A stretch of 64,000 nt of DNA from Bacteroidota bacterium (GTDB taxonomy: Bacteria; Bacteroidota; Ignavibacteria; Kryptoniales; JAKASW01), in the NCBI GenBank assembly GCA_021825585.1, contig JAKAGT010000028.1, positions 1 through 64,000 of the forward strand, written 5' to 3'. A model generated the notes under the pieces. The model did no database searches, had not been told where the DNA came from, and saw nothing but the letters and a program-made list of their open reading frames with translations. Each line of letters begins with the position of its first letter. The stretch's first letter is position 1. Made by a program: the position numbers and the translations under genes. Shown one piece after another: positions 1 to 64,000 of this stretch.

Positions 1-390
1 ATTGCAGACTTCTCTTCTATCTTTGTTTCCGGCATGTGATACACTCTTCCTCTTAGTGTGCGGTAAAAGTAGCGGAAAGAGATGTTACAGACAACAGCAT
101 GTCGTGAACGATGGATCAGAGGAGAAATCAATGGGGAAGAAAAGGCACACGACTTCCCGATGTCCTGCCCGCTTTGTTCCCTGCGCCTTGCTCCCGGGAG
201 CTTGCCAATGCCCGATAAGATCACTAACTCTCCATTGGTACACGATACGGGGAGGTGAAAGGTGGCAAAAGAGTACCACGCATGTAGTAGCCGACTGGCC
301 GTAGTCGCACAGGGCCATTCTTGACTCCCCACTGAGGGCGATGCTGAACGACAGCAGGCGTCCTTCTTTGCTTTAGCCGGGAATTTCAGG
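1..390. other. No supported gene
   Basis: Open frames of up to 100 codons exist on both strands, but they lack a ribosome binding site, are rich in Cys, Arg and Ser, and resemble no family I know. I see no RNA gene or repeat here. The stretch ends at the operator-like repeat in front of the XRE-ImmA gene. Confidence 0.5.
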
Positions 391-430
391 CAGTTGACAA
401 CTGTTTAATTAATCGTTAATTTGTCAACTG
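391..430. promoter_or_regulatory. Operator-like inverted repeat upstream of XRE-ImmA gene
   Basis: CAGTTGACAA (391-400) is repeated perfectly as its reverse complement TTGTCAACTG (421-430), with 20 AT-rich bases between. The left arm lies in a smaller palindrome, CAGTTG-A-CAACTG (391-403). The repeat ends 19 bp before the ATG at 450, with AGGAGG between. XRE regulators commonly repress their own promoter by binding such repeats, so autoregulation is the natural inference. Confidence 0.6.
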
Positions 431-449
431 TCATCAGGAGGTTAGAATC

Positions 450-1535
450 ATGATAGGGGAACGCATAAAGCAGCGCAGAATCGCGCTTGGACTTTCCCTT
501 GAAGAGCTTGCCGAGAGGACTCAGAACTACGTTACCAGGCAGGCCATCCATAAATATGAACAGGGCACCTCGATGCCCGGTTCAGATGTTCTATCGCACC
601 TTGCGGAGGCACTCGCTGTGAAGGTGGAGTTCTTCTTCCGCGAGCACGAACACTCGGTCGAGCTGAGTGAGCCCGCCTATCGGAAGCGCGGAGGTGGCTC
701 AGCTAAGGGGCTTCAGGCCCTTCAAGCGAAGACCCGGGAGGTATTGGAGAGATATCTCTTTGTGGAGTCGTTGTTCCCGTCCGAACGATTCCGCCGGTTC
801 AGCAGGCTGCCTGTTTCCGACAGCCATTTAAGAAAAGTGGAAGACGCAGAGAAAGCATCGCTCGCACTCCGAAAAAAGTGGAATCTTGGGATTGACCCGA
901 TTGAGAACGTCGTCGAGGTATTCGAGGACAGGGGAGTGAAAGTGATTCTGCTCGACGGGGAGTACAGCTTCGACGGGTTATCCTGCTGGGCGAATGGAAA
1001 GTTGCCCGTGGTCGTTGTGAAGAAACATCTGCCAGGAGACCGGGAACGGTTTGATCTTGCTCACGAGCTCGGGCATCTGCTGCTGGCGCTGCCAAAGAGT
1101 GTCGATCCGGAGAAGGCTGCGCACAGGTTTGCCGCATCTTTTCTCGTACCGGCCGAAGCCGTCTTTCAGGAGCTTGGGAGGAAGAGGCGCCATATCGATC
1201 TCCTTGAGCTTTCTATGTTGAAGCAGAAGTACGGCATGAGCATGCAGGCATGGGTTTACAGAGCACTGGACCTCGCGATAATCTCAAGTGCTCAGGCATC
1301 CGTGCTCTACAAGACTTTTCGGGCAAGAGGATGGAGCGTGCAGGAGCCAGGGCCCATCGTACCGGGCGAGGAGCCGAAGAAGTTTGAAAGGCTGATTCTA
1401 CAGGCTGTCAGCGAAGATTTACTCTCTCCTGCTCGTGCCGCCGAACTTCTTGGGATGCCTCTGAACGAATTCCGCAGACAAATGGGAGCCGAACTTGTGG
1501 GAGGAGAAGCGTGTCTCACGAAGTCGAAAAGTTAG
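450..1535 (+). CDS. XRE-family regulator with ImmA/IrrE metallopeptidase domain
   Basis: Residues about 4-62 form a helix-turn-helix of the XRE/HipB type (IKQRRIALGLSLEELAERT then a recognition helix). The central part carries the zinc-peptidase signature HELGHLLL (about residue 205) of the ImmA/IrrE family (DUF955). Such two-domain proteins of about 360 residues act as transcription factors in toxin-antitoxin, stress and mobile-element control and may be inactivated by cleavage. The ATG at 450 has AGGAGG nine bases upstream. A GTG frame begins at 1511 inside the 3' end, and a PIN-domain remnant follows at about 1849-2095, the layout of an antidote-like regulator next to a PIN toxin. That partner is now broken, so this protein may be an orphan. 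The family call is firm; its target is unknown. Confidence 0.9.
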   Translation: MIGERIKQRRIALGLSLEELAERTQNYVTRQAIHKYEQGTSMPGSDVLSHLAEALAVKVEFFFREHEHSVELSEPAYRKRGGGSAKGLQALQAKTREVLERYLFVESLFPSERFRRFSRLPVSDSHLRKVEDAEKASLALRKKWNLGIDPIENVVEVFEDRGVKVILLDGEYSFDGLSCWANGKLPVVVVKKHLPGDRERFDLAHELGHLLLALPKSVDPEKAAHRFAASFLVPAEAVFQELGRKRRHIDLLELSMLKQKYGMSMQAWVYRALDLAIISSAQASVLYKTFRARGWSVQEPGPIVPGEEPKKFERLILQAVSEDLLSPARAAELLGMPLNEFRRQMGAELVGGEACLTKSKS

Positions 1536-1606
1536 GGCTCGCAGAGCAACCTGGCTTTTCGGATTTCCTGCACTTTGTTGAAGAGGTTTTGAAATTATGT
1601 TCATAA
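1511..1606 (+). pseudogene. Possible 5' fragment of the PIN-domain gene
   Basis: A 31-residue frame starts with GTG inside the end of the regulator gene, overlapping it by 25 bp, which is typical of translational coupling. It ends at TAA before the REP/RAYT remnant. The fragment (VSHEVEKLGLAEQ...) carries no recognisable PIN motif, so its link to the 3' fragment at 1849-2095 rests only on order and coupling. It could equally be a chance frame. Confidence 0.3.
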
Positions 1607-1676
1607 CGGAAGAAGGCGACGGAAAATGGAATCCACGGAGACCTGCATATACAACGTTACTCCGCCCGAACTGTGG

Positions 1677-1746
1677 TTGTCCCGATAGGGACAAAATACT
1701 TGTAGAAGCATATTCATTAACCACATATTCGCCCCTTTAGGGGCGA
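1677..1746 (+). repeat. REP-like double hairpin preceding RAYT remnant
   Basis: Two short hairpins lie side by side: TTGTCCC-gata-GGGACAA (1677-1694) and TCGCCCCT-tt-AGGGGCGA (1729-1746), the second 12 bp before the transposase start. Paired GC-rich palindromes next to a Y1 (RAYT) transposase are the usual composition of REP/BIME elements. The bases between (aaaatacttgtagaagc) look like the family's conserved spacer, but only one copy is in this window. Confidence 0.6.
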
Positions 1747-1758
1747 GATAGGAGTCCT

Positions 1759-1848
1759 ATGGCAAACACATATACGCAAATTTATCTGCAATTTGTCTTT
1801 GCTGTGCAGAATAGAACCTCTCTCATACATTCCGAATGGAAGGAATGA
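1759..1848 (+). mobile_element. REP-associated Y1 transposase (RAYT/IS200-like), N-terminal remnant
   Basis: ATG at 1759, with GGAG just upstream, opens a 29-codon frame reading MANTYTQIYLQFVFAVQNR and ending at TGA 1846-1848. That beginning is the conserved N-terminus of IS200/REP-associated tyrosine transposases, which are normally about 140-180 residues. The HUH and catalytic Tyr region is absent, so the remnant is inactive. Its end coincides with the point where the PIN-domain frame becomes recognisable, so the element appears to sit in or next to that gene. Confidence 0.75.
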
Positions 1849-2095
1849 TCTCTTTGCACTGACAATCGCAAAAAGCAGAGGGCTTATTCTTCTAAGTGGG
1901 GATAAAGATCTTAGGAGTGCTGCTAAAAAAGAGAAGGTTGAAGTTCACGGTACAATTTGGATTCTTGATCAGCTTGTTGCGGAAACGATAATTACTCAAA
2001 GTGCGGCAGCTAAAGCACTCGAAGAGATGCTTAAGGCGGGAGCACGACTGCCGAACGATGAGTGCCAGGATCGACTCAGAAGATGGAGGGGATAA
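1849..2095 (+). pseudogene. PIN-domain (VapC/DUF3368-like) C-terminal remnant
   Basis: The frame reads NDLFALTIAKSRGLILLSGDKDLR and then GTIWILDQLVAE, the second half of a PIN nuclease: the Asp in NDLFAL and the GDKDLR strand are typical of the acidic pocket. The first half, with the first metal-binding Asp, is missing and replaced by the REP/RAYT material. Only about 80 residues of an expected 140-160 remain. PIN proteins are usually RNases acting as toxins, and the adjacent XRE-ImmA gene would be the cognate regulator. A possible start at 1793 gives 100 residues, but its first part belongs to the transposase remnant in another frame. Confidence 0.6.
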
Positions 2096-2175
2096 CTAAA
2101 GTTGGCGGCCTCGTGAGATACGCAGTCGGAAAAATCGACATCTCAAAGCAACCCGCCTTTTTCCTGCATCTTACG

Positions 2176-2300
2176 ATGTCGAGGGCCACGCTATCCCCCA
2201 TGGCAGGGCCAAATTAATTCCCCACCCTTTTGTTAACGGGAATAAGTCCACTTTACCGATTCCTTAGAGTCAAGATTTTGCGATTTTGGCGAAAGCTTTT
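2176..2300. repeat. IS21-type 3' end, copy 1 (direct repeat with 3069-3192)
   Basis: About 125 bp here aligns with 3069-3192 in the same orientation. Shared blocks include ATGTCGAG..CCACG, CCCATGGCAGGGCC, AATTAATTC, ACCCTTTTGT and ACCGATT.CTTAGA. Copy 1 runs into an istB-like coding remnant, so the repeat is the outer end of an IS21-family element. The two copies bracket the lipoprotein gene at 2497-3015. Confidence 0.65.
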
Positions 2301-2412
2301 TTATGTAGGATTCTCCTTTGGTTGAGATTTGATGAGCGGTGTGAGCAAGCCGGTCGATGGGAGCGTTGGCCATGACGGGATCCGGGAAGATGGCGTGCCG
2401 GACCTCCATCTC
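2233..2412 (-). mobile_element. istB (IS21 helper ATPase) C-terminal remnant
   Basis: Read on the minus strand, the frame gives DPVMANAPIDRLAHTAHQIS followed by KGESY and a stop at 2233-2235. This matches the end of IstB, where DP-(V)-MA-A-(I)-DRL-H-A and KGESYR are conserved. Only about 58 codons remain, with no Walker motifs and no istA, so it is a dead fragment. The sequence upstream of codon 1 is unrelated. Confidence 0.7.
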
Positions 2413-2496
2413 ACTACCGCCGCAACAATGGGGAGCGGGTTATGCTCCGATTCGTCCTCTCAGATAACAAGTTGTTGCCCCGACAACCTGCGGCTC

Positions 2497-3015
2497 TCAT
2501 TTCAATTGTTGTGATAGTTCCTTCCCGACATTTTGTGCCAACTTATCCGCCGTCATTTGACCGCCATGATAATCTATCATTCCAACAGTCTCCCCGGCAT
2601 TGAAGACGGTTGCTGTGAAATCCGTAATCACTATCCCTGAAAATGTGTAATTCGATTCATAGGTAAACTCCAGCAAGTAAACCGCACCTTCTTCCCGCCC
2701 ATTGGCCGCAGATGAACGAGCCGAGACAGAATCAGTGGTCTTTCCAGGAGATGGACTTCCAGCCTGGCTCATCAAATCATGTTGAAGAACACTTCCGTCC
2801 CGAGTGAGTGAAGGCGATTCGATGTTGACTCCATTCTCAAAGAGGGCCCTCTCAATTTTCGATTGCATGCTTGCAGGGTCGAAGCCGTTGCTCTCGACTT
2901 CCACGGTCGATTTCACCTTGAACCCTTTGCTGGGCCTCATCGTCATGTCGAGACCTCCGCCACAACCTTCAAGAATCAGGCTGAGGGAGATTACGAACAG
3001 AAAGAATTTTCTCAT
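2497..3015 (-). CDS. Putative lipoprotein of unknown function
   Basis: A 172-residue protein begins MRKFFLFVISLSLILEGCGGG: a short basic start, a hydrophobic stretch and a lipobox-like LEGC, so it is probably lipid-anchored after cleavage before Cys18. A Ser/Gly-rich linker (about 85-110) joins two halves, and the C-terminal half alternates in a beta-strand pattern (YLLEFTYESNYTF, FTATVFNAGETVG). I recognise no family. It stands alone on the minus strand between two IS21-type ends, so it may have moved as a passenger or been trapped between two insertions. Confidence 0.65.
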   Translation of the reverse strand: MRKFFLFVISLSLILEGCGGGLDMTMRPSKGFKVKSTVEVESNGFDPASMQSKIERALFENGVNIESPSLTRDGSVLQHDLMSQAGSPSPGKTTDSVSARSSAANGREEGAVYLLEFTYESNYTFSGIVITDFTATVFNAGETVGMIDYHGGQMTADKLAQNVGKELSQQLK

Positions 3016-3068
3016 ATGCGTTCCTGTTCCTATATCGGAAATTTCAGGTAAATTCTTAAGGACAACGA

Positions 3069-3192
3069 ATGTCGAGAACCACGTAATTTCCCATGGCAGG
3101 GCCGAATTAATTCAGCACCCTTTTGTCAACGATTACAGGTTTAGTTCACCGATTTCTTAGACCCACGATTTTGGGATTTCGGGTAGCGTCCT
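3069..3192. repeat. IS21-type 3' end, copy 2
   Basis: Second copy of the repeat at 2176-2300. It is more diverged in the coding part: on the minus strand the matching frame ends early at TAA. It lies just upstream of the lipoprotein start, so it probably contains or displaces that gene's promoter region. Confidence 0.6.
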
Positions 3193-3419
3193 GATTTGAA
3201 AAACTCCATAAACTGAAACGCTCGCCGGGAGGCGCCAGGTATTCTTATCCCCTTTTTGAATGAATTGGTTTGCGTTGCTTGCCGCTCTTTGCGGTTAATA
3301 GATCGCGCAAGCAGTGCCAGGTTAAAATTGTGAAACTACCAGAATTCCCTGCGAGCGTGTGCATCCGTTTGCAAAGACGGTTACCTCCTCCCGGCCGGGC
3401 ATGTGATACACCGCGGATG

Positions 3420-4280
3420 TTACATGACCGCTCTTATCGAAGCCGGTGCCGCTGCGCGACCTCGTAAGAATGTACGGAACCGATCTTTCGCCCGGCAGGA
3501 TTGATTCGATTTTTCTTTCAGAAATCTTTTCAAACGAACGAGATACTCGAAGCGAACGGGCGAATACTGTTCGAGTGTCGATACATAGCTTGTATGATAT
3601 AATTTCCGATTTGACGATATGGAATCAAGTATCAGTAACCGGCAGCCTGTTTCCATCAAGTCATAAGTATGCTTGTCCGTGTCACGCTCATTGCAGTACG
3701 GGGATGAGAACACATTTCCCGAAAAAGAAAACAAATGGTTCGTTGCTTCAGTCAGCTTGTTCTCATTCCTGCAAACGACCGGGAAGGTGATCTGACGGCT
3801 TGTCACATCTTCGCGAATATCCTGGAGATCATCGATGAGCTGGAGGACCACTCCTAACTGAAAAAGGAATTCGGCCTCATCGCTTCGCAAGTTTCCGGCT
3901 ACAAGATATCCGTCGGCTAACACCGAAGTCCCACCCTTTTCAAATGTAATATCGAGCAGCTCATCGATTCCAATATCATGTTTCCCCGTCTGCTGGCCGA
4001 TACTTCTGATTTGGGCATCATGGATTGCCAGAAGACTTTCGAAGACCTGATGATAAGTGGTACGATCAGATTCCTGTTCGATCATAGCGATCAGGTCGAA
4101 TATGTGCTTGTCATTTTCTATTACCGGTATCAAATTCTCCCCTTTGAGCCTGCATGATAGCCGCCTGTTGAACTCACGTTTTGCGTCCGATCCCGTATCG
4201 GTCGAATCCAGATTTATCCTTCTTGAATTGGGTTTTACTTCTCCGAAAGCCGGAAGGACTGTCTCCGAATTTGTCGACAA
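3420..4280 (-). pseudogene. Class-1 isoprenoid (polyprenyl synthetase-like) enzyme, probably frameshifted
   Basis: The central part reads ADGYLVAGN...FQLGVVLQLIDDLQDI (about residues 125-160), the all-alpha isoprenoid-synthase fold with the acidic DDLQD motif that binds Mg-diphosphate. Downstream are helices rich in Arg, Lys and Glu. The start is doubtful. The first 30 residues overlap a second minus-strand frame (4174-4506) by 107 bp, and neither has a clear ribosome binding site. Coding signal therefore seems to pass from one frame to the other near 4174-4200, as after a frameshift. The product may act on prenyl diphosphates, but a terpene cyclase, a prenyltransferase or a non-catalytic relative cannot be told apart. 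The C-terminal Arg/Ala-rich tail looks like read-through. Confidence 0.55.
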
Positions 4281-4506
4281 GAGGCTGAATCAAACGGTCC
4301 ATTTCCTGCTCGTTTTGGCTCTGATCGGTCACGGAATAATGAATGCCATTCTCTTGAAACTCCGTGCCGGAGTTATCCCAGAGACTTTTCGTATTCTCTT
4401 TTAACGATTGAACCAGCTCTTTCATCGCGCCAGGATTAGCATCATATAATGTCAAATACGTTGTCGCGGGCGGAATGTTGCCATCGGGAGAAGCCCGGAC
4501 AGGCAC
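4174..4506 (-). pseudogene. Upstream-frame fragment next to isoprenoid enzyme
   Basis: A 110-codon minus-strand frame with normal-looking composition (TYLTLYDANPGAMKELVQ...) but only a GTG start and an in-frame TGA 15 bp before it. In the neighbouring frame the codons upstream read GNKNPGYRPDPGY, which would continue naturally into YVVPVRASPDG after a shift near 4510. This suggests an older, longer gene with at least two frame breaks. I do not recognise the protein. It may be the damaged N-terminal part of the gene at 3420-4280 or a separate neighbour. Confidence 0.35.
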
Positions 4507-4741
4507 TACATATATCCCGGATCAGGTCGGTATCCGGGATTTTTGTTACCGGGAAAATAGAGACTACACCGGGCGGATGATTGTGAGGCAGGGTTTGCCA
4601 ATGCCGCACCCGAACATTAACTTGCCACTGATGCAATAACAGGGGCAGGATGATCGCGAAATCTGAAGATTAAAATGAAAGAAGTCTACAGTCGGGATGC
4701 AGGAAAAGACACAGGAAGAACTAATCTCAGGGAGCAAAACG

Positions 4742-4930
4742 ATGGCAGATCGGACTTGTGAGAACTGTCCATTGCGGGCAAAACATGATTAAAACCCGAA
4801 GCCACTGGCAGGGCGATTTTGGCGTTGGCATATCAACTTCTGCCCGGGCTGGAGGAAATACTTCATCGCGCTAAGCCCGGAAGAAAAATCGAGAATCGCC
4901 CGGCAATACAATTTCAGGAAATATCAGTAG
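4742..4930 (+). pseudogene. Small CxxC protein with in-frame TAA
   Basis: ATG at 4742, preceded by AGGGAG, opens MADRTCENCPLRAKHD, then TAA at codon 17 (4790-4792). The same frame continues NPKPLAGRFWRWHINFCPGW and on to a final TAG at 4928-4930. The continuous 62-codon pattern (CxxC head, FWRWH-x3-CPGW core, charged tail LSPEEKSRIARQYNF) resembles a short Cys-containing protein I have seen in Bacteroidota and sulfate reducers, possibly metal-binding. The tail has clearly been under selection, so the stop looks recent; a Lys AAA to TAA change would explain it. Readthrough is conceivable but there is no evidence for it. Confidence 0.55.
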
Positions 4931-4973
4931 CCGGGAGCGCACCATTTCGGGAACGACGCGGATGGGAGGTCGT

Positions 4974-5146
4974 GATTTGGTCCAATCCAGCATACCGTTG
5001 CAAGAGTTGCGCTATGGATAGATAGGAACGACGAGGAACGTCGTCGGCTGGTTGAACTGAACGACCGCAATGATCTGGACGGTCTCTCAATTCGAGCCCT
5101 GAATATGGCTCGCCAGGAAGTCCCGCTGCCTGCAATTAATCGTTGA
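4974..5146 (+). pseudogene. Unidentified C-terminal gene fragment
   Basis: A frame of about 57 codons, open after a TGA, reads VARVALWIDRNDEERRRLVE and ends QEVPLPAINR before TGA at 5144-5146. Its composition is that of a helical cytoplasmic protein, but there is no start codon with a ribosome binding site and no recognisable family. The rest of 4931-5300 shows nothing else I can support. Confidence 0.25.
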
Positions 5147-5300
5147 GCCTTTTCCTCCACACCCTTACCAATGAGAATCCGCCTCCGGCGCGGCGAGATA
5201 TTGAAGCATCGACGCCTCTCAAAGCGCGAATCCCGGAGGGCTTTGTGTCGTTGCCAGCCGTCCGATTCATTGGACAGCTGCTTTGGGGACACCCACTATA

Positions 5301-5867
5301 TCATCTCAATTTGAAATGCACCACGAAATCCTTCGCTGGCATAAAATCATCTCGCTTCCAGAGGTAGTAGCGCCTGCCTGCTATGTCGTATGTCTTATCG
5401 GGATCATATGAAAAGGTAGTTACATCGATGGCATCATCGACGTGGAGCATGTATTCAGCCGACTTCAAAGGCTGGTTCCATGCTTGAGTCGAGCGCAAGA
5501 TATAGACTGCGCTGTCTCCGCTCACTTTTTGCCGATAAGCGATATGGTATATGACGCTATCGTGATTCCTTAAGGATAATATGAAGCTGAACCCGGATTT
5601 TGTCTTGCTTGAAATCTCAGGTCGAGTACCTTCAGTGATATTGAATATATCCACCGAATCAATCGTATCACTCTGGTCGATGGTCGGAAGAGGATAGTAA
5701 ATCAGTCTTGTCGTTTCATGGTCGGATAAGTTGACGAACCAGTAAGTGCCATCGACATAGAAATATGTCCTGGTCAACCTGAACTTGATGTTTTCATTTG
5801 TGAAGGCAAGCTCCTGGCAGAAAGCCTGTGAATTCAACAGTACAAAGAACATGGCCAATGTCTTCAT
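5301..5867 (-). CDS. Secreted or periplasmic protein of unknown function
   Basis: The chosen start (minus-strand ATG at 5867) gives 188 residues beginning MKTLAMFFVLLNSQAFCQE, a good signal peptide. A longer reading from 6017 would overlap the upstream gene by 145 bp and lose that signal. The mature part is beta-rich with many aromatic residues (RLTRTYFYVDGTYWFVNLSD, AYRQKVSGDSAVYIL), like a periplasmic or extracellular beta-sandwich. It follows the type IX-sorted protein gene after only 4 bp, so the two form an operon and probably work together. No family recognised. Confidence 0.7.
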   Translation of the reverse strand: MKTLAMFFVLLNSQAFCQELAFTNENIKFRLTRTYFYVDGTYWFVNLSDHETTRLIYYPLPTIDQSDTIDSVDIFNITEGTRPEISSKTKSGFSFILSLRNHDSVIYHIAYRQKVSGDSAVYILRSTQAWNQPLKSAEYMLHVDDAIDVTTFSYDPDKTYDIAGRRYYLWKRDDFMPAKDFVVHFKLR

Positions 5868-5871
5868 GGTT

Positions 5872-6975
5872 TCACTTGAGTAAAACCATCGAGCCGGTCT
5901 TGTAAATTGCTTTACCCAGAACAAGCCTGTAAAAATAAACTCCTGACGCAGCCATTCTTCCTCTGGCGTCCACGCCATCCCATTTATAATAAGATGCAGT
6001 TGATAGCGGAATGACAAAAACTTTCTGCCCGATGGAGTTATAGATGTCTATTTCACCGGCTTCACGTCTCAAGTCATCTGGAATTCTGACGAGGAAATTC
6101 GTACCCGGGTTCGAAGGATTGGGAAAGTTGACGATATACAAATCCGGATTTGACGGCGGCGAATTCAATCTGATTCCAGTGAGATTTATGCAATGGATAT
6201 CTTTCCTGATGACCGAATCGGGATGTGCATCGAAACTCAATGAATCAATCGCAACTGTCGGCCATGTTCCTTTCGAGAGGTCTCTCAGTGCACCTATATC
6301 ATATCTCATCGCATAAATCTGCAATGAGTATGTGCTGTCCGCGTTAAATGTAACGGGGAAATCAAGTTCAAAATTGCCACCGGTTACCTTTCTGCCATTC
6401 TTGTCGAACATATACCCTGTTAATGTGGCACAGCATCCTGACGTGTCATATGGGACTCCCATGGCCACATTTTTCGAGAGACAGAAATAAAATCCATTAT
6501 CCTCGGCACTGAAATAATAATTGAACCTTCGAATCGAGTACTCGCCCGCAGGTGAATCGCAGTCGGACCAGGGAGAATTACCGAAGGACATTTCATCCGA
6601 TAGCACGAGCGGTCCAAATCCGGATGAATCCGACAGATAAGAATAGATCGCGATTTGGTCGCCGCGGCTGTCGACGGAAAGAGGAATACTCAGGCTATCC
6701 GGTGTTATCACCAATATCGATGTGCTGTCCCTGACGTTATCCAATCTTACTTGCGCTCTTCCGGAAGAAGTTACAATACAAATGCTGTCATAATAGCTGT
6801 GCACGCCGCGCAGGCCTGGCCAATCGGGCCAGTTGTATAAACTAATCTGCAGCTCCCATCTGTCGACAGGATCGAATTTAAATACAGATATAAGAGCGTG
6901 CGGCGGTGCCACCGGGTTTCCCAAAAGGCGGGTCGATGTTATCAGAAGCAAAACCCAGAATAGATTCTTTTTCAT
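5872..6975 (-). CDS. Secreted protein with type IX secretion sorting domain
   Basis: The ATG at 6975 has GGGGAG nine bases upstream and starts MKKNLFWVLLLITSTRLLG, a signal peptide; an upstream ATG at 7044 would add 23 charged residues and is less likely. The protein has 367 residues. Its last 75 form a type IX C-terminal domain: NFPNPSNPGTNFLVRIP, then IDIYNSIGQKVFVI, GRMAASGVYFYRL and a final KTGSMVLLK. This predicts export through the outer membrane and surface attachment or release. The N-terminal 280 residues are beta-rich, with Asp/Ser-rich turns, and match no family I know. It is the first gene of a two-gene operon with 5301-5867. Confidence 0.85.
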   Translation of the reverse strand: MKKNLFWVLLLITSTRLLGNPVAPPHALISVFKFDPVDRWELQISLYNWPDWPGLRGVHSYYDSICIVTSSGRAQVRLDNVRDSTSILVITPDSLSIPLSVDSRGDQIAIYSYLSDSSGFGPLVLSDEMSFGNSPWSDCDSPAGEYSIRRFNYYFSAEDNGFYFCLSKNVAMGVPYDTSGCCATLTGYMFDKNGRKVTGGNFELDFPVTFNADSTYSLQIYAMRYDIGALRDLSKGTWPTVAIDSLSFDAHPDSVIRKDIHCINLTGIRLNSPPSNPDLYIVNFPNPSNPGTNFLVRIPDDLRREAGEIDIYNSIGQKVFVIPLSTASYYKWDGVDARGRMAASGVYFYRLVLGKAIYKTGSMVLLK

Positions 6976-7652
6976 TTTAAATCTCCCCGGACATCTTCGA
7001 GTGTTCGATAAGAAACATTCCTTTCGGAGTTTCACCTTAATCATTTCTTATCGGCCTCCGGTTCAAATTAAAGTGCCGGTTGTGAAAATACAATGTGAAG
7101 ACGTATAGAGCCGAAGTAAGGTCATTCGATGGAATAATTTTCATTACCGCTTTGTCGAAGATTTTGTGCATAATAAGTCAGAAAGGATTTAAGTGCTCCG
7201 ACTGGAAGACCTTACATGACTCTTCAATGGTGTTGTGCAGCTCTCTTCGTTGTATCCCTTTTGTCTTCCCATCAGGCATGGTCACAGGCGAGCGGCATGC
7301 AATCGCAGCATATTATAAAGATAGTATTGTCACAAAGGTTAATGTGGGCCGAATTCCACCAATTTCCGGGAAAACCGGCAAATCGTCTGAAACAAAGAGA
7401 TAATTACGCGGTGCCGCATCGGGGTCACTTCCGTGACTATTACGCCGCAGGCGAATAATTGCTGTCAATTATTATGACGCATGATTAAAGCAGGGCATGT
7501 TTTCTGAATCACCCGGTATGTGAGTTCAGATGATGGGTTGCCTGGAATGAGTCTCCTTCCCGAAAGTTGAGATAGAGGGATTTCAAAGATGTTCAATATG
7601 AGGCTGTATATAATGGATGGATTGAATTAGATTCTGAAAAAAGGAGGGAACC
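6976..7652. other. Intergenic, possible decayed small gene on + strand
   Basis: A plus frame at 7216-7458 starts MTLQWCCAALFVVSLLSSHQ, signal-like, and continues 80 codons to TAA with a polar tail, but I see no ribosome binding site and no family. An overlapping frame at 7095-7403 is no better. The region holds the divergent promoters of the operon at 5301-6975 and of the DUF2911 gene at 7653. Confidence 0.3.
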
Positions 7653-8237
7653 ATGAAGCGTCTTACCATACTCAGTTCTTTACTGGTCTTGTCTTTTTTC
7701 CTGAGTCTGCCTTCGGTCAGTTCCGCCCAGGAGAGCAAGGTCCGCCTCAGCCTGAAAGCCAGCGTCATGCAGAGACTGGGAGTAAATACAGATATTACGA
7801 TTGTTTACAGCAGGCCTGGAGTAAAAGGGAGAAAGATATGGGGCGGACTCGTCCCATACGGCATGGCTCCGGGAAACAAGGAATCAAAAGGGAAGCCTTT
7901 TCCCTGGCGGGCAGGCGCCAACGAAAATACGACTATAGAATTCAGCAGGGAAGTTCTCGTCGAAGGTCACAAACTGCCGGCAGGCAAATACGGCCTCTTT
8001 ATGATCCCTTCGAAAAAAGACTGGATCATTATTTTCAGCAAGAACAGCTCGGCCTGGGGAAGCTTCTCGTACAAGGAGTCGGAGGACGCGCTCCGGATAA
8101 CCGTGACGCCGGTCGAAGCGCCCCATATGGAGTGGCTGATGTACGGATTTGATGATCTCGCGGGAACTTCGGCCACTGCTTACCTCTGGTGGGACAATCT
8201 GAAAGTGCCATTTAAGATCGCACTGCCCAGGGAATAA
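7653..8237 (+). CDS. DUF2911 domain protein, exported
   Basis: The ATG at 7653 follows AAAAGGAGGGAACC. The 194-residue product begins with a clear signal peptide (MKRLTILSSLLVLSFFLSLP, cleavage near SSAQE at 25-27). Almost all of the rest is the DUF2911 domain: TDITIVYSRPGVKGRKIWGG, PWRAGANENTTIEFS, LPAGKYGLFMIPSKKDWIII and SWGSF-like and WWDN strands. The family is common in Bacteroidota as a periplasmic protein of unknown biochemical role; Asn-Glu-Asn-Thr and the WRAG motif are its hallmarks. It appears to be a single-gene unit. Confidence 0.92.
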   Translation: MKRLTILSSLLVLSFFLSLPSVSSAQESKVRLSLKASVMQRLGVNTDITIVYSRPGVKGRKIWGGLVPYGMAPGNKESKGKPFPWRAGANENTTIEFSREVLVEGHKLPAGKYGLFMIPSKKDWIIIFSKNSSAWGSFSYKESEDALRITVTPVEAPHMEWLMYGFDDLAGTSATAYLWWDNLKVPFKIALPRE

Positions 8238-8603
8238 GCTGTCGGGATATTCACGATTGCCAGGTGGGGAGCGAACGCGAAGAGCACGGAAGTGAAATCG
8301 CGGGTTCACGCCGGCGAAGTCGCAGTATTCGTTGGACTCCTTGTTCGCCTGCCGGTCTTGACGGAGTTATTATTGCGAATGCACCTGATTCAATCGAACC
8401 ACAGAGGCACAATAGGCGCGGAGGAAATAGATCGGTCTCTATGTGTCTCCGTTTCTCTTGTGATCGGATTATGTCACCCCTTCGTGATTCTCTTAACCGG
8501 CAACCGCAGACTAAGAAAGTCGCTTCCACCCACTTGACACGCTCCTGCGCTATAACTACATATGCCAAATCATTCACGAAAGTGTTCAACAAGGAGACAA
8601 TAG
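8238..8603. other. Intergenic with degenerate hairpin repeat
   Basis: No gene is supported. At 8397-8470 the sequence AACCACAGAGGCACAATAGG is followed about 30 bp later by a roughly complementary stretch (GTGTCTCCGTTTCTCTTGTG). This composition recalls the CACAGAGG-type intergenic repeats scattered in many bacterial genomes. The pairing is imperfect. The remainder shows nothing. Confidence 0.3.
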
Positions 8604-9618
8604 TTGAATCCCAATCCCATTCTCGGTGTCTTCTATCATTGGCTGGGAGGCTTTGCCTCCGGAAGCTTCTACGTACCGTATAAGGCCGTGAAGAGGTGGT
8701 CATGGGAAGTGTACTGGCTGTTGGGCGGAATATTCAGCTGGTTAATCGCTCCATGGGTACTTGCCCTCATCATCGTGCCGCACCTGACTCAGATTCTTGG
8801 TAGTCAACCTTTCAGCGTCCTGGGCTGGACATTCTTCTGGGGGATGATGTGGGGATTCGGAGGACTGACCTACGGGCTGACAATGAGATACCTCGGGCTG
8901 TCATTGGGCACAGGAATAATCCTGGGGCTCACGGCGGTATTCGGCACTTACATTAGAAGAGTTCAATCTAAAAAAGGGAATCCTGGTAGCGATATTCTCG
9001 GGTGTAATGAGTTCCTGCTTCGCATTCGGTCTGGATTCTGCCACTCCAATATCCGTGACGGCGCTGCGCTTGGGAGTAGAGCCAATCTGGACAGGCCTGC
9101 CGGAAATCATCGTGATCACGGGAGGAGGCCTCCTGACAAACCTGGTCTGGTGTGGTTACCTGTTGAGAAAGAACCGGACATTTGGTGAGTACTTTGGATT
9201 GCATGCCGGGTACCGGGTCAAGGACGTCCCTGCGGACGATGCGGCACCTGTAACACCTCAACCGGGAGTGGGCGCGAACTCCGTCGCCGAACTCGATCCC
9301 CCGGCCGACCGCACTTCGCATGTTCCGCTTCTGACCAACTATCTATTCAGCGCGCTCGCCGGAGTGACGTGGTACTTCCAGTTCTTTTTCTACACGATGG
9401 GTGCCTCACAAATGGGAAGTTATAAATTCTCGAGCTGGACCATACACATGGCGAGCATAATTATCTTCGGCTCCATGTGGGGGATATTCCTGAAGGAATG
9501 GAAAAACACAGGCGGCCTGTCGAAATTCCTGCTTGGGATGGCGCTCTTCACGCTCATCGGTTCAACGTTGATAATCGGCTACGGCAACCTGCTGGGAGTG
9601 CAACTCACAGGACCATGA
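8604..9618 (+). pseudogene. rhaT: L-rhamnose-proton symporter (RhaT) with out-of-frame deletion
   Basis: A TTG start at 8604 with AAGGAGA upstream begins MNPNPILGVFYHWLGGFASG, the standard RhaT N-terminus. The frame is good through GTGIILGLTAVFGTYI (to about 8954). The reading then resumes one frame over as EFNLKKGILVAIFSGVMSSC and runs to the normal C-terminus at 9618. RhaT is about 340 residues, but the two parts total about 330 only if out-of-frame codons are counted; the segment after FGTYI, with one or two membrane helices, is missing. A short internal deletion therefore joined the halves out of frame. The upstream frame ends at 9188 with 194 residues and would not be a functional transporter. 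A sequencing error alone would not explain the missing residues. A rhamnose or methylpentose importer is the ancestral function. Confidence 0.75.
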
Positions 9619-9697
9619 AACAGAGACTTCTGAAATCCTCCTGCCGCCGGCAAAAGCCGGTCCCCTCCTAAAAAAGCATGAAAAGGGAAGCTTGACG

Positions 9698-11956
9698 ATG
9701 AATCGAATCTTCAGCAGGGCCATCATCCCGATTCTTGTAATCTTCTCGCTGTCGCCGGCTTTGTCTGCGCAGGTTACTGGTGACCCGCGCCGGACGGGAA
9801 AGCCGGCCTACCTCGACACGAGCCTTACTTTCGAGCGGCGTGCGGCGGATCTCGTTACGCGCATGACGCTCATGGAAAAGATTTCTCAGATGGAGAGCGA
9901 TGCGCCTGCAGTACCGGCGCTCGGGATTCCCGCATACAGCTGGGGGAACGAGTGCCTTCACGGCGTTCTTGGGAAAGAGTTCGCAACTGTGTTCCCACAG
10001 GTAATCGGCATGGCGGCAACCTGGGACCCTGACTTGATACACCGGGAGGCGGAATGCATCTCCACCGAGGCACGCGCGCAGTTCAATTATGCCGAGAGCG
10101 GAGCTGCACACGCGGGAGACCCGGGGTTGGATTTCTTCGCTCCTAACATCAATATAGCCAGGGACCCGAGGTGGGGAAGAGACCAGGAGACCTATGGCGA
10201 GGACCCGTACCTGACTTCAAGGATGGCGGTTGCCTTCGTCACCGGCCTCCAGGGAGAAAATCCAAGATACTTCAAGGTGATTGCCACTCCGAAACACTTC
10301 GATGCACATAGCGGTCCGGAGCTGGGGCGGCACAGATTTGACGCGGTGGTCGGCAAGCGCGATCTCTTCGATACATATCTTCCGGCATTCGAGGCGGCGG
10401 TGAAAGAAGGCGGGGCTTTCTCCGTCATGGCCGCATATACCGCGCTTAACGGAGTGCCCGACTGTGCAAACGGCTACCTCCTGACAGATATCCTGAGGAA
10501 AAGATGGGGCTTCAGAGGTTATGTGGTGTCGGACTGCGGGGCTATATGGTATATCTATCGTGGACACGATTATGCGCCCAGTTTGAATGCAGCCGCGGCA
10601 GATGCTGTGAAGGCAGGTTGCGACCTGAACTGTTATGGAAACCAGTACTCGGTTTTGGAGGACGCCTTCAAGCAGGGGCTCATTTCCGAAGCCGTAATCG
10701 ATACGGCAGTGACCAGGTTGATGCTTGCCAGAATGAAGCTCGGATTGTTCGATCCGCCGTCGGCGGTCCCGTACGATACGATTACCATTGCGGACAATAA
10801 CACTCCGGACCATATGAAGCTTGCCAGAAAAGTTGCAGACGAGAGCATGGTACTGTTAAAGAATTCTCGGCACTTGCTTCCTTTGAATAAGGATGTGAAG
10901 TCCGTCGCGGTCATAGGAGCGTATGCTAACGATGCCAATGTGCTCCTCGGAAATTATCATGGTAATCCGTCGAATCCCGTGACGATACTTCAGGGGATTA
11001 AGAACAAGCTCGGGCCGGGCGCGGCAGTCAATTATGCGGCCGGGTACAACCCGCTCGACGACAGAGTGGTTAATCCAACCGTAATCGCTCCACAGTATCT
11101 CAGTCCGGGGAAAGGCCATTCGGGTCCCGGTCTCTACGGGGAGTATTTTGACAATCCGCATTACAACGGCGAGCCCGTGCTCAGCAGGGTGGACAGCGTG
11201 TTGGATCCATATTGGGGGTGGGGATTCGTTTCGCCTGGGAAGGGCGTCCCCGCGATGGACTTCTCGGTAAGGTGGACCGGGACGGTTACTCCTCCCGCAA
11301 GCGGAGACTACGAGCTTGGGCTGACAACCAACGAGGGAGGCAGACTCTTCCTTGACGGGAAGCTGATCGTGGACGATGTGAAGCCTCCCAGAAGAGACAT
11401 ATTCAACTCGAAGCTGGTTCACCTGAAAAGGGGAAGAGAGTACAGAATAAAAATTGAGTATGCCGACAGCGGCAGGTTTGCCGGGATTAGGCTTGAATGG
11501 TTCAGGCCGATGAAGCTCCCGAGCCGGCAGAGCCGAATCGAAGGGGCATTGAGAGCGGCGCGCAAATCGGATGTCATCATAGCAGTCGCCGGGATTTCCG
11601 CCCAGCTTGAGAGTGAAGAAAACAGCAACATGAGAATGCCGGGATTTGTAGGGGGCGACAGGACGAGACTCGGGCTTCCTTCAGGTGAGGAGGCGTTGCT
11701 GAAGGCGCTGTATAAGACCGGCAAACCGTTAGTTCTCGTCCTGGTCGGCGGAAGCGCGCTCGCGGTAAATCGGGCGGAGAAAAACATACCGGCAATCGTC
11801 GACGCGTGGTACCCGGGTGAAGAAGGAGGAAACGCGGTGGCAGATGTTCTCTTCGGTGACTACAACCCGGCAGGACGGCTGCCCGTGACATTTTATAAGT
11901 CCGTGAAACAGCTCCCGCCCTCGATACCAGGGAGAGTTGAAGAGACGAACCTTTGA
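9698..11956 (+). CDS. GH3 beta-glycosidase with PA14 insert, C-terminally truncated
   Basis: The ATG at 9698 (AAAAGGGAAG upstream) gives a signal peptide (MNRIFSRAIIPILVIFSLSP, cut after LSA). Residues about 30-350 are the GH3 catalytic barrel: GIPAYSWGNECLHGV, KHF near residue 205, and the nucleophile Asp279 in YVVSDCGAI. The second GH3 domain (about 385-720) contains an inserted PA14 carbohydrate-binding domain (about 480-600, GLYGEYFDNPHYNG to RLEWFRP). The PA14-containing architecture is typical of beta-glucosidases and xylosidases. Family members then continue with a fibronectin-III-like domain (usually YPFGYGLSYT); here the protein stops after FYKSVKQLPP plus 12 unrelated residues. About 100 residues have been lost by rearrangement near 11920. 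Folding and activity are therefore uncertain. Confidence 0.85.
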   Translation: MNRIFSRAIIPILVIFSLSPALSAQVTGDPRRTGKPAYLDTSLTFERRAADLVTRMTLMEKISQMESDAPAVPALGIPAYSWGNECLHGVLGKEFATVFPQVIGMAATWDPDLIHREAECISTEARAQFNYAESGAAHAGDPGLDFFAPNINIARDPRWGRDQETYGEDPYLTSRMAVAFVTGLQGENPRYFKVIATPKHFDAHSGPELGRHRFDAVVGKRDLFDTYLPAFEAAVKEGGAFSVMAAYTALNGVPDCANGYLLTDILRKRWGFRGYVVSDCGAIWYIYRGHDYAPSLNAAAADAVKAGCDLNCYGNQYSVLEDAFKQGLISEAVIDTAVTRLMLARMKLGLFDPPSAVPYDTITIADNNTPDHMKLARKVADESMVLLKNSRHLLPLNKDVKSVAVIGAYANDANVLLGNYHGNPSNPVTILQGIKNKLGPGAAVNYAAGYNPLDDRVVNPTVIAPQYLSPGKGHSGPGLYGEYFDNPHYNGEPVLSRVDSVLDPYWGWGFVSPGKGVPAMDFSVRWTGTVTPPASGDYELGLTTNEGGRLFLDGKLIVDDVKPPRRDIFNSKLVHLKRGREYRIKIEYADSGRFAGIRLEWFRPMKLPSRQSRIEGALRAARKSDVIIAVAGISAQLESEENSNMRMPGFVGGDRTRLGLPSGEEALLKALYKTGKPLVLVLVGGSALAVNRAEKNIPAIVDAWYPGEEGGNAVADVLFGDYNPAGRLPVTFYKSVKQLPPSIPGRVEETNL

Positions 11957-12692
11957 GGGGGGATTGCCGCATTGGTACTGCGCCCCATGTCGAAGACCGA
12001 GCCGAAGGCACGGCGGGCGCGTGGATTGTCCCGACAGTATATCCTTTTAACCTTATCTCTTCAAATATCCGTGACCCTCTGAACCCTTTCACGTTTACCA
12101 TCTCGAAGATTACCTCCTTGAAAGACAAAATCTTTTGCTCCTCTCAGATTGTCAAATTTCTTCACCCGGCTTTTAAAGACTCCTAACAGATGGCCGATAG
12201 GGCTGAGCGAGATTGGGACGTCACTTAGCGCCTTGAGGTACAGCATACCTCGCATGGGGCTTGCAAAACCAGCGGATCTTCTCTCTCAGCGGTAATTTTG
12301 GCAGTCGGCTTAAGGTTGCAAATACTGCAACGCTGTGATCTGGACGAGGGCGGCAAATTAAAACCCGCCGTAATAATAGTAGGCATGAGGTCACCAATTA
12401 TTGAAGTATCTGGAATATTCGGCGCCCAGTTCTCTTGGCTTTGCTTGCATTTAATCCGCACATTGCAATAACTTCTTATTGTCTATGGAAATTTGTGGAA
12501 ACTTATGATGTTGAGCGGAATAACATGCCTGGTTTGCGCAGGACGCCGCCTGAAATCGAGTTTCCTTCTTCTTGACTGGCCTCTATTGTTGAAGTTGAGC
12601 TGGCAAGCGGGGCGAGGCATCAAGTATTCCGAAATAGGTTTCTGCCGGCTGTGATCCCGGATACTTTCATGTTCATCAGAGTAAGGTGATAT
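11957..12692. other. Intergenic, no gene recognised
   Basis: Short frames of 64-78 codons on both strands are not gene-like. The 5' edge is the break point that truncated the GH3 gene. The last 100 bases presumably hold the promoter of the TonB receptor gene; I see no strong riboswitch signature such as a cobalamin box. Confidence 0.45.
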
Positions 12693-14927
12693 ATGAGTTT
12701 TCATTTAACGCGTCAAAGGTTCAGCTTGTTCATACTTTGCCTAATTCTAGGTGATCCCAGCCTGGGATTCTCCCAAATTCTCTCCGGTACCGTGGTTGAT
12801 GACGACGGCCTGCCACTCTCCGCCGTTACTGTAACCATTTCGAGATTGAAACTGACAGCTTCAACAGACAATAGTGGGCACTTCCTTCTCCGCGATATTT
12901 CCAGGGGTGTGCATACGCTGAGCTTCCGACGAATTGGTTATGACGGTGTGTCGCAAAATGTTACCATCTCTTCGGATAGCACTCATCTCTTTGTAGTCTT
13001 GCACAGTAATTTCGTGACGGTCAGTGAGGTCACGGTGACAGCCAAACCTCAGCCATCTGCTATTGACAACTCATCTCAGTCTATTTCGGTTATCCGCAAG
13101 AGTAAGCTCCTCCGGAATGTGGCATCGACCGCGGCATCAGAACTAGCAGATCTTCCGGGTGTATCCATAGTCGACGGGGGACCCTTTAGCCAGAAGCCGG
13201 TAATCAGGGGACTCGGGAACCAGCGAGTCGTAGTCCTGGAGGATGGTGAGCGACATGATTACCAATCGTGGGACGACGACGACAGCCCGGGGATTGATGT
13301 CCTAAGCCTGCAACGTGTCGAAGTTGTGAGGGGTCCGAACAGCGTTCTCTATGGATCTGACGCACTCGGTGGTGTGGTGAACTTCATTCATGATGATGGG
13401 CTGTTGGAAGGCTCGAATTCCCCCGGCATGCATGGCGAGGTAGTACTGAACGCTTTCAGCAACAACACAGAAGGTGCTGCACATGTGGCGCTTGCTGGAA
13501 CGTCCGCGCTTGGGAAATACTATACCGACTTGACGTTTAGGGAAGCTGGTAACACACATACACCGAAGGGTGTTCTCCCAAACTCCGGTGCGACGGAAAT
13601 GAATTTCGAGGGAGCAATTTCTACTCAAAGGACGTGGGGAAGTCTTTTCCTCGGCTACTCGCGTTTTGATCAGGACAGAGAAATCCTTCTCTTCGGCGAC
13701 AATGCCGGCTCGGGTTCGCCATATCAGGCTACCGTGCATGATCGGCTATGGCTTTCTTACAAGAGTATTCCGTCCACTGTATACTTCTCGTTTCACGGCG
13801 TTCTTCAACAAAATGACGGGGCAGAATACGAGGATGAAGATGACCCGGTTCCGGAGAATCATTTGCGCCTGGGAGCACTGTCTTTGGACGGAAAGTTGTA
13901 TTACAGTGGGCTCGAAAACAACTCTGCAACTATCGGTGTCTCTACGACCGCTGAACAGGATGCTACACTCGGCCAGGAACCCGTGATCCCTGCCTATCAC
14001 CAGATGACAACCGCCGCCTTCTTTTTCGATGATTACCGATTGAAGACGGTCGATGTCTCGGTCGGTGCACGGTATGACCACCGCATTTTAGTGACCTCCG
14101 ACAATGCGATCCTGAATGTCGTTGGTCAGACACGGAACTATGGCGCGTTCACCGGATCGCTGGGGCTATTGTGGCATGCGTTTGATTATACTTCATTCGG
14201 AATGGATGTCGGCAGTGGATGGCGCGCCCCGAATGTTGAGGAGCTGTTCATAGACGGTCTGCAGGGGGGAAGCCTGATGTACAAGCAGGGAAACCCATAT
14301 CTCTTGCCGGAGCAATCTTTCTCCACGGATTTCCTGGCAAGAGTAACCGGCCCATTTCTCAGCGGCGAGGTAGCTGCGTACTATAATCGCATCAGCCACT
14401 ATATCTATCTCGGTCCAACGGGACAAATTGATTCCACGAGCGGAATCATGAAGTATAGTGAACGCCAGGCAAATGCAACATTAACGGGCATTGACGCCCA
14501 GTTTAGTCTGGTGGCTTCTCCGCAGACATTGCTGACCGTTGGTGTGGATTTCCTGGTCGCCAGAAACAACGATGCAGGAACATGGCTCCCTCTTACTCCG
14601 GCTAATCGGATTATGTTGGAGCTGAAAAGGATATTTCAATCAACCAGCTCTATCTATCAGCCCTACTGTTCTGCAACAGCAGATATCGTGTTTGATCAGA
14701 ACGAAGTTGCTCCGTCGGAAACAAGAACGCCTGGATATACGGTATTCGATGTCGGCTTCGGAGGCACGCTCCGTTTGTATAATCATCCAGTGACGGTGGA
14801 TTGTCGGATTCATAATTCACTCAATCGTGCCTATCACGATAACATAAGTCTTTACAAAGCGTATGCATATGAGCCAGGAATCGGATTCCTGGTGAGCATC
14901 AGAGTACCTTTCGTTATTGTGAAATGA
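12693..14927 (+). CDS. TonB-dependent outer-membrane receptor
   Basis: The ATG at 12693 follows AAGGTGATAT. A signal peptide (MSFHLTRQRFSLFILCLILG) precedes a CarboxypepD_reg-like domain (about 30-105: ILSGTVVDDDGLPLSAVTVT, TDNSGHFLLRDI). The plug domain follows (about 125-235) with LADLPGVSIVDGG, PVIRGLGNQRVVVLEDG and RVEVVRGPNSVLYGSDALGG. The rest is a beta-barrel of roughly 20 strands with alternating aromatic and polar residues, ending VSIRVPFVIVK. At 744 residues it is in the size range of siderophore, vitamin or metal receptors rather than the roughly 1000-residue SusC type. A His-Asp-rich loop (RHDYQSWDDDDSPGID) in the plug is notable and could bind a cation. The gene is monocistronic; the substrate is unknown. 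Confidence 0.9.
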   Translation: MSFHLTRQRFSLFILCLILGDPSLGFSQILSGTVVDDDGLPLSAVTVTISRLKLTASTDNSGHFLLRDISRGVHTLSFRRIGYDGVSQNVTISSDSTHLFVVLHSNFVTVSEVTVTAKPQPSAIDNSSQSISVIRKSKLLRNVASTAASELADLPGVSIVDGGPFSQKPVIRGLGNQRVVVLEDGERHDYQSWDDDDSPGIDVLSLQRVEVVRGPNSVLYGSDALGGVVNFIHDDGLLEGSNSPGMHGEVVLNAFSNNTEGAAHVALAGTSALGKYYTDLTFREAGNTHTPKGVLPNSGATEMNFEGAISTQRTWGSLFLGYSRFDQDREILLFGDNAGSGSPYQATVHDRLWLSYKSIPSTVYFSFHGVLQQNDGAEYEDEDDPVPENHLRLGALSLDGKLYYSGLENNSATIGVSTTAEQDATLGQEPVIPAYHQMTTAAFFFDDYRLKTVDVSVGARYDHRILVTSDNAILNVVGQTRNYGAFTGSLGLLWHAFDYTSFGMDVGSGWRAPNVEELFIDGLQGGSLMYKQGNPYLLPEQSFSTDFLARVTGPFLSGEVAAYYNRISHYIYLGPTGQIDSTSGIMKYSERQANATLTGIDAQFSLVASPQTLLTVGVDFLVARNNDAGTWLPLTPANRIMLELKRIFQSTSSIYQPYCSATADIVFDQNEVAPSETRTPGYTVFDVGFGGTLRLYNHPVTVDCRIHNSLNRAYHDNISLYKAYAYEPGIGFLVSIRVPFVIVK

Positions 14928-15071
14928 CTGTCGGCAGCGATCGCAACATTAAAAGGAATTGTTAAAAAATCTTTAATTTATTGCTTGACTTGGTGCTGTT
15001 TACCACTTAACTTCTTCGGACATGCGTAATAAGTATATCGGCCAATCGTTTCAAAGCAGACAGTAATTCCA

Positions 15072-16298
15072 ATGAAAAGAATAAGTCCCTCTATTCGTGC
15101 AACATCCTTAAGTCAGCACAATACGTCCGTCGTATTTGCCAATATTTTTTATAATGGCCCGATAACCCAGCGGGAAATATCGAGAATTTCCGGACTCAGT
15201 TTTACGACTGTCGCTTCGATTGTCTCGGGTCTGGAGAAAAGGGGAGTTGTTGAACACAGCACTGAGTCCTCCACCAACGGCGGACGTCCTTCGGCTATCT
15301 ATAGACGTAACTCCACGTATCGCTATGTGATAGGAATTGAGGCGCAACACGACAGGTTTCGCCTCATCGTATCGGATCTTGCGGGTCATACGATAAGTCA
15401 GAGCACAACCTCGTTCGACAAGCGAATAGGGAAGGAGGGTTTCCTTGAACTTCTTCTCCGGCAAATCCGGGACCAGATCGACATTCATAAGGGCGATACG
15501 AATCGATTTCTTGGCGTAGGGATCGGAGTTGGCGGATTGGTTAACCCAAAGGATGACACTGTATCAATCCTTCCTCACCTGCCCAACTGGGGAAGCATCT
15601 CGCTGAGGGAATCGGTGGAAAGGGAGTTCCAGCTGAAAGTAAGTATTCAAAACAATTCAGCCGCTGCCGCCCTGGGCGAACTCTGGTATGGCCTGGGTCG
15701 TGGGAAGAAAAATTTTCTCTTCATCAATGTCAGAGACGGAATCGGTATGGGCATTGTGCTGAATGGTGAGCTTTACAGAGGGACTACTGGAACCGCAGGT
15801 GAGTTCGGGCATATCACCGTCGATGATCGAGGACCCGTTTGCACGTGTGGCAATGTCGGATGCCTCGAGACGCTTACAAGTGTGCCCGCCCTTGTCCAGA
15901 GCGCAAAGAACCTCATCGCCGATGGAGTCACGTCCGCAATCAATGATATGTCAAATGGGGACAATGACTCTGTTACTTTTCAGATGCTGGTTGATGCCTC
16001 GAAGCAGGGCGACAAGCTCGCATATAAGCTTTTCACTGATGCAGGCCGGTATCTAGGCGAAGGTGTTGTAAGTCTTGTAAATCTGCTGAATCCGGAATTG
16101 ATAATCATAGGTGGTGACTTTGTCCAGACGGGTCAACTCGTTCTCGAGTCTATAAAGGATGTACTCATAAGGCAGGCTCTGGAACTTCCCCGTAAGGCGG
16201 TTGAGGTCGTTTTCAGCGAGCTTGGCGAGAACGCAAGCGCTCTCGGCTCGGCGGTACCGATAATACAGGAGTTTGTTGCTTCACCAGTAAGCGTGTAA
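15072..16298 (+). CDS. ROK-family transcriptional regulator (NagC/XylR type)
   Basis: Residues about 15-75 form a winged helix-turn-helix (ITQREISRISGLSFTTVASI). Residues 88-400 are the ROK sugar-kinase fold: FLGVGIGVGGLVNPKDDTVS, NNSAAAALGELWYG, GIGMGIVLNGELYRG, GEFGHITVDD and the zinc site CTCGNVGCLE. Repressors of this class sense a sugar or sugar phosphate and control transport and glycosidase genes. Its place just before the TonB/GH18 block makes it a candidate local regulator, perhaps of amino-sugar genes; that is inference. A weak promoter-like pair (TTGACT at 14985, TAACTT at 15008, 17 bp apart) precedes it. At 408 residues the length is normal. Confidence 0.92.
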   Translation: MKRISPSIRATSLSQHNTSVVFANIFYNGPITQREISRISGLSFTTVASIVSGLEKRGVVEHSTESSTNGGRPSAIYRRNSTYRYVIGIEAQHDRFRLIVSDLAGHTISQSTTSFDKRIGKEGFLELLLRQIRDQIDIHKGDTNRFLGVGIGVGGLVNPKDDTVSILPHLPNWGSISLRESVEREFQLKVSIQNNSAAAALGELWYGLGRGKKNFLFINVRDGIGMGIVLNGELYRGTTGTAGEFGHITVDDRGPVCTCGNVGCLETLTSVPALVQSAKNLIADGVTSAINDMSNGDNDSVTFQMLVDASKQGDKLAYKLFTDAGRYLGEGVVSLVNLLNPELIIIGGDFVQTGQLVLESIKDVLIRQALELPRKAVEVVFSELGENASALGSAVPIIQEFVASPVSV

Positions 16299-16917
16299 AA
16301 GAGAAAGGAGCTGCAGCAGGATATTGACCTTTTGTTACTTCATCCATGATGTTCTCGCCGAAGGCTTCGGGATCCTTGAGCTAAAGAGCGCGTTGCCGAT
16401 CAAATGGTAGCTGCCATACCTACAGTCGTTGCCATGTCTATTCTCATTGGCAGAACGGAGGCTGACATCCACAAGAGCCTTTTACCAAAACCCGTTAATA
16501 TTCCGGGTACGTCTTGGTTGGGTCTTCTGATAAACGAAGCTAAAGGTTGGGTTGCTGTGGAAAAGGAAGCGGGATGTCAGGATATCATGTTTCCGAGGGG
16601 GTTAGCGTGTCTAAGGCCAAGCAATTTTTTATCTGGTTATTTAAGATGTTGGAATAATTATAGAAAATTGGGTTGGAATATCGTCAAATTATTACGCGGT
16701 ACGATTTATTTCAGGCGCAATAACGTGCAAGTATGATGAATTGCTGGAGAATAATTTAAAATGTCACGATTATTAACGCATTTCGATGGGATGTCATGCT
16801 ACCTCTGACGATAAGTCGTGGACGGCTCCGTCAGAGTCGCGGAAAGACCCCTGGGTTCGACGCACGCCGGAGGCATCTCTCGATTTACGGGACATTCAAA
16901 CAGAACAGGAGATAGTC
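16299..16917. other. Intergenic and 5' leader of GH18 gene
   Basis: A 110-codon plus frame at 16404-16736 lacks a ribosome binding site and family match and changes abruptly from normal to Cys/Arg/Asn-rich composition; I do not accept it as a gene. From about 16620 the DNA is strongly AT-rich and likely holds a promoter. A leader hairpin at 16803-16836 is listed separately. Confidence 0.45.
16803..16836 (+). promoter_or_regulatory. Leader hairpin upstream of GH18 gene
   Basis: CTCTGACG (16803-16810) and CGTCAGAG (16829-16836) form a perfect 8-bp stem about 80 bp before the GH18 start at 16918. There is no T-run after it. It could be an attenuator, an RNA-stability element or an operator. Confidence 0.35.
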
Positions 16918-17994
16918 ATGAAACACATTTTCCTTGCTATTGCAGTCGCACTGATGACATGTTTCGTCGGTCACAGTCACGCTCAAACTCAATCTCCCAA
17001 GAAAATGGAGCGCCTGTTCTATTATGGCGACAGGGAATCTGCATACAAGAGTCTCGAAGAACACATCGATGAGATAACAATCGTAGCGCCTATCGCATAT
17101 AACGTCGATGCGAACGGAGTCGTGTGGGGAGAAGTTGACCCACGCGTGATTGAACTGGCGCGGAAACACGATGTAGAGGTCATGCCTCTTATACACAACA
17201 GAGCCTTCAATCAGAAGTTGCTTCACCGTCTCCTCAAGGATCCTGTTGCCGTTGACCGAATGCTTCGGACTCTTATACACATCTGCGCTCAGAATAAATT
17301 TGCGGGTATCCAGTTCGATTTTGAGGATCTCAACATTAACGACAGAGATCCATTCACGAACATGTGCAGGAAGGCAGCCGAGGAATTTCACAAGCACGGT
17401 TTGATACTCAGCCTGGCACTCGTCAGGCCCGTTACGCCTGAGGAATCTCCGAACACGACCACTTATCTGGCGTGGCTGTATGAAAATTGGCGGGCCGGAT
17501 ACGATCTGGAGCAGCTTGGGAAAATAATGGACTTCATGTCCCTCATGGCATATGCTCAGCATACCGGACGAACGACACCTGGCCCCGGTGGTACGATGCC
17601 GTGGGTCGTAGCAGGGCTCAAGTATGTTTTAAAATACGTCCCTTCTGACAAGATATCCATAGGCATACCGCTTTCTTCCAAATTATGGTATACCGCCTTT
17701 GATGCTTCACCCAGTGACCCTTCCACGAAGTATGCACATTCTACGGCAAAGACACTCAATTACGAAGAGGCGCAAGGGGTGCTGGAACAATTCAATGCAA
17801 AGGCTCACTGGGACGAGAAGGACAAGGTCAATTATGCGGTAGTCGACAACGACGGTCTCTTCGAGTATCTGTTTATTTCGGACGCCCGCAGTTTCAAGGC
17901 AAAACTGGAGCTTGTCAGGAAATACAATCTCCGCGGTTTCTCAGCATTCGTTCTTGGATATGAGGATCCTCAGATTTGGAAAGTGATTAGGTGA
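16918..17994 (+). CDS. GH18 family exported glycosidase, paralogue A
   Basis: The ATG at 16918, with AGGAGA upstream, starts MKHIFLAIAVALMTCFVGHS, a signal peptide; a longer reading from 16786 would bury it. The 358-residue product has a GH18 TIM-barrel: RLFYYGDRESAYKSLEEHID, VMPLIHN, and the catalytic strand FAGIQFDFEDLN, with the D-x-E pair expected for the acid/base Glu, then SLMAYAQH and IGIPL. The pattern (sum over past and future places, 'VWGEVDPRVIELA') is closest to the YaaH/YdhD-like branch that cleaves N-acetylglucosaminyl bonds in peptidoglycan, but chitin-like substrates are possible. Two paralogues follow at 23196 and 24219. It is 125 bp upstream of a TonB receptor start and likely co-transcribed with it. 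Confidence 0.85.
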   Translation: MKHIFLAIAVALMTCFVGHSHAQTQSPKKMERLFYYGDRESAYKSLEEHIDEITIVAPIAYNVDANGVVWGEVDPRVIELARKHDVEVMPLIHNRAFNQKLLHRLLKDPVAVDRMLRTLIHICAQNKFAGIQFDFEDLNINDRDPFTNMCRKAAEEFHKHGLILSLALVRPVTPEESPNTTTYLAWLYENWRAGYDLEQLGKIMDFMSLMAYAQHTGRTTPGPGGTMPWVVAGLKYVLKYVPSDKISIGIPLSSKLWYTAFDASPSDPSTKYAHSTAKTLNYEEAQGVLEQFNAKAHWDEKDKVNYAVVDNDGLFEYLFISDARSFKAKLELVRKYNLRGFSAFVLGYEDPQIWKVIR

Positions 17995-18119
17995 TCCGGT
18001 TTTCGTTTCAGGGTCCGGAGGGCCCCCTTTGGAGTGCGGTTGCCGGTTGTATATCGGCTATGTATTGCTTGGCTACGTCGACAACGACAAAAGAAAACCC
18101 TTTTGCGAAGGAGAACAAA

Positions 18120-21041
18120 ATGCGCAGAGAGATCATTCTCATACTAGGCATAATTGTTTTGACCATTTCGTTAGCAGGGAATTCTGCTTATGCAGCAGAG
18201 AATTCCAACATAGAGGGACATGTGTGGGACGCACAGACAAAGAGTCCGCTCCCCGGCGCGAATGTCATGTTGAAGGGCACCAGCCTCGGAGCATCGACGG
18301 ATTTAAACGGAAGGTATGTGATCCGCAATGTACCGCCGGGGTCATATGTAATTCGGGCGGCATATATCGGCTACAAAAATCAAGAATTGCCTATTCGTGT
18401 CAAGCAGGGCGGTGAGATTAGGCGTGATTTCAAGCTTGAAGCGGTAGGTGTGCAGGGCAAGACCGTTGTCGTTACCGGGCAGGCGAGCGGGCAGAATGCT
18501 GCGATAAACCAGCAGCTTTCATCGAACAGGATTATGAACTCTGTATCTGCCGCCAGAATTCAGGAACTTCCTGATGCAAACGCGGCTGAATCGGTGGGGA
18601 GATTGCCGGGGGTCTCACTAATTAGAGAAGGCGGGGAGGGGGCCTCTATTGTAATTCGTGGACTTGCACCTCAGTACAACCAGATCCTGATCGACGGCGT
18701 ACAAATGGCCGCCACCGATGTGGGAGATCGGGGCACGGACCTGAGCATGATTTCGTCAAATATGCTTGAGGGAATAGAAGTCTACAAAACAGTGACACCT
18801 GACATGGACGCGGCAGTTCTAGGGGGCGTCGTGAACTTTCAGCTGAGGGAAGCAAAACAGAATGCGACGGGTGGGCCTGAGATCGGGCTTCTTACCCAGG
18901 GCGGGTATAACGGCCTTCAGAACGCATACAGTGATTATAAGTCAGTGGGGAGCATAGGTGACAGGTTCTTCGATAAACGTTTCGGTGTCTTTGCACAGGT
19001 AGACGTTGAGAGGATCAACCTTACATCCAACAATCTGGGCGGAGCGTATGACCTTTCTACAAAGGTGTATGGGAAACCAAATCCGACAATCCTTAATCAA
19101 CTGAATCTCACTGATCATCCTCGTAACAGGGAGCGTTATGATGCCACGATTGTAATGGATTACAGGTTGCCCAGGGGAAAACTCGACTTCATGAATTTCT
19201 TCAGCCGAAGTAACACAGTGACACAATCGCGCGGCCAATCTTATGACCTGGTCAACAGCCAAATAGGCTTCACGGCGGCAAATTTGCCTAATACGCTGAA
19301 CGTCATAACTGATCTCCTTGATTATGAGCAGACATTTTCTGCATCCAAGCTGGATGTAAGGCTATCACACTCATACTCGGAGAATATCTCGCCCAATAAC
19401 TGGGCGATCACTTTTCTTCAGAGTTCGGCCGGCCTTTCCACCGTTCCCAGAAGTGAATCCCCTCAACTGATTGCTAAGACAGGCGCGTCCAAGATAGATC
19501 CCAACAACATGTTCGTATATACCACGCAAAGCGACAATAGTTTTTCCAGACAAAGGAACATCACCGGGTCCGTCGACCTTGAATCGAACATTAATTTCTC
19601 GGATTTGGTTACCAGCATATTGAAATTTGGGGGGAAGTTTCGTTACACGGAACGGTCATATAATTATGACGAGGGAGATGGTGATCTATACTTAGCGAGC
19701 GGTCAAGACCTGCGCGCTGCAATCATCCGCGCCTTTCCATGGATGACGCAGCCTCCATACAACCTAAAGGCAGACGGGACGGTCCCGCTTCCTATCACTG
19801 CCTTCGAAGATTCAAGCTTCAGCTATGGTAAGTTTCTCAACGGCAATTATGCGATGGGACCGGCAACAAATTTCGGAATGCTATCACAGTTAATAGACAT
19901 CTCTAAGAAATACGGCACCCTGGGGGCATATTCCAACAATGCCGCCGCTTCCGTCACCCACGATTACTCGGGAAACGAGTATGAAAATGCGGGGTACATC
20001 ATGGCCACCGTACACATCGGGCCAGAAATAACTATTGTACCCGGCGTGCGCTATCAGGGGCTTCTGACTTCTTACACCGCCCCTCGTGGCGTCGAGACAA
20101 TGGCGTCCCAATTGACGTATACTTATCACGATACAACCTTCAACGAGTATCACGGATATTGGCTGCCCGACGTGAGCGTGAGGTACAAGCCATTGTCTTG
20201 GTTCGATGTGCGGCTTGCCTACACTAATACACTCTCTTATCCGGACTTCGTGACCATTGTACCCAGGATCGATATCGGGGTCTCGAATTCAGTTGCATGG
20301 AACAACTATGCGCTCAATCCGGCTCATTCTCAAAACTATGATCTCTACCTATCATTCTACGACAACACTATAGGACTGCTCACTGCGGGTGGATTCTTGA
20401 AGCAGATCGACAATTTGATTTTCCCATCCAGCAGTTATATTACCAATCCTTCTCTGTATCCGGGACTTCCCAGCAGCACCGGAGGTTACCTAATTAATAC
20501 TTATATCAACGATCCCTATCGCGTCAACGTTTGGGGGGCGGAACTCGATTGGCAAACTCATTTCTGGTATCTACCCGGACCTTTGTCCGGCTTCGTATTG
20601 AATGTGAATTACACTCATATTTTCTCAGGCGCAAAATATCCGTATACACTAACGGTTCCAGGAGTCTATCCAACTTATATTCCGACACACGTCGACACAT
20701 TCTACACCGACCGGCTTTTGTATCAGCCGAATGACATTGCCAATCTGGCAGTAGGGTACGATTACTTGGGATTCTCGGTACGAGTCTCTATGATATACCA
20801 GGCTAACGTTTTCAATCAGACAAATTTTTGGCCCGAACTTCGTGCCGACAAGGCAAAGTACGTCCGTTGGGACCTTTCTGCCAAGCAGGATTTGCCGTGG
20901 TTTGGGCTGGAGGCGTTCTTTGATCTCAATAATATCAACAGCGAGAGTGATATCTATGTGGTGCATGGCTCAGGTTTCCCGCAATCGGAACAGGACTACG
21001 GCATGACTGCAGATTTGGGACTTCGTTGGAGCCTGCAGTAG
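18120..21041 (+). CDS. TonB-dependent receptor, large (CarboxypepD_reg type)
   Basis: The start at 18120 (MRREIILILGIIVLTISLAG) gives a signal peptide and 973 residues; the frame is open back to 17991 without a signal. Residues 28-115 are a CarboxypepD_reg-like domain (GHVWDAQTKSPLPGANVMLK, GSYVIRAAYIGYK). The plug reads LPDANAAESVGRLPGVSLIR, IVIRGLAPQYNQILIDGVQM and AAVLGGVVNFQLREA, resembling the TonB-Xanth-Caul type receptors that take up plant or algal oligosaccharides. A long barrel follows and ends LGLRWSLQ. No SusD-like lipoprotein is adjacent, so this is not a classical Sus pair. It sits between GH18 paralogues and a beta-helix protein and may import their products. Confidence 0.9.
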   Translation: MRREIILILGIIVLTISLAGNSAYAAENSNIEGHVWDAQTKSPLPGANVMLKGTSLGASTDLNGRYVIRNVPPGSYVIRAAYIGYKNQELPIRVKQGGEIRRDFKLEAVGVQGKTVVVTGQASGQNAAINQQLSSNRIMNSVSAARIQELPDANAAESVGRLPGVSLIREGGEGASIVIRGLAPQYNQILIDGVQMAATDVGDRGTDLSMISSNMLEGIEVYKTVTPDMDAAVLGGVVNFQLREAKQNATGGPEIGLLTQGGYNGLQNAYSDYKSVGSIGDRFFDKRFGVFAQVDVERINLTSNNLGGAYDLSTKVYGKPNPTILNQLNLTDHPRNRERYDATIVMDYRLPRGKLDFMNFFSRSNTVTQSRGQSYDLVNSQIGFTAANLPNTLNVITDLLDYEQTFSASKLDVRLSHSYSENISPNNWAITFLQSSAGLSTVPRSESPQLIAKTGASKIDPNNMFVYTTQSDNSFSRQRNITGSVDLESNINFSDLVTSILKFGGKFRYTERSYNYDEGDGDLYLASGQDLRAAIIRAFPWMTQPPYNLKADGTVPLPITAFEDSSFSYGKFLNGNYAMGPATNFGMLSQLIDISKKYGTLGAYSNNAAASVTHDYSGNEYENAGYIMATVHIGPEITIVPGVRYQGLLTSYTAPRGVETMASQLTYTYHDTTFNEYHGYWLPDVSVRYKPLSWFDVRLAYTNTLSYPDFVTIVPRIDIGVSNSVAWNNYALNPAHSQNYDLYLSFYDNTIGLLTAGGFLKQIDNLIFPSSSYITNPSLYPGLPSSTGGYLINTYINDPYRVNVWGAELDWQTHFWYLPGPLSGFVLNVNYTHIFSGAKYPYTLTVPGVYPTYIPTHVDTFYTDRLLYQPNDIANLAVGYDYLGFSVRVSMIYQANVFNQTNFWPELRADKAKYVRWDLSAKQDLPWFGLEAFFDLNNINSESDIYVVHGSGFPQSEQDYGMTADLGLRWSLQ

Positions 21042-21299
21042 ATGTGTCGAAACCCAATGCACCTGATTTCAGAAGAAATCAAAGCTCGCTTTACGCGCTG
21101 AGATGCCGGCAATATAAAATTGTTTTACGAATTAATCCCGGTTTTGCAAGGCGAGTGCCTTGTTCGCCGGTTGGAGAAGGAGGTGATAGAGAAGTTTGTT
21201 CACCAGAAATTCGGCACTGACAACCTCAGGAGGGATTGCCAAACGTGCCGGTTGTGTGAGTCGCAGGTAACATAAAGTTCAACTTAAAGGAGGATCCTT
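21042..21299. other. Intergenic, probable promoter
   Basis: Nothing coding is supported in these 258 bp. AAAGGAGGATCCTT just before 21300 is a strong ribosome binding site for the next gene, and GGAGAAGGAGGTG (about 21172-21184) is purine-rich without a following start. Confidence 0.4.
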
Positions 21300-23009
21300 A
21301 TGAAAGCGTTATTTACCGTGATGCTGACAATTGCGATGGTGGTGCTTCTCGCAGCACCGAACCAGTCATTTGCCCAGGCACCGGACACTGTTGTGGTCTC
21401 CGCGTTGCCGCCGGGGAACATTAACACTGTCATTATGGGGGATACGACCGCGACAGGTCAGAGAAACAATCCTAACCGTGTGTATGTGCTACAACAGACG
21501 GGCTCTGTGGACACAACTTACTTCTTTAATGCTACGATGTACACAAATTTCAATTTGACAATCATTGGGAAAATCAATCCCACTACAGGCAGACCGCCGG
21601 TAATAGCACCGTTTATCAATCCGGATAACTCGTCACCAGCGCCGTTTATCCTCGCCGACACAGGAAACGTCACGCTAAAGGGCCTGTATCTGCTAGGCGT
21701 TAGGACGGATGGAGAAGCTATAGCTAAGGGAGTCGCAGTACAGGTGGCAGGTGACAGCATGAGAATCGTTGCAGACCATTGCGTGTTTGACAATTGGAAC
21801 TGGCAATCTTTCACAACAAGTGCAAGCTGGGACAAGTTCTTCATCACAAATTGTGAGTTTAGAAACGCTATCCACCCCAGATCGTGGTTCCACGGGATAG
21901 CTTTTGTTACAACTGGTCACGTTCCAACTGATACGGTGGAAATGGTAGACAACACTTTCTTCTGCGTCAATTCTTATGCGTTCGCACCCGTGGCGTATAA
22001 TAAGTATGTCAAGTTTGAGCATAACACGATATTCTTGACGAGTGTGAATCCTTTCTTTACACCGGAGCTCACCGATGGAATCATCGCAAATAACATTTTC
22101 TATGGTACACTTGCCATGGGACAAGACTCTGCCCAGATAAAAAGTGGATGGTTCGATTGGGACCACCAGGGTTCAGGGACAATCAGTTTCGACACATTAT
22201 CTACAGCCGCAGCGCCTCCATATAATTTTACTGAAGCCCAGAGACAGCTCGTAGTTGAGAATAATGCGTACTTCTGGCCGAAGGCACTCTATGACAACTG
22301 GACTGCACTTAATGACACCGCCTCCGCCAACGGTCCGGGCGTAATTGTTCCCCCGGTTTGGATGAACAGCAGAACGAAAGGAATGTTTGCCGATCATAAT
22401 ACATGGCCCGGTTTCGTGCAATCAGGCAATGACAGCGTGGATCCTGGATTCTCCTCATCGCTGGTGACGCCTGCGCTCGACAGCTTGATTAAGTACGTTA
22501 ACATGCAGTGGACCGGCAAACTGGCGACCTATGTCTGGACCCAGTTGCCCGATAATCCATTGACTGTGTTTTCGTCGGTGCCTCAGAATTGGGCAACGAC
22601 ACAGAATTACGCCGTACCTGAGAACCTGAGTTACACCAATGCGGCGCTCCAGCATGCGGGCACTGATGGCAAAGCGTTGGGTGACTTGAACTGGTTTCCG
22701 AATCAGCTTCCATTGGCTGTCCATCAAACACCAAATTCTGTGCCCTCGAAGTTCAACCTGAGCAACAATTATCCCAATCCCTTCAACCCATCCACAACAA
22801 TCAAAGTGGATCTGGCGAGATCCGGCTTGGTGAGTCTGAAGTTATATAATGTGCTGGGGCAGTTGGTCAAAGTGGTCGACGAGGGCTACAAGCCGGCAGG
22901 CGAATACACTTATAATGTGAACATGGATGATTTTGCCAGCGGCGTTTATTTCTACACTCTCAGAGAGGGTTCGAATTTCATCGCGAAGAAAATGGTCCTC
23001 CTTAAGTAA
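21300..23009 (+). CDS. Type IX-secreted beta-helix-like protein
   Basis: A 569-residue protein with signal peptide MKALFTVMLTIAMVVLLAAP. Residues 60-330 show repeated short strands of the right-handed parallel beta-helix kind (NFNLTIIGKINP, NVTLKGLYLLGVRTDG, MRIVADHCVFDNW, FFITNCEFRNA, TVEMVDNTFFCV, YVKFEHNTIFLTS, IIANNIFYG), as in pectate-lyase-like folds. The last 85 residues are a type IX sorting domain: NNYPNPFNPSTTIKVDLARS, then LKLYNVLGQLVKVV and ASGVYFYTL, ending FIAKKMVLLK. It is therefore a surface or released protein, perhaps a polysaccharide lyase or a binding protein. I do not see a lyase active site I can name. A strong hairpin terminator follows. Confidence 0.88.
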   Translation: MKALFTVMLTIAMVVLLAAPNQSFAQAPDTVVVSALPPGNINTVIMGDTTATGQRNNPNRVYVLQQTGSVDTTYFFNATMYTNFNLTIIGKINPTTGRPPVIAPFINPDNSSPAPFILADTGNVTLKGLYLLGVRTDGEAIAKGVAVQVAGDSMRIVADHCVFDNWNWQSFTTSASWDKFFITNCEFRNAIHPRSWFHGIAFVTTGHVPTDTVEMVDNTFFCVNSYAFAPVAYNKYVKFEHNTIFLTSVNPFFTPELTDGIIANNIFYGTLAMGQDSAQIKSGWFDWDHQGSGTISFDTLSTAAAPPYNFTEAQRQLVVENNAYFWPKALYDNWTALNDTASANGPGVIVPPVWMNSRTKGMFADHNTWPGFVQSGNDSVDPGFSSSLVTPALDSLIKYVNMQWTGKLATYVWTQLPDNPLTVFSSVPQNWATTQNYAVPENLSYTNAALQHAGTDGKALGDLNWFPNQLPLAVHQTPNSVPSKFNLSNNYPNPFNPSTTIKVDLARSGLVSLKLYNVLGQLVKVVDEGYKPAGEYTYNVNMDDFASGVYFYTLREGSNFIAKKMVLLK

Positions 23010-23044
23010 GGGTATGCTAAGGTACCCGTCACGTGCCTGGATAA

Positions 23045-23077
23045 GCCGACCTCTCTGCGCTTCTGTGAGAGGTCGGC
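23045..23077 (+). terminator. Hairpin after beta-helix gene
   Basis: GCCGACCTCTC (23045-23055) and GAGAGGTCGGC (23067-23077) pair perfectly over 11 bp with an 11-base loop, 36 bp after the stop. There is no uridine run, so it may act as an RNA-end or mRNA-stability structure instead of a classical intrinsic terminator. Confidence 0.6.
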
Positions 23078-23195
23078 TCCCAGGCCGACAAAATGGTGGA
23101 CCACGGCCACGCGATATTGTGAGTCGGTGTTCACGATAGCTTCCGAAAGCTGCCGGACAAAACGGAATTAATCATGAAAGGAATGTGAACCAATC

Positions 23196-24194
23196 ATGCG
23201 CTCAAGGTGGATTTATCTCGTGGGTGCTGCAATATTCGCGGCGCTCTGTTGCGCGAGGCCGGGCTTTGTGCAGGCCGGAACCAAGCTGCAACGCCTGTTC
23301 TATTATAATGATACAGAATCAGCCTACAGAGATCTGAAGCAGCACATCGATCAAATAGATATCCTCGCACCGACGGCTTTCAATGTGGATGAAGAAGGCG
23401 TTGTCTGGGGTGAAGTCGATCCGCGCGCAATCGACCTGGCAGAAAAGCATAAAGTTGAGGTAATGCCTTTGATCCATAATGCGAAGTTCAACCAGGTCTT
23501 GCTGCATAAGCTGATGACTAACCCGGCTGCTATCAAACGCATGCTGTCTACACTGGTCGATCTTTGCAAGATGAAAGATTTTGTCGGGATACAATTCGAC
23601 TTTGAAGATCTAAACGTGGCTGACAAGGATCTCTATACGAATATGTGCAGGGAAGCATCGGAAGCGCTGCACGCCCATGGTCTTGAATTCAGTGTGGCGA
23701 TCGTCGGCAGAGCCAGTGATTTCGCCGGTCCGACTGAGGCCAGCGCACATGGGTTCGAAAACTGGAGCGGCGGGTATGACTTAGGCGAACTCGCCAAAGT
23801 TACGGATTTCGTCACGGTCATGGCTTACGGTAAGCATGGTAAGGGAATAATTGATGTGATAAAATATGCGCTGAAGTCTGTGCCGCCGAACAAACTATCC
23901 GTTGGCATCCCCCTTTTCTCAAGGTACTGGTCTGATGGCGGCAAGCGAACTTCCCTCAATTATGAGTCAGCGATGGGATTGGTGGACCGCCATAATGCTG
24001 AAGTCAAGTGGGATAGCACAGATGGGGTGGACTATGCAGTCTTCCACACCAACGGCTCTTTTCAGTACATGTACGTCGAAGATGCCAGAGGATTCGCATA
24101 CAAGAAAGACCTTTATAAGCGGTATAACCTGCTGGGGTTTTCCGCGTTCACGCTGGGTTTGGAGGATCCAAGAATCTGGCAGATTCTCAAATAG
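23196..24194 (+). CDS. GH18 family exported glycosidase, paralogue B
   Basis: Signal peptide MRSRWIYLVGAAIFAALCCA, then a 310-residue GH18 barrel closely resembling 16918 and 24219 (LFYYNDTESAYRDLKQHID, VMPLIHNAKFNQVLLHKLM, FVGIQFDFEDLNVADKD). The catalytic D-F-E is retained. It lacks the roughly 25-residue loop between KYVPSDKISIGIPL and the KTLNY strand that the other copies carry (the LWYTAFDASPS part), so its substrate groove should be more open. It is 24 bp upstream of paralogue C, with which it forms an operon. Confidence 0.85.
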   Translation: MRSRWIYLVGAAIFAALCCARPGFVQAGTKLQRLFYYNDTESAYRDLKQHIDQIDILAPTAFNVDEEGVVWGEVDPRAIDLAEKHKVEVMPLIHNAKFNQVLLHKLMTNPAAIKRMLSTLVDLCKMKDFVGIQFDFEDLNVADKDLYTNMCREASEALHAHGLEFSVAIVGRASDFAGPTEASAHGFENWSGGYDLGELAKVTDFVTVMAYGKHGKGIIDVIKYALKSVPPNKLSVGIPLFSRYWSDGGKRTSLNYESAMGLVDRHNAEVKWDSTDGVDYAVFHTNGSFQYMYVEDARGFAYKKDLYKRYNLLGFSAFTLGLEDPRIWQILK

Positions 24195-24218
24195 ATTCGG
24201 AAGAAACAGGAGATACCA

Positions 24219-25283
24219 ATGAAACACTTATGTGTCGCTATCGCAATTGCTGTCGTGGCATGCTTTGTCAACCAGGGACACGGCGAGACTCCAAAGAAAG
24301 AAGAACGTCTTTTCTATTATGTCAATACTGAGTCCGCGTTTAAAAGCCTCCAAGAGCATATAGATCAAATTACAATTCTATCGCCAAAGGCCTACGATGT
24401 CGATGCGAAGGGAACAGTGTGGGGATCGGTCGACCCGCGTGTCGTTGAGCTTGCGCGAGAACACGGCGTGAGGATTATGCCCCTTGTGAAGAATATGAAG
24501 TTCAATCAGGAATTGCTGCATAAGCTCCTGAGCGATTCTGTCGCCGTAGGCAGGATGCTGAAGAGTCTGCTTCACATTTGTACTGTGAACAAGTTTGTAG
24601 GCATTCAATTCGACTTTGAAGATCTCAACATAAGTGACAGAAACCTATTCACAAATATGTGCCGAAGGGCAGCCGAAGCATTTCACAAAAACGGTTTGAT
24701 AGTTACACTCGCTGTAGTTCCAAGGTCTGAGATGTCAGGCGGAACAACCAACTATACTGCTTGGATATTTGAAAACTGGCGAGGCGGATATGACTTGAAG
24801 AAGCTTGCGGGCATAGTGGATTTCATGTCCGTCATGACATACGGTGAGCACACGCCGCTTACGACACCCGGTCCAGCAGCCTCCATCCCGTGGGTGAAGG
24901 GTGTGATCGATTATTTTCTAAAATATGTCCCTGCCGAGAAACTGTCGCTGGGCATACCGCTCTATTCCAGGCTCTGGTACACCGCCTATGATTCTTCCCC
25001 CAGCAATGTTTCCACTAAATATGCACACTCAACTGCCATGACACTTGATTATGACCAGGTACAGGGTACGCTAGAAGAATACAAAGCCAAAGCTCACCTG
25101 GACGAGATGGATGACGTGAACTATGCAATACTCGACAATGACGGGCTTTTCGAGTATCTGTACATAGAAAATGCACAGAGCTTTGGAGCGAAGCTTGGGC
25201 TCGTGAAAAAGTACGATCTCCGTGGTTTTTCTGCGTGGGTTCTCGGATCTGAGGACCCCGGGATTTGGAAGGTTCTAAAGTGA
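24219..25283 (+). CDS. GH18 family exported glycosidase, paralogue C
   Basis: Signal peptide MKHLCVAIAIAVVACFVNQG; the start has AGGAGATACC upstream, nearly the same leader as paralogue A. The barrel is very close to A across its length (catalytic FVGIQFDFEDLN, loop SRLWYTAYDSSPSN, end GFSAWVLGSEDPGIWKVLK). Product 354 residues. A is separated from B and C by the TonB receptor and the beta-helix gene, so the copies probably arose by local duplication. Likely exported to the periplasm or released; no type IX domain is present. Substrate inferred as GlcNAc-containing glycan. Confidence 0.85.
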   Translation: MKHLCVAIAIAVVACFVNQGHGETPKKEERLFYYVNTESAFKSLQEHIDQITILSPKAYDVDAKGTVWGSVDPRVVELAREHGVRIMPLVKNMKFNQELLHKLLSDSVAVGRMLKSLLHICTVNKFVGIQFDFEDLNISDRNLFTNMCRRAAEAFHKNGLIVTLAVVPRSEMSGGTTNYTAWIFENWRGGYDLKKLAGIVDFMSVMTYGEHTPLTTPGPAASIPWVKGVIDYFLKYVPAEKLSLGIPLYSRLWYTAYDSSPSNVSTKYAHSTAMTLDYDQVQGTLEEYKAKAHLDEMDDVNYAILDNDGLFEYLYIENAQSFGAKLGLVKKYDLRGFSAWVLGSEDPGIWKVLK

Positions 25284-25637
25284 AGCGAGTTGCTTCTAGG
25301 TACCTTCGTGTGGCAAAACTCAGACGAATGAGATGCCGCTCTACAGCATCCCAACATATGCCGCCCTGCGGCATCCCGCAATATCCATTTTTAATATTAA
25401 TGACCGGGATAAAATTCGTCATATCTTCAAAGCACACAGGAGCCGAATATTCGTTTCTTAACGCCATTTTTTCTCAGGCCGATCGAAACAATGTTGTACA
25501 TCAGGAACTTCATAGTGACTCAACCCCAGATCTTGGCGGTCTGAGGCGTAGCTTCGTTAAATACGCAACATAATGCGGTGCATTTTGAAACTATATCTTA
25601 AAGGATCAGCGATTTCCAATGAAAGGAGGATTCTCGT
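25284..25637. other. Intergenic, promoter region of phospholipase gene
   Basis: No gene is supported. GATGCCGCTCTACAGCATC and GCCGCCCTGCGGC (about 25364) can form small hairpins, possibly ending the GH18 transcript. GAAAGGAGGATTCTC before 25638 is a strong ribosome binding site. Confidence 0.4.
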
Positions 25638-27047
25638 ATGCCGTCAAGAAAGGATCTAACCAGGTGGATGGCTTTTATTGCCATGGCCGCCTTCAGCCTG
25701 CCGAAAGCAGTAAATGCTCAAGACGAAGGGATCCATAAGATCAAGCACGTCATAATCATCATGCAGGAGAACCGCTCGTTCGACTCGTATTTCGGGACTT
25801 TCCCGGGAGCAGACGGAATTCCGATGAAGAACGGTGTGCCAACGGTTGCCGTTCCAGATCCGTTGACAGGGAAGATGGTTAAGCCATATCATGATCCGAA
25901 CGACCTGAACGTTGGCGGACCCCATAATGCTGTCAACACGGTTGCGGACATCGACGGCGGGAAGATGGACGGATTCATCAAGGAATCTTCCAGAGGGAAG
26001 GAAGGACTTACGAGAGAGGGAATGGATTACTATCCTCCGAAGGTTATTATCGATGCCAAGTTATATCTCGATGTCATGGGTTACCATGATGAGCGTGAAA
26101 TACCGAACTACTGGTCATACGCAAAGAACTTCGTCCTGCAGGACCATATGTTTGAACCGATCTCCTCCTACAGTTTTCCATCACATTTGTTCATGGTGTC
26201 GGCTTGGTCGGCAAAGACAACCAAACCGGATGATCCAATGTCTTGTGTGAGTGAACTCGATCCGCCTAATCGTACGAAAAAAAATCCCACGCCATTCGCA
26301 TGGACAGATATAACCTATCTGCTTTACAAAGCTGGCGTGAACTGGGCGTGTTATCTCGACCAGGGTGCCAGTCTGAATGATGAAGACGATAACATGGACG
26401 AACAAGGCGGCATGACTCCTCCGCGTGAGGACAGGCGCGTCGTTTCATTTCTCTGGAACATTCTCCCTGGCTTCGTGGACGTTCACGAGGACAGTCAGAT
26501 GGAGAACATCCAGCCAATCGACAACTTTTTCAGGGCTGCGAAAGAAGGTACTCTCCCTCCGGTTTCATGGGTTCTCCCGAACATAAAGGACAGCGAGCAT
26601 CCAACCGCTCTTGTTAGTACCGGCCAGGCGTATGTTACGAATGTGATCAATGCAATAATGAAGAGTCCAAACTGGGACAGCTGCGCCATATTTCTGGCAT
26701 GGGATGACTGGGGTGGGTTCTACGACCATGTAGTTCCGCCGCACGTCGACTCTCTCGGTTATGGGCTCCGCGTACCGGGGATCGTGATCAGCCCGTATGC
26801 GAGGAAGGGTTACATAGACCATCAGACACTTAGCTTTGATGCGTATCTCAAGTTTATCGAGGATGACTTTTTGGGTGGGCAGCGCATCGACCCGAAGACG
26901 GACGGTCGTCCCGATTCAAGGCCGGATGTTCGGGAGAACGATCCGAGGCTGGGCAACCTGAAAAGTGATTTCGACTTTTCACAGCCGCCCAGGCCCCCGA
27001 TGATTCTGGCTCCGTACCCAAAGCTGAAAGGTAAGAATGGAAAATGA
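25638..27047 (+). CDS. Phospholipase C-like phosphoesterase, paralogue 1
   Basis: A 469-residue exported member of the bacterial phospholipase C / acid phosphatase family (alkaline phosphatase superfamily). After the signal peptide (ending VNAQ) comes [20 protein letters not shown], with Asn and nucleophile-region residues, then [69 protein letters not shown] and [11 protein letters not shown]. Family enzymes release phosphocholine or other head groups from phospholipids or attack phosphoesters. The bacterial enzymes often carry C-terminal domains that are absent here. Two loops (about residues 115-150 and 240-265) differ strongly from the other three copies in this window; copy 4 is closest in the first loop. 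The stop overlaps the NamZ start by 4 bp (ATGA). Confidence 0.88.
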
Positions 27048-28282
27048 GACACAGCAATATGTTTTACAGGAGAGCATTCTATCTAATCGTCCTCGCGTTG
27101 GCTTACGGCTACACAATGACCGCAAGGGCGCAGGACTATCATGTGCTAACTGGAATCGATGTGCTTGAGGCCGAACATTTCTCCCCGCTTGTTGGAAAGA
27201 ACGTGGGTCTCATCACGAATCAAACGGGGATAGATCGTCATTGGCAATCGGACATCGATCTGTTATATCACGCAAAGGGTGTACATCTTGTTGCCCTCTT
27301 CAGTCCGGAGCATGGGATCCGCGGGATCGGGACGACTGCCATATCCAACGGGGTAGACAGCGCCACGGGCTTGCCCATCTACAGCCTGTTCGGGAAGACG
27401 CGCAAACCTACGAGAGAGATGCTCAAAGGTATCGACGCGCTTGTCTTCGACATACAGGACGTCGGGACACGTTTCTATACATTCATAGGTACCATGAAGG
27501 AGTGCATGGAAGCGGCGGCAGAGCACCATATTGAGTTTTTCGTGCTCGACCGGCCAAATCCAATAAACGGGTTGCAGTTCGAAGGACCCGTGCTTGACCC
27601 CGCTCAGGTATTCGAACTAGCCGGAACGTTTCCAATTCCCATCAGGCACGGCATGACGGTGGGGGAACTGGCGATGATGTTCAACAAAGAAGGAAAAATT
27701 GGGGCAGATCTGCATGTGATCAGGATGAAGGGGTGGAAGCGCTGGATGTGGTTTGATCAGACGGGTCTTCCCTGGGTCTCTCCTTCTCCGAAGATAATAG
27801 ATCTATACGAGGCCGAGCTTTACCCGGGCATCGGGCTTCTGGAGCGAACTGACGTGACCGACAAGCAGGGACTCACAAGGCCGTTTGAAGAGTTCGGTGC
27901 GCCGTGGATAAACGCGACGCGTCTGGTGGCACAGCTTAATGAGCGCAAGATACCGGGTGTCCGTTTTGTGCCGATTCGTTTCGTGCCGGCAAAAGAGAAC
28001 TACTTAAATGAGAAGTATCTCGGCCAAGAATGTGAAGGAGTGGCCATCGACGTCATCAACCGGGATGCGCTTCGTCCGGTCGCATGTGGTGTCGAAGTAC
28101 TCGAAACATTATACAAACTGTACCCTGACAGGTTTAACGTTGACGAAATATGGCACGTAACCCGATCAAGGGAGCTCATCGAACAAATAAAGCATGACGT
28201 TCCAATTGATTCCATCGAGAAATCCTGGCAGCCGGCTCTGAAGAAGTTCGCGGCTGAGCGCCGACGGTTTTTGTTGTACTGA
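27044..28282 (+). CDS. NamZ-type exo-beta-N-acetylmuramidase (DUF1343)
   Basis: A 412-residue protein with N-terminal signal ([20 protein letters not shown]; the ATG at 27059 is an alternative start) followed by the DUF1343/YbbC domain: [77 protein letters not shown] and [10 protein letters not shown]. The characterised member NamZ releases terminal MurNAc from peptidoglycan fragments. It overlaps the stop of phosphoesterase 1 by 4 bp, so the two are translationally coupled, and a serine hydrolase gene lies 2.9 kb downstream. This is the best evidence that the island deals with cell-wall material. Confidence 0.9.
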
Positions 28283-28358
28283 TCGCGTGCTGGTTCATCG
28301 AGCAAAACATAGGTAGGTAGTGCTGACAAACAAACAACTTAAAGGAGGAGTGAGTAAC

Positions 28359-31175
28359 ATGAAAAAATGTGACGAATTCTCCGGCCGCTTGTCTGCAAGA
28401 ATGCTTATGGCTTCTGTTGTAATTCTCGGAACACTTGCAGCCTCGCAGTCATGGGCGCAGATTTCAACCGGTTCGCTGCAGGGGACGGTTGTCGATTCTG
28501 CGAATTCTCCGATTCCCGGTGCAACTGTAATCGTGACCGAAAAGAGCACCGGGTTAATGCGCGGTAATTCGACAAGTATAAATGGGACTTACGATGTCCA
28601 GGCTTTACCTCCCGGCATCTACAATGTCTCGGCCAGCTCTGTCGGTTACGTGAAGTCGGTTCGTGCGAACGTCAGGATTTCTGTCGGGCAGACCACACGT
28701 TTGAATTTCGAGCTTGTTTCGTCGGCTGTTAAGTTAGGCGGAGTGGAGGTCACGGCGTCCCGGATCGCGCCGGTGGAAGTCAGCCAGGCTGCCGTGTCGA
28801 TGCCCATTCGCCAGGAACAGATCCACGATTTGCCGCTCAACAGTCGCAATTTCATCTCGCTGGCAGGTCTCGCACCCGGGTTTCAGCAGCGCCCTGGCGG
28901 AGTACCTTCCTTTGGTGCATTTAACCAGCTTCGGTTTATAAACGTGTATGTTGATGGCGCCGACTGGAAGAACCACATCAACGGGAATACGATGGGTAAC
29001 GTACAGGGCGGGGTGGTGCCGCAGGACGCCATTCAGGAATTCCGTGTTCTGACCGACAACTACAGCGCGGAATATGGACGAGGTGGTGCCTATATTGTTA
29101 GCGCCGTGACCAAGCGTGGAACCAATAACCTGCACGGCGACGCATTCTATTATCTTCGCAATGAGGCTCTCGACTCCAGAGGTCCGTTCGAAAAAATCAA
29201 ACCCGATTTCAGACGCTACCAGACGGGACTTTCCCTTTCAGGCCCGATCATGACGGATAAGCTTTTTTTCGCGGGAACATATGAGAGGACGGGAACGACA
29301 ACTTTCATTCAAACAACTCCATATGAACCGAGTTACAATCCCAATCAGTGGAACCAATATCTGGGACTGGGACAGTCTCCGTGGACCGACAATCTTTGGG
29401 ATATGCGTCTTACGGGTCAAGCGTCAACGAATCAACTTGTCGATGTAATCTGGCAGGGGCGTTATTCTGTCGGTTCGAGGTTCTGGGGAGGCCTGCGGCC
29501 AAAACAAGGAGGGATCAACTCTCATCAGTATGTTGACAATGTGCTGCTGAAGGATACGTGGTCGCTCTCGGGAAGCTCACTCAACGAACTGACACTACAA
29601 TATATCGGTTGGAGGGTGTATTCTGAGCTCAATTCAACTCTCCCCGAACTACAATACCCCGGCATCATATTGGGAGGACGAATCGATTCCTACCCGGAGC
29701 ATGTCAAAGAAGACGCTTTTCACCTCATGGACAACTTTACATATATAAAGAGCAATTGGCTGGGGAATCATGTTTTCAAGGCTGGAGTGCGATTGGGAAT
29801 CCATACTGTAAATTTCTGGCAGCCTATCTACCAGGTGCCGTTATTCAAATTCAAAACAGATACCAGTACGATGCCCTACCAAGCGGTGATTTCCGTCGGG
29901 ACCACCGATCCGAATGGGACCAGCAATGCCGGATCGATAAGCAATTCGTCATCACTGGGTCTTTTCATACAGGATACCTGGAACCCGACTTCGCGGCTCA
30001 TCCTGAATCTAGGAGTTCGCTGGGATGCCGAGTTCAATGCGCTGAACAATCATTTCTATAATCCGCTGGCCAATGACACGACCATAACGAATAATGTCCC
30101 GTCAAACTATATCAATCGCGCGGACAGGAAGAATGATCTTTCTGACATCGGCCCACGCCTCGGTTTCTCATGGGATATTTTCGGTACGGGGCGTACAACA
30201 CTCCGCGGAGGCTTTGGAATCTTCTATGACGAGGTGGCGTATGCCTACGCCTCTGCCGAACAGACGGGTGTCCAGTGGATTACCTATACGTTAAATAATC
30301 CCGGTACGATGGACCCTGCGCAGCTCAGAAATCTGGCACTTTCAGGCAAAGGCGCCGCTCAACCGTCGGTGAACCTTATGGACATAAACATCAAGAATCC
30401 TATGGTGCAAGAATTTTCGCTTGGTGTCACCCAGTACATTTCCAATGACCTCAGCGTCAGCATAGACTACGTTAACAACCGAGGCACCCGGTACTATTCG
30501 GACTACATTCTGAATTATTACCAGCCAAGCACCAAGAGCAGGACGATAACCAATAAGTACGGTAACATTTACCTGTGGGGAAACTTCGGGAGTAATTTCT
30601 ATCAGGGCATTCTTGTCGGTATAACGAAACCGTACAGTGACGGTTGGATGCTCCAGTTTTCGTACGCCCTATCTGAGGCTCGTTCTACCGTCGATGTCCC
30701 GTCTTCCGGCTACACTTTCCTGTCCAGCTTCACTAATGCTCCGGCTATATCCGATGAGCTACATAACTTCAGCATGAATTTTATACTGGCTCTCCCGCTT
30801 CAGTTCCAGCTGAGCGGCATAGCGAGTCTTGGGAGCCCCACCCCCGTCGCGGTAATCATAGGTGAGGACCTGAACAACGACAACAATTACAGCGACGACT
30901 GGCCGAACGGTCAGCGCAATAGCGGACGGCCGAGCCTGTTCAGAATCAGAAACTGGTTCAAGAATGTGAACCTTCAACTTACAAAGATCTTTCCGGTGGG
31001 AGGCACAGTGGTAAGGCTAGAAGTGGATGCGTTCAACGTGTTTAACTGGTTCGATGCCTCCGCTTACGGTGCGCGAATGGAGGATGCCTTGGGGCATCCA
31101 TATACTAACTTCATGCAGCCGACAGGCGCGTATCCGGCACGTGAAATCCAATTTGGCTGCAGAGTGGAGATGTAA
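28359..31175 (+). CDS. TonB-dependent receptor, Oar-like
   Basis: The ATG at 28359 follows AAAGGAGGAGTGAG; the open frame from 28320 has no leader. Signal peptide MKKCDEFSGRLSARMLMASV...SWAQ, CarboxypepD_reg-like domain about 35-120 (GSLQGTVVDSANSPIPGATV), plug with LPLNSRNFISLAGLAPGF and EFRVLTDNYSAEYGRGGAYI, then a long barrel (PRLGFSWDIFGTGRTTLRGG, FGIFYDEVAYAY) ending FGCRVEM. The Oar-like class (about 940 residues) often transports large or oligomeric ligands, in part for type IX-linked or protease-related functions. It is followed by a serine hydrolase gene 28 bp downstream. Confidence 0.9.
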   Translation: MKKCDEFSGRLSARMLMASVVILGTLAASQSWAQISTGSLQGTVVDSANSPIPGATVIVTEKSTGLMRGNSTSINGTYDVQALPPGIYNVSASSVGYVKSVRANVRISVGQTTRLNFELVSSAVKLGGVEVTASRIAPVEVSQAAVSMPIRQEQIHDLPLNSRNFISLAGLAPGFQQRPGGVPSFGAFNQLRFINVYVDGADWKNHINGNTMGNVQGGVVPQDAIQEFRVLTDNYSAEYGRGGAYIVSAVTKRGTNNLHGDAFYYLRNEALDSRGPFEKIKPDFRRYQTGLSLSGPIMTDKLFFAGTYERTGTTTFIQTTPYEPSYNPNQWNQYLGLGQSPWTDNLWDMRLTGQASTNQLVDVIWQGRYSVGSRFWGGLRPKQGGINSHQYVDNVLLKDTWSLSGSSLNELTLQYIGWRVYSELNSTLPELQYPGIILGGRIDSYPEHVKEDAFHLMDNFTYIKSNWLGNHVFKAGVRLGIHTVNFWQPIYQVPLFKFKTDTSTMPYQAVISVGTTDPNGTSNAGSISNSSSLGLFIQDTWNPTSRLILNLGVRWDAEFNALNNHFYNPLANDTTITNNVPSNYINRADRKNDLSDIGPRLGFSWDIFGTGRTTLRGGFGIFYDEVAYAYASAEQTGVQWITYTLNNPGTMDPAQLRNLALSGKGAAQPSVNLMDINIKNPMVQEFSLGVTQYISNDLSVSIDYVNNRGTRYYSDYILNYYQPSTKSRTITNKYGNIYLWGNFGSNFYQGILVGITKPYSDGWMLQFSYALSEARSTVDVPSSGYTFLSSFTNAPAISDELHNFSMNFILALPLQFQLSGIASLGSPTPVAVIIGEDLNNDNNYSDDWPNGQRNSGRPSLFRIRNWFKNVNLQLTKIFPVGGTVVRLEVDAFNVFNWFDASAYGARMEDALGHPYTNFMQPTGAYPAREIQFGCRVEM

Positions 31176-31203
31176 GGTCATGTTCAAGAAAAGGATGTTT
31201 ACC

Positions 31204-32481
31204 ATGAAACAATTTCCTTCTTACGTCGTGGCAAGTGTTATGTTTGCCGTCTCGACAATTGCCATGTCCCTTGCTTTTCCTGGTGCCGGGATAGCAAACC
31301 CTCCGAATGATATCATGGGGACAAGTGGCAATCAGGCTGACTCGACGCCAGTTCTACACGTGGGTACGCCCGGACAAGTCGGCTTCATTGCGGAGAGGTT
31401 TTCCGAACTTGATACGATCATGCAAGATGCCATCAAGAACGGGGCAACACCCGGTGCTGTCCTTTTGGTTGCCAAGGATGGGGTGATTGTATACCAGAAA
31501 GCCTTCGGCAGGTTCACCTATTCTCCTCGTTCTGAGAAAGTGACGCCCGGGACAATATATGATCTGGCATCAGTTACGAAAATCGCGGCGACAACGGTCT
31601 CGATAATGAGATTGTACGATGAAGGGAAGATAGGCCTTGATGACCCCATAGCAAAATACTTACCGCGGTTTGCGGAGAATGGCAAAGGTAAAGTGACAAT
31701 AAAGAACCTCCTCATGCACGACGGAGGATTTCCTCCCGACCGCCCCTTCTACCGGATGTGCCGCACGCCACAGGAAGTTTTTGATTCTCTTTATGCAACG
31801 CGGCTGATATACAAAACCGGCATTGATACTATGGTTTACAGCGACCTTGATTTCATAACGCTTGGTAGGCTGGTTGAAAAAGTAACTGGAATGCCTCTTA
31901 ACCAATATGTGAAGAAGACATTCTATGAACCGCTCGGAATGAAATCGACTACGTACAATCCACCTAAAGCCTGGCTGGACAGGATTGCTCCAACGGAGTA
32001 CGACAGTACACTGGGAACATACATTCACGGTTTCGTTCATGACAGAAATGCGAGGGCGCTCGGCGGTGTTTCCGGTCACGCCGGATTGTTCTCTTCCGCG
32101 CATGATCTGGCAGTTCTCATGCAAATGATACTGAACGGAGGGACATACAACGGCAAGAGATTCTTCAGCAAAAGGACGGTCGAGTTGTTCACGAAACGCC
32201 AGGTTAATAATTACTGTTTGGGTTTCGATAATGCGCTCTCTCCGTACGGAAGGAGTGCGCTTGGCGGAGCATTCGGTCCTAATGCATTTGGTCATACCGG
32301 ATTTACGGGGACGTCGGTTTACGTTTATCCCGAAAAAAAGATTATCGCAGTTCTGCTGACAAACCGCGTTTGTCCCACAAGAAGAAATGAAAAGATTCTC
32401 CCGCTCAGAAGAGCAGTTCATAAAGCAATTGTCGAGGCTTTAATGAAGAAAGTCAATAACTTTTCACAAAAGCAAAAGTGA
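31204..32481 (+). CDS. Beta-lactamase-fold serine hydrolase, exported
   Basis: I take ATG 31204 ([20 protein letters not shown], good signal, AAAGGATG upstream); ATG 31180 adds eight residues and is possible. The domain (PF00144 type) has the nucleophile motif S-V-T-K in [12 protein letters not shown], the Y-S-D triad-like motif in [11 protein letters not shown] (second motif) and [13 protein letters not shown] in place of KTG. Such proteins are esterases, D-amino-acid peptidases or beta-lactamase relatives; in Bacteroidota similar domains are fused to GH3 NagZ-like enzymes used in cell-wall recycling. 425 residues. Ten bp separate it from phosphoesterase 2, so it is in an operon with the 28359 receptor and the phosphoesterases. 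Confidence 0.88.
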
Positions 32482-32491
32482 GGAAACCTCT

Positions 32492-33886
32492 ATGTTAGTG
32501 AATAGAACCACAACTTTGTGGATAGGAATCATCGCGGCACTCGTCTTCAGCGGCGCGACAGCGGCAAATGGGCAGGACGAAGGGATCCATAAGATCAAAC
32601 ACATCGTAATCATCATGCAGGAGAACCGTTCCTTCGACTCTTACTTCGGGACATTTCCGGGTGCTGACGGAATACCGATGAAAAACGGAGTGCCGACGGT
32701 GGCGGTCCCTGATCCGAAGACGGGGAAAATGGTAAGGCCCTTTCACGATACATCGGACAAAAACTATGGTGGGCCCCACAATGCCGTCAACGACTTTGCC
32801 GACGTCGACGGAGGCAAGATGGACGGCTTCATCAAGGAGGCACTGGAAAAGTCGCCGGGAATGCTCCGGAGAAAGAAGCCGAAGTTCTACAATCCTAATC
32901 TTACTTATCACGGTGATTACCTTGGAGTGATGGGATACCACGATCAGCATGAGATACCAAATTACTGGGACTACGCCAAGGATTTCGTCTTGCAGGACCA
33001 CATGTTCGAGCCGATAGCATCCTGGAGTTTCCCGTCTCATCTGTTTATGGTCTCTGCGTGGTCGGCAAACACGGAGGTGCCGGGCGATCCGATGTCGTGT
33101 GTCAGCGAGCTGGATCCTAGGGATCGAACTGCGAAAGATCCCACGCCGTTTGCCTGGACAGATATCACGTACCTTCTGTATAAGAAAGGTGTCTCGTGGA
33201 TATACTACCTTGACCAGGGGGCGAATCCCGACAATGACGACTTCGTCGCTCCTACGTCTGAGAAGAATCCAAATTGGGTGGACGTACCCAAAATATGGAA
33301 TGTTCTTCCCGGCTTTACGACGGTTCACCAGGACAGTCAAATGGGGAACCTTCAGCCCATACTCAACTTTTTCAAGGCTGCTAAAGAAGGCACTCTCCCA
33401 TCCGTCTGCTGGCTGATTCCCAACGGACGTGACAGCGAACATCCTACGGGCCTTGTCAGCACAGGTCAGGCTTACGTCACTCGTGCCGTCAACGCGATCA
33501 TGAAAGGCCCGGATTGGAATAGCACGGCGATTTTCCTGACATGGGATGATTGGGGCGGGTTTTATGATCACGTCGTTCCGCCGCATGTCGATTCGCTTGG
33601 TTATGGAATTCGCGTCCCCGGCATCGTGATCAGTCCGTACGCGAAGAAAGGTTACATAGATCATCAGACACTTAGTTTCGACGCCTATCTAAAATTCATC
33701 GAAGATGACTTCTTAGGCGGAGAACGTATCGATCCGAAGACAGACGGAAGACCCGATTCACGGCCAGATGTACGGGAGAATGACCCGATTCTGGGGAATC
33801 TCATGAATGATTTCGACTTCTCACAGCGGCCAAGGCCACCTATGATTCTGCCGCCTTACCCGAAGAAATCGATTGAGTCACATTGA
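32492..33886 (+). CDS. Phospholipase C-like phosphoesterase, paralogue 2
   Basis: 464 residues, signal peptide [20 protein letters not shown]. It keeps the family blocks listed for paralogue 1 ([40 protein letters not shown]). The variable loops read [20 protein letters not shown] and [18 protein letters not shown], unlike the others, and Gly replaces Ala in [10 protein letters not shown]. Ribosome binding site GAGGAAACC. It stands in tandem with paralogue 3, 37 bp apart. Confidence 0.88.
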
Positions 33887-33923
33887 GAGAGAATATTGAA
33901 CTACAATTAAGGAGCGATGTCCG

Positions 33924-35318
33924 ATGTTACTGAATAGAACCACAGCTTTATCGATAGCAGTCGTTGCGATATTTGCCTTTAGCGGCGTAAAAGTTGTAAA
34001 TGCCCAGGAGGAAGGGATCCATAAGATTAAACACGTGATAATCATAATGCAGGAGAACCGTACGTTCGACTCCTACTTCGGGACGTTTCCCGGCGCAGAC
34101 GGGATACCGATGAAGAATGGCGTCCCGACCGTCTCCGTCCCCGACCCGTACACGGGAAAGATGGTTAAGCCGTTTCACGATCCGGACGATGCCAATTACG
34201 ATGGACCACACATGGTACTAAACGCATTTGCTGACATTGATGACGGAAAGATGGACGGCTTCCTTGCACAGGCTGAGAGGTCGTACCGAAGGCTCCTCAG
34301 AACACCCGGTCTCGCTGAGCGCTACAAGAAACTATTGTATACTAATGACAACAGGCCTGTGCCCAGGCCACCATATCTCGACGTGATGGGATACCATGAT
34401 GAGCGCGAGATACCCAACTACTGGGATTATGCGAAGAACTTTGTCCTTCAGGACCATATGTTCGAGCCGATAATCTCCTGGAGTTTTCCCGCCCATCTTT
34501 TCATGGTCTCAGCATGGTCTGCACTCGCCACAGTTCCGGGTGATCCCATGACGTGCGTAAACAGGCTCAACCCTCCCGACCGTACTGCCGACGATCCGAC
34601 CCCGTTTGCCTGGACGGATATAACCTATCTGATGCATAAGTATAATGTCAGCTGGGCATACTATCTTGATGAAGGTGCGGTGGTCGATACAGACATGAGC
34701 CAGAATTGGTTCAAGATCGACACAGGGGCAGTTCCGGTAATCTGGAACGTCCTGCCCGGATTTGTTACCGTACATCAGGACAGCCAGATTGGCAACATCA
34801 AGCCGATTTCAGACTTCTTCAAGGCAGCCGAGGAAGGAACGTTACCTAAAGTATCGTGGGTTATACCGAATATAAAAGATTCGGAGCATCCACCGGCGCT
34901 CGTGAGCGTCGGACAGGCATACGTCACCAGGGTAATCAATGCGGTCATGAAGAGTCCTGACTGGAACAGCACAGCCGTCTTTTTGTCATGGGATGACTGG
35001 GGCGGGTTTTATGACCATGTCGTGCCGCCGAAAGTTGACGAACTCGGGTACGGAATACGCGTACCCGGCATCGTGATAAGCCCGTATGCAAAGAAGGGAT
35101 ACATAGATCATCAGATACTCAGTCACGACGCATACCTTAAGTTTATCGAGGATGATTTCATGGATGGACAGCGGCTCGATCCGAATACTGACGGCCGTCC
35201 GGATTCGCGTCCGGATGTACGGGAGGACATGAAGCAGCTAGGCAACCTCGTTAACGACTTTGACTTCTCACAGCCGCCGAGGCCGCCGATCATTCTGCCC
35301 CCATATCCCAAAAAGTAG
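33924..35318 (+). CDS. Phospholipase C-like phosphoesterase, paralogue 3
   Basis: 464 residues, signal [20 protein letters not shown], nearly the same leader as paralogue 2, which supports tandem duplication. It has Thr for Ser in [11 protein letters not shown] and a longer basic first loop ([20 protein letters not shown]); the second loop is short ([19 protein letters not shown]). Core motifs ([24 protein letters not shown]) are intact, although the following HVDSLG is KVDELG. Probably exported. Differences are concentrated in the two loops, which should line the substrate entrance. Confidence 0.86.
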
Positions 35319-35479
35319 ATTAGTGCATCCGATGGGATTTAGTTGGAAAGAAATGGCGCGTATTGGTCCAGGAAAATCATGAAAAGGAGGAGACGACTAA
35401 GGAAAAGTTCATGTATATGGCGATGATGCTTACGCTTTAAGAAATTGAAACTATTTTCAAAAAATTACAGGAAAATACC
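35319..35479. other. Intergenic with orphan ribosome binding site
   Basis: AAAAGGAGGAGACGACT (about 35379-35395) would be a strong ribosome binding site, but no start codon follows it in a useful frame; the frame after it reads KEKFMYMAMMLTL and stops. It may be the leader of a gene lost by deletion. Otherwise nothing is seen. Confidence 0.3.
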
Positions 35480-36484
35480 ATGTCTACCGTAAGGGAAAGA
35501 GAATTCCAAAGAACAACGCTATTTGATCCAAAAGATGGAAATATAATAATCGCGCCTCCCGGAAAAGGATCGGGAAATTGGGCTGGAGCGCCGAGCATAT
35601 ACTTTGACAACGTCAAAGAGAAATTCTACCTCAGTTACCGGCTGCGAAAGCCTCACCCACAGCGTGGATCTGAGAGCCGGATCGCTGAAAGCACAGACGG
35701 CCTGAAGTTCACGGATATCTGGTCAGTGAGGAAAGAGGATTTGGAGACCAGTTCAATGGAGCGCTCCGCGATTATGATTACCCCCGATGGAAGGCATCGG
35801 TTATATATAAGCTATGTTGATCCCGTCACTAACAAATGGCGCATCGACTTGGTAGAGGCTGACAACCTGCGAGATCTGGATATCGCAAAACGAAGGTTGA
35901 TAATGAATGGAGGCGGAATGGAAGCAGAGGGGGTAAAGGATCCCCATTTCCTTATTCTTGATGGAGCATACTACATGTTCTTCAGTTACGCCGGAAAACC
36001 ACAGAATGGCTCTGCGGAACACCTCGCGCAACTCCACTCTACCGGCGACATTTTCAATACTGGACAAGTCAAGTCCCTGTCCGGATTGGCAGTGAGCCAG
36101 GATGGTCTCTCTTTCAAATGGCTGCGGGAGGTACTTTCGGTGGGTAATTCGTGGGATTCTCACACGTCACGCGTCACCTGTGTCCTGCCGGTCAAAGGTG
36201 GCTTTGTTATCTTTTATGATGGATATTCAGATGGCAACCGTAACTATGAAGAGTTTACAGGGCTCGCGACCAGCAAGGATCTCGTTCATTATGACCGTGT
36301 TTCTTCCGAACGGCCTGCGCTCGTCTCGCCGTACGGGACCGGGTCGCTGAGATATGCAAGCGCAGTCGCCGTGGGTGATGAATTGTATGTCTATTACGAG
36401 TGCTGCAGACCGGACGGTTCGCACGATCTGAGGATGAATATTGTGAAAAAGGAAAGCCTGGAAGCGATTGGTGTGAGCAGCTGA
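35480..36484 (+). CDS. Five-bladed beta-propeller glycosidase-like protein (GH43/GH130-like)
   Basis: 334 residues with no signal peptide, so cytoplasmic. Repeated blades are visible: WAGAPSIYFDNVKEKFYLSY, MERSAIMITPDGRHRLYISY, VKDPHFLILDGAYYMFFSYA, VTCVLPVKGGFVIFYDGYSD and ASAVAVGDELYVYYECCRPD. The 'DPH' turn and 'Y.SY' strands are like GH43, GH32 or GH130 folds. Which family applies cannot be decided by eye. It lies before a sugar permease and a DUF4838 protein, in keeping with intracellular cleavage of an imported glycan. Ribosome binding site AGGAAAA. Confidence 0.7.
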   Translation: MSTVREREFQRTTLFDPKDGNIIIAPPGKGSGNWAGAPSIYFDNVKEKFYLSYRLRKPHPQRGSESRIAESTDGLKFTDIWSVRKEDLETSSMERSAIMITPDGRHRLYISYVDPVTNKWRIDLVEADNLRDLDIAKRRLIMNGGGMEAEGVKDPHFLILDGAYYMFFSYAGKPQNGSAEHLAQLHSTGDIFNTGQVKSLSGLAVSQDGLSFKWLREVLSVGNSWDSHTSRVTCVLPVKGGFVIFYDGYSDGNRNYEEFTGLATSKDLVHYDRVSSERPALVSPYGTGSLRYASAVAVGDELYVYYECCRPDGSHDLRMNIVKKESLEAIGVSS

Positions 36485-36729
36485 CGGCAATCGCGGCTGC
36501 CCTTCTGTCGTTTATATTTGATGTGGGTGCCCGCCTGCACTAGTCGGTTGAGATTCCGGTTGATCTACTCATCGCAGGTTGGCAGCCCACGACTTTCGTC
36601 CCGACAGATGTTCTGACAGGGTAGTGTGAACCAGTGAATTCTCTTGCATGCTGTAGAGACCTGACATTCGATGCGGTTGGACACATATCTGTTTAGCCGG
36701 ATTAATAAAGATAACGGAAAGGGAATATC
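36485..36729. other. Intergenic, promoter of sugar permease
   Basis: No gene is supported in these 245 bp. GGCTGCC (about 36495) and GGCAGCC (about 36580) are complementary 80 bp apart; I attach little weight to this. Confidence 0.35.
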
Positions 36730-38073
36730 GTGCGATCACGCAGCAACGGTTTTTCTCACAGAGGTTATTTCGTATCGATTAGTATAATAGGAGTCTTGTT
36801 CTTCATTTTCGGCTTTGTTGCATGGATAAATGGCTCCTTAATTCCGTTTCTGAAGATAACCTGTGAACTCAACCAGGCCGAGTCATATCTGGTCTCTCTC
36901 GTGTTTTATATTTCACACAGTATAATGGCACTTCCGTTAGCTGCTGTTCTCGTGAGAACGGGTTACAAGAAGGCGATGGCTCTCGGTTTGGCCGGCATGG
37001 CAATCGGAGCTCTGATATTCATTCCAGCCGCCCACACCAGAATATATCTGGTATTTCTTCTCGGGTTGTTTGTGACGGGTACGAGCCTGACGCTTCTCCA
37101 GACGGCCTCAAACCCATATGTGGTCGTGATGGGCCCGAGGAAGAGCGCTGCAGTGAGAATCGGGTTCATGGGTATTGCCAATAAGGCGGCAGGCATACTT
37201 AGTCCTCTGATCTTCACTGCATTGATGTTCCAGGGAATTGGCAAATACAGCGATGCGAACCTAAAGCTGATGAGCCCTGGTAGCAGGATTGCCGCGTACA
37301 ATCAACTGGCAGGGCGATTGGTTCTGCCTTATGTGGTTATGGCAATAATCCTGGTTTTTCTCGCCGGGATGATACAAGTATCTCCATTACCGGAAATAGA
37401 CACTGATGACGATGACGGAAGCGAAGGCAAATCCGATCCCGATAAGGAAAGCATTATGCAATTTCCCCAATTGATACTTGGCGCGATTGCCCTATTTTTT
37501 TACGTGGGAGTTGAAGTTATGGCCGGCGACACCATAGGGATGTACGGAAGGTCTCTGGGCATCTCATTCTTCGGCAAACTCACCTCATACACAATGACAT
37601 TTATGGTAATTGGATATCTGGCCGGAATCTTAACTATTCCGAGAATTATTGCTCAGAAGACTGCGCTGGCAATTTCTGCATCGCTGGGGATTATTTTCAG
37701 CATCGGTGTGTTGTTCTCATCGACGACGAATTACGGAATCTCCAGGGTGCTGCTTGGATGGACGGGCGTTTCTCCAATACCGAATTCTGTTATGTTCGTT
37801 GCATTGCTCGGATTTGCGAATGCCATGGTGTGGCCGACGATATGGCCCCTTGCGTTGGATGGCCTTGGAAGATTTACGAAGATCGGTTCCGCGATTCTGG
37901 TTACAGCAATCGCCGGCGGCGCGATCATTCCGCCCTTATACGGGCTCTTGTCTGATTCGTATTCGCCGCAGACATCCTATTGGATCCTGCTGCCATGCTA
38001 TTTAGCAATTCTTCTCTATGCGTTAAAAGGGCACAAACTGAGATCATGGAAATCGGCGATTGCCGGCAAATGA
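36730..38073 (+). CDS. FucP/GluP-type sugar MFS permease
   Basis: 447 residues, GTG start at 36730 with AAAGGGAA upstream. Twelve membrane helices can be traced. Family motifs are present: FVAWINGSLIPFLKI, YISHSIMALPLAAVLVRTGY, LLQTASNPYVVVMGP, and in the C-terminal half VGVEVMAGDTIGMYGRSLG, with a conserved Glu/Asp pair. The family imports fucose, glucose or galactose with protons. A long charged loop (about 222-245, DTDDDDGSEGKSDPDKE) between the halves is more acidic than usual. With DUF4838 44 bp downstream, a monosaccharide derived from a deoxy- or amino-glycan is a reasonable substrate guess; the true sugar is unknown. Confidence 0.88.
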   Translation: MRSRSNGFSHRGYFVSISIIGVLFFIFGFVAWINGSLIPFLKITCELNQAESYLVSLVFYISHSIMALPLAAVLVRTGYKKAMALGLAGMAIGALIFIPAAHTRIYLVFLLGLFVTGTSLTLLQTASNPYVVVMGPRKSAAVRIGFMGIANKAAGILSPLIFTALMFQGIGKYSDANLKLMSPGSRIAAYNQLAGRLVLPYVVMAIILVFLAGMIQVSPLPEIDTDDDDGSEGKSDPDKESIMQFPQLILGAIALFFYVGVEVMAGDTIGMYGRSLGISFFGKLTSYTMTFMVIGYLAGILTIPRIIAQKTALAISASLGIIFSIGVLFSSTTNYGISRVLLGWTGVSPIPNSVMFVALLGFANAMVWPTIWPLALDGLGRFTKIGSAILVTAIAGGAIIPPLYGLLSDSYSPQTSYWILLPCYLAILLYALKGHKLRSWKSAIAGK

Positions 38074-38116
38074 CGATCAACATGCCGGAGCCGCCATATG
38101 AATCGAGGGAGAATCT

Positions 38117-40033
38117 ATGAAGAACTTTCTGCTTACCTTGTTCGCATTGTCAATTTCTTTCCTGCAGCCTGCACTTGCTGCCGAAATTAGACTGATTGAT
38201 GAGGGAAATTCCAGCTATATCATTTACACACCAAAGCATGCGTCTGCCGTGGAACAATTCGCGGCTCATGAGCTGCAGAAATATGTTAATCGGATTTCAG
38301 GGGTACCAATCCCTGTTGAAGTTGGTGATGGTCTGAGTCGCGGGCATGGAATCTACATAGGGGCGGAATTCACGCCGCTGTTTGGATTGAAGATCAACAG
38401 TGACTATCCGGGGCTTGACGGATTTGTGATGAAGTCGATGAACGGGAATATACTTCTTGCGGGCAGCGAGCAACGGGGGACGCTTTATGCAGTTTACGAC
38501 CTTTTGGAAGAAATCGGATGCAGGTGGTACGCCCCAGGTTTCTCGTTCTACGGCAGAGTTGGTGGTGAATTCGTCCCAAAGTTAGCTAATATCAATCTGC
38601 CGCATATCGATAAAGTGGCACGCCCATCATTCAAGTATCGAAAAATAGACGTGGATGAAGGATGGACGTACACCATAAAGAATATGAAGGAATTGATAGA
38701 CTGGATGGCGAAGGCGAGGCTGAATGTCTTTTGCTATCCGATGGACATGTTCCACCAGGGAAGAGTGGAATGGGACATTGTGAGGCAGGCCCTGATACCG
38801 GATTTGAAGAAGCGGGGGATACTGGTTGAGGTCGGACAGCATGGTTATCCTAATTTTCTTCCGCCTGAAAAATACTTCAAGGAGCATCCCGATTGGTTTG
38901 CCGAAATCGACGGCAAGCGCACCTCCGATCTGCGTGCGGTCTTCAATACTTCAAATAAGGCGGCACTTGACACGTTCACTCAAAACGTAATGAAATATCT
39001 TACGGACCATCCTGAGGTTGACATCCTTGATCTGTGGCCTCCGGATAATGCCGAATGGTCTGAGGACGCACAGAGTCTCAAACAGGGAAGCCCGTCAAAG
39101 CGCCAGGCTATTATACTCAACGCAGTCGCAAGGGCTGCCGCGAAGGATGCCCCTCACGTTAAGATCGAGTTCATCGCCTATCAGACCTACCTGTCCCCGC
39201 CGGAGAACACAGAGATCGACAGCAACGTCGTCATGGACTTCTGCCCGATTCGTCAGACTTTTGCACGGCCGATTTGGGATTGGTCGGCAAAGCAAAATGT
39301 GCCGTATCACGAGGCGTTGTTGAAATGGTTCAAGCGGGACGTTTTCAAGGGAGACATTGGCATTTACTCTTACTATCGCCGATACATCTGGAGGTCTCTT
39401 CCCGTCGTTATTCCCAATCTTATCGCCTCTGAAATGCGCTGGTATCATTCGTTGGGTGTAACCGGCATGAGATCATATTCTGAACCTGGTGATTGGTTCA
39501 CTTATGAATTGCAGCATTACGTGATCGCGAGACTCTCCTGGAATGTCGACGTCAGTATCCCTTCGCTTGTCAAGGAATATTGCGCGGACCGGTTCGGTGC
39601 GGCGGGTCCGGAGGTGGAGAAATATTTCAACATTATTGAACAGACTCTCCCCTTTCAGAACAGGGTAGCATTCAATACAACTCCGAGTCTGGAGCAGACC
39701 GAAGACTATTTGAAGAACCTGAAAAAGTGTGCGCAACTCCTTGAAGATGCGGAGCAGAAAGCACGCGCTGAATCGGATTCCAACGCCGTTTTCCTGCTGC
39801 ACAAACTATCGCTTTCCCTTGAGTACACTACCCTCGACCTGAAGATCGGCGAGCTCTCTATGCGCATGGCGGGGGCGTATGTCGAAAACGGCGTGGAGCG
39901 ACTGGAACAGTTGCATAGCAAGATGGTCGGACTCTTCGACACGCATCTTGATGAGGGCATATTCATCAGCAGAGGCGGACAGTTCTATCCGATTCAAAAG
40001 AGTGTGACAAGTAGCCATGATGAGAAGCCGTAA
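38117..40033 (+). CDS. DUF4838 domain protein, exported
   Basis: 638 residues with signal MKNFLLTLFALSISFLQPAL. Residues 25-150 have the N-terminal alpha-beta domain seen in alpha-glucuronidases and GH20 enzymes (AAHELQKYVNRISGVPIPVE, GTLYAVYDLLEEIGCRWYAP). Residues 165-480 are the DUF4838 barrel (WMAKARLNVFCYPMDMFH, KKRGILVEVGQHGYPNFLP, DILDLWPPDN). The Asp/Glu-rich DLWPPDNAEW could hold catalytic residues. DUF4838 is common in carbohydrate-utilisation loci of Bacteroidota, without a widely agreed activity. 44 bp after the permease gene and 52 bp before phosphoesterase 4, so one operon. Confidence 0.87.
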   Translation: MKNFLLTLFALSISFLQPALAAEIRLIDEGNSSYIIYTPKHASAVEQFAAHELQKYVNRISGVPIPVEVGDGLSRGHGIYIGAEFTPLFGLKINSDYPGLDGFVMKSMNGNILLAGSEQRGTLYAVYDLLEEIGCRWYAPGFSFYGRVGGEFVPKLANINLPHIDKVARPSFKYRKIDVDEGWTYTIKNMKELIDWMAKARLNVFCYPMDMFHQGRVEWDIVRQALIPDLKKRGILVEVGQHGYPNFLPPEKYFKEHPDWFAEIDGKRTSDLRAVFNTSNKAALDTFTQNVMKYLTDHPEVDILDLWPPDNAEWSEDAQSLKQGSPSKRQAIILNAVARAAAKDAPHVKIEFIAYQTYLSPPENTEIDSNVVMDFCPIRQTFARPIWDWSAKQNVPYHEALLKWFKRDVFKGDIGIYSYYRRYIWRSLPVVIPNLIASEMRWYHSLGVTGMRSYSEPGDWFTYELQHYVIARLSWNVDVSIPSLVKEYCADRFGAAGPEVEKYFNIIEQTLPFQNRVAFNTTPSLEQTEDYLKNLKKCAQLLEDAEQKARAESDSNAVFLLHKLSLSLEYTTLDLKIGELSMRMAGAYVENGVERLEQLHSKMVGLFDTHLDEGIFISRGGQFYPIQKSVTSSHDEKP

Positions 40034-40084
40034 CCGAACAGGCACAAATGATAACACATAGCTGAAATAAAGGAGTGATGTACC

Positions 40085-41479
40085 ATGTTGCAGAATAGAG
40101 CCGTAGCCGCGTTATTAGCAGGCATTGTGATGCTCGCCTCTTGCGATACTGCCGTTGTGAATGCTCAAGAAACGGGAATCCATAAGATCAGGCACATCAT
40201 TATCATAATGCAGGAAAACCGCTCGTTCGACTCATACTTCGGGACATTTCCGGGTGCAGACGGAATTCCGATGAAGAATGGTATCCCTACCGTTGCCGTT
40301 CCTGATCCGCTGACAGGAAAGATGGTTCGCCCTTATCACGACACGAGTGACATGAATCTGGGAGGGCCTCACAATGCCGTCAATGCGGTCGCAGACATCG
40401 ATGGTGGGAAGATGGACGGGTTCATCAGGGAATCTTCAAGGGGAAGAGAGGGGCTTAACAAGCAGGGGATGAAAGACTTCCCGCCGAAGCTGATTGTCAA
40501 AACGAAAAGATATCTGGATGTGATGGGGTACCATGATTACCATGAGATTCCGAACTACTGGACGTACGCGAGAGACTATGTTCTGCAGGATCATATGTTT
40601 GAGCAGATAGCTTCATGGAGCTTTCCGTCGCATCTGTTCATGGTGTCCGCCTGGTCGGCAAGAGCCGAGAAGCCGGACGATCCGATGTCATGTGTGAGTG
40701 CTCTCGATCCGCCCAATCGAACCGATGACGACCCCACACCGTTCGCCTGGACCGACATAACTTATCTTCTCCACAAGGCCGGGGTGAGCTGGGCGTGTTA
40801 TCTCGATTATGGGGTCACCGGGGCCGCTTTGAAGAGGGATGAATACCTCGCGCTTCACACGGCAACACGTGATGTGGGAGGGTTTACAGCGTATGTGCCG
40901 AGTACCTGGAATATTCTGCCGGGTTTTGTTACGGTGCACCAGGACAGTCAGATTACGAATATCGACCCCTTAACAGAATTCTTTGCAGCGGCAAAAGCAG
41001 GAACTCTTCCTGCCGTCTCGTGGATTATCCCAAACAACAAGGACTCCGAACATCCGACCTCGCTCGTTAGTACCGGTCAGGCTTATGTTACGAACTTGAT
41101 CAATGCGATAATGAAGAGCCCGGACTGGGACAGCTGTGCCATCTTTCTCGCGTGGGATGACTGGGGCGGATTTTACGACCATGTGGTTCCGCCGCACGTC
41201 GATTCACTCGGCTACGGGCTGCGCGTGCCGGGAATCGTGATCAGTCCGTATGCAAAGAAGGGCTACATAGACCACCAGACGCTGAGCTTCGATGCATACC
41301 TGAAGTTCATCGAAGACGACTTCCTGGGCGGACAGCGGATCGACCCGAAGACCGATGGCCGTCCCGACTCGAGGCCGGATGTGCGGGAGGATGATCCGGG
41401 GCTGGGTAACCTCATCCATGATTTCGACTTCTCACAGCCGCCGAGGCCGCCGATGATTCTGAGCCCATATCATAAATAG
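40085..41479 (+). CDS. Phospholipase C-like phosphoesterase, paralogue 4
   Basis: 464 residues. The leader contains MLASCDT, a possible lipobox (L-A-S-C, with Asp at +2), so this copy, unlike the others, may be an inner- or outer-membrane lipoprotein; a signal-peptidase I site (VVNAQ) is also present. Loop 1 ([20 protein letters not shown]) is nearly that of paralogue 1; loop 2 ([20 protein letters not shown]) is unique and longer. The core motifs are intact. It closes the permease/DUF4838 operon. A paralogue 1/4 pair separated by 13 kb suggests segmental copying. Confidence 0.87.
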
Positions 41480-41607
41480 CCGGCGTTAGTTCGTAGCTTG
41501 AGACGTGGACGAGAACCCCCATGTTGAAGGAGGGACGCTTGAATATCTGCAAAACTCGAAGACGAATTTTCACCAAACATACTTTTCGTCCACGTTTCTT
41601 GGACTCT

Positions 41608-41802
41608 TTATTGACCTTTTACCACCAGCTTCGCATTACGCTCTTTGAGATGAAAGGCATAATCAATCTGCACGTCCTGGAGAAGGTCATTCATGGAAAC
41701 GGGATCTTCCGCAAACTCGACTTCGCCTGCGCGTGCAAACTCGAGAAGATCGTTGATGAGTGCCGACATTCGGTTGCCAGACGCAACGATATCACGCAGG
41801 GA
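41608..41802 (-). pseudogene. Histidine kinase fragment (HisKA region)
   Basis: Read on the minus strand, 64 codons give NRMSALINDLLEFARAGEVE, DPVSMNDLLQDVQIDYAFHL and KERNAKLVVKGQ, then a stop. This closely matches the kinase at 53665-55116 (KRMSALIDDLLEFARAGRIE ... AKLVVKG) just after its phospho-His. The phospho-His itself and the ATPase domain are absent. It lies in the opposite orientation, 12 kb away, so it is a relic of an inverted or duplicated kinase gene, not a functional protein. Confidence 0.75.
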
Positions 41803-42065
41803 TCCGCGTTCTCCACGGCAGATGGTTCAGAATTAAGAATCAGATCAGGTCCATGCTGGATCACAAAAGTATCGCCGATCTTCTTGAGGATGCGAGAGAA
41901 AGCAAGAAAGTTCTGATGCTCTCTGACAACGACCGGCTGGTCTGTGAGGTCAGAACGCTCTTTGGAATCAAGCATGAATGACAAATTCACAGTTGTTTGC
42001 ATGCGTCGTGGCTGTTGTCCAGATCGATTGATGCCCCAGAGTCTAAGTCCGGCTCGGTCCATATT

Positions 42066-42230
42066 GTAATGCCTCACTTATGGGAGGCATCCGAAAGTTT
42101 CAATTAAACCGCCATGCGCGCCAAGATCGCGAAGTTCTTGTATCATAATTGGTTATCCTTGCGTCCTTATGCGGTCTTGGCGGTTTCATGCCCACTGTTG
42201 TCAGATGTAACCCCGTCAGTAAGGCATTAC
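42066..42230. mobile_element. MITE-like hairpin element, copy A
   Basis: The element starts GTAATGCCTCACT and ends AGTAAGGCATTAC, an imperfect 13-bp terminal inverted repeat (12 of 13). It is flanked by a perfect 9-bp direct repeat GTCCATATT (42057-42065 and 42231-42239), the mark of transposition. The 165-bp interior has long complementary arms (AAACCGCCATGCGCGCCAAG against CTTGGCGGTTT-type sequence), so the whole folds into a hairpin. No transposase is present. A second copy with the same ends lies at 58748. Confidence 0.8.
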
Positions 42231-42505
42231 GTCCATATTCTGTAGGGGATATTGACATTCAGCATGATCGGGACTAAATTCGTTCTGGAATAGGAAACGA
42301 GAGGACTCTGTTCCGCCAACTACAGTACAAGATCGACGAGATTTTGCCAGATTTTGTCCGAGATTCACACGAACATGAGGGAGAAGAACCGGATCAGCAA
42401 AGCGGGAAAACCGTAGACATTCGTTCGGACATTGCGGCGGATTACACCGTCGAGACTTAGGCGTTCTTGCAAAAGAATTTCCATTTTATGGAGAGACAAG
42501 AAGTG

Positions 42506-42970
42506 ATGCCTATGAACGACACAGGTCAGTTTGTCGTATTCACACTCGATAGGGGGCTTTATGCGGTGCATCTTTCAGCAGTGGGGAGAATTGTGTCCGT
42601 TGTCGAGATTACGCCGTTGCCGGGAGCGCCTGAAATTGTCCTTGGCGTAATCAATGTTGCGGGGAAAATCATTCCTGTCTTAGATGTCCGCAGCCGTTTT
42701 CGGCTGGCGAAACGGGAAACAAACCTGAGCGACCAACTAATCATTGCCAATGCTTTGAAGCGGAGCGTCGCACTTATTGTGGATTCAGTTACCGGTGTTA
42801 TCGAACGGTCGGTTACTGAAGTGACTGCTGCGGAGGATGTCCTGCCAAATACTGAATATGTTGAAGGTGTACTTAGGCTCGAAGAGGGAATCGTTCTCAT
42901 CCATGACCTCGATAAGTTTCTATCGCTCGATGAGGAAGAAGCGCTCGATGATGCGATGGGAAGGAGATAG
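42506..42970 (+). CDS. cheW: CheW-like adaptor, first copy
   Basis: 154 residues from ATG 42506 (GGAGAG and AGAAG upstream; ATGs at 42488 and 42512 are possible). The single CheW domain shows FVVFTLDRGLYAVHLSAVGR, ITPLPGAPEIVLGVINVAGK, IIPVLDVRSRF and a C-terminal VHDLDKFLSL-like strand. CheW bridges chemoreceptor and CheA. First gene of the signalling operon; 11 bp before cheR. Confidence 0.88.
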   Translation: MPMNDTGQFVVFTLDRGLYAVHLSAVGRIVSVVEITPLPGAPEIVLGVINVAGKIIPVLDVRSRFRLAKRETNLSDQLIIANALKRSVALIVDSVTGVIERSVTEVTAAEDVLPNTEYVEGVLRLEEGIVLIHDLDKFLSLDEEEALDDAMGRR

Positions 42971-42981
42971 GCGGAAAAGAG

Positions 42982-44487
42982 ATGATTGATACTGTTTCCG
43001 ATGCAATCTTACGCGAGCTCAGCAATCTCGTCGAGGCACAGACAGGCTTGCACTTTCCGAAAGGAAGGTGGAGTGACCTGGCGCGGGGCATGAACCTTGC
43101 CGCTCGAGACCTGGGCTTTGAGATCACCGAACCATCAATCCAATCTCTGCTGGCTTCACCGCTGAAGAGGGAGCAAATCGAGATTATCGCAAGCCATCTC
43201 ACGGTGGGCGAAACGTATTTCTTTCGGGAGAAAAGAAGTTTTGAAGTTCTCGAGGAGCATATTCTTCCCGAGTTGATTCACGCGCGCAAGAACAACGATC
43301 GACGAATAAGAATCTGGAGTGCCGGCTGCTGTACCGGTGAAGAGCCGTACTCGATCGCGCTGCTAATCTCGAAGCTAATCCCCGACTGGAAAAACTGGAA
43401 CATCACTATTCTGGCAACAGACATTAATCCACGTTTTCTGAAAAAGGCATCGGATGGGCTTTACAGTGAGTGGTCGTTTCGGGAAACGTCCTCGTTGATC
43501 AAGGAGAAATATTTCAGCAAGACAAGAGATAATCGCTTCGAAATCCTGCCGTCGATAAAGAAGATGGTCCATTTTTCTTATCTCAACCTGGCTGAAGATT
43601 CCTGTCCGTCACTGTTGAACGATACCAATGCCATGGATGTCATATTTTGCCGGAATGTCCTCATGTATTTCAGCCCAGAGCGCGCGAAGAAAGTCGTTCG
43701 GAATTTCCATCGGTCCATCGTAGATGGTGGCTGGCTCATCGTTAGTCCGAGCGAAGCTTCACAGGTTCTCTATCCTCAATTCGTCACTGTCAATTTTCCT
43801 GGCGCAATTTTGTATAAAAAAGACAGCTCCTCGCCGGGGAGAACCCATGATCTTTTCGCTCCGTCAGATATTGAACTGAGAAATCCTCAATCCGCAATTC
43901 AGTTCGAATTTGTCGATAAACAAAAGTTGGATTTAGTGTCAAGGAATGATGGAACCGGAACGCCCATAGTTGAGGCGGAGGGAGATTGCAAACCAGGGTT
44001 GGAGCCGCATCAATATGAGGAACTCCTGGCTTTGTACGAGCACGGCTCCTATGATCAAGCGGAAGAGAAGAGCATCGGTTTACTGTCGGCTCATGGCGAT
44101 GACGCAAAACTGATAGCGCTCCTTGCAAGAGTTTACGCGAACCAGGGCAAACTTGCCGAGGCATGCGAGTGGTGCAAAAGAGCAATTTCGCTCGACAAGC
44201 TGAATCCCACTTATCGGTATCTGCTCGCGACGATCTTGCAGGAGCAGGGTCAACTGGACGCGGCAAGGGACTCCCTTAAGCACGCTCTTTATCTCGATCA
44301 GAATTCTGTTCTTATCCACTTCGCTCTTGGAAACCTTGCTCACCGACAGGAGAAGCATGCCGAAGCAAGAAAGCATTTTCAGAATGCCCTCGGCTTGTTG
44401 GGTTCATATCGTCAGGATGAAATCCTCCCGGAGTCGGATGGTTTGACCACAGGGCGATTGAAAGAGATTATCCGGTTGACAACTTAA
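42982..44487 (+). CDS. cheR: CheR methyltransferase fused to TPR repeats
   Basis: 501 residues. The CheR N-terminal helices (about 1-75) precede the SAM-binding fold: TVGETYFFREKRSFEVLEEH, IRIWSAGCCTGEEPYSIALL, ILATDINP, VIFCRNVLMYFSPE and GGWLIVSPSEA. A linker leads to TPR repeats (about 345-480: AKLIALLARVYANQGKLAEA, NPTYRYLLATILQEQGQLDA, VLIHFALGNLAHRQEKHAEA). CheR-TPR fusions occur in Frz-like and alternative-function chemosensory systems, where the TPR part recruits the enzyme to receptors. It would methylate Glu residues of the receptor encoded two genes downstream. Confidence 0.93.
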   Translation: MIDTVSDAILRELSNLVEAQTGLHFPKGRWSDLARGMNLAARDLGFEITEPSIQSLLASPLKREQIEIIASHLTVGETYFFREKRSFEVLEEHILPELIHARKNNDRRIRIWSAGCCTGEEPYSIALLISKLIPDWKNWNITILATDINPRFLKKASDGLYSEWSFRETSSLIKEKYFSKTRDNRFEILPSIKKMVHFSYLNLAEDSCPSLLNDTNAMDVIFCRNVLMYFSPERAKKVVRNFHRSIVDGGWLIVSPSEASQVLYPQFVTVNFPGAILYKKDSSSPGRTHDLFAPSDIELRNPQSAIQFEFVDKQKLDLVSRNDGTGTPIVEAEGDCKPGLEPHQYEELLALYEHGSYDQAEEKSIGLLSAHGDDAKLIALLARVYANQGKLAEACEWCKRAISLDKLNPTYRYLLATILQEQGQLDAARDSLKHALYLDQNSVLIHFALGNLAHRQEKHAEARKHFQNALGLLGSYRQDEILPESDGLTTGRLKEIIRLTT

Positions 44488-44506
44488 CAGGAGGGTTCTC
44501 AGGACA

Positions 44507-45124
44507 ATGGACTGGAACGAAGTTCACCGCCGTATGGAACTTGCGCAAGCTTCCCTCGGGCACACGGTGGATCCGACACCCGGTGAAAAGAAAAGAATCC
44601 TTAAGGAGAGAGCAAAGGTCCTTGCCCAGGAGCCAAAAGTTGAGGAACAAGAATGCATTGAAGTTGTTGAGTTCCTTTTGGCTTATGAGAGATATGGCGT
44701 CGTATCATCTTACGTTCGCGAGGTCTATCCGTTGAGAGATCTGACGCCGGTACCATGTACGCCGCCTTTTGTTCTCGGCATCGTCAACGTACGCGGCCAA
44801 ATCATTTCTGTCATTGACATCAAGAAATTCTTCGACATTCCCGAAAAGGGACTAACCGATCTTAACAAGGTCATTATTATTCAGCCCGATAGTTTGTCCG
44901 CTGAAACCCCGATGACGTCAGTTAGCGGGCCGATCGGCATCCTGGCGGATGTCATTCTTGGTGTGCACAGCGTCGCGTTGAGTCAACTGCAGCCTTCCCT
45001 CCCCACGCTGACAGGCATTCGGGAAGAGTATCTCATGGGAGTTACAACCGAGCGGGTGGTAATCTTAGATGCGAGAAAACTTTTGTCAGATAAGAAGATT
45101 ATCGTACACGAAAAGGAGGAGTAG
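44507..45124 (+). CDS. cheW: CheW-like adaptor with N-terminal extension
   Basis: 205 residues. A helical, charged extension of about 55 residues (KKRILKERAKVLAQEPKVEE) precedes a CheW domain: IEVVEFLLAYERYGVVSSYV, TPVPCTPPFVLGIVNVRGQI, ISVIDIKKFF and ILDARKLLSDK. Ribosome binding site AGGAGG. Two different CheW proteins in one operon suggest separate linkage of receptor and kinase, as in the Myxococcus Frz system (FrzA/FrzB), but that is an analogy. 3 bp before mcp. Confidence 0.9.
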   Translation: MDWNEVHRRMELAQASLGHTVDPTPGEKKRILKERAKVLAQEPKVEEQECIEVVEFLLAYERYGVVSSYVREVYPLRDLTPVPCTPPFVLGIVNVRGQIISVIDIKKFFDIPEKGLTDLNKVIIIQPDSLSAETPMTSVSGPIGILADVILGVHSVALSQLQPSLPTLTGIREEYLMGVTTERVVILDARKLLSDKKIIVHEKEE

Positions 45125-45127
45125 CAC

Positions 45128-46855
45128 ATGAGATGGTCTGTCGGAACTAAGATAGGTGGAGGGTTTGCTCTGGCACTGGCAATCCTCGTAGTCATTGGCG
45201 TGATGGCTTATCGGAGCACGACTGAACTCATCGATGCCGCGCAGATGAAGACGCACACCTACGAGGTGCTTAAGGATCTCGACGGATTACTCTCTACAAT
45301 GGAAAATGCCGAGACCGGCCAACGGGGCTATATCATAACCGGAGAAAAAAACTATCTGCAACCATATAATGCCGCCATTTCTGTGATTGATCCGGAAATC
45401 CAAAGGATCCGGGAGTTAACTTCGGACAACGCAAGTCAACAGCGGAGGCTCGACACTCTGGCGCCGTTAATCAAGAGCAAAATTGACGAGCTTAAGCTTA
45501 CCATAGAGTTGCGAGAGAGCAAGGGATTCCAGGCTGCTTCGCAGGTGGTCCTGTCCGATGAAGGGAAGCAGAAGATGGACGACATCCGAAAGGTAGTTGC
45601 CAGAATGGAGAACGAAGAGAATGGTTTGTTGGTGGTCCGTGATGCCCGCGTGAATGCGGACACACAACGAACGATTTCTACAATCCTTTATGGAATTCCA
45701 TTTGCCTTCCTCCTCCTGGCTTTTGTCGGTTTCTTTACTACCCGGGACATAGCGCGGCCACTCAGGCGAATCTCCGACGCTGCTGAACTCATCGCTTCCG
45801 GAGACTTGACCGTGAGCGTCCCTTCAAATAACCGAAGGGACGAGGTAGGTGTCCTGACACAGACTTTCGATCGGATGGCACGGTTTCTCCAGGAGATGGC
45901 GAAGGCGGCAGAAAAGATCGCCGCAGGATACCTGAACGTGCAGGTAAAACCTCAATCGCAGCGCGATGTACTCGGAAATGCTTTCGCTACCATGGTGGAG
46001 AATCTTCGGGGGATGACCAACGAAATCAGGGAGGGAGTCAACGTGCTCGCCTCTTCCGCCAGCGAGATCCTGGCTGCAACTACCCAGGTTGCTTCCGGTG
46101 CGGCCGAAACAGCAGCGGCCGTAAGCGAGACTACTACGACCGTCGAAGAAGTTAAGCAAACAGCACAGGTCGCCAGTCAAAAATCGAAGTACGTTTCCGA
46201 CAATGCACAGAGGATGGTACATGCATCGGAAAGCGGAAAGAAATCTGTACAGGAGTCCATCGACGGGATGAATCACATCAGGGAACAGATGGATTCCATC
46301 GGTGAGAGCATCGTTAGGCTCAGCGAGCAGAGCCAGGCAATCGGAGAGATCATCGCCACCGTCAATGACCTCGCCGAACAATCGAATCTCCTTGCAGTGA
46401 ATGCTGCCATCGAAGCGGCAAAGGCGGGTGAGCAGGGTAAAGGCTTTGCGGTTGTGGCGCAGGAAATTAAGAGTCTTGCTGAGCAATCGAAGCAGGCAAG
46501 CGCACAGGTGCGCGCTATCTTGAGCGATATACAAAAAGCAACTGGCGCAGCAGTGATGGCAACAGAACAAGGCACCAAGGCTGTCGAAGCCGGCGTGAAG
46601 CAATCGACCACGGCAGGCGAGTCTATACGCATGATGGCAGACAGTATTGCGGAGTCGACGCAGGCGGCGGCTCAAATTGCCGCGTCGAGTCAGCAGCAAT
46701 TGATCGGAATGGATCAGGTGGCATCGGCAATGGAAAACATCAAACAGGCGAGCACGCAAAATGTTGCCAGTACGAAACAGGCTGAAACGGCAGCACAAGG
46801 TTTGCATGACCTCGGCCAAAAACTGAAGGAGCTCGTGGAAAGATTTAAGGTGTAG
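45128..46855 (+). CDS. Methyl-accepting chemotaxis protein with CHASE3 sensor
   Basis: 575 residues. TM1 about 11-30; a CHASE3-type periplasmic helical domain about 31-180 ([20 protein letters not shown]); TM2 about 188-210; HAMP about 211-265 ([20 protein letters not shown]) with a second HAMP-like stretch; coiled-coil signalling domain about 300-560 with the conserved tip [25 protein letters not shown]3 domains sense unidentified extracellular stimuli, and similar GQRGYIIT helices recur in the kinase at 53665. It lies 3 bp after cheW and 15 bp before cheA. The receptor is predicted to sit in the inner membrane. Confidence 0.92.
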
Positions 46856-46869
46856 CAGGGACAAGACAC

Positions 46870-49215
46870 ATGCTCAAGAAAGAAGGAGACTTTCAGAAAA
46901 GACTCCTGGCAACGTTCAAGGTCGAAGCCCAGGAGCACGTTAATACCATTTCATCCGGTCTGATTGAACTTGAGAAGGAAGCGGCTATTGTAGAGGATTC
47001 AGGCGCCGTTCGAAAAAAGGGGGAGGAAATAATCGAGACTATCTTCCGTGAAGCGCACAGTCTGAAAGGCGCTGCGCGTGCCGTGAACATGGCTGGAATT
47101 GAGACGATTTGCCAATCGCTTGAAAGCGTCTTTGCCGCACTCAAGCGCAGCAAGGTTGCCTTGTCCCCCGAGCTGTTTGATATTCTTCATAAGGTCGTCG
47201 ATTTTCTCAGTAAACTCCTTTCAGCTGCCGGAACAGGACAAGGCGCGGAAGAAAGGTTGCGAATAAGCGAGCTTACCCGAGATCTTGAGAGCGTGTCGAA
47301 GGGGGGTCCACCGCTGCACGAGCAGGAAGAATCGAAAAATGAGGAACAAGAAACTCCCCTTGAGACGATACCGGAGGTTCGCCAGCCTTCGAACGAGGAT
47401 GCCGATTCCCGAACCTCGACTGAGGAAAGGCCGGCGTTGATGGATACGGTAAGGATATCTGCTACAAAGTTGGATTCCGTTCTACTTCAAGCTGAGGAGT
47501 TGGTTTCCGCAAAATTGGCCGCAGGTCAACGTGCTGCTGATCTGCGAGAGACCGGCATCTTGCTTCATGCATGGGAAAAGGAGTGGTCAAGAATCTCCCC
47601 ACACGTGCGAACCGTTCAGCGGTCATTCGACAGAGAGAAGAAACGGAAAGGAGAAGGGAAATCAGATTTGCCGACCGGGAGAATCCTCGACTTTCTTGAA
47701 TGGAATGCCGGCTTTTTCAAATCCCTCGAGGCCAGGTTCGCAGTGCAGGAAAAGTCAGCTGAGGAAAATCGGCGGCTGCTTAACGGAATGGTAGACAGTC
47801 TCCTCGATGATATGAAGAAGGCATTGATGCTTCCCTTCTCATCGCTTCTGGAAGTCTTTCCGAGATTTGTGCGTGAACTTTCACGCGATCAAGGGAAAGA
47901 CGTGGAGATGGTGATTGAGGGAGGAGATATCGAGGTTGACAGACGAATCCTGGAAGAAATGAAAGACCCTCTCATCCATTTAGTGAGAAACTGCATCGAT
48001 CACGGGGTCGAGACTCCATCGGAGCGAGAGAGAAGAAAGAAACCGCCTCGCGGCACTGTTACAATTGCAATTGCTCCGAAAAATGGAAGCAAGGTTGAAA
48101 TTCTGATTGCTGACGACGGAACAGGAATCGACGCCGAAAAAGTGAAGTCGGCTGCATTGAAGTCTGGTGTTATTTCTCAAGAAGAGGTCCGAAAACTAAA
48201 TGAGCAGGAAGTACTTGCGCTTATTTTTCAGTCGGGAGTATCAACCAGCCCAATCATCACGGATTTATCGGGAAGAGGCATTGGCCTTGCCATTGTCCGC
48301 GAAAAGGTGGGGAAGCTCGGTGGTGTGGTTAACGTAGAGACTCATCAGGATGTGGGCACAACATTCAAGATTACTCTGCCCATGACGCTTGCCAGATTTC
48401 GAGGAGTAGTCGTCCGGTTAGGCGAAAATCTGTACGTTCTTCCTACAACCAGTGTAGATCGGGTGATGAGGGTGGACAAAGAAGACATTAAAACGGTTGA
48501 GAACCGGGAAACAATTTCAGTGGACGGTCAAGCCGTATCCCTGGTCAGGCTTGGGAATGTACTGGCATTAGGCACGAAAAAGGTCGGCCGCAGCGATCCG
48601 GACAAGGTGCCGGTCGTTATTCTGGGTTCCGCAGAGAAGCGCATCGCATTCCAGGTGGATGAGGTCCTCGACGAAGAGGAAGTGCTGGTAAAGAGTCTTG
48701 GCAGACAGCTCTCGCGCGTGCGGAATGTTGCCAGCGCAACGGTTCTCGGCAGCGGCAAGGTGGTGCCTATCCTCAACGTGCCCGACCTGCTGAAATCCGC
48801 TGTGAGCGTCCCTCCGACCCGTGCTGCGGCAACAGAGGAAGTTGAAACGAAAAAGAAATCGATTCTTGTAGCTGAAGATTCAATCACCGCTCGCACCCTC
48901 CTGAAAAATATCCTGGAAGTGGCGGGATATGATGTCACGACCGCAGTAGACGGCTTGGACGCATTTACAATTCTAAAGATGGGAAACTACACCATGGTTG
49001 TCTCGGATGTCGATATGCCAAGGATGAACGGGTTCGATCTTACCGCGAAGATTCGGGCAGAGAAGAAATTCGCAGAACTTCCCGTTGTGCTGGTGACTGC
49101 ACTGGAATCCCGTGAGGATCGGGAGCGAGGCATCGAGGCAGGTGCAAACGCCTACATCGTAAAAAGCAGTTTTGACCAGAGCAATCTACTGGAAGTGATA
49201 CGGAGGTTGGTATGA
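46870..49215 (+). CDS. cheA: CheA-type histidine kinase fused to receiver (FrzE-like)
   Basis: 781 residues. Hpt domain 8-115 with the phosphorylated His63 in REAHSLKGAAR; a linker; HATPase core about 300-500 (HLVRNCIDHGVETPSERERR, DDGTGIDAEKV, GRGIGLAIVREKVGKLGG); CheW-like regulatory domain about 510-650 (RFRGVVVRLGENLYVLPTTS); and a C-terminal receiver about 658-781 with DxD-type SDVDMPRMNGFDL and a Lys in YIVKSS. A kinase with its own receiver and no separate cheY follows the FrzE plan. Signal output may therefore act on the receiver or pass to the kinases downstream. 15 bp after mcp; followed by a 98-bp GAGTT array. Confidence 0.93.
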   Translation: MLKKEGDFQKRLLATFKVEAQEHVNTISSGLIELEKEAAIVEDSGAVRKKGEEIIETIFREAHSLKGAARAVNMAGIETICQSLESVFAALKRSKVALSPELFDILHKVVDFLSKLLSAAGTGQGAEERLRISELTRDLESVSKGGPPLHEQEESKNEEQETPLETIPEVRQPSNEDADSRTSTEERPALMDTVRISATKLDSVLLQAEELVSAKLAAGQRAADLRETGILLHAWEKEWSRISPHVRTVQRSFDREKKRKGEGKSDLPTGRILDFLEWNAGFFKSLEARFAVQEKSAEENRRLLNGMVDSLLDDMKKALMLPFSSLLEVFPRFVRELSRDQGKDVEMVIEGGDIEVDRRILEEMKDPLIHLVRNCIDHGVETPSERERRKKPPRGTVTIAIAPKNGSKVEILIADDGTGIDAEKVKSAALKSGVISQEEVRKLNEQEVLALIFQSGVSTSPIITDLSGRGIGLAIVREKVGKLGGVVNVETHQDVGTTFKITLPMTLARFRGVVVRLGENLYVLPTTSVDRVMRVDKEDIKTVENRETISVDGQAVSLVRLGNVLALGTKKVGRSDPDKVPVVILGSAEKRIAFQVDEVLDEEEVLVKSLGRQLSRVRNVASATVLGSGKVVPILNVPDLLKSAVSVPPTRAAATEEVETKKKSILVAEDSITARTLLKNILEVAGYDVTTAVDGLDAFTILKMGNYTMVVSDVDMPRMNGFDLTAKIRAEKKFAELPVVLVTALESREDRERGIEAGANAYIVKSSFDQSNLLEVIRRLV

Positions 49216-49313
49216 GAGTTTTGAGTTTATCAGTTGCGAGTTTGCAAGTTGGTGAGTTACGAGTTTGGAAGTTCCGAGTTTGCGAGTTTCGAGTTGACGA
49301 GTTTGGAGTTTGA
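49216..49313 (+). repeat. GAGTT-type degenerate tandem array between cheA and cheB
   Basis: About 12 units of GAGTT/CGAGTT separated by 3-6 bases (e.g. GTTACGAGTTTGGAAGTTCC) fill the whole space from the cheA stop to just before cheB. Unlike the arrays around 52721, there is no inverted AACTC half. GGAG at 49305-49308, inside the array, lies 7 bases before the cheB ATG and probably serves as its ribosome binding site. Confidence 0.85.
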
Positions 49314-49315
49314 CC

Positions 49316-50383
49316 ATGATTAAAGTGCTTGTCGTTGAGGACTCTCCAGTGGTGCAGGAATTTCTCGTTTACGTTTTGAGCTCCGATCCTGAAATAAAGA
49401 TCGTTGGAACTGCAAACAATGGAGAAGAAGCGATCGAAGCAGTGAAGAACTCGAAGCCCGATGTTATTACAATGGACATTCACATGCCTAAGGTCGATGG
49501 CTTCGATGCAACTCGCAATATAATGGAAACCTGTCCGACGCCGATTGTCATTGTAAGTGGAAGTTCGAGCACGGAGGAAGTCGCTACCACGTTTCGCGCT
49601 CTCGAGGCGGGAGCACTCGCGGTTGTCCGACGACCGGCGGGCAAAGGTCACCCGGAGCATGCGGCGACTGCGAGGGAATTGGTCCAGACTCTGAAGACGA
49701 TGTCCGAGGTAAAGGTAGTCAGGCGGTGGCCCAAAACCAAAGGCAGGCCGGCGGTTCTGCAGGTTCCCTCTGATGTGCGGGAGCTGAACTCCCGCGCGGC
49801 GGTAGGTGTCGTCGCCATCGGTGCTTCAACAGGCGGGCCTGTGGTTCTCCGAACCATTTTGTCCGCGCTTCCAAGGGATTTCCCAATTCCGATACTCATC
49901 GTTCAGCACATGGCGTCTGGGTTCATTCAAGGATTTGCAGAGTGGCTCGCTCAATCCTCCCGTTATTCTGTCCATGTAGCCGATGACGGTGAATGCATCT
50001 TGCCTGCACACGCTTATGTTGCTCCAGACGGTTTTCATCTGGGAGTGAAAGTGGGCGGTCGGATAATGCTTGACAGAGGCGAGGTCGAGAACGGCTCGCG
50101 CCCTGCGATCTCCTATCTCTTTCGGTCAGTTGCAGGGGTTTTTGGGCAGAACGCAGTCGCTGTGTTGCTCACGGGAATGGGAAAAGACGGCGCAACAGGA
50201 CTGAAATTGTTAAAGGAAAAAGGTGCACTGACTGTCGCGCAAGATGAAGAGAGCTCTGCCATCCACGGCATGCCGGGTGAAGCAATAAGACTTGATGCGG
50301 CTACGCTTGTGCTGCCTCCTGACAAAATCTCAGAGCTGCTTGTCAACCTGTCAAATCAAAGGGCAAAGGACTCTGCCAAATGA
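49316..50383 (+). CDS. cheB: CheB methylesterase with receiver domain
   Basis: 355 residues from ATG 49316; a TTG at 49310 is less likely. The receiver domain (about 1-125: [20 protein letters not shown], with Asp in [12 protein letters not shown]) is joined to the methylesterase domain (about 160-350) with the triad: Ser in [12 protein letters not shown], His in IVQHM and Asp in [12 protein letters not shown]. It removes methyl groups from the receptor, opposing CheR. The stop overlaps the start of the next kinase gene by 4 bp. Confidence 0.94.
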
Positions 50384-52539
50384 ACACCCAGGAAAGCGCT
50401 ACGAAGAACCACGCTGAAATACTGGTCGTCGAAGATAGTCTGACCCAAGCCGAGTATCTGAAAAACATCCTCGAGCAGGAAGGCTTTAAAGTTTCCCTTG
50501 CCTTTAACGGGAAGGAAGCACTTAAACTGATAAATGAGAGTAGGCCAACCGTCGTGGTTAGCGACATCATCATGCCCGAAATGGACGGATTTGAACTCTG
50601 CCGCCTTATCAAATCGGATAAGAGTCTAAAGAATGTTCCGGTTATTCTGTTAACCTCGCTCTCTGATCCGGCAGACATCATCCGTGGTTTATTGTCCGGC
50701 GCAGATAACTTCGTCGTAAAGCCTTACGATGAGAAATATCTTCTTTCTCGAATCGAGTACATTCTCATCAACCGAAAGCTCCGTGAGCAGGTGAAAACTG
50801 AAGTCGGACTGGCTATTTATTTTGGGGGGCAGCGACATAGCATTTCCTCTGATCGGCTTCAAATACTCGATCTTCTCCTTTCGACATACGAAACCGCTGT
50901 TCAAAAAAATCAGGAGCTGGCTAAAGTAACTAATGAATTAAGAGAATTGAATGAGGAACTGGAGGAAAGAGTCAAAGAGAGAACGAAAGTCCTTTCGGTA
51001 GAGATTGAACAGCGTAAGTGGGCTGAAGAAAAAGTTGCTCTCTCGGAGCAGCGATTGGCAGAAGCATTGGAAATTTCCGAGGCTGCGGTGATCACCACTG
51101 ATGAGGCACAGTGCATTATCGCACTCGACTCACAGACGGAAAAAATCTTTGGCTATTCGAGTGCGGAACTAATTGGCAAACCCCTGGATGTGCTCATCCC
51201 CCAGCGCTTTGTCGAGGCGCATCGCCAGCATGTTGTAAGATTTGGTCAGTCATCCGAGTCGTATCGGCGTACGCATAATAGGCCTGAAATCACCGGGCAG
51301 CGCAAAGATGGGACAGAATTTCCAGCAGAGGCGGCCATCTCGAAATTAACGCAAGGTGGAGCAGCCACCTTTACCGTTGTCTTACGTGACATTACCCGTC
51401 GCAAACAGGCGGAAGAAGCATTGCGCGAAAGTGAACGACAACTCTCTCTGGTTTACAACAATGTATCTGACATTATCTTCTACCTGACAGTAGAGTCGGA
51501 TGAGCGCTTTCGCTTTGTCTCTGTTAATCCGGCATTCATGAAGGCAACCGGTCTGGCAGAAGGTCAAGTGGTTGGCAAATTTGTTCGGGAAGTTATCCCG
51601 GAGCCATCACTGACCATGGTTCTCGGGAAGTATAATGAAGCTATTCGCGACAAGAAAACAGTGAAGTGGGAAGAAACGTCTGCCTATCCTGCCGGCACGA
51701 AGCATGGAGAGGTTTCTGTCACCCCGATTTTTGATGCGAATGGTCGTTGCACAAACCTTATTGGAGCCGTCCATGACATCACCGAACGAAAGAATGCGGA
51801 GGAGCAGGTACGAAAGCTGAACGACGAGCTTGAGCAGCGAGTTGTTGAACGTACCGCTGAACTCGAAGCCGCGAACACGGAGCTGGAAGCATTCTCATAC
51901 TCCGTTTCGCATGACCTTCGGGCGCCTCTCAGAGCGATAGATGGATTCTCCCGCATTTTATACGAGGATCACGCAAGCAAACTCGATGACGAAGGCCTGC
52001 GCATTCTAAACGTTGTCCGCACGAGCACACAGCAGATGGGACAACTAATCGATGACCTGCTTGCCTTCTCTCGTATAGGAAGAAAACAGGTTGAGAAAAG
52101 GACCATTGATATGCGATATCTTGCCACTTCAATAGCGGATGAACTGAAGCCGACGAACAGGAGTGTGGAATTCAGCATTAACGAGTTACCGGAAGCTTAT
52201 GGTGACACTTCAATGATCCGACAAGTTTTTGTGAACCTGGTTTCCAACGCCGTCAAATTTACAAGAAACAAAGAGCACGCGTTAATCGAGATGCGCGGAT
52301 ATGCCGAGGGAGATCAAAATATTTACTACGTCAAAGACAACGGAGCCGGATTCGATGAGAGATACTCAAACAAGTTGTTCGGAGTCTTTCAGAGACTCCA
52401 TACTGCAGACGAGTTCGAAGGGACTGGAGTAGGTCTGGCGATTGTTCAACGTATAATCCACAAACATGGCGGCAAAGTCTGGACTGAAGGAAAGGTGAAC
52501 GAAGGCGCCACATTTTACTTTAGTTTACCGAAAGGGTAA
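50380..52539 (+). CDS. Hybrid sensor kinase REC-PAS-PAS-HisKA-HATPase
   Basis: 719 residues, soluble. Receiver about 12-130 ([20 protein letters not shown], Asp in [12 protein letters not shown]); coiled coil about 165-215; PAS about 222-340; PAS about 345-470 ending in a PAC motif ([20 protein letters not shown]); HisKA about 500-570 with [20 protein letters not shown]; HATPase about 600-715 with [10 protein letters not shown] and [20 protein letters not shown]. The phytochrome-like kinase core is common with Rcp1-like partners, one of which is encoded 660 bp downstream; the four-helix-bundle unit now separates them. Start overlaps cheB by 4 bp. Confidence 0.92.
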
Positions 52540-52545
52540 TATAAA

Positions 52546-52702
52546 AGTTTCGAGTTACGAGTTTAAAGTTACGGAGTTTCGAGTTACGAGTTTAAAGTTA
52601 CGGAGTTTCGAGTTACGAGTTGAAACTTCCAAACCCGAAACTTCAAAACTCGAAACTGATAAACTTGCAAACTCGAAACTCATAAACTCGAAACTTAAAA
52701 AC
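52546..52702 (+). repeat. GAGTT array followed by inverted AACTC array (5' flank of four-helix gene)
   Basis: The left part is a 29-bp tandem repeat (AGTTTCGAGTTACGAGTTTA...) present twice perfectly (52546-52574, 52575-52603) and a third time partly (52604-52626). It switches at TTGAAACTTCC into the reverse-complement motif (AAACTCGAAACT units, 52627-52702). The two halves can pair into an extended hairpin. The array starts 6 bp after the kinase stop and ends 18 bp before the four-helix start. The last 46 bp of the left part (52581-52626) recurs exactly at 53116-53161. Confidence 0.9.
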
Positions 52703-52720
52703 TAAAGAAAGGAAAAAACA

Positions 52721-53116
52721 ATGGGAACCATCAAAAGCTTTGAGGAAATTCAGGCGTGGCAGAAAGCTCGCATATTAACAAAAGAGGTTTATGACATCAC
52801 AAAGCTGACGCCCTTTTCTAAGGATTTCGGACTGCGCGATCAAATACGCAGGGCGAGTGTTTCAGTGATGTCAAATATAGCTGAGGGATTTGAACGAGGA
52901 GGTACCAAAGAATTTGTACAGTTCCTTTCCATAGGAAAAGGCTCGGCGGGAGAGGTCAGAAGCCAGCTTTACGTTGCGCTCGATCAGGGCTATATCAACG
53001 ACGGTAAATTCCGCAACTTTGTTGATCTAACGACCGAAGTCAGCTCCATGATTGGAGGTTTCATGAACTACCTTAGAACGTCAAACATTAGAGGAACGAA
53101 GTATAAACAACTTTAG
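52721..53116 (+). CDS. Four-helix-bundle protein (23S rRNA IVP / S23 family)
   Basis: 131 residues with the family pattern: IQAWQKARILTKEVYDITKL, FGLRDQIRRASVSVMSNIAE, GFERGGTKEFVQFLSIGKGS and AGEVRSQLYVALDQGYI. The first described members are encoded inside 23S rRNA intervening sequences; others stand alone, and the Avd protein of diversity-generating retroelements shares the fold. A pentameric, nucleic-acid-binding barrel is known for relatives, so RNA or DNA binding is plausible here. It is in the same direction as its operon neighbours but unrelated to them. Both flanks are formed by the same repeat cassette, and its TAG stop (53114-53116) runs directly into the second copy. No reverse transcriptase or rRNA is nearby. 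Confidence 0.9.
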   Translation: MGTIKSFEEIQAWQKARILTKEVYDITKLTPFSKDFGLRDQIRRASVSVMSNIAEGFERGGTKEFVQFLSIGKGSAGEVRSQLYVALDQGYINDGKFRNFVDLTTEVSSMIGGFMNYLRTSNIRGTKYKQL

Positions 53117-53191
53117 AGTTACGAGTTTAAAGTTACGGAGTTTCGAGTTACGAGTTGAAACTTTCAAACTCGAAACTTACAACTATAAACA
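53116..53191 (+). repeat. GAGTT/AACTC array (3' flank of four-helix gene)
   Basis: 53116-53161 is identical, over 46 bp, to 52581-52626. It then switches at TTGAAACTTTC into AACTCGAAACTT sequence, like the first array but shorter. The array ends 9 bp before the next ATG (53201), with AAAGGAAACC as ribosome binding site. The base at 53116 is shared with the stop codon of the four-helix gene. Confidence 0.9.
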
Positions 53192-53200
53192 AAGGAAACC

Positions 53201-53641
53201 ATGAATGCTAATCCAGTCGAAATTCTTCTTGTAGAAGACAACCCCAACGATGTTGAACTGACGATGAGGGCATTGAATAAACACAATATCGCAAATAAGG
53301 TTTTCGTTGTAAGAGACGGGGCAGAAGCGCTCGATTATATCTTTGCCGACGGAAATTATTCCGATAGAAAAATAGAAGATGTTCCCAAAGTTGTCTTTCT
53401 CGATTTGAAACTCCCGAAAGTCGACGGCCTGGAGGTGCTTCGCAAGATCAAGTCGGATGAAAGGACAAAGACCATCCCGGTTGTCATGCTCACCTCTTCG
53501 AGAGAGGAGCAGGACATTGTCAGAAGCTACAAGCTCGGCGTCAACAGCTACATAGTTAAGCCAGTCGACTTTGACAAATTTGTCGATGCGGTCTCAGAAT
53601 TGGGACTTTACTGGCTTCTTCTCAACCAACCACCACGATAA
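53201..53641 (+). CDS. Rcp1-like single-domain response regulator
   Basis: 146 residues, one receiver domain: [20 protein letters not shown], phosphorylatable Asp in [17 protein letters not shown], Thr in [10 protein letters not shown] and Lys in [12 protein letters not shown]. The long beta3-alpha3 loop with Asn-Tyr-Ser-Asp is typical of Rcp1-type regulators that pair with PAS/phytochrome-type kinases. There is no output domain. Probably shuttles phosphate between the kinases on either side (50380 and 53665). Confidence 0.93.
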
Positions 53642-53664
53642 GCACCAAACACGATGGAGCGCCC

Positions 53665-55116
53665 ATGAGATTTACACTCGCAAAAAAGATTGGCCTTCCC
53701 TTTTTTATAATTGTCTTGCTCGTCGCCTCGATGGGAGTTGTTTCGCTGATAGGTTATCACAAAGCAGACGACAGTATCCTTAAGATGCGTTTCGAAGCTA
53801 AAAAGCAGATGGCCGTGGTAAACATGCAGTCAACTTTTGCTTCGCTGCTGACGGCGGTGAACGGCTACATTATAACAGGAAACGGCAAGTACCGTGATGA
53901 CTACATGGGATACGCAAAGAAGTTAGACGCTGAAACGGAGAGCCTTTTACCTCTCGCAACATCCGCCGAAGAGCGAAATGTGTTGCAGAATATGCGAATT
54001 CGGTTGGGTAAAGTGACCGATGTGGCGAGGAAGGTTGACATCCTTCCCAATGTAAGGAGGAATCCTCAGGCGTCCTCTCTGATGCAGGAGATGGACTACC
54101 GATATGGCGGCCAGGTCTACAATCAAATGTCCGCCATTTCCGAGCTTGCAGCGGAACGCCTGACAGCGGCGTCACTGACTGTCGATAAAGATCGCCGCTG
54201 GGCAATTGCCCTCCTTATTGTATCCACAATAATTGCGGTTGGCATCGGTATCACCGTTACAGTATGGACTATGCGCCGAATTTCGCGGCCAATTACAGAA
54301 CTTGTTGGGATTGCACAGCGGATTGCTGCACGTGATTTTTCGGTAAAGTTGGCAGCCGAGACGGGTGATGAGATCGGCATGCTCATCTTGGCTTTCAATG
54401 CGATGGCGGACGAAATCAACCGACGATATGACGATCTGGAAAACTTTGCATACATCGTGGCTCACGACTTGAAGGCTCCTCTGGCAAATATCATTGGGAT
54501 GGCGGAAATTCTCTTCACTGACTTCAGTGAGAGGCTTGAGAACGAGGCAAGGGGATTCCTGAACGACATCATTGCGTCTGGCAAGCGAATGTCGGCACTT
54601 ATCGACGATCTTCTCGAGTTTGCGCGTGCAGGCAGAATCGAGTTTGCGAAGGAGGCCGTTTCGATGGATGACCTTCTTCAGGACGTGGAAACTGATTATG
54701 ACCTTTATCTCAAGGAGCATAATGCGAAGCTGGTGGTAAAAGGAAACCTGCCTGCCATCATGTGTGACCCGGTGCGGTTCTCCCAGGTCTGGAAAAATCT
54801 CATTGGGAACGCAGTCAAATACAACGACTCCCCGTCTCCCCTTGTTGAAATCGGATGTGAATCGGATCGCCAAGATAGCACAATGTACAGGTTCTACGTC
54901 AGGGACAACGGCATTGGTATTCCTGAAGGTGAACGGGAAAGGATCTTCATGCCGTTCCAGCGGGCGGCACGAGATACGAAGTACGAAGGAACCGGTATTG
55001 GTCTTGCAATAGTGAAACGGGTTGTTGAATTCCATGGTGGCCGGATTTGGGTTGAATCGAATCCGGGCAAAGGCACAACGTTCTATTTCAGAGTTCCCAA
55101 ACCGAAAGTCACTTAA
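53665..55116 (+). CDS. Membrane histidine kinase with CHASE3-like sensor and HAMP
   Basis: 483 residues. TM1 about 8-28 (LPFFIIVLLVASMGVVSLIG); helical periplasmic part with LTAVNGYIITGNGKYRDDYM, like the GQRGYIITG helix of the chemoreceptor; TM2 about 177-200; HAMP about 201-255; HisKA with FAYIVAHDLKAPLANIIGMA; HATPase with NLIGNAVKYNDSP, DNGIGIPEGERERIFMPFQR and GTGIGLAIVKR. A shard of a homologous kinase lies at 41608-41802. 23 bp after the response regulator and 23 bp before the hybrid kinase. Confidence 0.92.
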   Translation: MRFTLAKKIGLPFFIIVLLVASMGVVSLIGYHKADDSILKMRFEAKKQMAVVNMQSTFASLLTAVNGYIITGNGKYRDDYMGYAKKLDAETESLLPLATSAEERNVLQNMRIRLGKVTDVARKVDILPNVRRNPQASSLMQEMDYRYGGQVYNQMSAISELAAERLTAASLTVDKDRRWAIALLIVSTIIAVGIGITVTVWTMRRISRPITELVGIAQRIAARDFSVKLAAETGDEIGMLILAFNAMADEINRRYDDLENFAYIVAHDLKAPLANIIGMAEILFTDFSERLENEARGFLNDIIASGKRMSALIDDLLEFARAGRIEFAKEAVSMDDLLQDVETDYDLYLKEHNAKLVVKGNLPAIMCDPVRFSQVWKNLIGNAVKYNDSPSPLVEIGCESDRQDSTMYRFYVRDNGIGIPEGERERIFMPFQRAARDTKYEGTGIGLAIVKRVVEFHGGRIWVESNPGKGTTFYFRVPKPKVT

Positions 55117-55139
55117 ATCGTGAAACAAAGGAGGCGACC

Positions 55140-58100
55140 ATGATCGAAAGGAACTTAGGCCATGCAGCTCCTGATTCCGAAAACAAAACCAAAGACTCGA
55201 CACTAAGAATCCTGCTTCTCGAGGACAACCCAATTGATGCGGAATTGGTGGAAACTGAGCTTCGCAAAGGCGGAATCTCGCTTGTTTCGAAACGTGTGGA
55301 AACACGTGATGCATTCGCAGAAGAGCTGAAAACTCTCGACCCTGACGTTGTGCTTTCAGATTTCTCACTCCCTCGGTTCGATGCTTTTGGGGCTCTTGAA
55401 ATATATAAGTCGAGCAGAAGCAATGCGGCATTCATACTGGTAACGGGAAGTCAATCAGAAGAGGTCGCAGTGGAATGCATAAAACGCGGCGCTGACGACT
55501 ATATATTAAAGACGACGTTGAAGAGATTGCCATCTGCAGTGCGTGGAGCCCTGGAGAAAAAGAGAAATGAAATGGAGCGACGGAAGGCGATCGCAGCTCA
55601 GCGTGAAACAGAGGCGAATTACAGGAACATTTTCGATAACATGATTACCGGAATTTATCAGACCGCTCTGGATGGGCGTTTCATCACTGCAAATCCAGCC
55701 ATGGCGCGGATACTGGGCTATGAGACTCCTGACGAAATGATGTCAACTGTTTCAGCCTTTGGGGAGAGATTCTATGTGGACAAAGAAAGACGTGCTGAGT
55801 TTATCAGGCTGATACTTGAACACGGCTTCATCTCCGAATTTGAATCTCAGGTTTACAAAAAGGACGGCAGCGTGATATGGATTTCGGAGAACGCCCGGAC
55901 AGTCGCCGGCGCGGGCGGCAGACTCATGGGATTTGAAGGGACGACAGTCGATATCACCGGCCGCAAAAGGGCGCAGGAAGCTTTGAGGCAGGCAGAAGAG
56001 AAGTATCGCGCGATCTTCGACGAAGCCATCGTTGGCATTTTCCAAACCACCTCTGACGGCAGATACCTTGCGGTCAATCCCGCCATGGCACGCATGTACG
56101 GCTACGATTCCCCCGCTGACCTGATGAGGAGCAGGGACGACATCGGAAGACAAGTGTACGTCGATCCCCGCCGCCGGGACGAGTTCAGACGTGTAATGCA
56201 GGAACGAGGTCTCGTTGAGAAATTCGAATACGAGGTCTACCAAAGGGATGGTAACAGAAGATGGTGGTCGGAAAACGCACGCACCATCCGAGATGAAAAC
56301 GGGATCGTGATCTCCTACATAGGGACTGTCGAAGACATCACTGAACGTAAGCTTGCTTTGGATGAGCAGGCCCGACTTGTTGCGATGCTTGAAGCGACAA
56401 CAGATTTTGTAGCCACGGCCGATATGGACGGACGTGGAGTCTATATCAACAGAGCAGGGCGCAGAATGCTGGGAATCAATGAAAATACGGATGCCTCAAC
56501 TCTAACAATTAGCATGGTTCACCCTGATTGGGCACGCAAGCTTGTACTCAATGAGGCGATTCCAACTGCGACCCGTGAGGGTATATGGCGCGGGGAAACA
56601 GCTATACTTTCCGGCGACGGGTGGGAGATTCCCGTATTGCAGGTCATCATCGCGCACAAGGATCAAAACGGCGAGGTGCAATTCCTGTCGACAATCGCCA
56701 GGGACATCTCAGAGCTGAAGCGTAGAGAGGAGAAGATACGCGAACAGGCAGCGCTGCTTGACAAAACTCAGGATGCTATCATGGTTCGGGACCTGGAGGA
56801 CAGGATTCTGTTCTGGAGCAAAGGCGCAGAAAAAATGTATGGCTGGAGCGCTAAAGAGGCAATAGGCAGAAAGGTAACTGAAATACTGTTCAAGGACATT
56901 CCGCCTGAGTTTGAAGAAGGCAAGAAAAAAGTGACCGAGGAGGGTGAATGGGTCGGCGAGCTTAAGCAAACAACCCGAACCGGCAATGAAATCATAGTTG
57001 ATGCAAGACTGACATTAGTCCGCGATGAAAAAGGTTGTCCCCAATCCATACTCGCTATCAAGACGGACATCACCGAGAAAAAGAGCATCGAGAACCAGCT
57101 CCTGCGCTCTCAAAGATTGGAGAGCATCGGGACTCTGGCAAGTGGAATTGCCCACGATTTCAATAACGTTCTTGGAATTATACTTGGATATGCTGACTCT
57201 CTTGATGTCGGTAATCCGGATCCTGCACGCCTCTCTACCAGTGTCTATTCCATCAATAAGGCTGTTCAGCGCGGTGCAGCCTTGGTCGGGCAGATTTTGA
57301 CCTTTGCCAGGAAAACGGACGTAGTGCCTGAACCGGTAAACGTGGCACTTGTTGTGAAAGAACTTCTTAGGATGCTTGAGGAAACCTTCCCGAAAACTGT
57401 CACTATATCGGCTCAAACGAGGGATGATTTACCCATCATTCGTATGGATTCTGGGCAGCTGCACCAGGCCCTGTTGAACCTGTGTCTTAACGCCAGAGAT
57501 GCTGTTCTCGACAGGAACCGTGATACCGGAACGAGCGGTTCCGTATTAATAAAGACAGATGTTGTTACTCCAGAGCATCTTTCCGGAATGTTCGACAGTA
57601 TTCATTCGGCAAAAAGGTATTGTTGTATCTCGGTCTCCGATACGGGGATAGGTATGGATGAGGCCACAAAGGCCCGAATTTTTGAACCATTCTTCACAAC
57701 TAAGGGACCCGGGAGAGGAACAGGTCTCGGCCTCGCCGTCGTGTACGGCATCGTCCAGGGCCATGGTGGATTTGTCGATGTCGACAGCAAAGTTGGTGAG
57801 GGCACGACCTTTCGGCTATATTTCCCGATCGTAGACTTTGCGGAAAACGAGGAAAGCGATAGGGACGCCGCCCGAATTGAAGGGCTACAAGGCCATGAGA
57901 CCATCCTGATCGTCGATGATGAAGAACTCATCTTGAATATGTTGCAAATGTTCCTGAAAGACATGGGATACAATATCTTCAGTGCTGCAGATGGTCAGAA
58001 CGCGCTGGATACCTACATCGGACATCAAAGAGATATCGCGCTCGTCGTAACAGACATGGGACTGCCTTTATTCGACGGCGTGACTCTCTTCAGCAAACTC

Positions 58101-58268
58101 AAGGCTATAAATCCGGGTGTAAAGGTAGTCATCGCCAGCGGCTACGTGGATACTAGTTTCAGGTCGCAACTGATAAACTCTGGGATAATCGACGTAATAC
58201 AGAAGCCATATTCTCCACGGTTAGTTGCAAAGAGGATTCGGGAGATACTTGACAATGAGAATGCGTAG
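55140..58268 (+). CDS. Hybrid sensor kinase REC-PAS(x4)-HisKA-HATPase-REC
   Basis: 1042 residues, soluble. Receiver about 20-140 (ILLLEDNPIDAELVETELRK); four PAS/PAC units: about 155-280 and 290-415 are a tandem pair with near-identical ANPAMARILGYETPDEMM and VNPAMARMYGYDSPADLM segments; then about 420-530 and 535-650. HisKA about 665-730 (LASGIAHDFNNVLGIILGYA); HATPase about 770-900 (DTGIGMDEATKARIFEPFFT); final receiver about 915-1040 (TILIVDDEELILNMLQMFLK, Asp in VVTDMGLPLFDG). A dual-receiver phosphorelay kinase. The final phosphate acceptor is not encoded adjacent. Last complete gene of the signalling operon. Confidence 0.92.
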   Translation: MIERNLGHAAPDSENKTKDSTLRILLLEDNPIDAELVETELRKGGISLVSKRVETRDAFAEELKTLDPDVVLSDFSLPRFDAFGALEIYKSSRSNAAFILVTGSQSEEVAVECIKRGADDYILKTTLKRLPSAVRGALEKKRNEMERRKAIAAQRETEANYRNIFDNMITGIYQTALDGRFITANPAMARILGYETPDEMMSTVSAFGERFYVDKERRAEFIRLILEHGFISEFESQVYKKDGSVIWISENARTVAGAGGRLMGFEGTTVDITGRKRAQEALRQAEEKYRAIFDEAIVGIFQTTSDGRYLAVNPAMARMYGYDSPADLMRSRDDIGRQVYVDPRRRDEFRRVMQERGLVEKFEYEVYQRDGNRRWWSENARTIRDENGIVISYIGTVEDITERKLALDEQARLVAMLEATTDFVATADMDGRGVYINRAGRRMLGINENTDASTLTISMVHPDWARKLVLNEAIPTATREGIWRGETAILSGDGWEIPVLQVIIAHKDQNGEVQFLSTIARDISELKRREEKIREQAALLDKTQDAIMVRDLEDRILFWSKGAEKMYGWSAKEAIGRKVTEILFKDIPPEFEEGKKKVTEEGEWVGELKQTTRTGNEIIVDARLTLVRDEKGCPQSILAIKTDITEKKSIENQLLRSQRLESIGTLASGIAHDFNNVLGIILGYADSLDVGNPDPARLSTSVYSINKAVQRGAALVGQILTFARKTDVVPEPVNVALVVKELLRMLEETFPKTVTISAQTRDDLPIIRMDSGQLHQALLNLCLNARDAVLDRNRDTGTSGSVLIKTDVVTPEHLSGMFDSIHSAKRYCCISVSDTGIGMDEATKARIFEPFFTTKGPGRGTGLGLAVVYGIVQGHGGFVDVDSKVGEGTTFRLYFPIVDFAENEESDRDAARIEGLQGHETILIVDDEELILNMLQMFLKDMGYNIFSAADGQNALDTYIGHQRDIALVVTDMGLPLFDGVTLFSKLKAINPGVKVVIASGYVDTSFRSQLINSGIIDVIQKPYSPRLVAKRIREILDNENA

Positions 58269-58353
58269 TTGTTGCGGCACCGACGAGGGGGGCGCCCTGC
58301 TTGTGCGGTCTAAGCGAACTCACCGTATGATAAACAGCTGGAGAGATGAATCT

Positions 58354-58455
58354 GTGAGTGAAAAAATTCTGATCGTGGACGACGATCCGAACGTGCTTGC
58401 ATCGCTTCTGTTCCAGCTCGGCGGGAGGTACGAAGAGGAGTTAATACGGCCTTAA
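58354..58455 (+). pseudogene. Truncated response regulator, first 33 codons
   Basis: GTG at 58354 with GGAGAG eight bases upstream opens VSEKILIVDDDPNVLASLLF and then diverges to a stop at 58455. The first strand and the acidic pocket of a receiver domain are intact; the phosphorylated Asp and all later strands are gone. It is probably the 5' end of a regulator that once followed the hybrid kinase, cut off at the junction with unrelated sequence. Confidence 0.7.
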
Positions 58456-58594
58456 CACTGCTCTCTTTCTAACTCTGTTCATTGCAAGCGGCGCTTGGGC
58501 AGCTGGTTCCAACATGCGAGGTTGGATGAAAAATACCCATACCGGCCAAGCACTCCCCGGGGTCATCGTGATGTTGAAGGGGACAAGCTACCGT
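58445..58594 (+). pseudogene. TonB receptor N-terminal shard (signal peptide + CarboxypepD_reg)
   Basis: The frame reads LFLTLFIASGAWAAGSNMRG and GQALPGVIVMLKGTSYR, i.e. the last part of a signal peptide and the opening strands of the CarboxypepD_reg-like domain found in the receptor at 18120 (SPLPGANVMLKGTSLG). It then enters a different gene shard. No start codon remains in frame (TAA at 58442). Confidence 0.65.
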
Positions 58595-58709
58595 GCCGAT
58601 CTATCGCGGCTCGACATGGACCACCGATGCGCTGTTCCGCGAGACTGAAGCTGCAATCGCACGCGGCAAGGCGCTTGGTATCAAGGGTGTCGAAGATTTG
58701 GGACGTTAA
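58593..58709 (+). pseudogene. Nucleoside phosphorylase-like shard
   Basis: The frame reads PIYRGSTWTTDALFRETEAA and IARGKALGIKGVEDLG, then TAA. The W-x-TDA-(P)-FRET motif followed by a helix and a Gly-Val-Glu is the sugar/base-binding part of purine/uridine phosphorylase-like proteins, where GVEMEAAA would normally follow. Here the Met and the rest are missing. About 38 codons only. Confidence 0.6.
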
Positions 58710-58747
58710 GAAGAATAACGAAATAAGTGACTTTTGCACGATCCGTG

Positions 58748-58863
58748 GTAATGCCTCACTGAAAGGGTTATTTCTCTCGCAAAGGCGCCAAGAACGCAAA
58801 GAAATGTTGACGAGCGGTTCGCTTTGCGAGCGGCTTGGCGAGAAACCATAAGTGAGGGGTTAC
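58748..58863. mobile_element. MITE-like hairpin element, copy B
   Basis: Starts GTAATGCCTCACT and ends AGTGAGGGGTTAC: a terminal inverted repeat (11 of 13) shared with copy A at 42066. The flanks carry an 8-bp direct repeat GATCCGTG (58740-58747 and 58864-58871), consistent with a target duplication. The 116-bp interior contains TTTCTCTCGCAAAGG and CTTGGCGAGAAA arms able to pair. It ends 14 bp before the -35 box of the mer promoter. Confidence 0.8.
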
Positions 58864-58877
58864 GATCCGTGGAACCA

Positions 58878-58922
58878 TTGACTTGCCAGTCAGTGTTATG
58901 TATATTAGTAATTGCTAATATA
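58878..58922 (+). promoter_or_regulatory. mer operon promoter with ArsR-type operator
   Basis: TTGACT (58878-58883) and TATATT (58901-58906) are separated by 17 bp, a good housekeeping-type promoter. A perfect 8-bp inverted repeat TATATTAG-TAATTG-CTAATATA (58901-58922) covers the -10 element and ends 11 bp before the arsR ATG. This is the standard place for an ArsR/SmtB repressor that leaves the DNA when metal binds. Confidence 0.75.
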
Positions 58923-58933
58923 AGGAAATACAA

Positions 58934-59341
58934 ATGACCAAAGCGTATGTAGAAGGCCAGCTTTGTACCGGGCCTACATTCACGAAGGCAGAGTTTTCGC
59001 TCATAAAGAAGAACCTTTCACAACAGCGGGGGCTCGATGGCCTCGCCGATCTCCTCGCTGTTTCCGGAAACCGGCAGCGATTGAGGATCATTTATCTTCT
59101 GCATGCCCATAAAGAGATGTGCGTTTGTGATCTGGCCGAGTGCCTCGAGATGAAGACCTCGGCAGTCTCCCAGCATTTGAGGAAGCTCAAAGACAAGAAC
59201 ATACTCCGTTCGAGAAGGGAGAAGCAGACAATCTTCTATTCGCTCGTTTCAAACGTGTTCACATCTAATCTGGAAGATATCCTTGAAGGTGAGGAAACAA
59301 AAGAACCACATTCATTCATGTATAAGGAGATAACACAATGA
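58934..59341 (+). CDS. ArsR/SmtB-family metal-responsive repressor
   Basis: 135 residues. Winged helix about 40-115: LLAVSGNRQRLRIIYLLHAH, then MCVCDLAECLEMKTSAVSQH with the CVC metal motif in the alpha3 helix typical of ArsR/CadC-like sensors, followed by LRKLKDKNILRSRREKQTIF. An extra Cys at residue 11 could complete a thiol site for Hg(II) or Cd/Pb. The stop overlaps the merTP start by 4 bp, so it is the first gene of the mer operon and probably represses its own promoter through the palindrome at 58901-58922. Confidence 0.92.
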   Translation: MTKAYVEGQLCTGPTFTKAEFSLIKKNLSQQRGLDGLADLLAVSGNRQRLRIIYLLHAHKEMCVCDLAECLEMKTSAVSQHLRKLKDKNILRSRREKQTIFYSLVSNVFTSNLEDILEGEETKEPHSFMYKEITQ

Positions 59342-59988
59342 AACGCTCAAATATATCGGCGGCCGGCTCTGTGTTGACCGCAATAGTCGCATCAGTGTGC
59401 TGCATCGGCCCGGCTCTTCTCGCAATTCTCGGAGTCGGAAGCCTGGGAGCTTTCGGAGCACTTGAGAGCTACAGGCCCTATTTCATCGCCTTAACAGCCG
59501 TGCTTCTTGCTCTCGCATTTTATTTCACTTACCGGAAGAAGGAAGTTGCCTGCGAAGACGGTAGCTGCAAGGTGGTGAAGGCAGGGAAGTGGAACAAGAT
59601 CGGCGTCTGGACATCGGCTGTCATCGCTTTCGCTGCCATCCTTTTTCCGTACGTCAACTTCAGCCCGTCAGTGATCGCATCGCCTTCGGCAACTTCCAGC
59701 AAGCAAGTCCATTATGCAACGGCAGTCTTGAATATCAAAGGGATGGATTGTAAAGCATGCGCGAACGGACTTCAGGCTTCGTTGTCGCAGATGGAGGGGG
59801 TCAAATCGGCAGTTGTAAGATACAACTCGGGATCTGCCATAATAAAATATGATCCCGCAGAGGTTGCGCCGAATACATTTGCAAACTTTCTAACTAAGGC
59901 GGGCTACAAATCGACTGTTGTGAAAACGACACCCGCCGCCGCGCAGGTCAAAGACCCGGCTCCGGTGGCGTGTCCTGGTGGTTGCTAA
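59338..59988 (+). CDS. merTP: Mercuric transporter MerT fused to MerP-like domain (MerTP)
   Basis: 216 residues. Membrane helix 1 carries the vicinal Cys pair (ASVCCIGPALLAILGVGSLG) that accepts Hg(II); helix 2 (YFIALTAVLLALAFYFTY) and, after a loop with CEDGSC (Cys pair), helix 3 (VWTSAVIAFAAILFPYV). A C-terminal heavy-metal-associated domain (about 128-195) has GMDCKACANGL: the usual GMTCxxC has Asp instead of Thr. The last residues, CPGGC, add another thiol pair. It delivers Hg(II) from the periplasm to cytoplasmic MerA. Fused MerTP forms are found in Bacteroidota. Confidence 0.92.
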   Translation: MKRSNISAAGSVLTAIVASVCCIGPALLAILGVGSLGAFGALESYRPYFIALTAVLLALAFYFTYRKKEVACEDGSCKVVKAGKWNKIGVWTSAVIAFAAILFPYVNFSPSVIASPSATSSKQVHYATAVLNIKGMDCKACANGLQASLSQMEGVKSAVVRYNSGSAIIKYDPAEVAPNTFANFLTKAGYKSTVVKTTPAAAQVKDPAPVACPGGC

Positions 59989-60138
59989 AATTGGTTGGCG
60001 GTCGCTATTGAAGGAACTCTCTAACTCGGTAAAGCCGGAACCAAAAAGACTTAACCGCAGGACACAAAGGATGCGCTAAGCTCGCAAAGAAGAAAATTGT
60101 TTCTTCATCAATTCGATAACCTATCTTAAGGACAAATC
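59989..60138. other. merTP-merA spacer with short repeat remnant
   Basis: The 150-bp spacer contains AACCGCAGGACACAAAGGAT followed by CTCGCAAAGAAG, resembling half of the CGCAAAG-type arms inside MITE copy B. It may be a decayed third element, but terminal repeats are not visible. Confidence 0.35.
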
Positions 60139-61563
60139 ATGAAAGAATATCAGCTCGCAATAATCGGCGGCGGTGCCGCGGCGTTCGCGGCCGCGACTAA
60201 AGCCAATGACTTGAATCAGAAAGCGATCATCATAAATGCCGGACTCCCCATCGGCGGCACGTGTGTAAACGTAGGCTGCGTGCCGAGCAAAGTTCTCCTT
60301 GAGATTGGCGCCCAACTTTACTATCCGCAGAACCGCCGGTTCGCGTCGCTTAAGAATTCCGCTCAATATAAGAATTCGCCCCCGGACATCACGAAGATAA
60401 TCGCCGAGAAGGACGAAATAGTCGAGTCATTACGGCAATCGAATTACCGGGATGTCATATCGGCGCTCAAAAATGTCGAGTTCGTCGAGGGGACGGGCCG
60501 GTTCATTTCACCGAATGCTGTCGAGGTTACCGGCAATCGAAGTAGAACAATCGAAGCTGAGAAGTTTATAGTAGCGACCGGTTCGAGAGCAAAGATTCCA
60601 CCAATAAAGGGAATCGAGAAAGTGAAATACCTGACAAACATAGAAGCGCTGAGCCTCAAAAGGGTTCCGGAACATTTTGTTGTACTTGGCGGCGGCCCGC
60701 TCGGACTCGAGTTCGCTCAAATGTACAGGCACTTCGGAAGTGAAGTCCTGGTTATCGAGATGGAAAAGCGCGTGCTGCCGCTGGAGGAATCCGAAGTGTC
60801 GAGGGAAATCCAGCGGGCTCTCGAGGACGAGGGTATACAGTTCATGACGTCGTCGAAACTCATGGAGCTTTCAAACAACGGAACGCTGAAGCATGCTAAG
60901 ATTGATTACAACGGCGATGTGGTCGAGATAGACTTTGACGAGATTCTGATTGCAACGGGGGTGCAGCCGAATACGGCCAGATTGAATCTTGAGTCAGCGG
61001 GTGTAAAAATAAATCAGCGAGGATTCGTCGAAACAGATGAACATCTCCGCACCTCAAACCCGAACATCTATGCGGCTGGAGATTGCGTCGGTAAGATGGC
61101 ACTCGAGACTGTCGCAGCGAAAGAAGGCGCCGTCGCGGCGGAAAACGCCCTGACCGGCTCTGAAAAGACGATCAACTACGAGCAGATTCCGCACGCGGTC
61201 TTCACGACTCCCCAGGTTGCAAGCGTCGGAATAACTGAGGCCGAGATCATGAAGAGAATCAAAGTTTGTGCGTGTCGGACAGTGCCGATAAGCTCAGTTC
61301 CAAAGGGACGGGCTCTCAAGGAGAAATACGGGATAGTGAAACTTGTGATCAACCCGCATACCGCGGAGATCGTCGGGGCGGGGATAGTCTCTCCGGTTGC
61401 CGCTGAAATGATCCACGAAGCCGCGCTTGCCATAAGGAACAAGATGACTATCTATGATCTTATAGACACGGTGCACATTTTCCCTGCGTTCTCAGAAGGA
61501 CTCAAGATCGCCGCGCAGGCATTCACGCGGGACATAAGCACAATGAGCTGCTGCATTGGATGA
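60139..61563 (+). CDS. merA: Mercuric reductase
   Basis: 474 residues, a flavin disulfide reductase: FAD site GGGAAAFAAATKA, redox disulfide GGTCVNVGCVPSKVLLEIGA (Cys42 and Cys47), NADPH site GGGPLGLEFAQMYRHFG, and dimer interface with a C-terminal Cys pair (MSCCIG) that passes Hg(II) to the active site. It lacks the N-terminal MerP-like domain found in many MerA proteins, so the domain in MerTP may take over delivery. It reduces Hg(II) to volatile Hg(0) with NADPH. ATG at 60139 with AAGGACAAATC upstream. Confidence 0.93.
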   Translation: MKEYQLAIIGGGAAAFAAATKANDLNQKAIIINAGLPIGGTCVNVGCVPSKVLLEIGAQLYYPQNRRFASLKNSAQYKNSPPDITKIIAEKDEIVESLRQSNYRDVISALKNVEFVEGTGRFISPNAVEVTGNRSRTIEAEKFIVATGSRAKIPPIKGIEKVKYLTNIEALSLKRVPEHFVVLGGGPLGLEFAQMYRHFGSEVLVIEMEKRVLPLEESEVSREIQRALEDEGIQFMTSSKLMELSNNGTLKHAKIDYNGDVVEIDFDEILIATGVQPNTARLNLESAGVKINQRGFVETDEHLRTSNPNIYAAGDCVGKMALETVAAKEGAVAAENALTGSEKTINYEQIPHAVFTTPQVASVGITEAEIMKRIKVCACRTVPISSVPKGRALKEKYGIVKLVINPHTAEIVGAGIVSPVAAEMIHEAALAIRNKMTIYDLIDTVHIFPAFSEGLKIAAQAFTRDISTMSCCIG

Positions 61564-61663
61564 GACGATCTAGGCGTGATACGCTAAGGTCGAATTAGAA
61601 TCAAGCCTCAGCACCGTTAGAACTTCCAACTCAAAAGGAATGCCGACTTCATCTCGAATGCGT

Positions 61664-62062
61664 TGTCTGGGGTCGCCGGGAGATTTGCTCCACGCGTGTT
61701 TGCGATAGGTCTGATAGCTGCTTCTTTCATGGCTCTTATCGTCATCTCTTTGGGCAGCTGCTGGGGTGTTACGGAAGCAATGGGGCGTGGGGAAGAAGGA
61801 ACTGGTTCAAGGTGTATCTCGCAGAGTCCCTTCCGGCTCTGGTTGTCCCGATCGTAACACTAAATTTGGCCAACATGGCACTTAGTCTGATGGTGCTCCA
61901 GATTCTGGTACTCGTGGGACGGCTGTGATACTTGGTTTCATCTCGTCGAACAAGGGGCTCATGGGCGGCTACGCTCTCGGGAGGACGAATAAGGTAGTTT
62001 ACTGGGCGTTTCTCGCTCTCATATTCGGCACAGGATTAATGACGGTGGCACCGTTGTTATAG
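61664..62062 (+). pseudogene. Nramp (MntH)-like divalent metal transporter, decayed
   Basis: Pieces of one transporter appear in different frames: FAIGLIAASFMALIVISLGS and WGVTEA (frame of 61663), then RRNWFKVYLAESLPALVVPI and TLNLANMALSLMVLQILVLV, and after further breaks LGFISSNKGLMGGYALGRTN and VYWAFLALIFGTGLMTVAPL before a stop at 62060-62062. The order matches the last third of Nramp transporters. At least three frameshifts or small deletions separate them, and the N-terminal two thirds are gone. The unit stands directly after merA. Confidence 0.6.
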
Positions 62063-62490
62063 CTTTCGGTCATGTGTCGAACGTCGTCCCCACGGGAAAT
62101 CCTGTAGTATCCGAAGTGAAACCATCGTGGGTGCTCGCGTTGACCGACGACGGCACGTTGTGCAAGCATCTCACCAACATGGTCCGGTCTCACGTCTCCA
62201 GCCTTCGGTGTCCTCTAATGTCCCATTTTTCCCGCGTCGTGCCACCGAGAGGGTCAGGAGTGCCTCCATGGAGCGTTGCAGGACGAATCCTCCACGGATC
62301 TGTGTGGATTGTGGAACGGCAGGGGAAAGGTTTCCCAGGAATCTGTTCAAGGCGCTTCGAAACAAAACCATTTTGGAGACTGGGTTCGCTCACCTGTCAG
62401 CCACAACAGATTTTCCGGCACGGGTATTGAGCTATCCTTCCTGGCAATATGTTAATGCCGTTTCATGAAAAACAATCTAGAGGTGCTGAC
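62063..62490. other. Intergenic, no gene recognised
   Basis: Several short frames on both strands are Arg/Ser/Pro-rich and not gene-like. I cannot identify any repeat or relic. The last 40 bp contain CTAGAGGTGCTGAC, the ribosome binding site of the cytochrome gene at 62491. Confidence 0.45.
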
Positions 62491-64000
62491 ATGAAGTACA
62501 CTTTACCAGGATTCTTTTTTTTTATTCCTTATTCTTTCCTTTGCTTTACTTCTCTCGAATCTCGCTTTTGCCCAGTCCGCCCTTGATTGCCAGAGGTGTC
62601 ACCCGGCGGAGTACGTGGCGTCCCTTAGGAGTCCTCACTCGTATACTCAAACGGACGTGGCTTCAGAACTTTCCACGGATGATGTGGGCAAGAGCCCTAG
62701 TCAAGTGGTCCAGGACGAAGACTGTGTCGCGTGTCATGGCCCGGTAGCGGTCGCCATGAACGGGGGTATGACCGAATCACAGGTGATGGGAACATTCTTT
62801 ACCACGACAAATGGACTCTATACCGGTTCAACCGTAGCCAAGGACTCGCTAAACTGGCCCAACGTCAATTGCGTGACGTGTCACAATGTGCCATCGGATC
62901 ATTTCGTGTCTATGCCGACACTTTCCGTGTTCAATTCGCAGACGGCTAAGTACGATTCGGCCCAAAGCTCCTCAGTCCTCTGTGGCCAATGCCACGGAAG
63001 CCTTCACTTTCCGGACACCGATCATCGCATTTATGATGCATGGAAAATGAGTAAGCACGGTCATGGTGGTCAGTTCGATGTTGCCGGGGAACTTTCAGCG
63101 AACGATACTGGCGAGACTCCCGACCAGGTTGTTCAGGATGAGGACTGTATCGGTTGTCACGCTCCCACGTCGGTCGTTGTGAATACGAGCATCGGACCGT
63201 CTCTGATCACGGAAGGGCAGGCTTTATCAAATTTCTTCACCACCACGGGAGGCAAGATTACCTCGTCAACGGTTTCACAGGATACAGTGGATTATCCAAA
63301 CGTGGCCTGTACGGCCTGTCACGATCCGCACAACCCGCGTGCATTATCATATTTCAACTCGTCAACCGGCCAGTATCAGGGCATGAGTTCTCCAGATTCG
63401 CTCTGCGGACAATGCCACGGCAACCTTCGCTTTCCCGGAACCGATCATATAAGTTACAACTTCCTGAAAGGTGAAGGCGGCATCGGGGTACAGTCCCAGG
63501 TCGATATGAACGGACAACCGACATGCATCGATTGCCACATGCACAAATCTGACACGGATGGATTGAACTCAATAATGTATGAGGGGCACAGCTGGCAGGT
63601 GTTTGTAAAGGAGCCTGACGGCTCGGTTACCGCGAGCTGCACGACCTGTCACCCCACGATGTCGGCAGACTCCGCCATGGCAATTGTCGCCTCGTGGAAG
63701 GCGCAGTTTACTCAGCTCGATTCGACTGCAGAAGCAGACGTTGCGGCTGCTAATGCATTCATGACCAGCCACCCCGATGATTCCCTGAAGGCAACATATC
63801 TGGCGGAGGCCACCCAGAACATGACCGTTGCCGAAGACGATGAGAGCGGTGGAGTCCATAACCATGGTTATTCGGTTGCTTTGTTGAACGATGCGATTGC
63901 CAAATCACAGTACATTGTGACAGGAATCAAGCAAACTCCGCCGGAAGTAGCAGTGAAATTCGGGCTTATGCAGAATTACCCCGACCCGTTTAACCCGACC
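62491..64000 (+). CDS. Nonaheme cytochrome c with type IX sorting motif; frameshifted at a T9 tract; incomplete
   Basis: From 62588 one long frame runs to the window edge with nine CxxCH heme sites: CQRCH, CVACH, CVTCH, CGQCH, CIGCH, CTACH, CGQCH, CIDCH, CTTCH. The ATG at 62491 (GAGGTG upstream) opens MKYTLPGFFF, but the run of nine T residues at 62515-62523 puts it one base out of frame, ending at TGA within the CPVRP segment. With eight T residues the reading becomes MKYTLPGFFFLFLILSFALL and ends SNLAFAQ, a perfect signal peptide leading into the heme domain. Two internal units (about 62676-62998 and 63120-63420) share VVQDEDC, FFTTT and LCGQCHG segments, so they arose by duplication. The last visible residues, NYPDPFNPT, begin a type IX sorting domain. 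Predicted as a surface or extracellular electron carrier. Phase-variable slippage or an assembly error explain the frame break. Confidence 0.88.

Follow-up and report, generated by a model that had tools for sequence, protein, structure and literature searches.

Within the window analyzed here, a 64,000-nucleotide stretch of a Bacteroidota genome, a small gene for an IVP, or four-helix bundle, protein lies between a histidine kinase gene and a response regulator gene, enclosed on both sides by spacers built of short repeats. The locus raises the question of whether gene and repeats form a single element that entered the operon and, if so, what the repeats do for it.

Anatomy of the window unit

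The features of the unit and its surroundings are given in Table 1. An earlier note on this DNA had recognized an IVP-family gene between the repeat spacers, and profile searches bore this out, with the protein scoring 126.9 bits against PF05635 (cut-off 33.8) and 120.2 bits against TIGR02436 (cut-off 24). Its closest solved structure was 2gsc (E 1.1e-16), described by its authors, in the title as cited in PMC3936711, as having a quaternary structure made up of five four-helix bundles. The IVP gene is the only sizeable ORF inside the insert, which, as had been noted, encodes no recognizable transposase. No strong promoter or terminator match was found on the + strand of the insert, and the cassette is therefore probably expressed by read-through.

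Table 1. Coordinates of the inserted unit, its component arrays, and neighboring features in the window
Feature	Position	Strand	Remarks
Whole inserted unit	52540..53200	+	About 660 bp (661 nt), at kinase/regulator junction; absent at 16 homologous junctions
Upstream forward word array	52546..52628	+	11 words RGTTNCG/RGTTTAA; 29-bp higher-order repeat x2.8
Upstream inverted word array	52622..52703	-	Same word on minus strand, about 11 words
Spacer and AAAGGAAA ribosome binding site, 5' of IVP start codon	52709..52720	+	Sequence
IVP / four-helix bundle ORF, 131 aa	52721..53116	+	PF05635, TIGR02436
Downstream forward array, 6 words	53116..53163	+	Identical to 52581-52628 over 48 bp
Downstream inverted words, 3-4	53157..53178	-	Same word
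Upstream neighbor: hybrid PAS/HisKA histidine kinase, 719 aa	50380..52539	+	Profile match
Downstream neighbor: receiver-only Rcp1-like response regulator, 146 aa	53201..53641	+	Profile match
Solo array, 13 words, forward only, no IVP gene	49216..49310	+	CheA-like/CheB-like junction, same word as cassette

Both window spacers divide cleanly into 7- or 8-nt words starting RGTT. Repeated 7-mer pairs in the upstream spacer number 85 in direct and 61 in inverted orientation; across 1000 dinucleotide shuffles of it, direct pairs averaged 7.9 and never exceeded 43, and inverted pairs averaged 6.0 and never exceeded 39. Each flank is a hairpin on its own. The identity between the stretches beginning at 52581 and at 53116 was confirmed, although it spans 48 bp rather than the 46 bp first claimed, and the TAG stop codon (53114-53116) does run into the second array, overlapping it by its last G. 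The solo array of Table 1, missed in the first reading, is located 3.3 kb from the cassette.

Elsewhere in the genus, 16 homologous kinase-regulator pairs (L047, L048, L050-L054, L060-L066, L072, and L073) have the kinase stop and regulator start close together, with no IVP gene and a junction about 20 nt long. Not all of these pairs are strict orthologs (regulators 52-65% identical), yet every one of them has the compact junction. Set against these junctions, the window unit is an insertion between the PAS kinase and the Rcp1-like regulator, and the earlier suggestion that array and ORF behave as a unit, and that this unit inserted, was upheld, as was its view that the locus is a good candidate for a little-described element.

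Inverted arrays around IVP genes

The source genome carries eight full IVP genes and one fragment; by eye, each gene has its own repeated word on both sides. PF05635 genes were present in 157 of 198 sampled genomes of the phylum, often at 5-15 per genome, and, judged by record title, in about twenty phyla together with one archaeon. Orthologous IVP genes had dN/dS values of 0.03-0.28; therefore, the protein is under purifying selection.

Inverted arms were scored by aligning the 200 bp upstream of a gene to the reverse complement of the 200 bp downstream, which gave a median of 31 for 37 IVP genes vs. 16 for mismatched pairs. In a larger sample of 146 IVP genes, 80 of them from public genomes, levels were set by a cross-locus null. 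Inverted arms exceeded the 95% level in 109 of the 146; at the 99% level, where about 1.5 were expected, 88 genes had inverted word arrays flanking them on either side. Direct-orientation flank similarity rose above level in only 17. When 31 IVP genes were compared with 303 control ORFs of the same regions, the difference was pronounced (Mann-Whitney p about 1e-8), with about 1% of control ORFs above the inverted-arm level reached by most IVPs. When ORFs enclosed by inverted periodic arrays were sought without regard to gene identity, most of the hits were IVP genes. None of 15 DGR Avd genes, which have the same fold, possessed inverted arms, and about a quarter of IVP genes lack clear ones.

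Across these samples, framing by arrays is the rule for IVP genes and not a local oddity. The earlier note would have regarded the association as accidental had IVP genes elsewhere mostly lacked arrays; they mostly have them. The association is strong but not exclusive, since 51 arrays in the regions scanned lay more than 500 bp from any IVP gene. Two other parts of that account did not hold. The GAGTT/AACTC motif is not common to the family, as each IVP lineage carries its own period-7 word. The proposal that the unit inserted by duplicating its own spacer drew on the 48-bp direct identity of the two window flanks; given that direct similarity is exceptional and inverted similarity usual in the family-wide counts above, it is largely refuted as a general mechanism, and we regard it as close to untenable. 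The direct duplication is special to the window copy, where local array growth can explain it. As for the binding of folded array RNA that the note thought possible, the G.U wobble comparison between arms described below lends no support to selection for RNA pairing.

Words and their relation to the protein

The arms repeat with a period of 7 nt (autocorrelation 0.60). Among 102 units, a period of 7 fitted best in 75 and one of 8 in 22 (97/102 at 7 or 8). On the coding strand, upstream arms are C-poor and often read RGTNNYR (for instance AGTTTCG, AGTGCTG, and GGTTCAA). The array extent per arm has a median of 31-33 nt, close to five words; a correspondence between this five-word extent and a five-fold protein is an idea and not a result. 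The AGTTNCG-word lineage of the window was also found in Proteobacteria (L126) and Acidobacteria (L138) records, at protein identities of 60-62%.

Where two units from across the genomes had proteins at least 55% identical, the arm 5-mer cosine was 0.235 vs. 0.076 for outer flanks, and a partial Mantel correlation of protein with word, with outer flanks controlled, gave r of 0.15-0.17 (0/1000 permutations). A first, uncontrolled Mantel result was partly compositional, given that dinucleotide-shuffled arms and outer flanks were correlated too. With composition controlled, the word covaries modestly with the IVP protein.

Arrays without an IVP gene were also informative. The word of the nearby resident unit ranked top among genomes in 13 of 35 testable solo arrays, where 2.6 were expected. 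In the source genome, AGTT-word arrays occur in the window and at one other place only, an AGTTNCG-word site (G000:C25:24959-24977) near a gene resembling a secreted-protein C-terminus. Arrays of an AATT-rich word (AATTTAGAATTCAAAATTT) recur at operon junctions without an ORF (L085:13359-15826, L264, and L267).

Placement, gain, and exchange of units

Of 92 units with close neighbors, 89 have the IVP gene pointing the same way as the upstream gene and 76 the same way as both neighbors, and only one unit occupied a divergent gap; the background of gene orientations was 246 same-strand, 50 divergent, and 47 convergent. Such strict orientation indicates a role for transcription, at least in the persistence of the ORF.

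Units were compared at one junction in genomes of a related family, that between a PaaI-like thioesterase gene and a thiolase gene. In close species the genes on either side are 80-90% identical, whereas both the IVP (56-57% identity) and, with it, the word are different. Among units at this junction, pairs with protein identity of at least 0.62 had word scores of 24-46 and those below 0.62 had scores of 13-22, with no overlap. The junction was empty in G117, a member of the same genus, and in G093 and G274, and held word hairpins without an ORF in L273 and L277. Empty sites, ORF-less hairpins, and joint swaps of protein and word lead us to conclude that cassettes were gained, lost, or exchanged at this junction, and the same comparisons define the cassette as the ORF plus its arms. 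No target-site duplication was identified, the spacers of empty and occupied sites being too diverged to read one, and no nuclease was identified for the cassette.

Further recurrent locations were noted. Members of one IVP clade (L233, L243, L349, L350, L352, L355, and L360) repeatedly lie directly upstream of different thiolase genes, reflecting either gene duplication or target preference. Within the window's genus, several junctions around one conserved region (L005, L025, L030, L032, L033, L035, and L040) are occupied by different IVP genes; the region is an ABC transporter by sequence context and apparently an IVP hot spot.

Few IVP genes occur on plasmids (43 of 72,556) or on phages, where three were found, all annotated as DGR accessory genes. 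No cassette was found as recent copies at two sites, and IVPs of the same genome are mostly 20-50% identical. The rarity on plasmids and phages and of recent copies implies that movement is rare, or consists mostly of exchange or horizontal gain. Two candidate cases of recent spread were rejected because the flanking genes were also common to both loci, namely L140/L149 as a transfer between phyla and a pair of Calothrix plasmids as a recent duplication.

A cassette model and its alternatives

We consider it somewhat better than an even prospect that the window unit belongs to a widespread class of single-gene cassettes in which the IVP recognizes its own terminal words and movement is rare. 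Such a cassette would be an IVP ORF enclosed by inverted arrays of a lineage-private 7-8 nt word, placed at a stop-start junction within an operon and pointing the same way as the gene upstream. The IVP, which has a ring of five four-helix bundles as its closest relative of solved structure, would bind the words in DNA, so that the two arms would act as terminal recognition sites defining the cassette. These ends may serve rare movement and cassette exchange, mobility being a process at the level of the element, with strand cutting and joining carried out by a host enzyme or some other enzyme. What sequence comparison shows in favor of this model is the insertion, the period-7 inverted arms, their family specificity, the joint exchange of protein and word at one site, the orientation and the purifying selection on the ORF, together with presence or absence at one site and solo arrays bearing a neighboring cassette's word. 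Set against it, strict orientation is not predicted for a symmetric DNA transposon without selection; recent copies at two sites are lacking, and plasmid and phage copies are rare; a sizeable minority of IVP genes has no clear arms; and the median net charge of IVPs, +2, makes them only mildly basic. More tentatively, and with doubt prevailing, the protein may be a word reader, its five-bundle ring reading about five heptamers (5 x 7 = 35 nt). The inverted arrays would then be the private address of transposase-free junction cassettes across bacteria, and the nuclease-like GxxExxY genes (see below) would follow the same plan with another word class.

Complementary arms within an operon could also act in RNA. 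They would pair in the polycistronic mRNA and be cut by RNase III, with the ORF loop removed and the insertion tolerated, much as in the RNase III-excised intervening sequences (IVSs) of rRNA that share the protein family and the complementary ends (PMC4990558). Strict co-orientation with the operon agrees with this scheme, as does the fold of the window unit (z = -7.9 vs. 20 shuffles), although any inverted array must fold strongly. Selection for pairing, however, predicts an excess of G.U among inter-arm mismatches, and none was seen over A.C, either in IVP units (148 vs. 169, p 0.26) or in GxxExxY units (39 vs. 45), a result that favors recognition of words in DNA over an RNA stem. Moreover, a stem needs complementarity and not a 7-nt period, and the window flanks already fold separately, leaving an RNA-level intervening sequence unlikely in our view. 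Somewhat less probable again is a regulatory module, in which the IVP binds arrays in 5' leaders, of its own mRNA and at neighboring junctions, to control translation or polarity, and is kept by host benefit. Arrays do stand immediately 5' of start codons, a second junction of the window cluster has an array of the same word, solo arrays carry the resident word, and the ORF is under purifying selection; heptamer repeats shortly before start codons have also been proposed as translational control sites in Beggiatoaceae (PMC4679880). A host function sits poorly with units in operons as unrelated as those of thiolase, ABC transporter, and cas genes (and gmk-nadD in PMC5524665), with positions that are not conserved and with unrelated IVPs swapped in at one site, and it gives the inverted downstream arm no role. 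Growth of intergenic repeats by replication slippage, with the IVP gene present by accident, would suit the abundance of solo arrays in some genomes and the whole-word length differences between relatives, but it cannot make matching inverted arrays on either side of an ORF, and such arms are rare around control ORFs and absent around Avd genes; we judge it very improbable.

Comparison with known systems

The closest known system is the IVS of 23S rRNA in Coxiella and Leptospira, which resembles the cassette in its same-family ORF, complementary termini around that ORF, and scattered distribution, and which has been proposed to be mobile or selfish (PMC4990558). The cassette differs in residing in protein operons, in having arms that are arrays of a 7-nt word, and in an ORF under purifying selection, unlike the decaying S23p ORF of Coxiella. 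No rRNA match was found in L001 and 19 other unit loci, nor any rRNA-embedded unit by short motifs or Rfam.

The TAACTGA repeats of Beggiatoaceae, cyanobacteria, and Bacteroidetes are likewise 7-nt intergenic direct repeats, often placed before start codons and varying in 7-nt steps, but they comprise one word per genome and hardly any inverted sets, and a term search of the text describing them returned no link to IVP genes (PMC4679880). In that system a single heptamer is spread over many intergenic regions; in the source genome, arrays of the AGTT word are confined to the window and one other place.

IVP genes have been discussed as relatives of DGR genes (PMC10053308), and Avd (NF033474; bAvd, PF22296) shares a homologous four-helix-bundle fold. 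The window protein nevertheless reached only 22.3 bits against the Avd profile (cut-off 80), the ORFs beside it encode a kinase and a regulator, and Avd genes are flanked by direct repeats in place of inverted arms.

Foldback-type transposons, MITEs, and REPINs resemble the cassette in their short inverted-repeat ends and ORF-less copies. In the cassette, terminal inverted repeats take the form of degenerate word arrays; it differs in lacking a transposase, in a word that varies from unit to unit, and in showing no burst of copies within a genome.

Genes named 23S_rRNA_IVP have been reported in cas loci (PMC3936711; named in PMC10910872), where the passages concerned treat them as having a possible CRISPR-associated function and do not mention flanking arrays. 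These genes may be inserted cassettes, and the arrival of a cassette at an operon junction would account for them more simply. In a type I-D locus on a Pseudanabaena plasmid (L287, 3001-3360), an IVP gene separates cas6 from cas4. The cassette model could explain IVP genes in rRNA, cas loci, and unrelated operons as moving cassettes and not as parts of those systems. The lineage-specific heptamer arrays make the candidate ligand of each IVP readable beside its gene, and the resulting pairs of protein and word are natural material for work on how a ring of helical bundles recognizes sequence. We found no paper in the open-access literature linking IVP genes to flanking heptamer arrays, though one may exist elsewhere.

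Other gene families with inverted flanks

Inverted flanks were also seen at about a third of DUF559 (PF04480) genes (L319-L348 and L091:8419-8951), in the form of CCCTC/GAGGG palindromes that have no short period; they were set aside as a different thing, possibly a further kind of single-gene element. GxxExxY genes (PF13366, PD-(D/E)XK superfamily) also carry inverted arms, with 20 of 32 units scoring above 28 (L096-L125 and L093:16426-16830). Their word class (CACAGAG, CGCAAAG, CACGAAG) has a period of 8-10 nt and variable spacers. GxxExxY and IVP genes tend to co-occur, with 42 genomes having both, 12 neither, and 5 and 2 a single one, in a count that ignores kinship.
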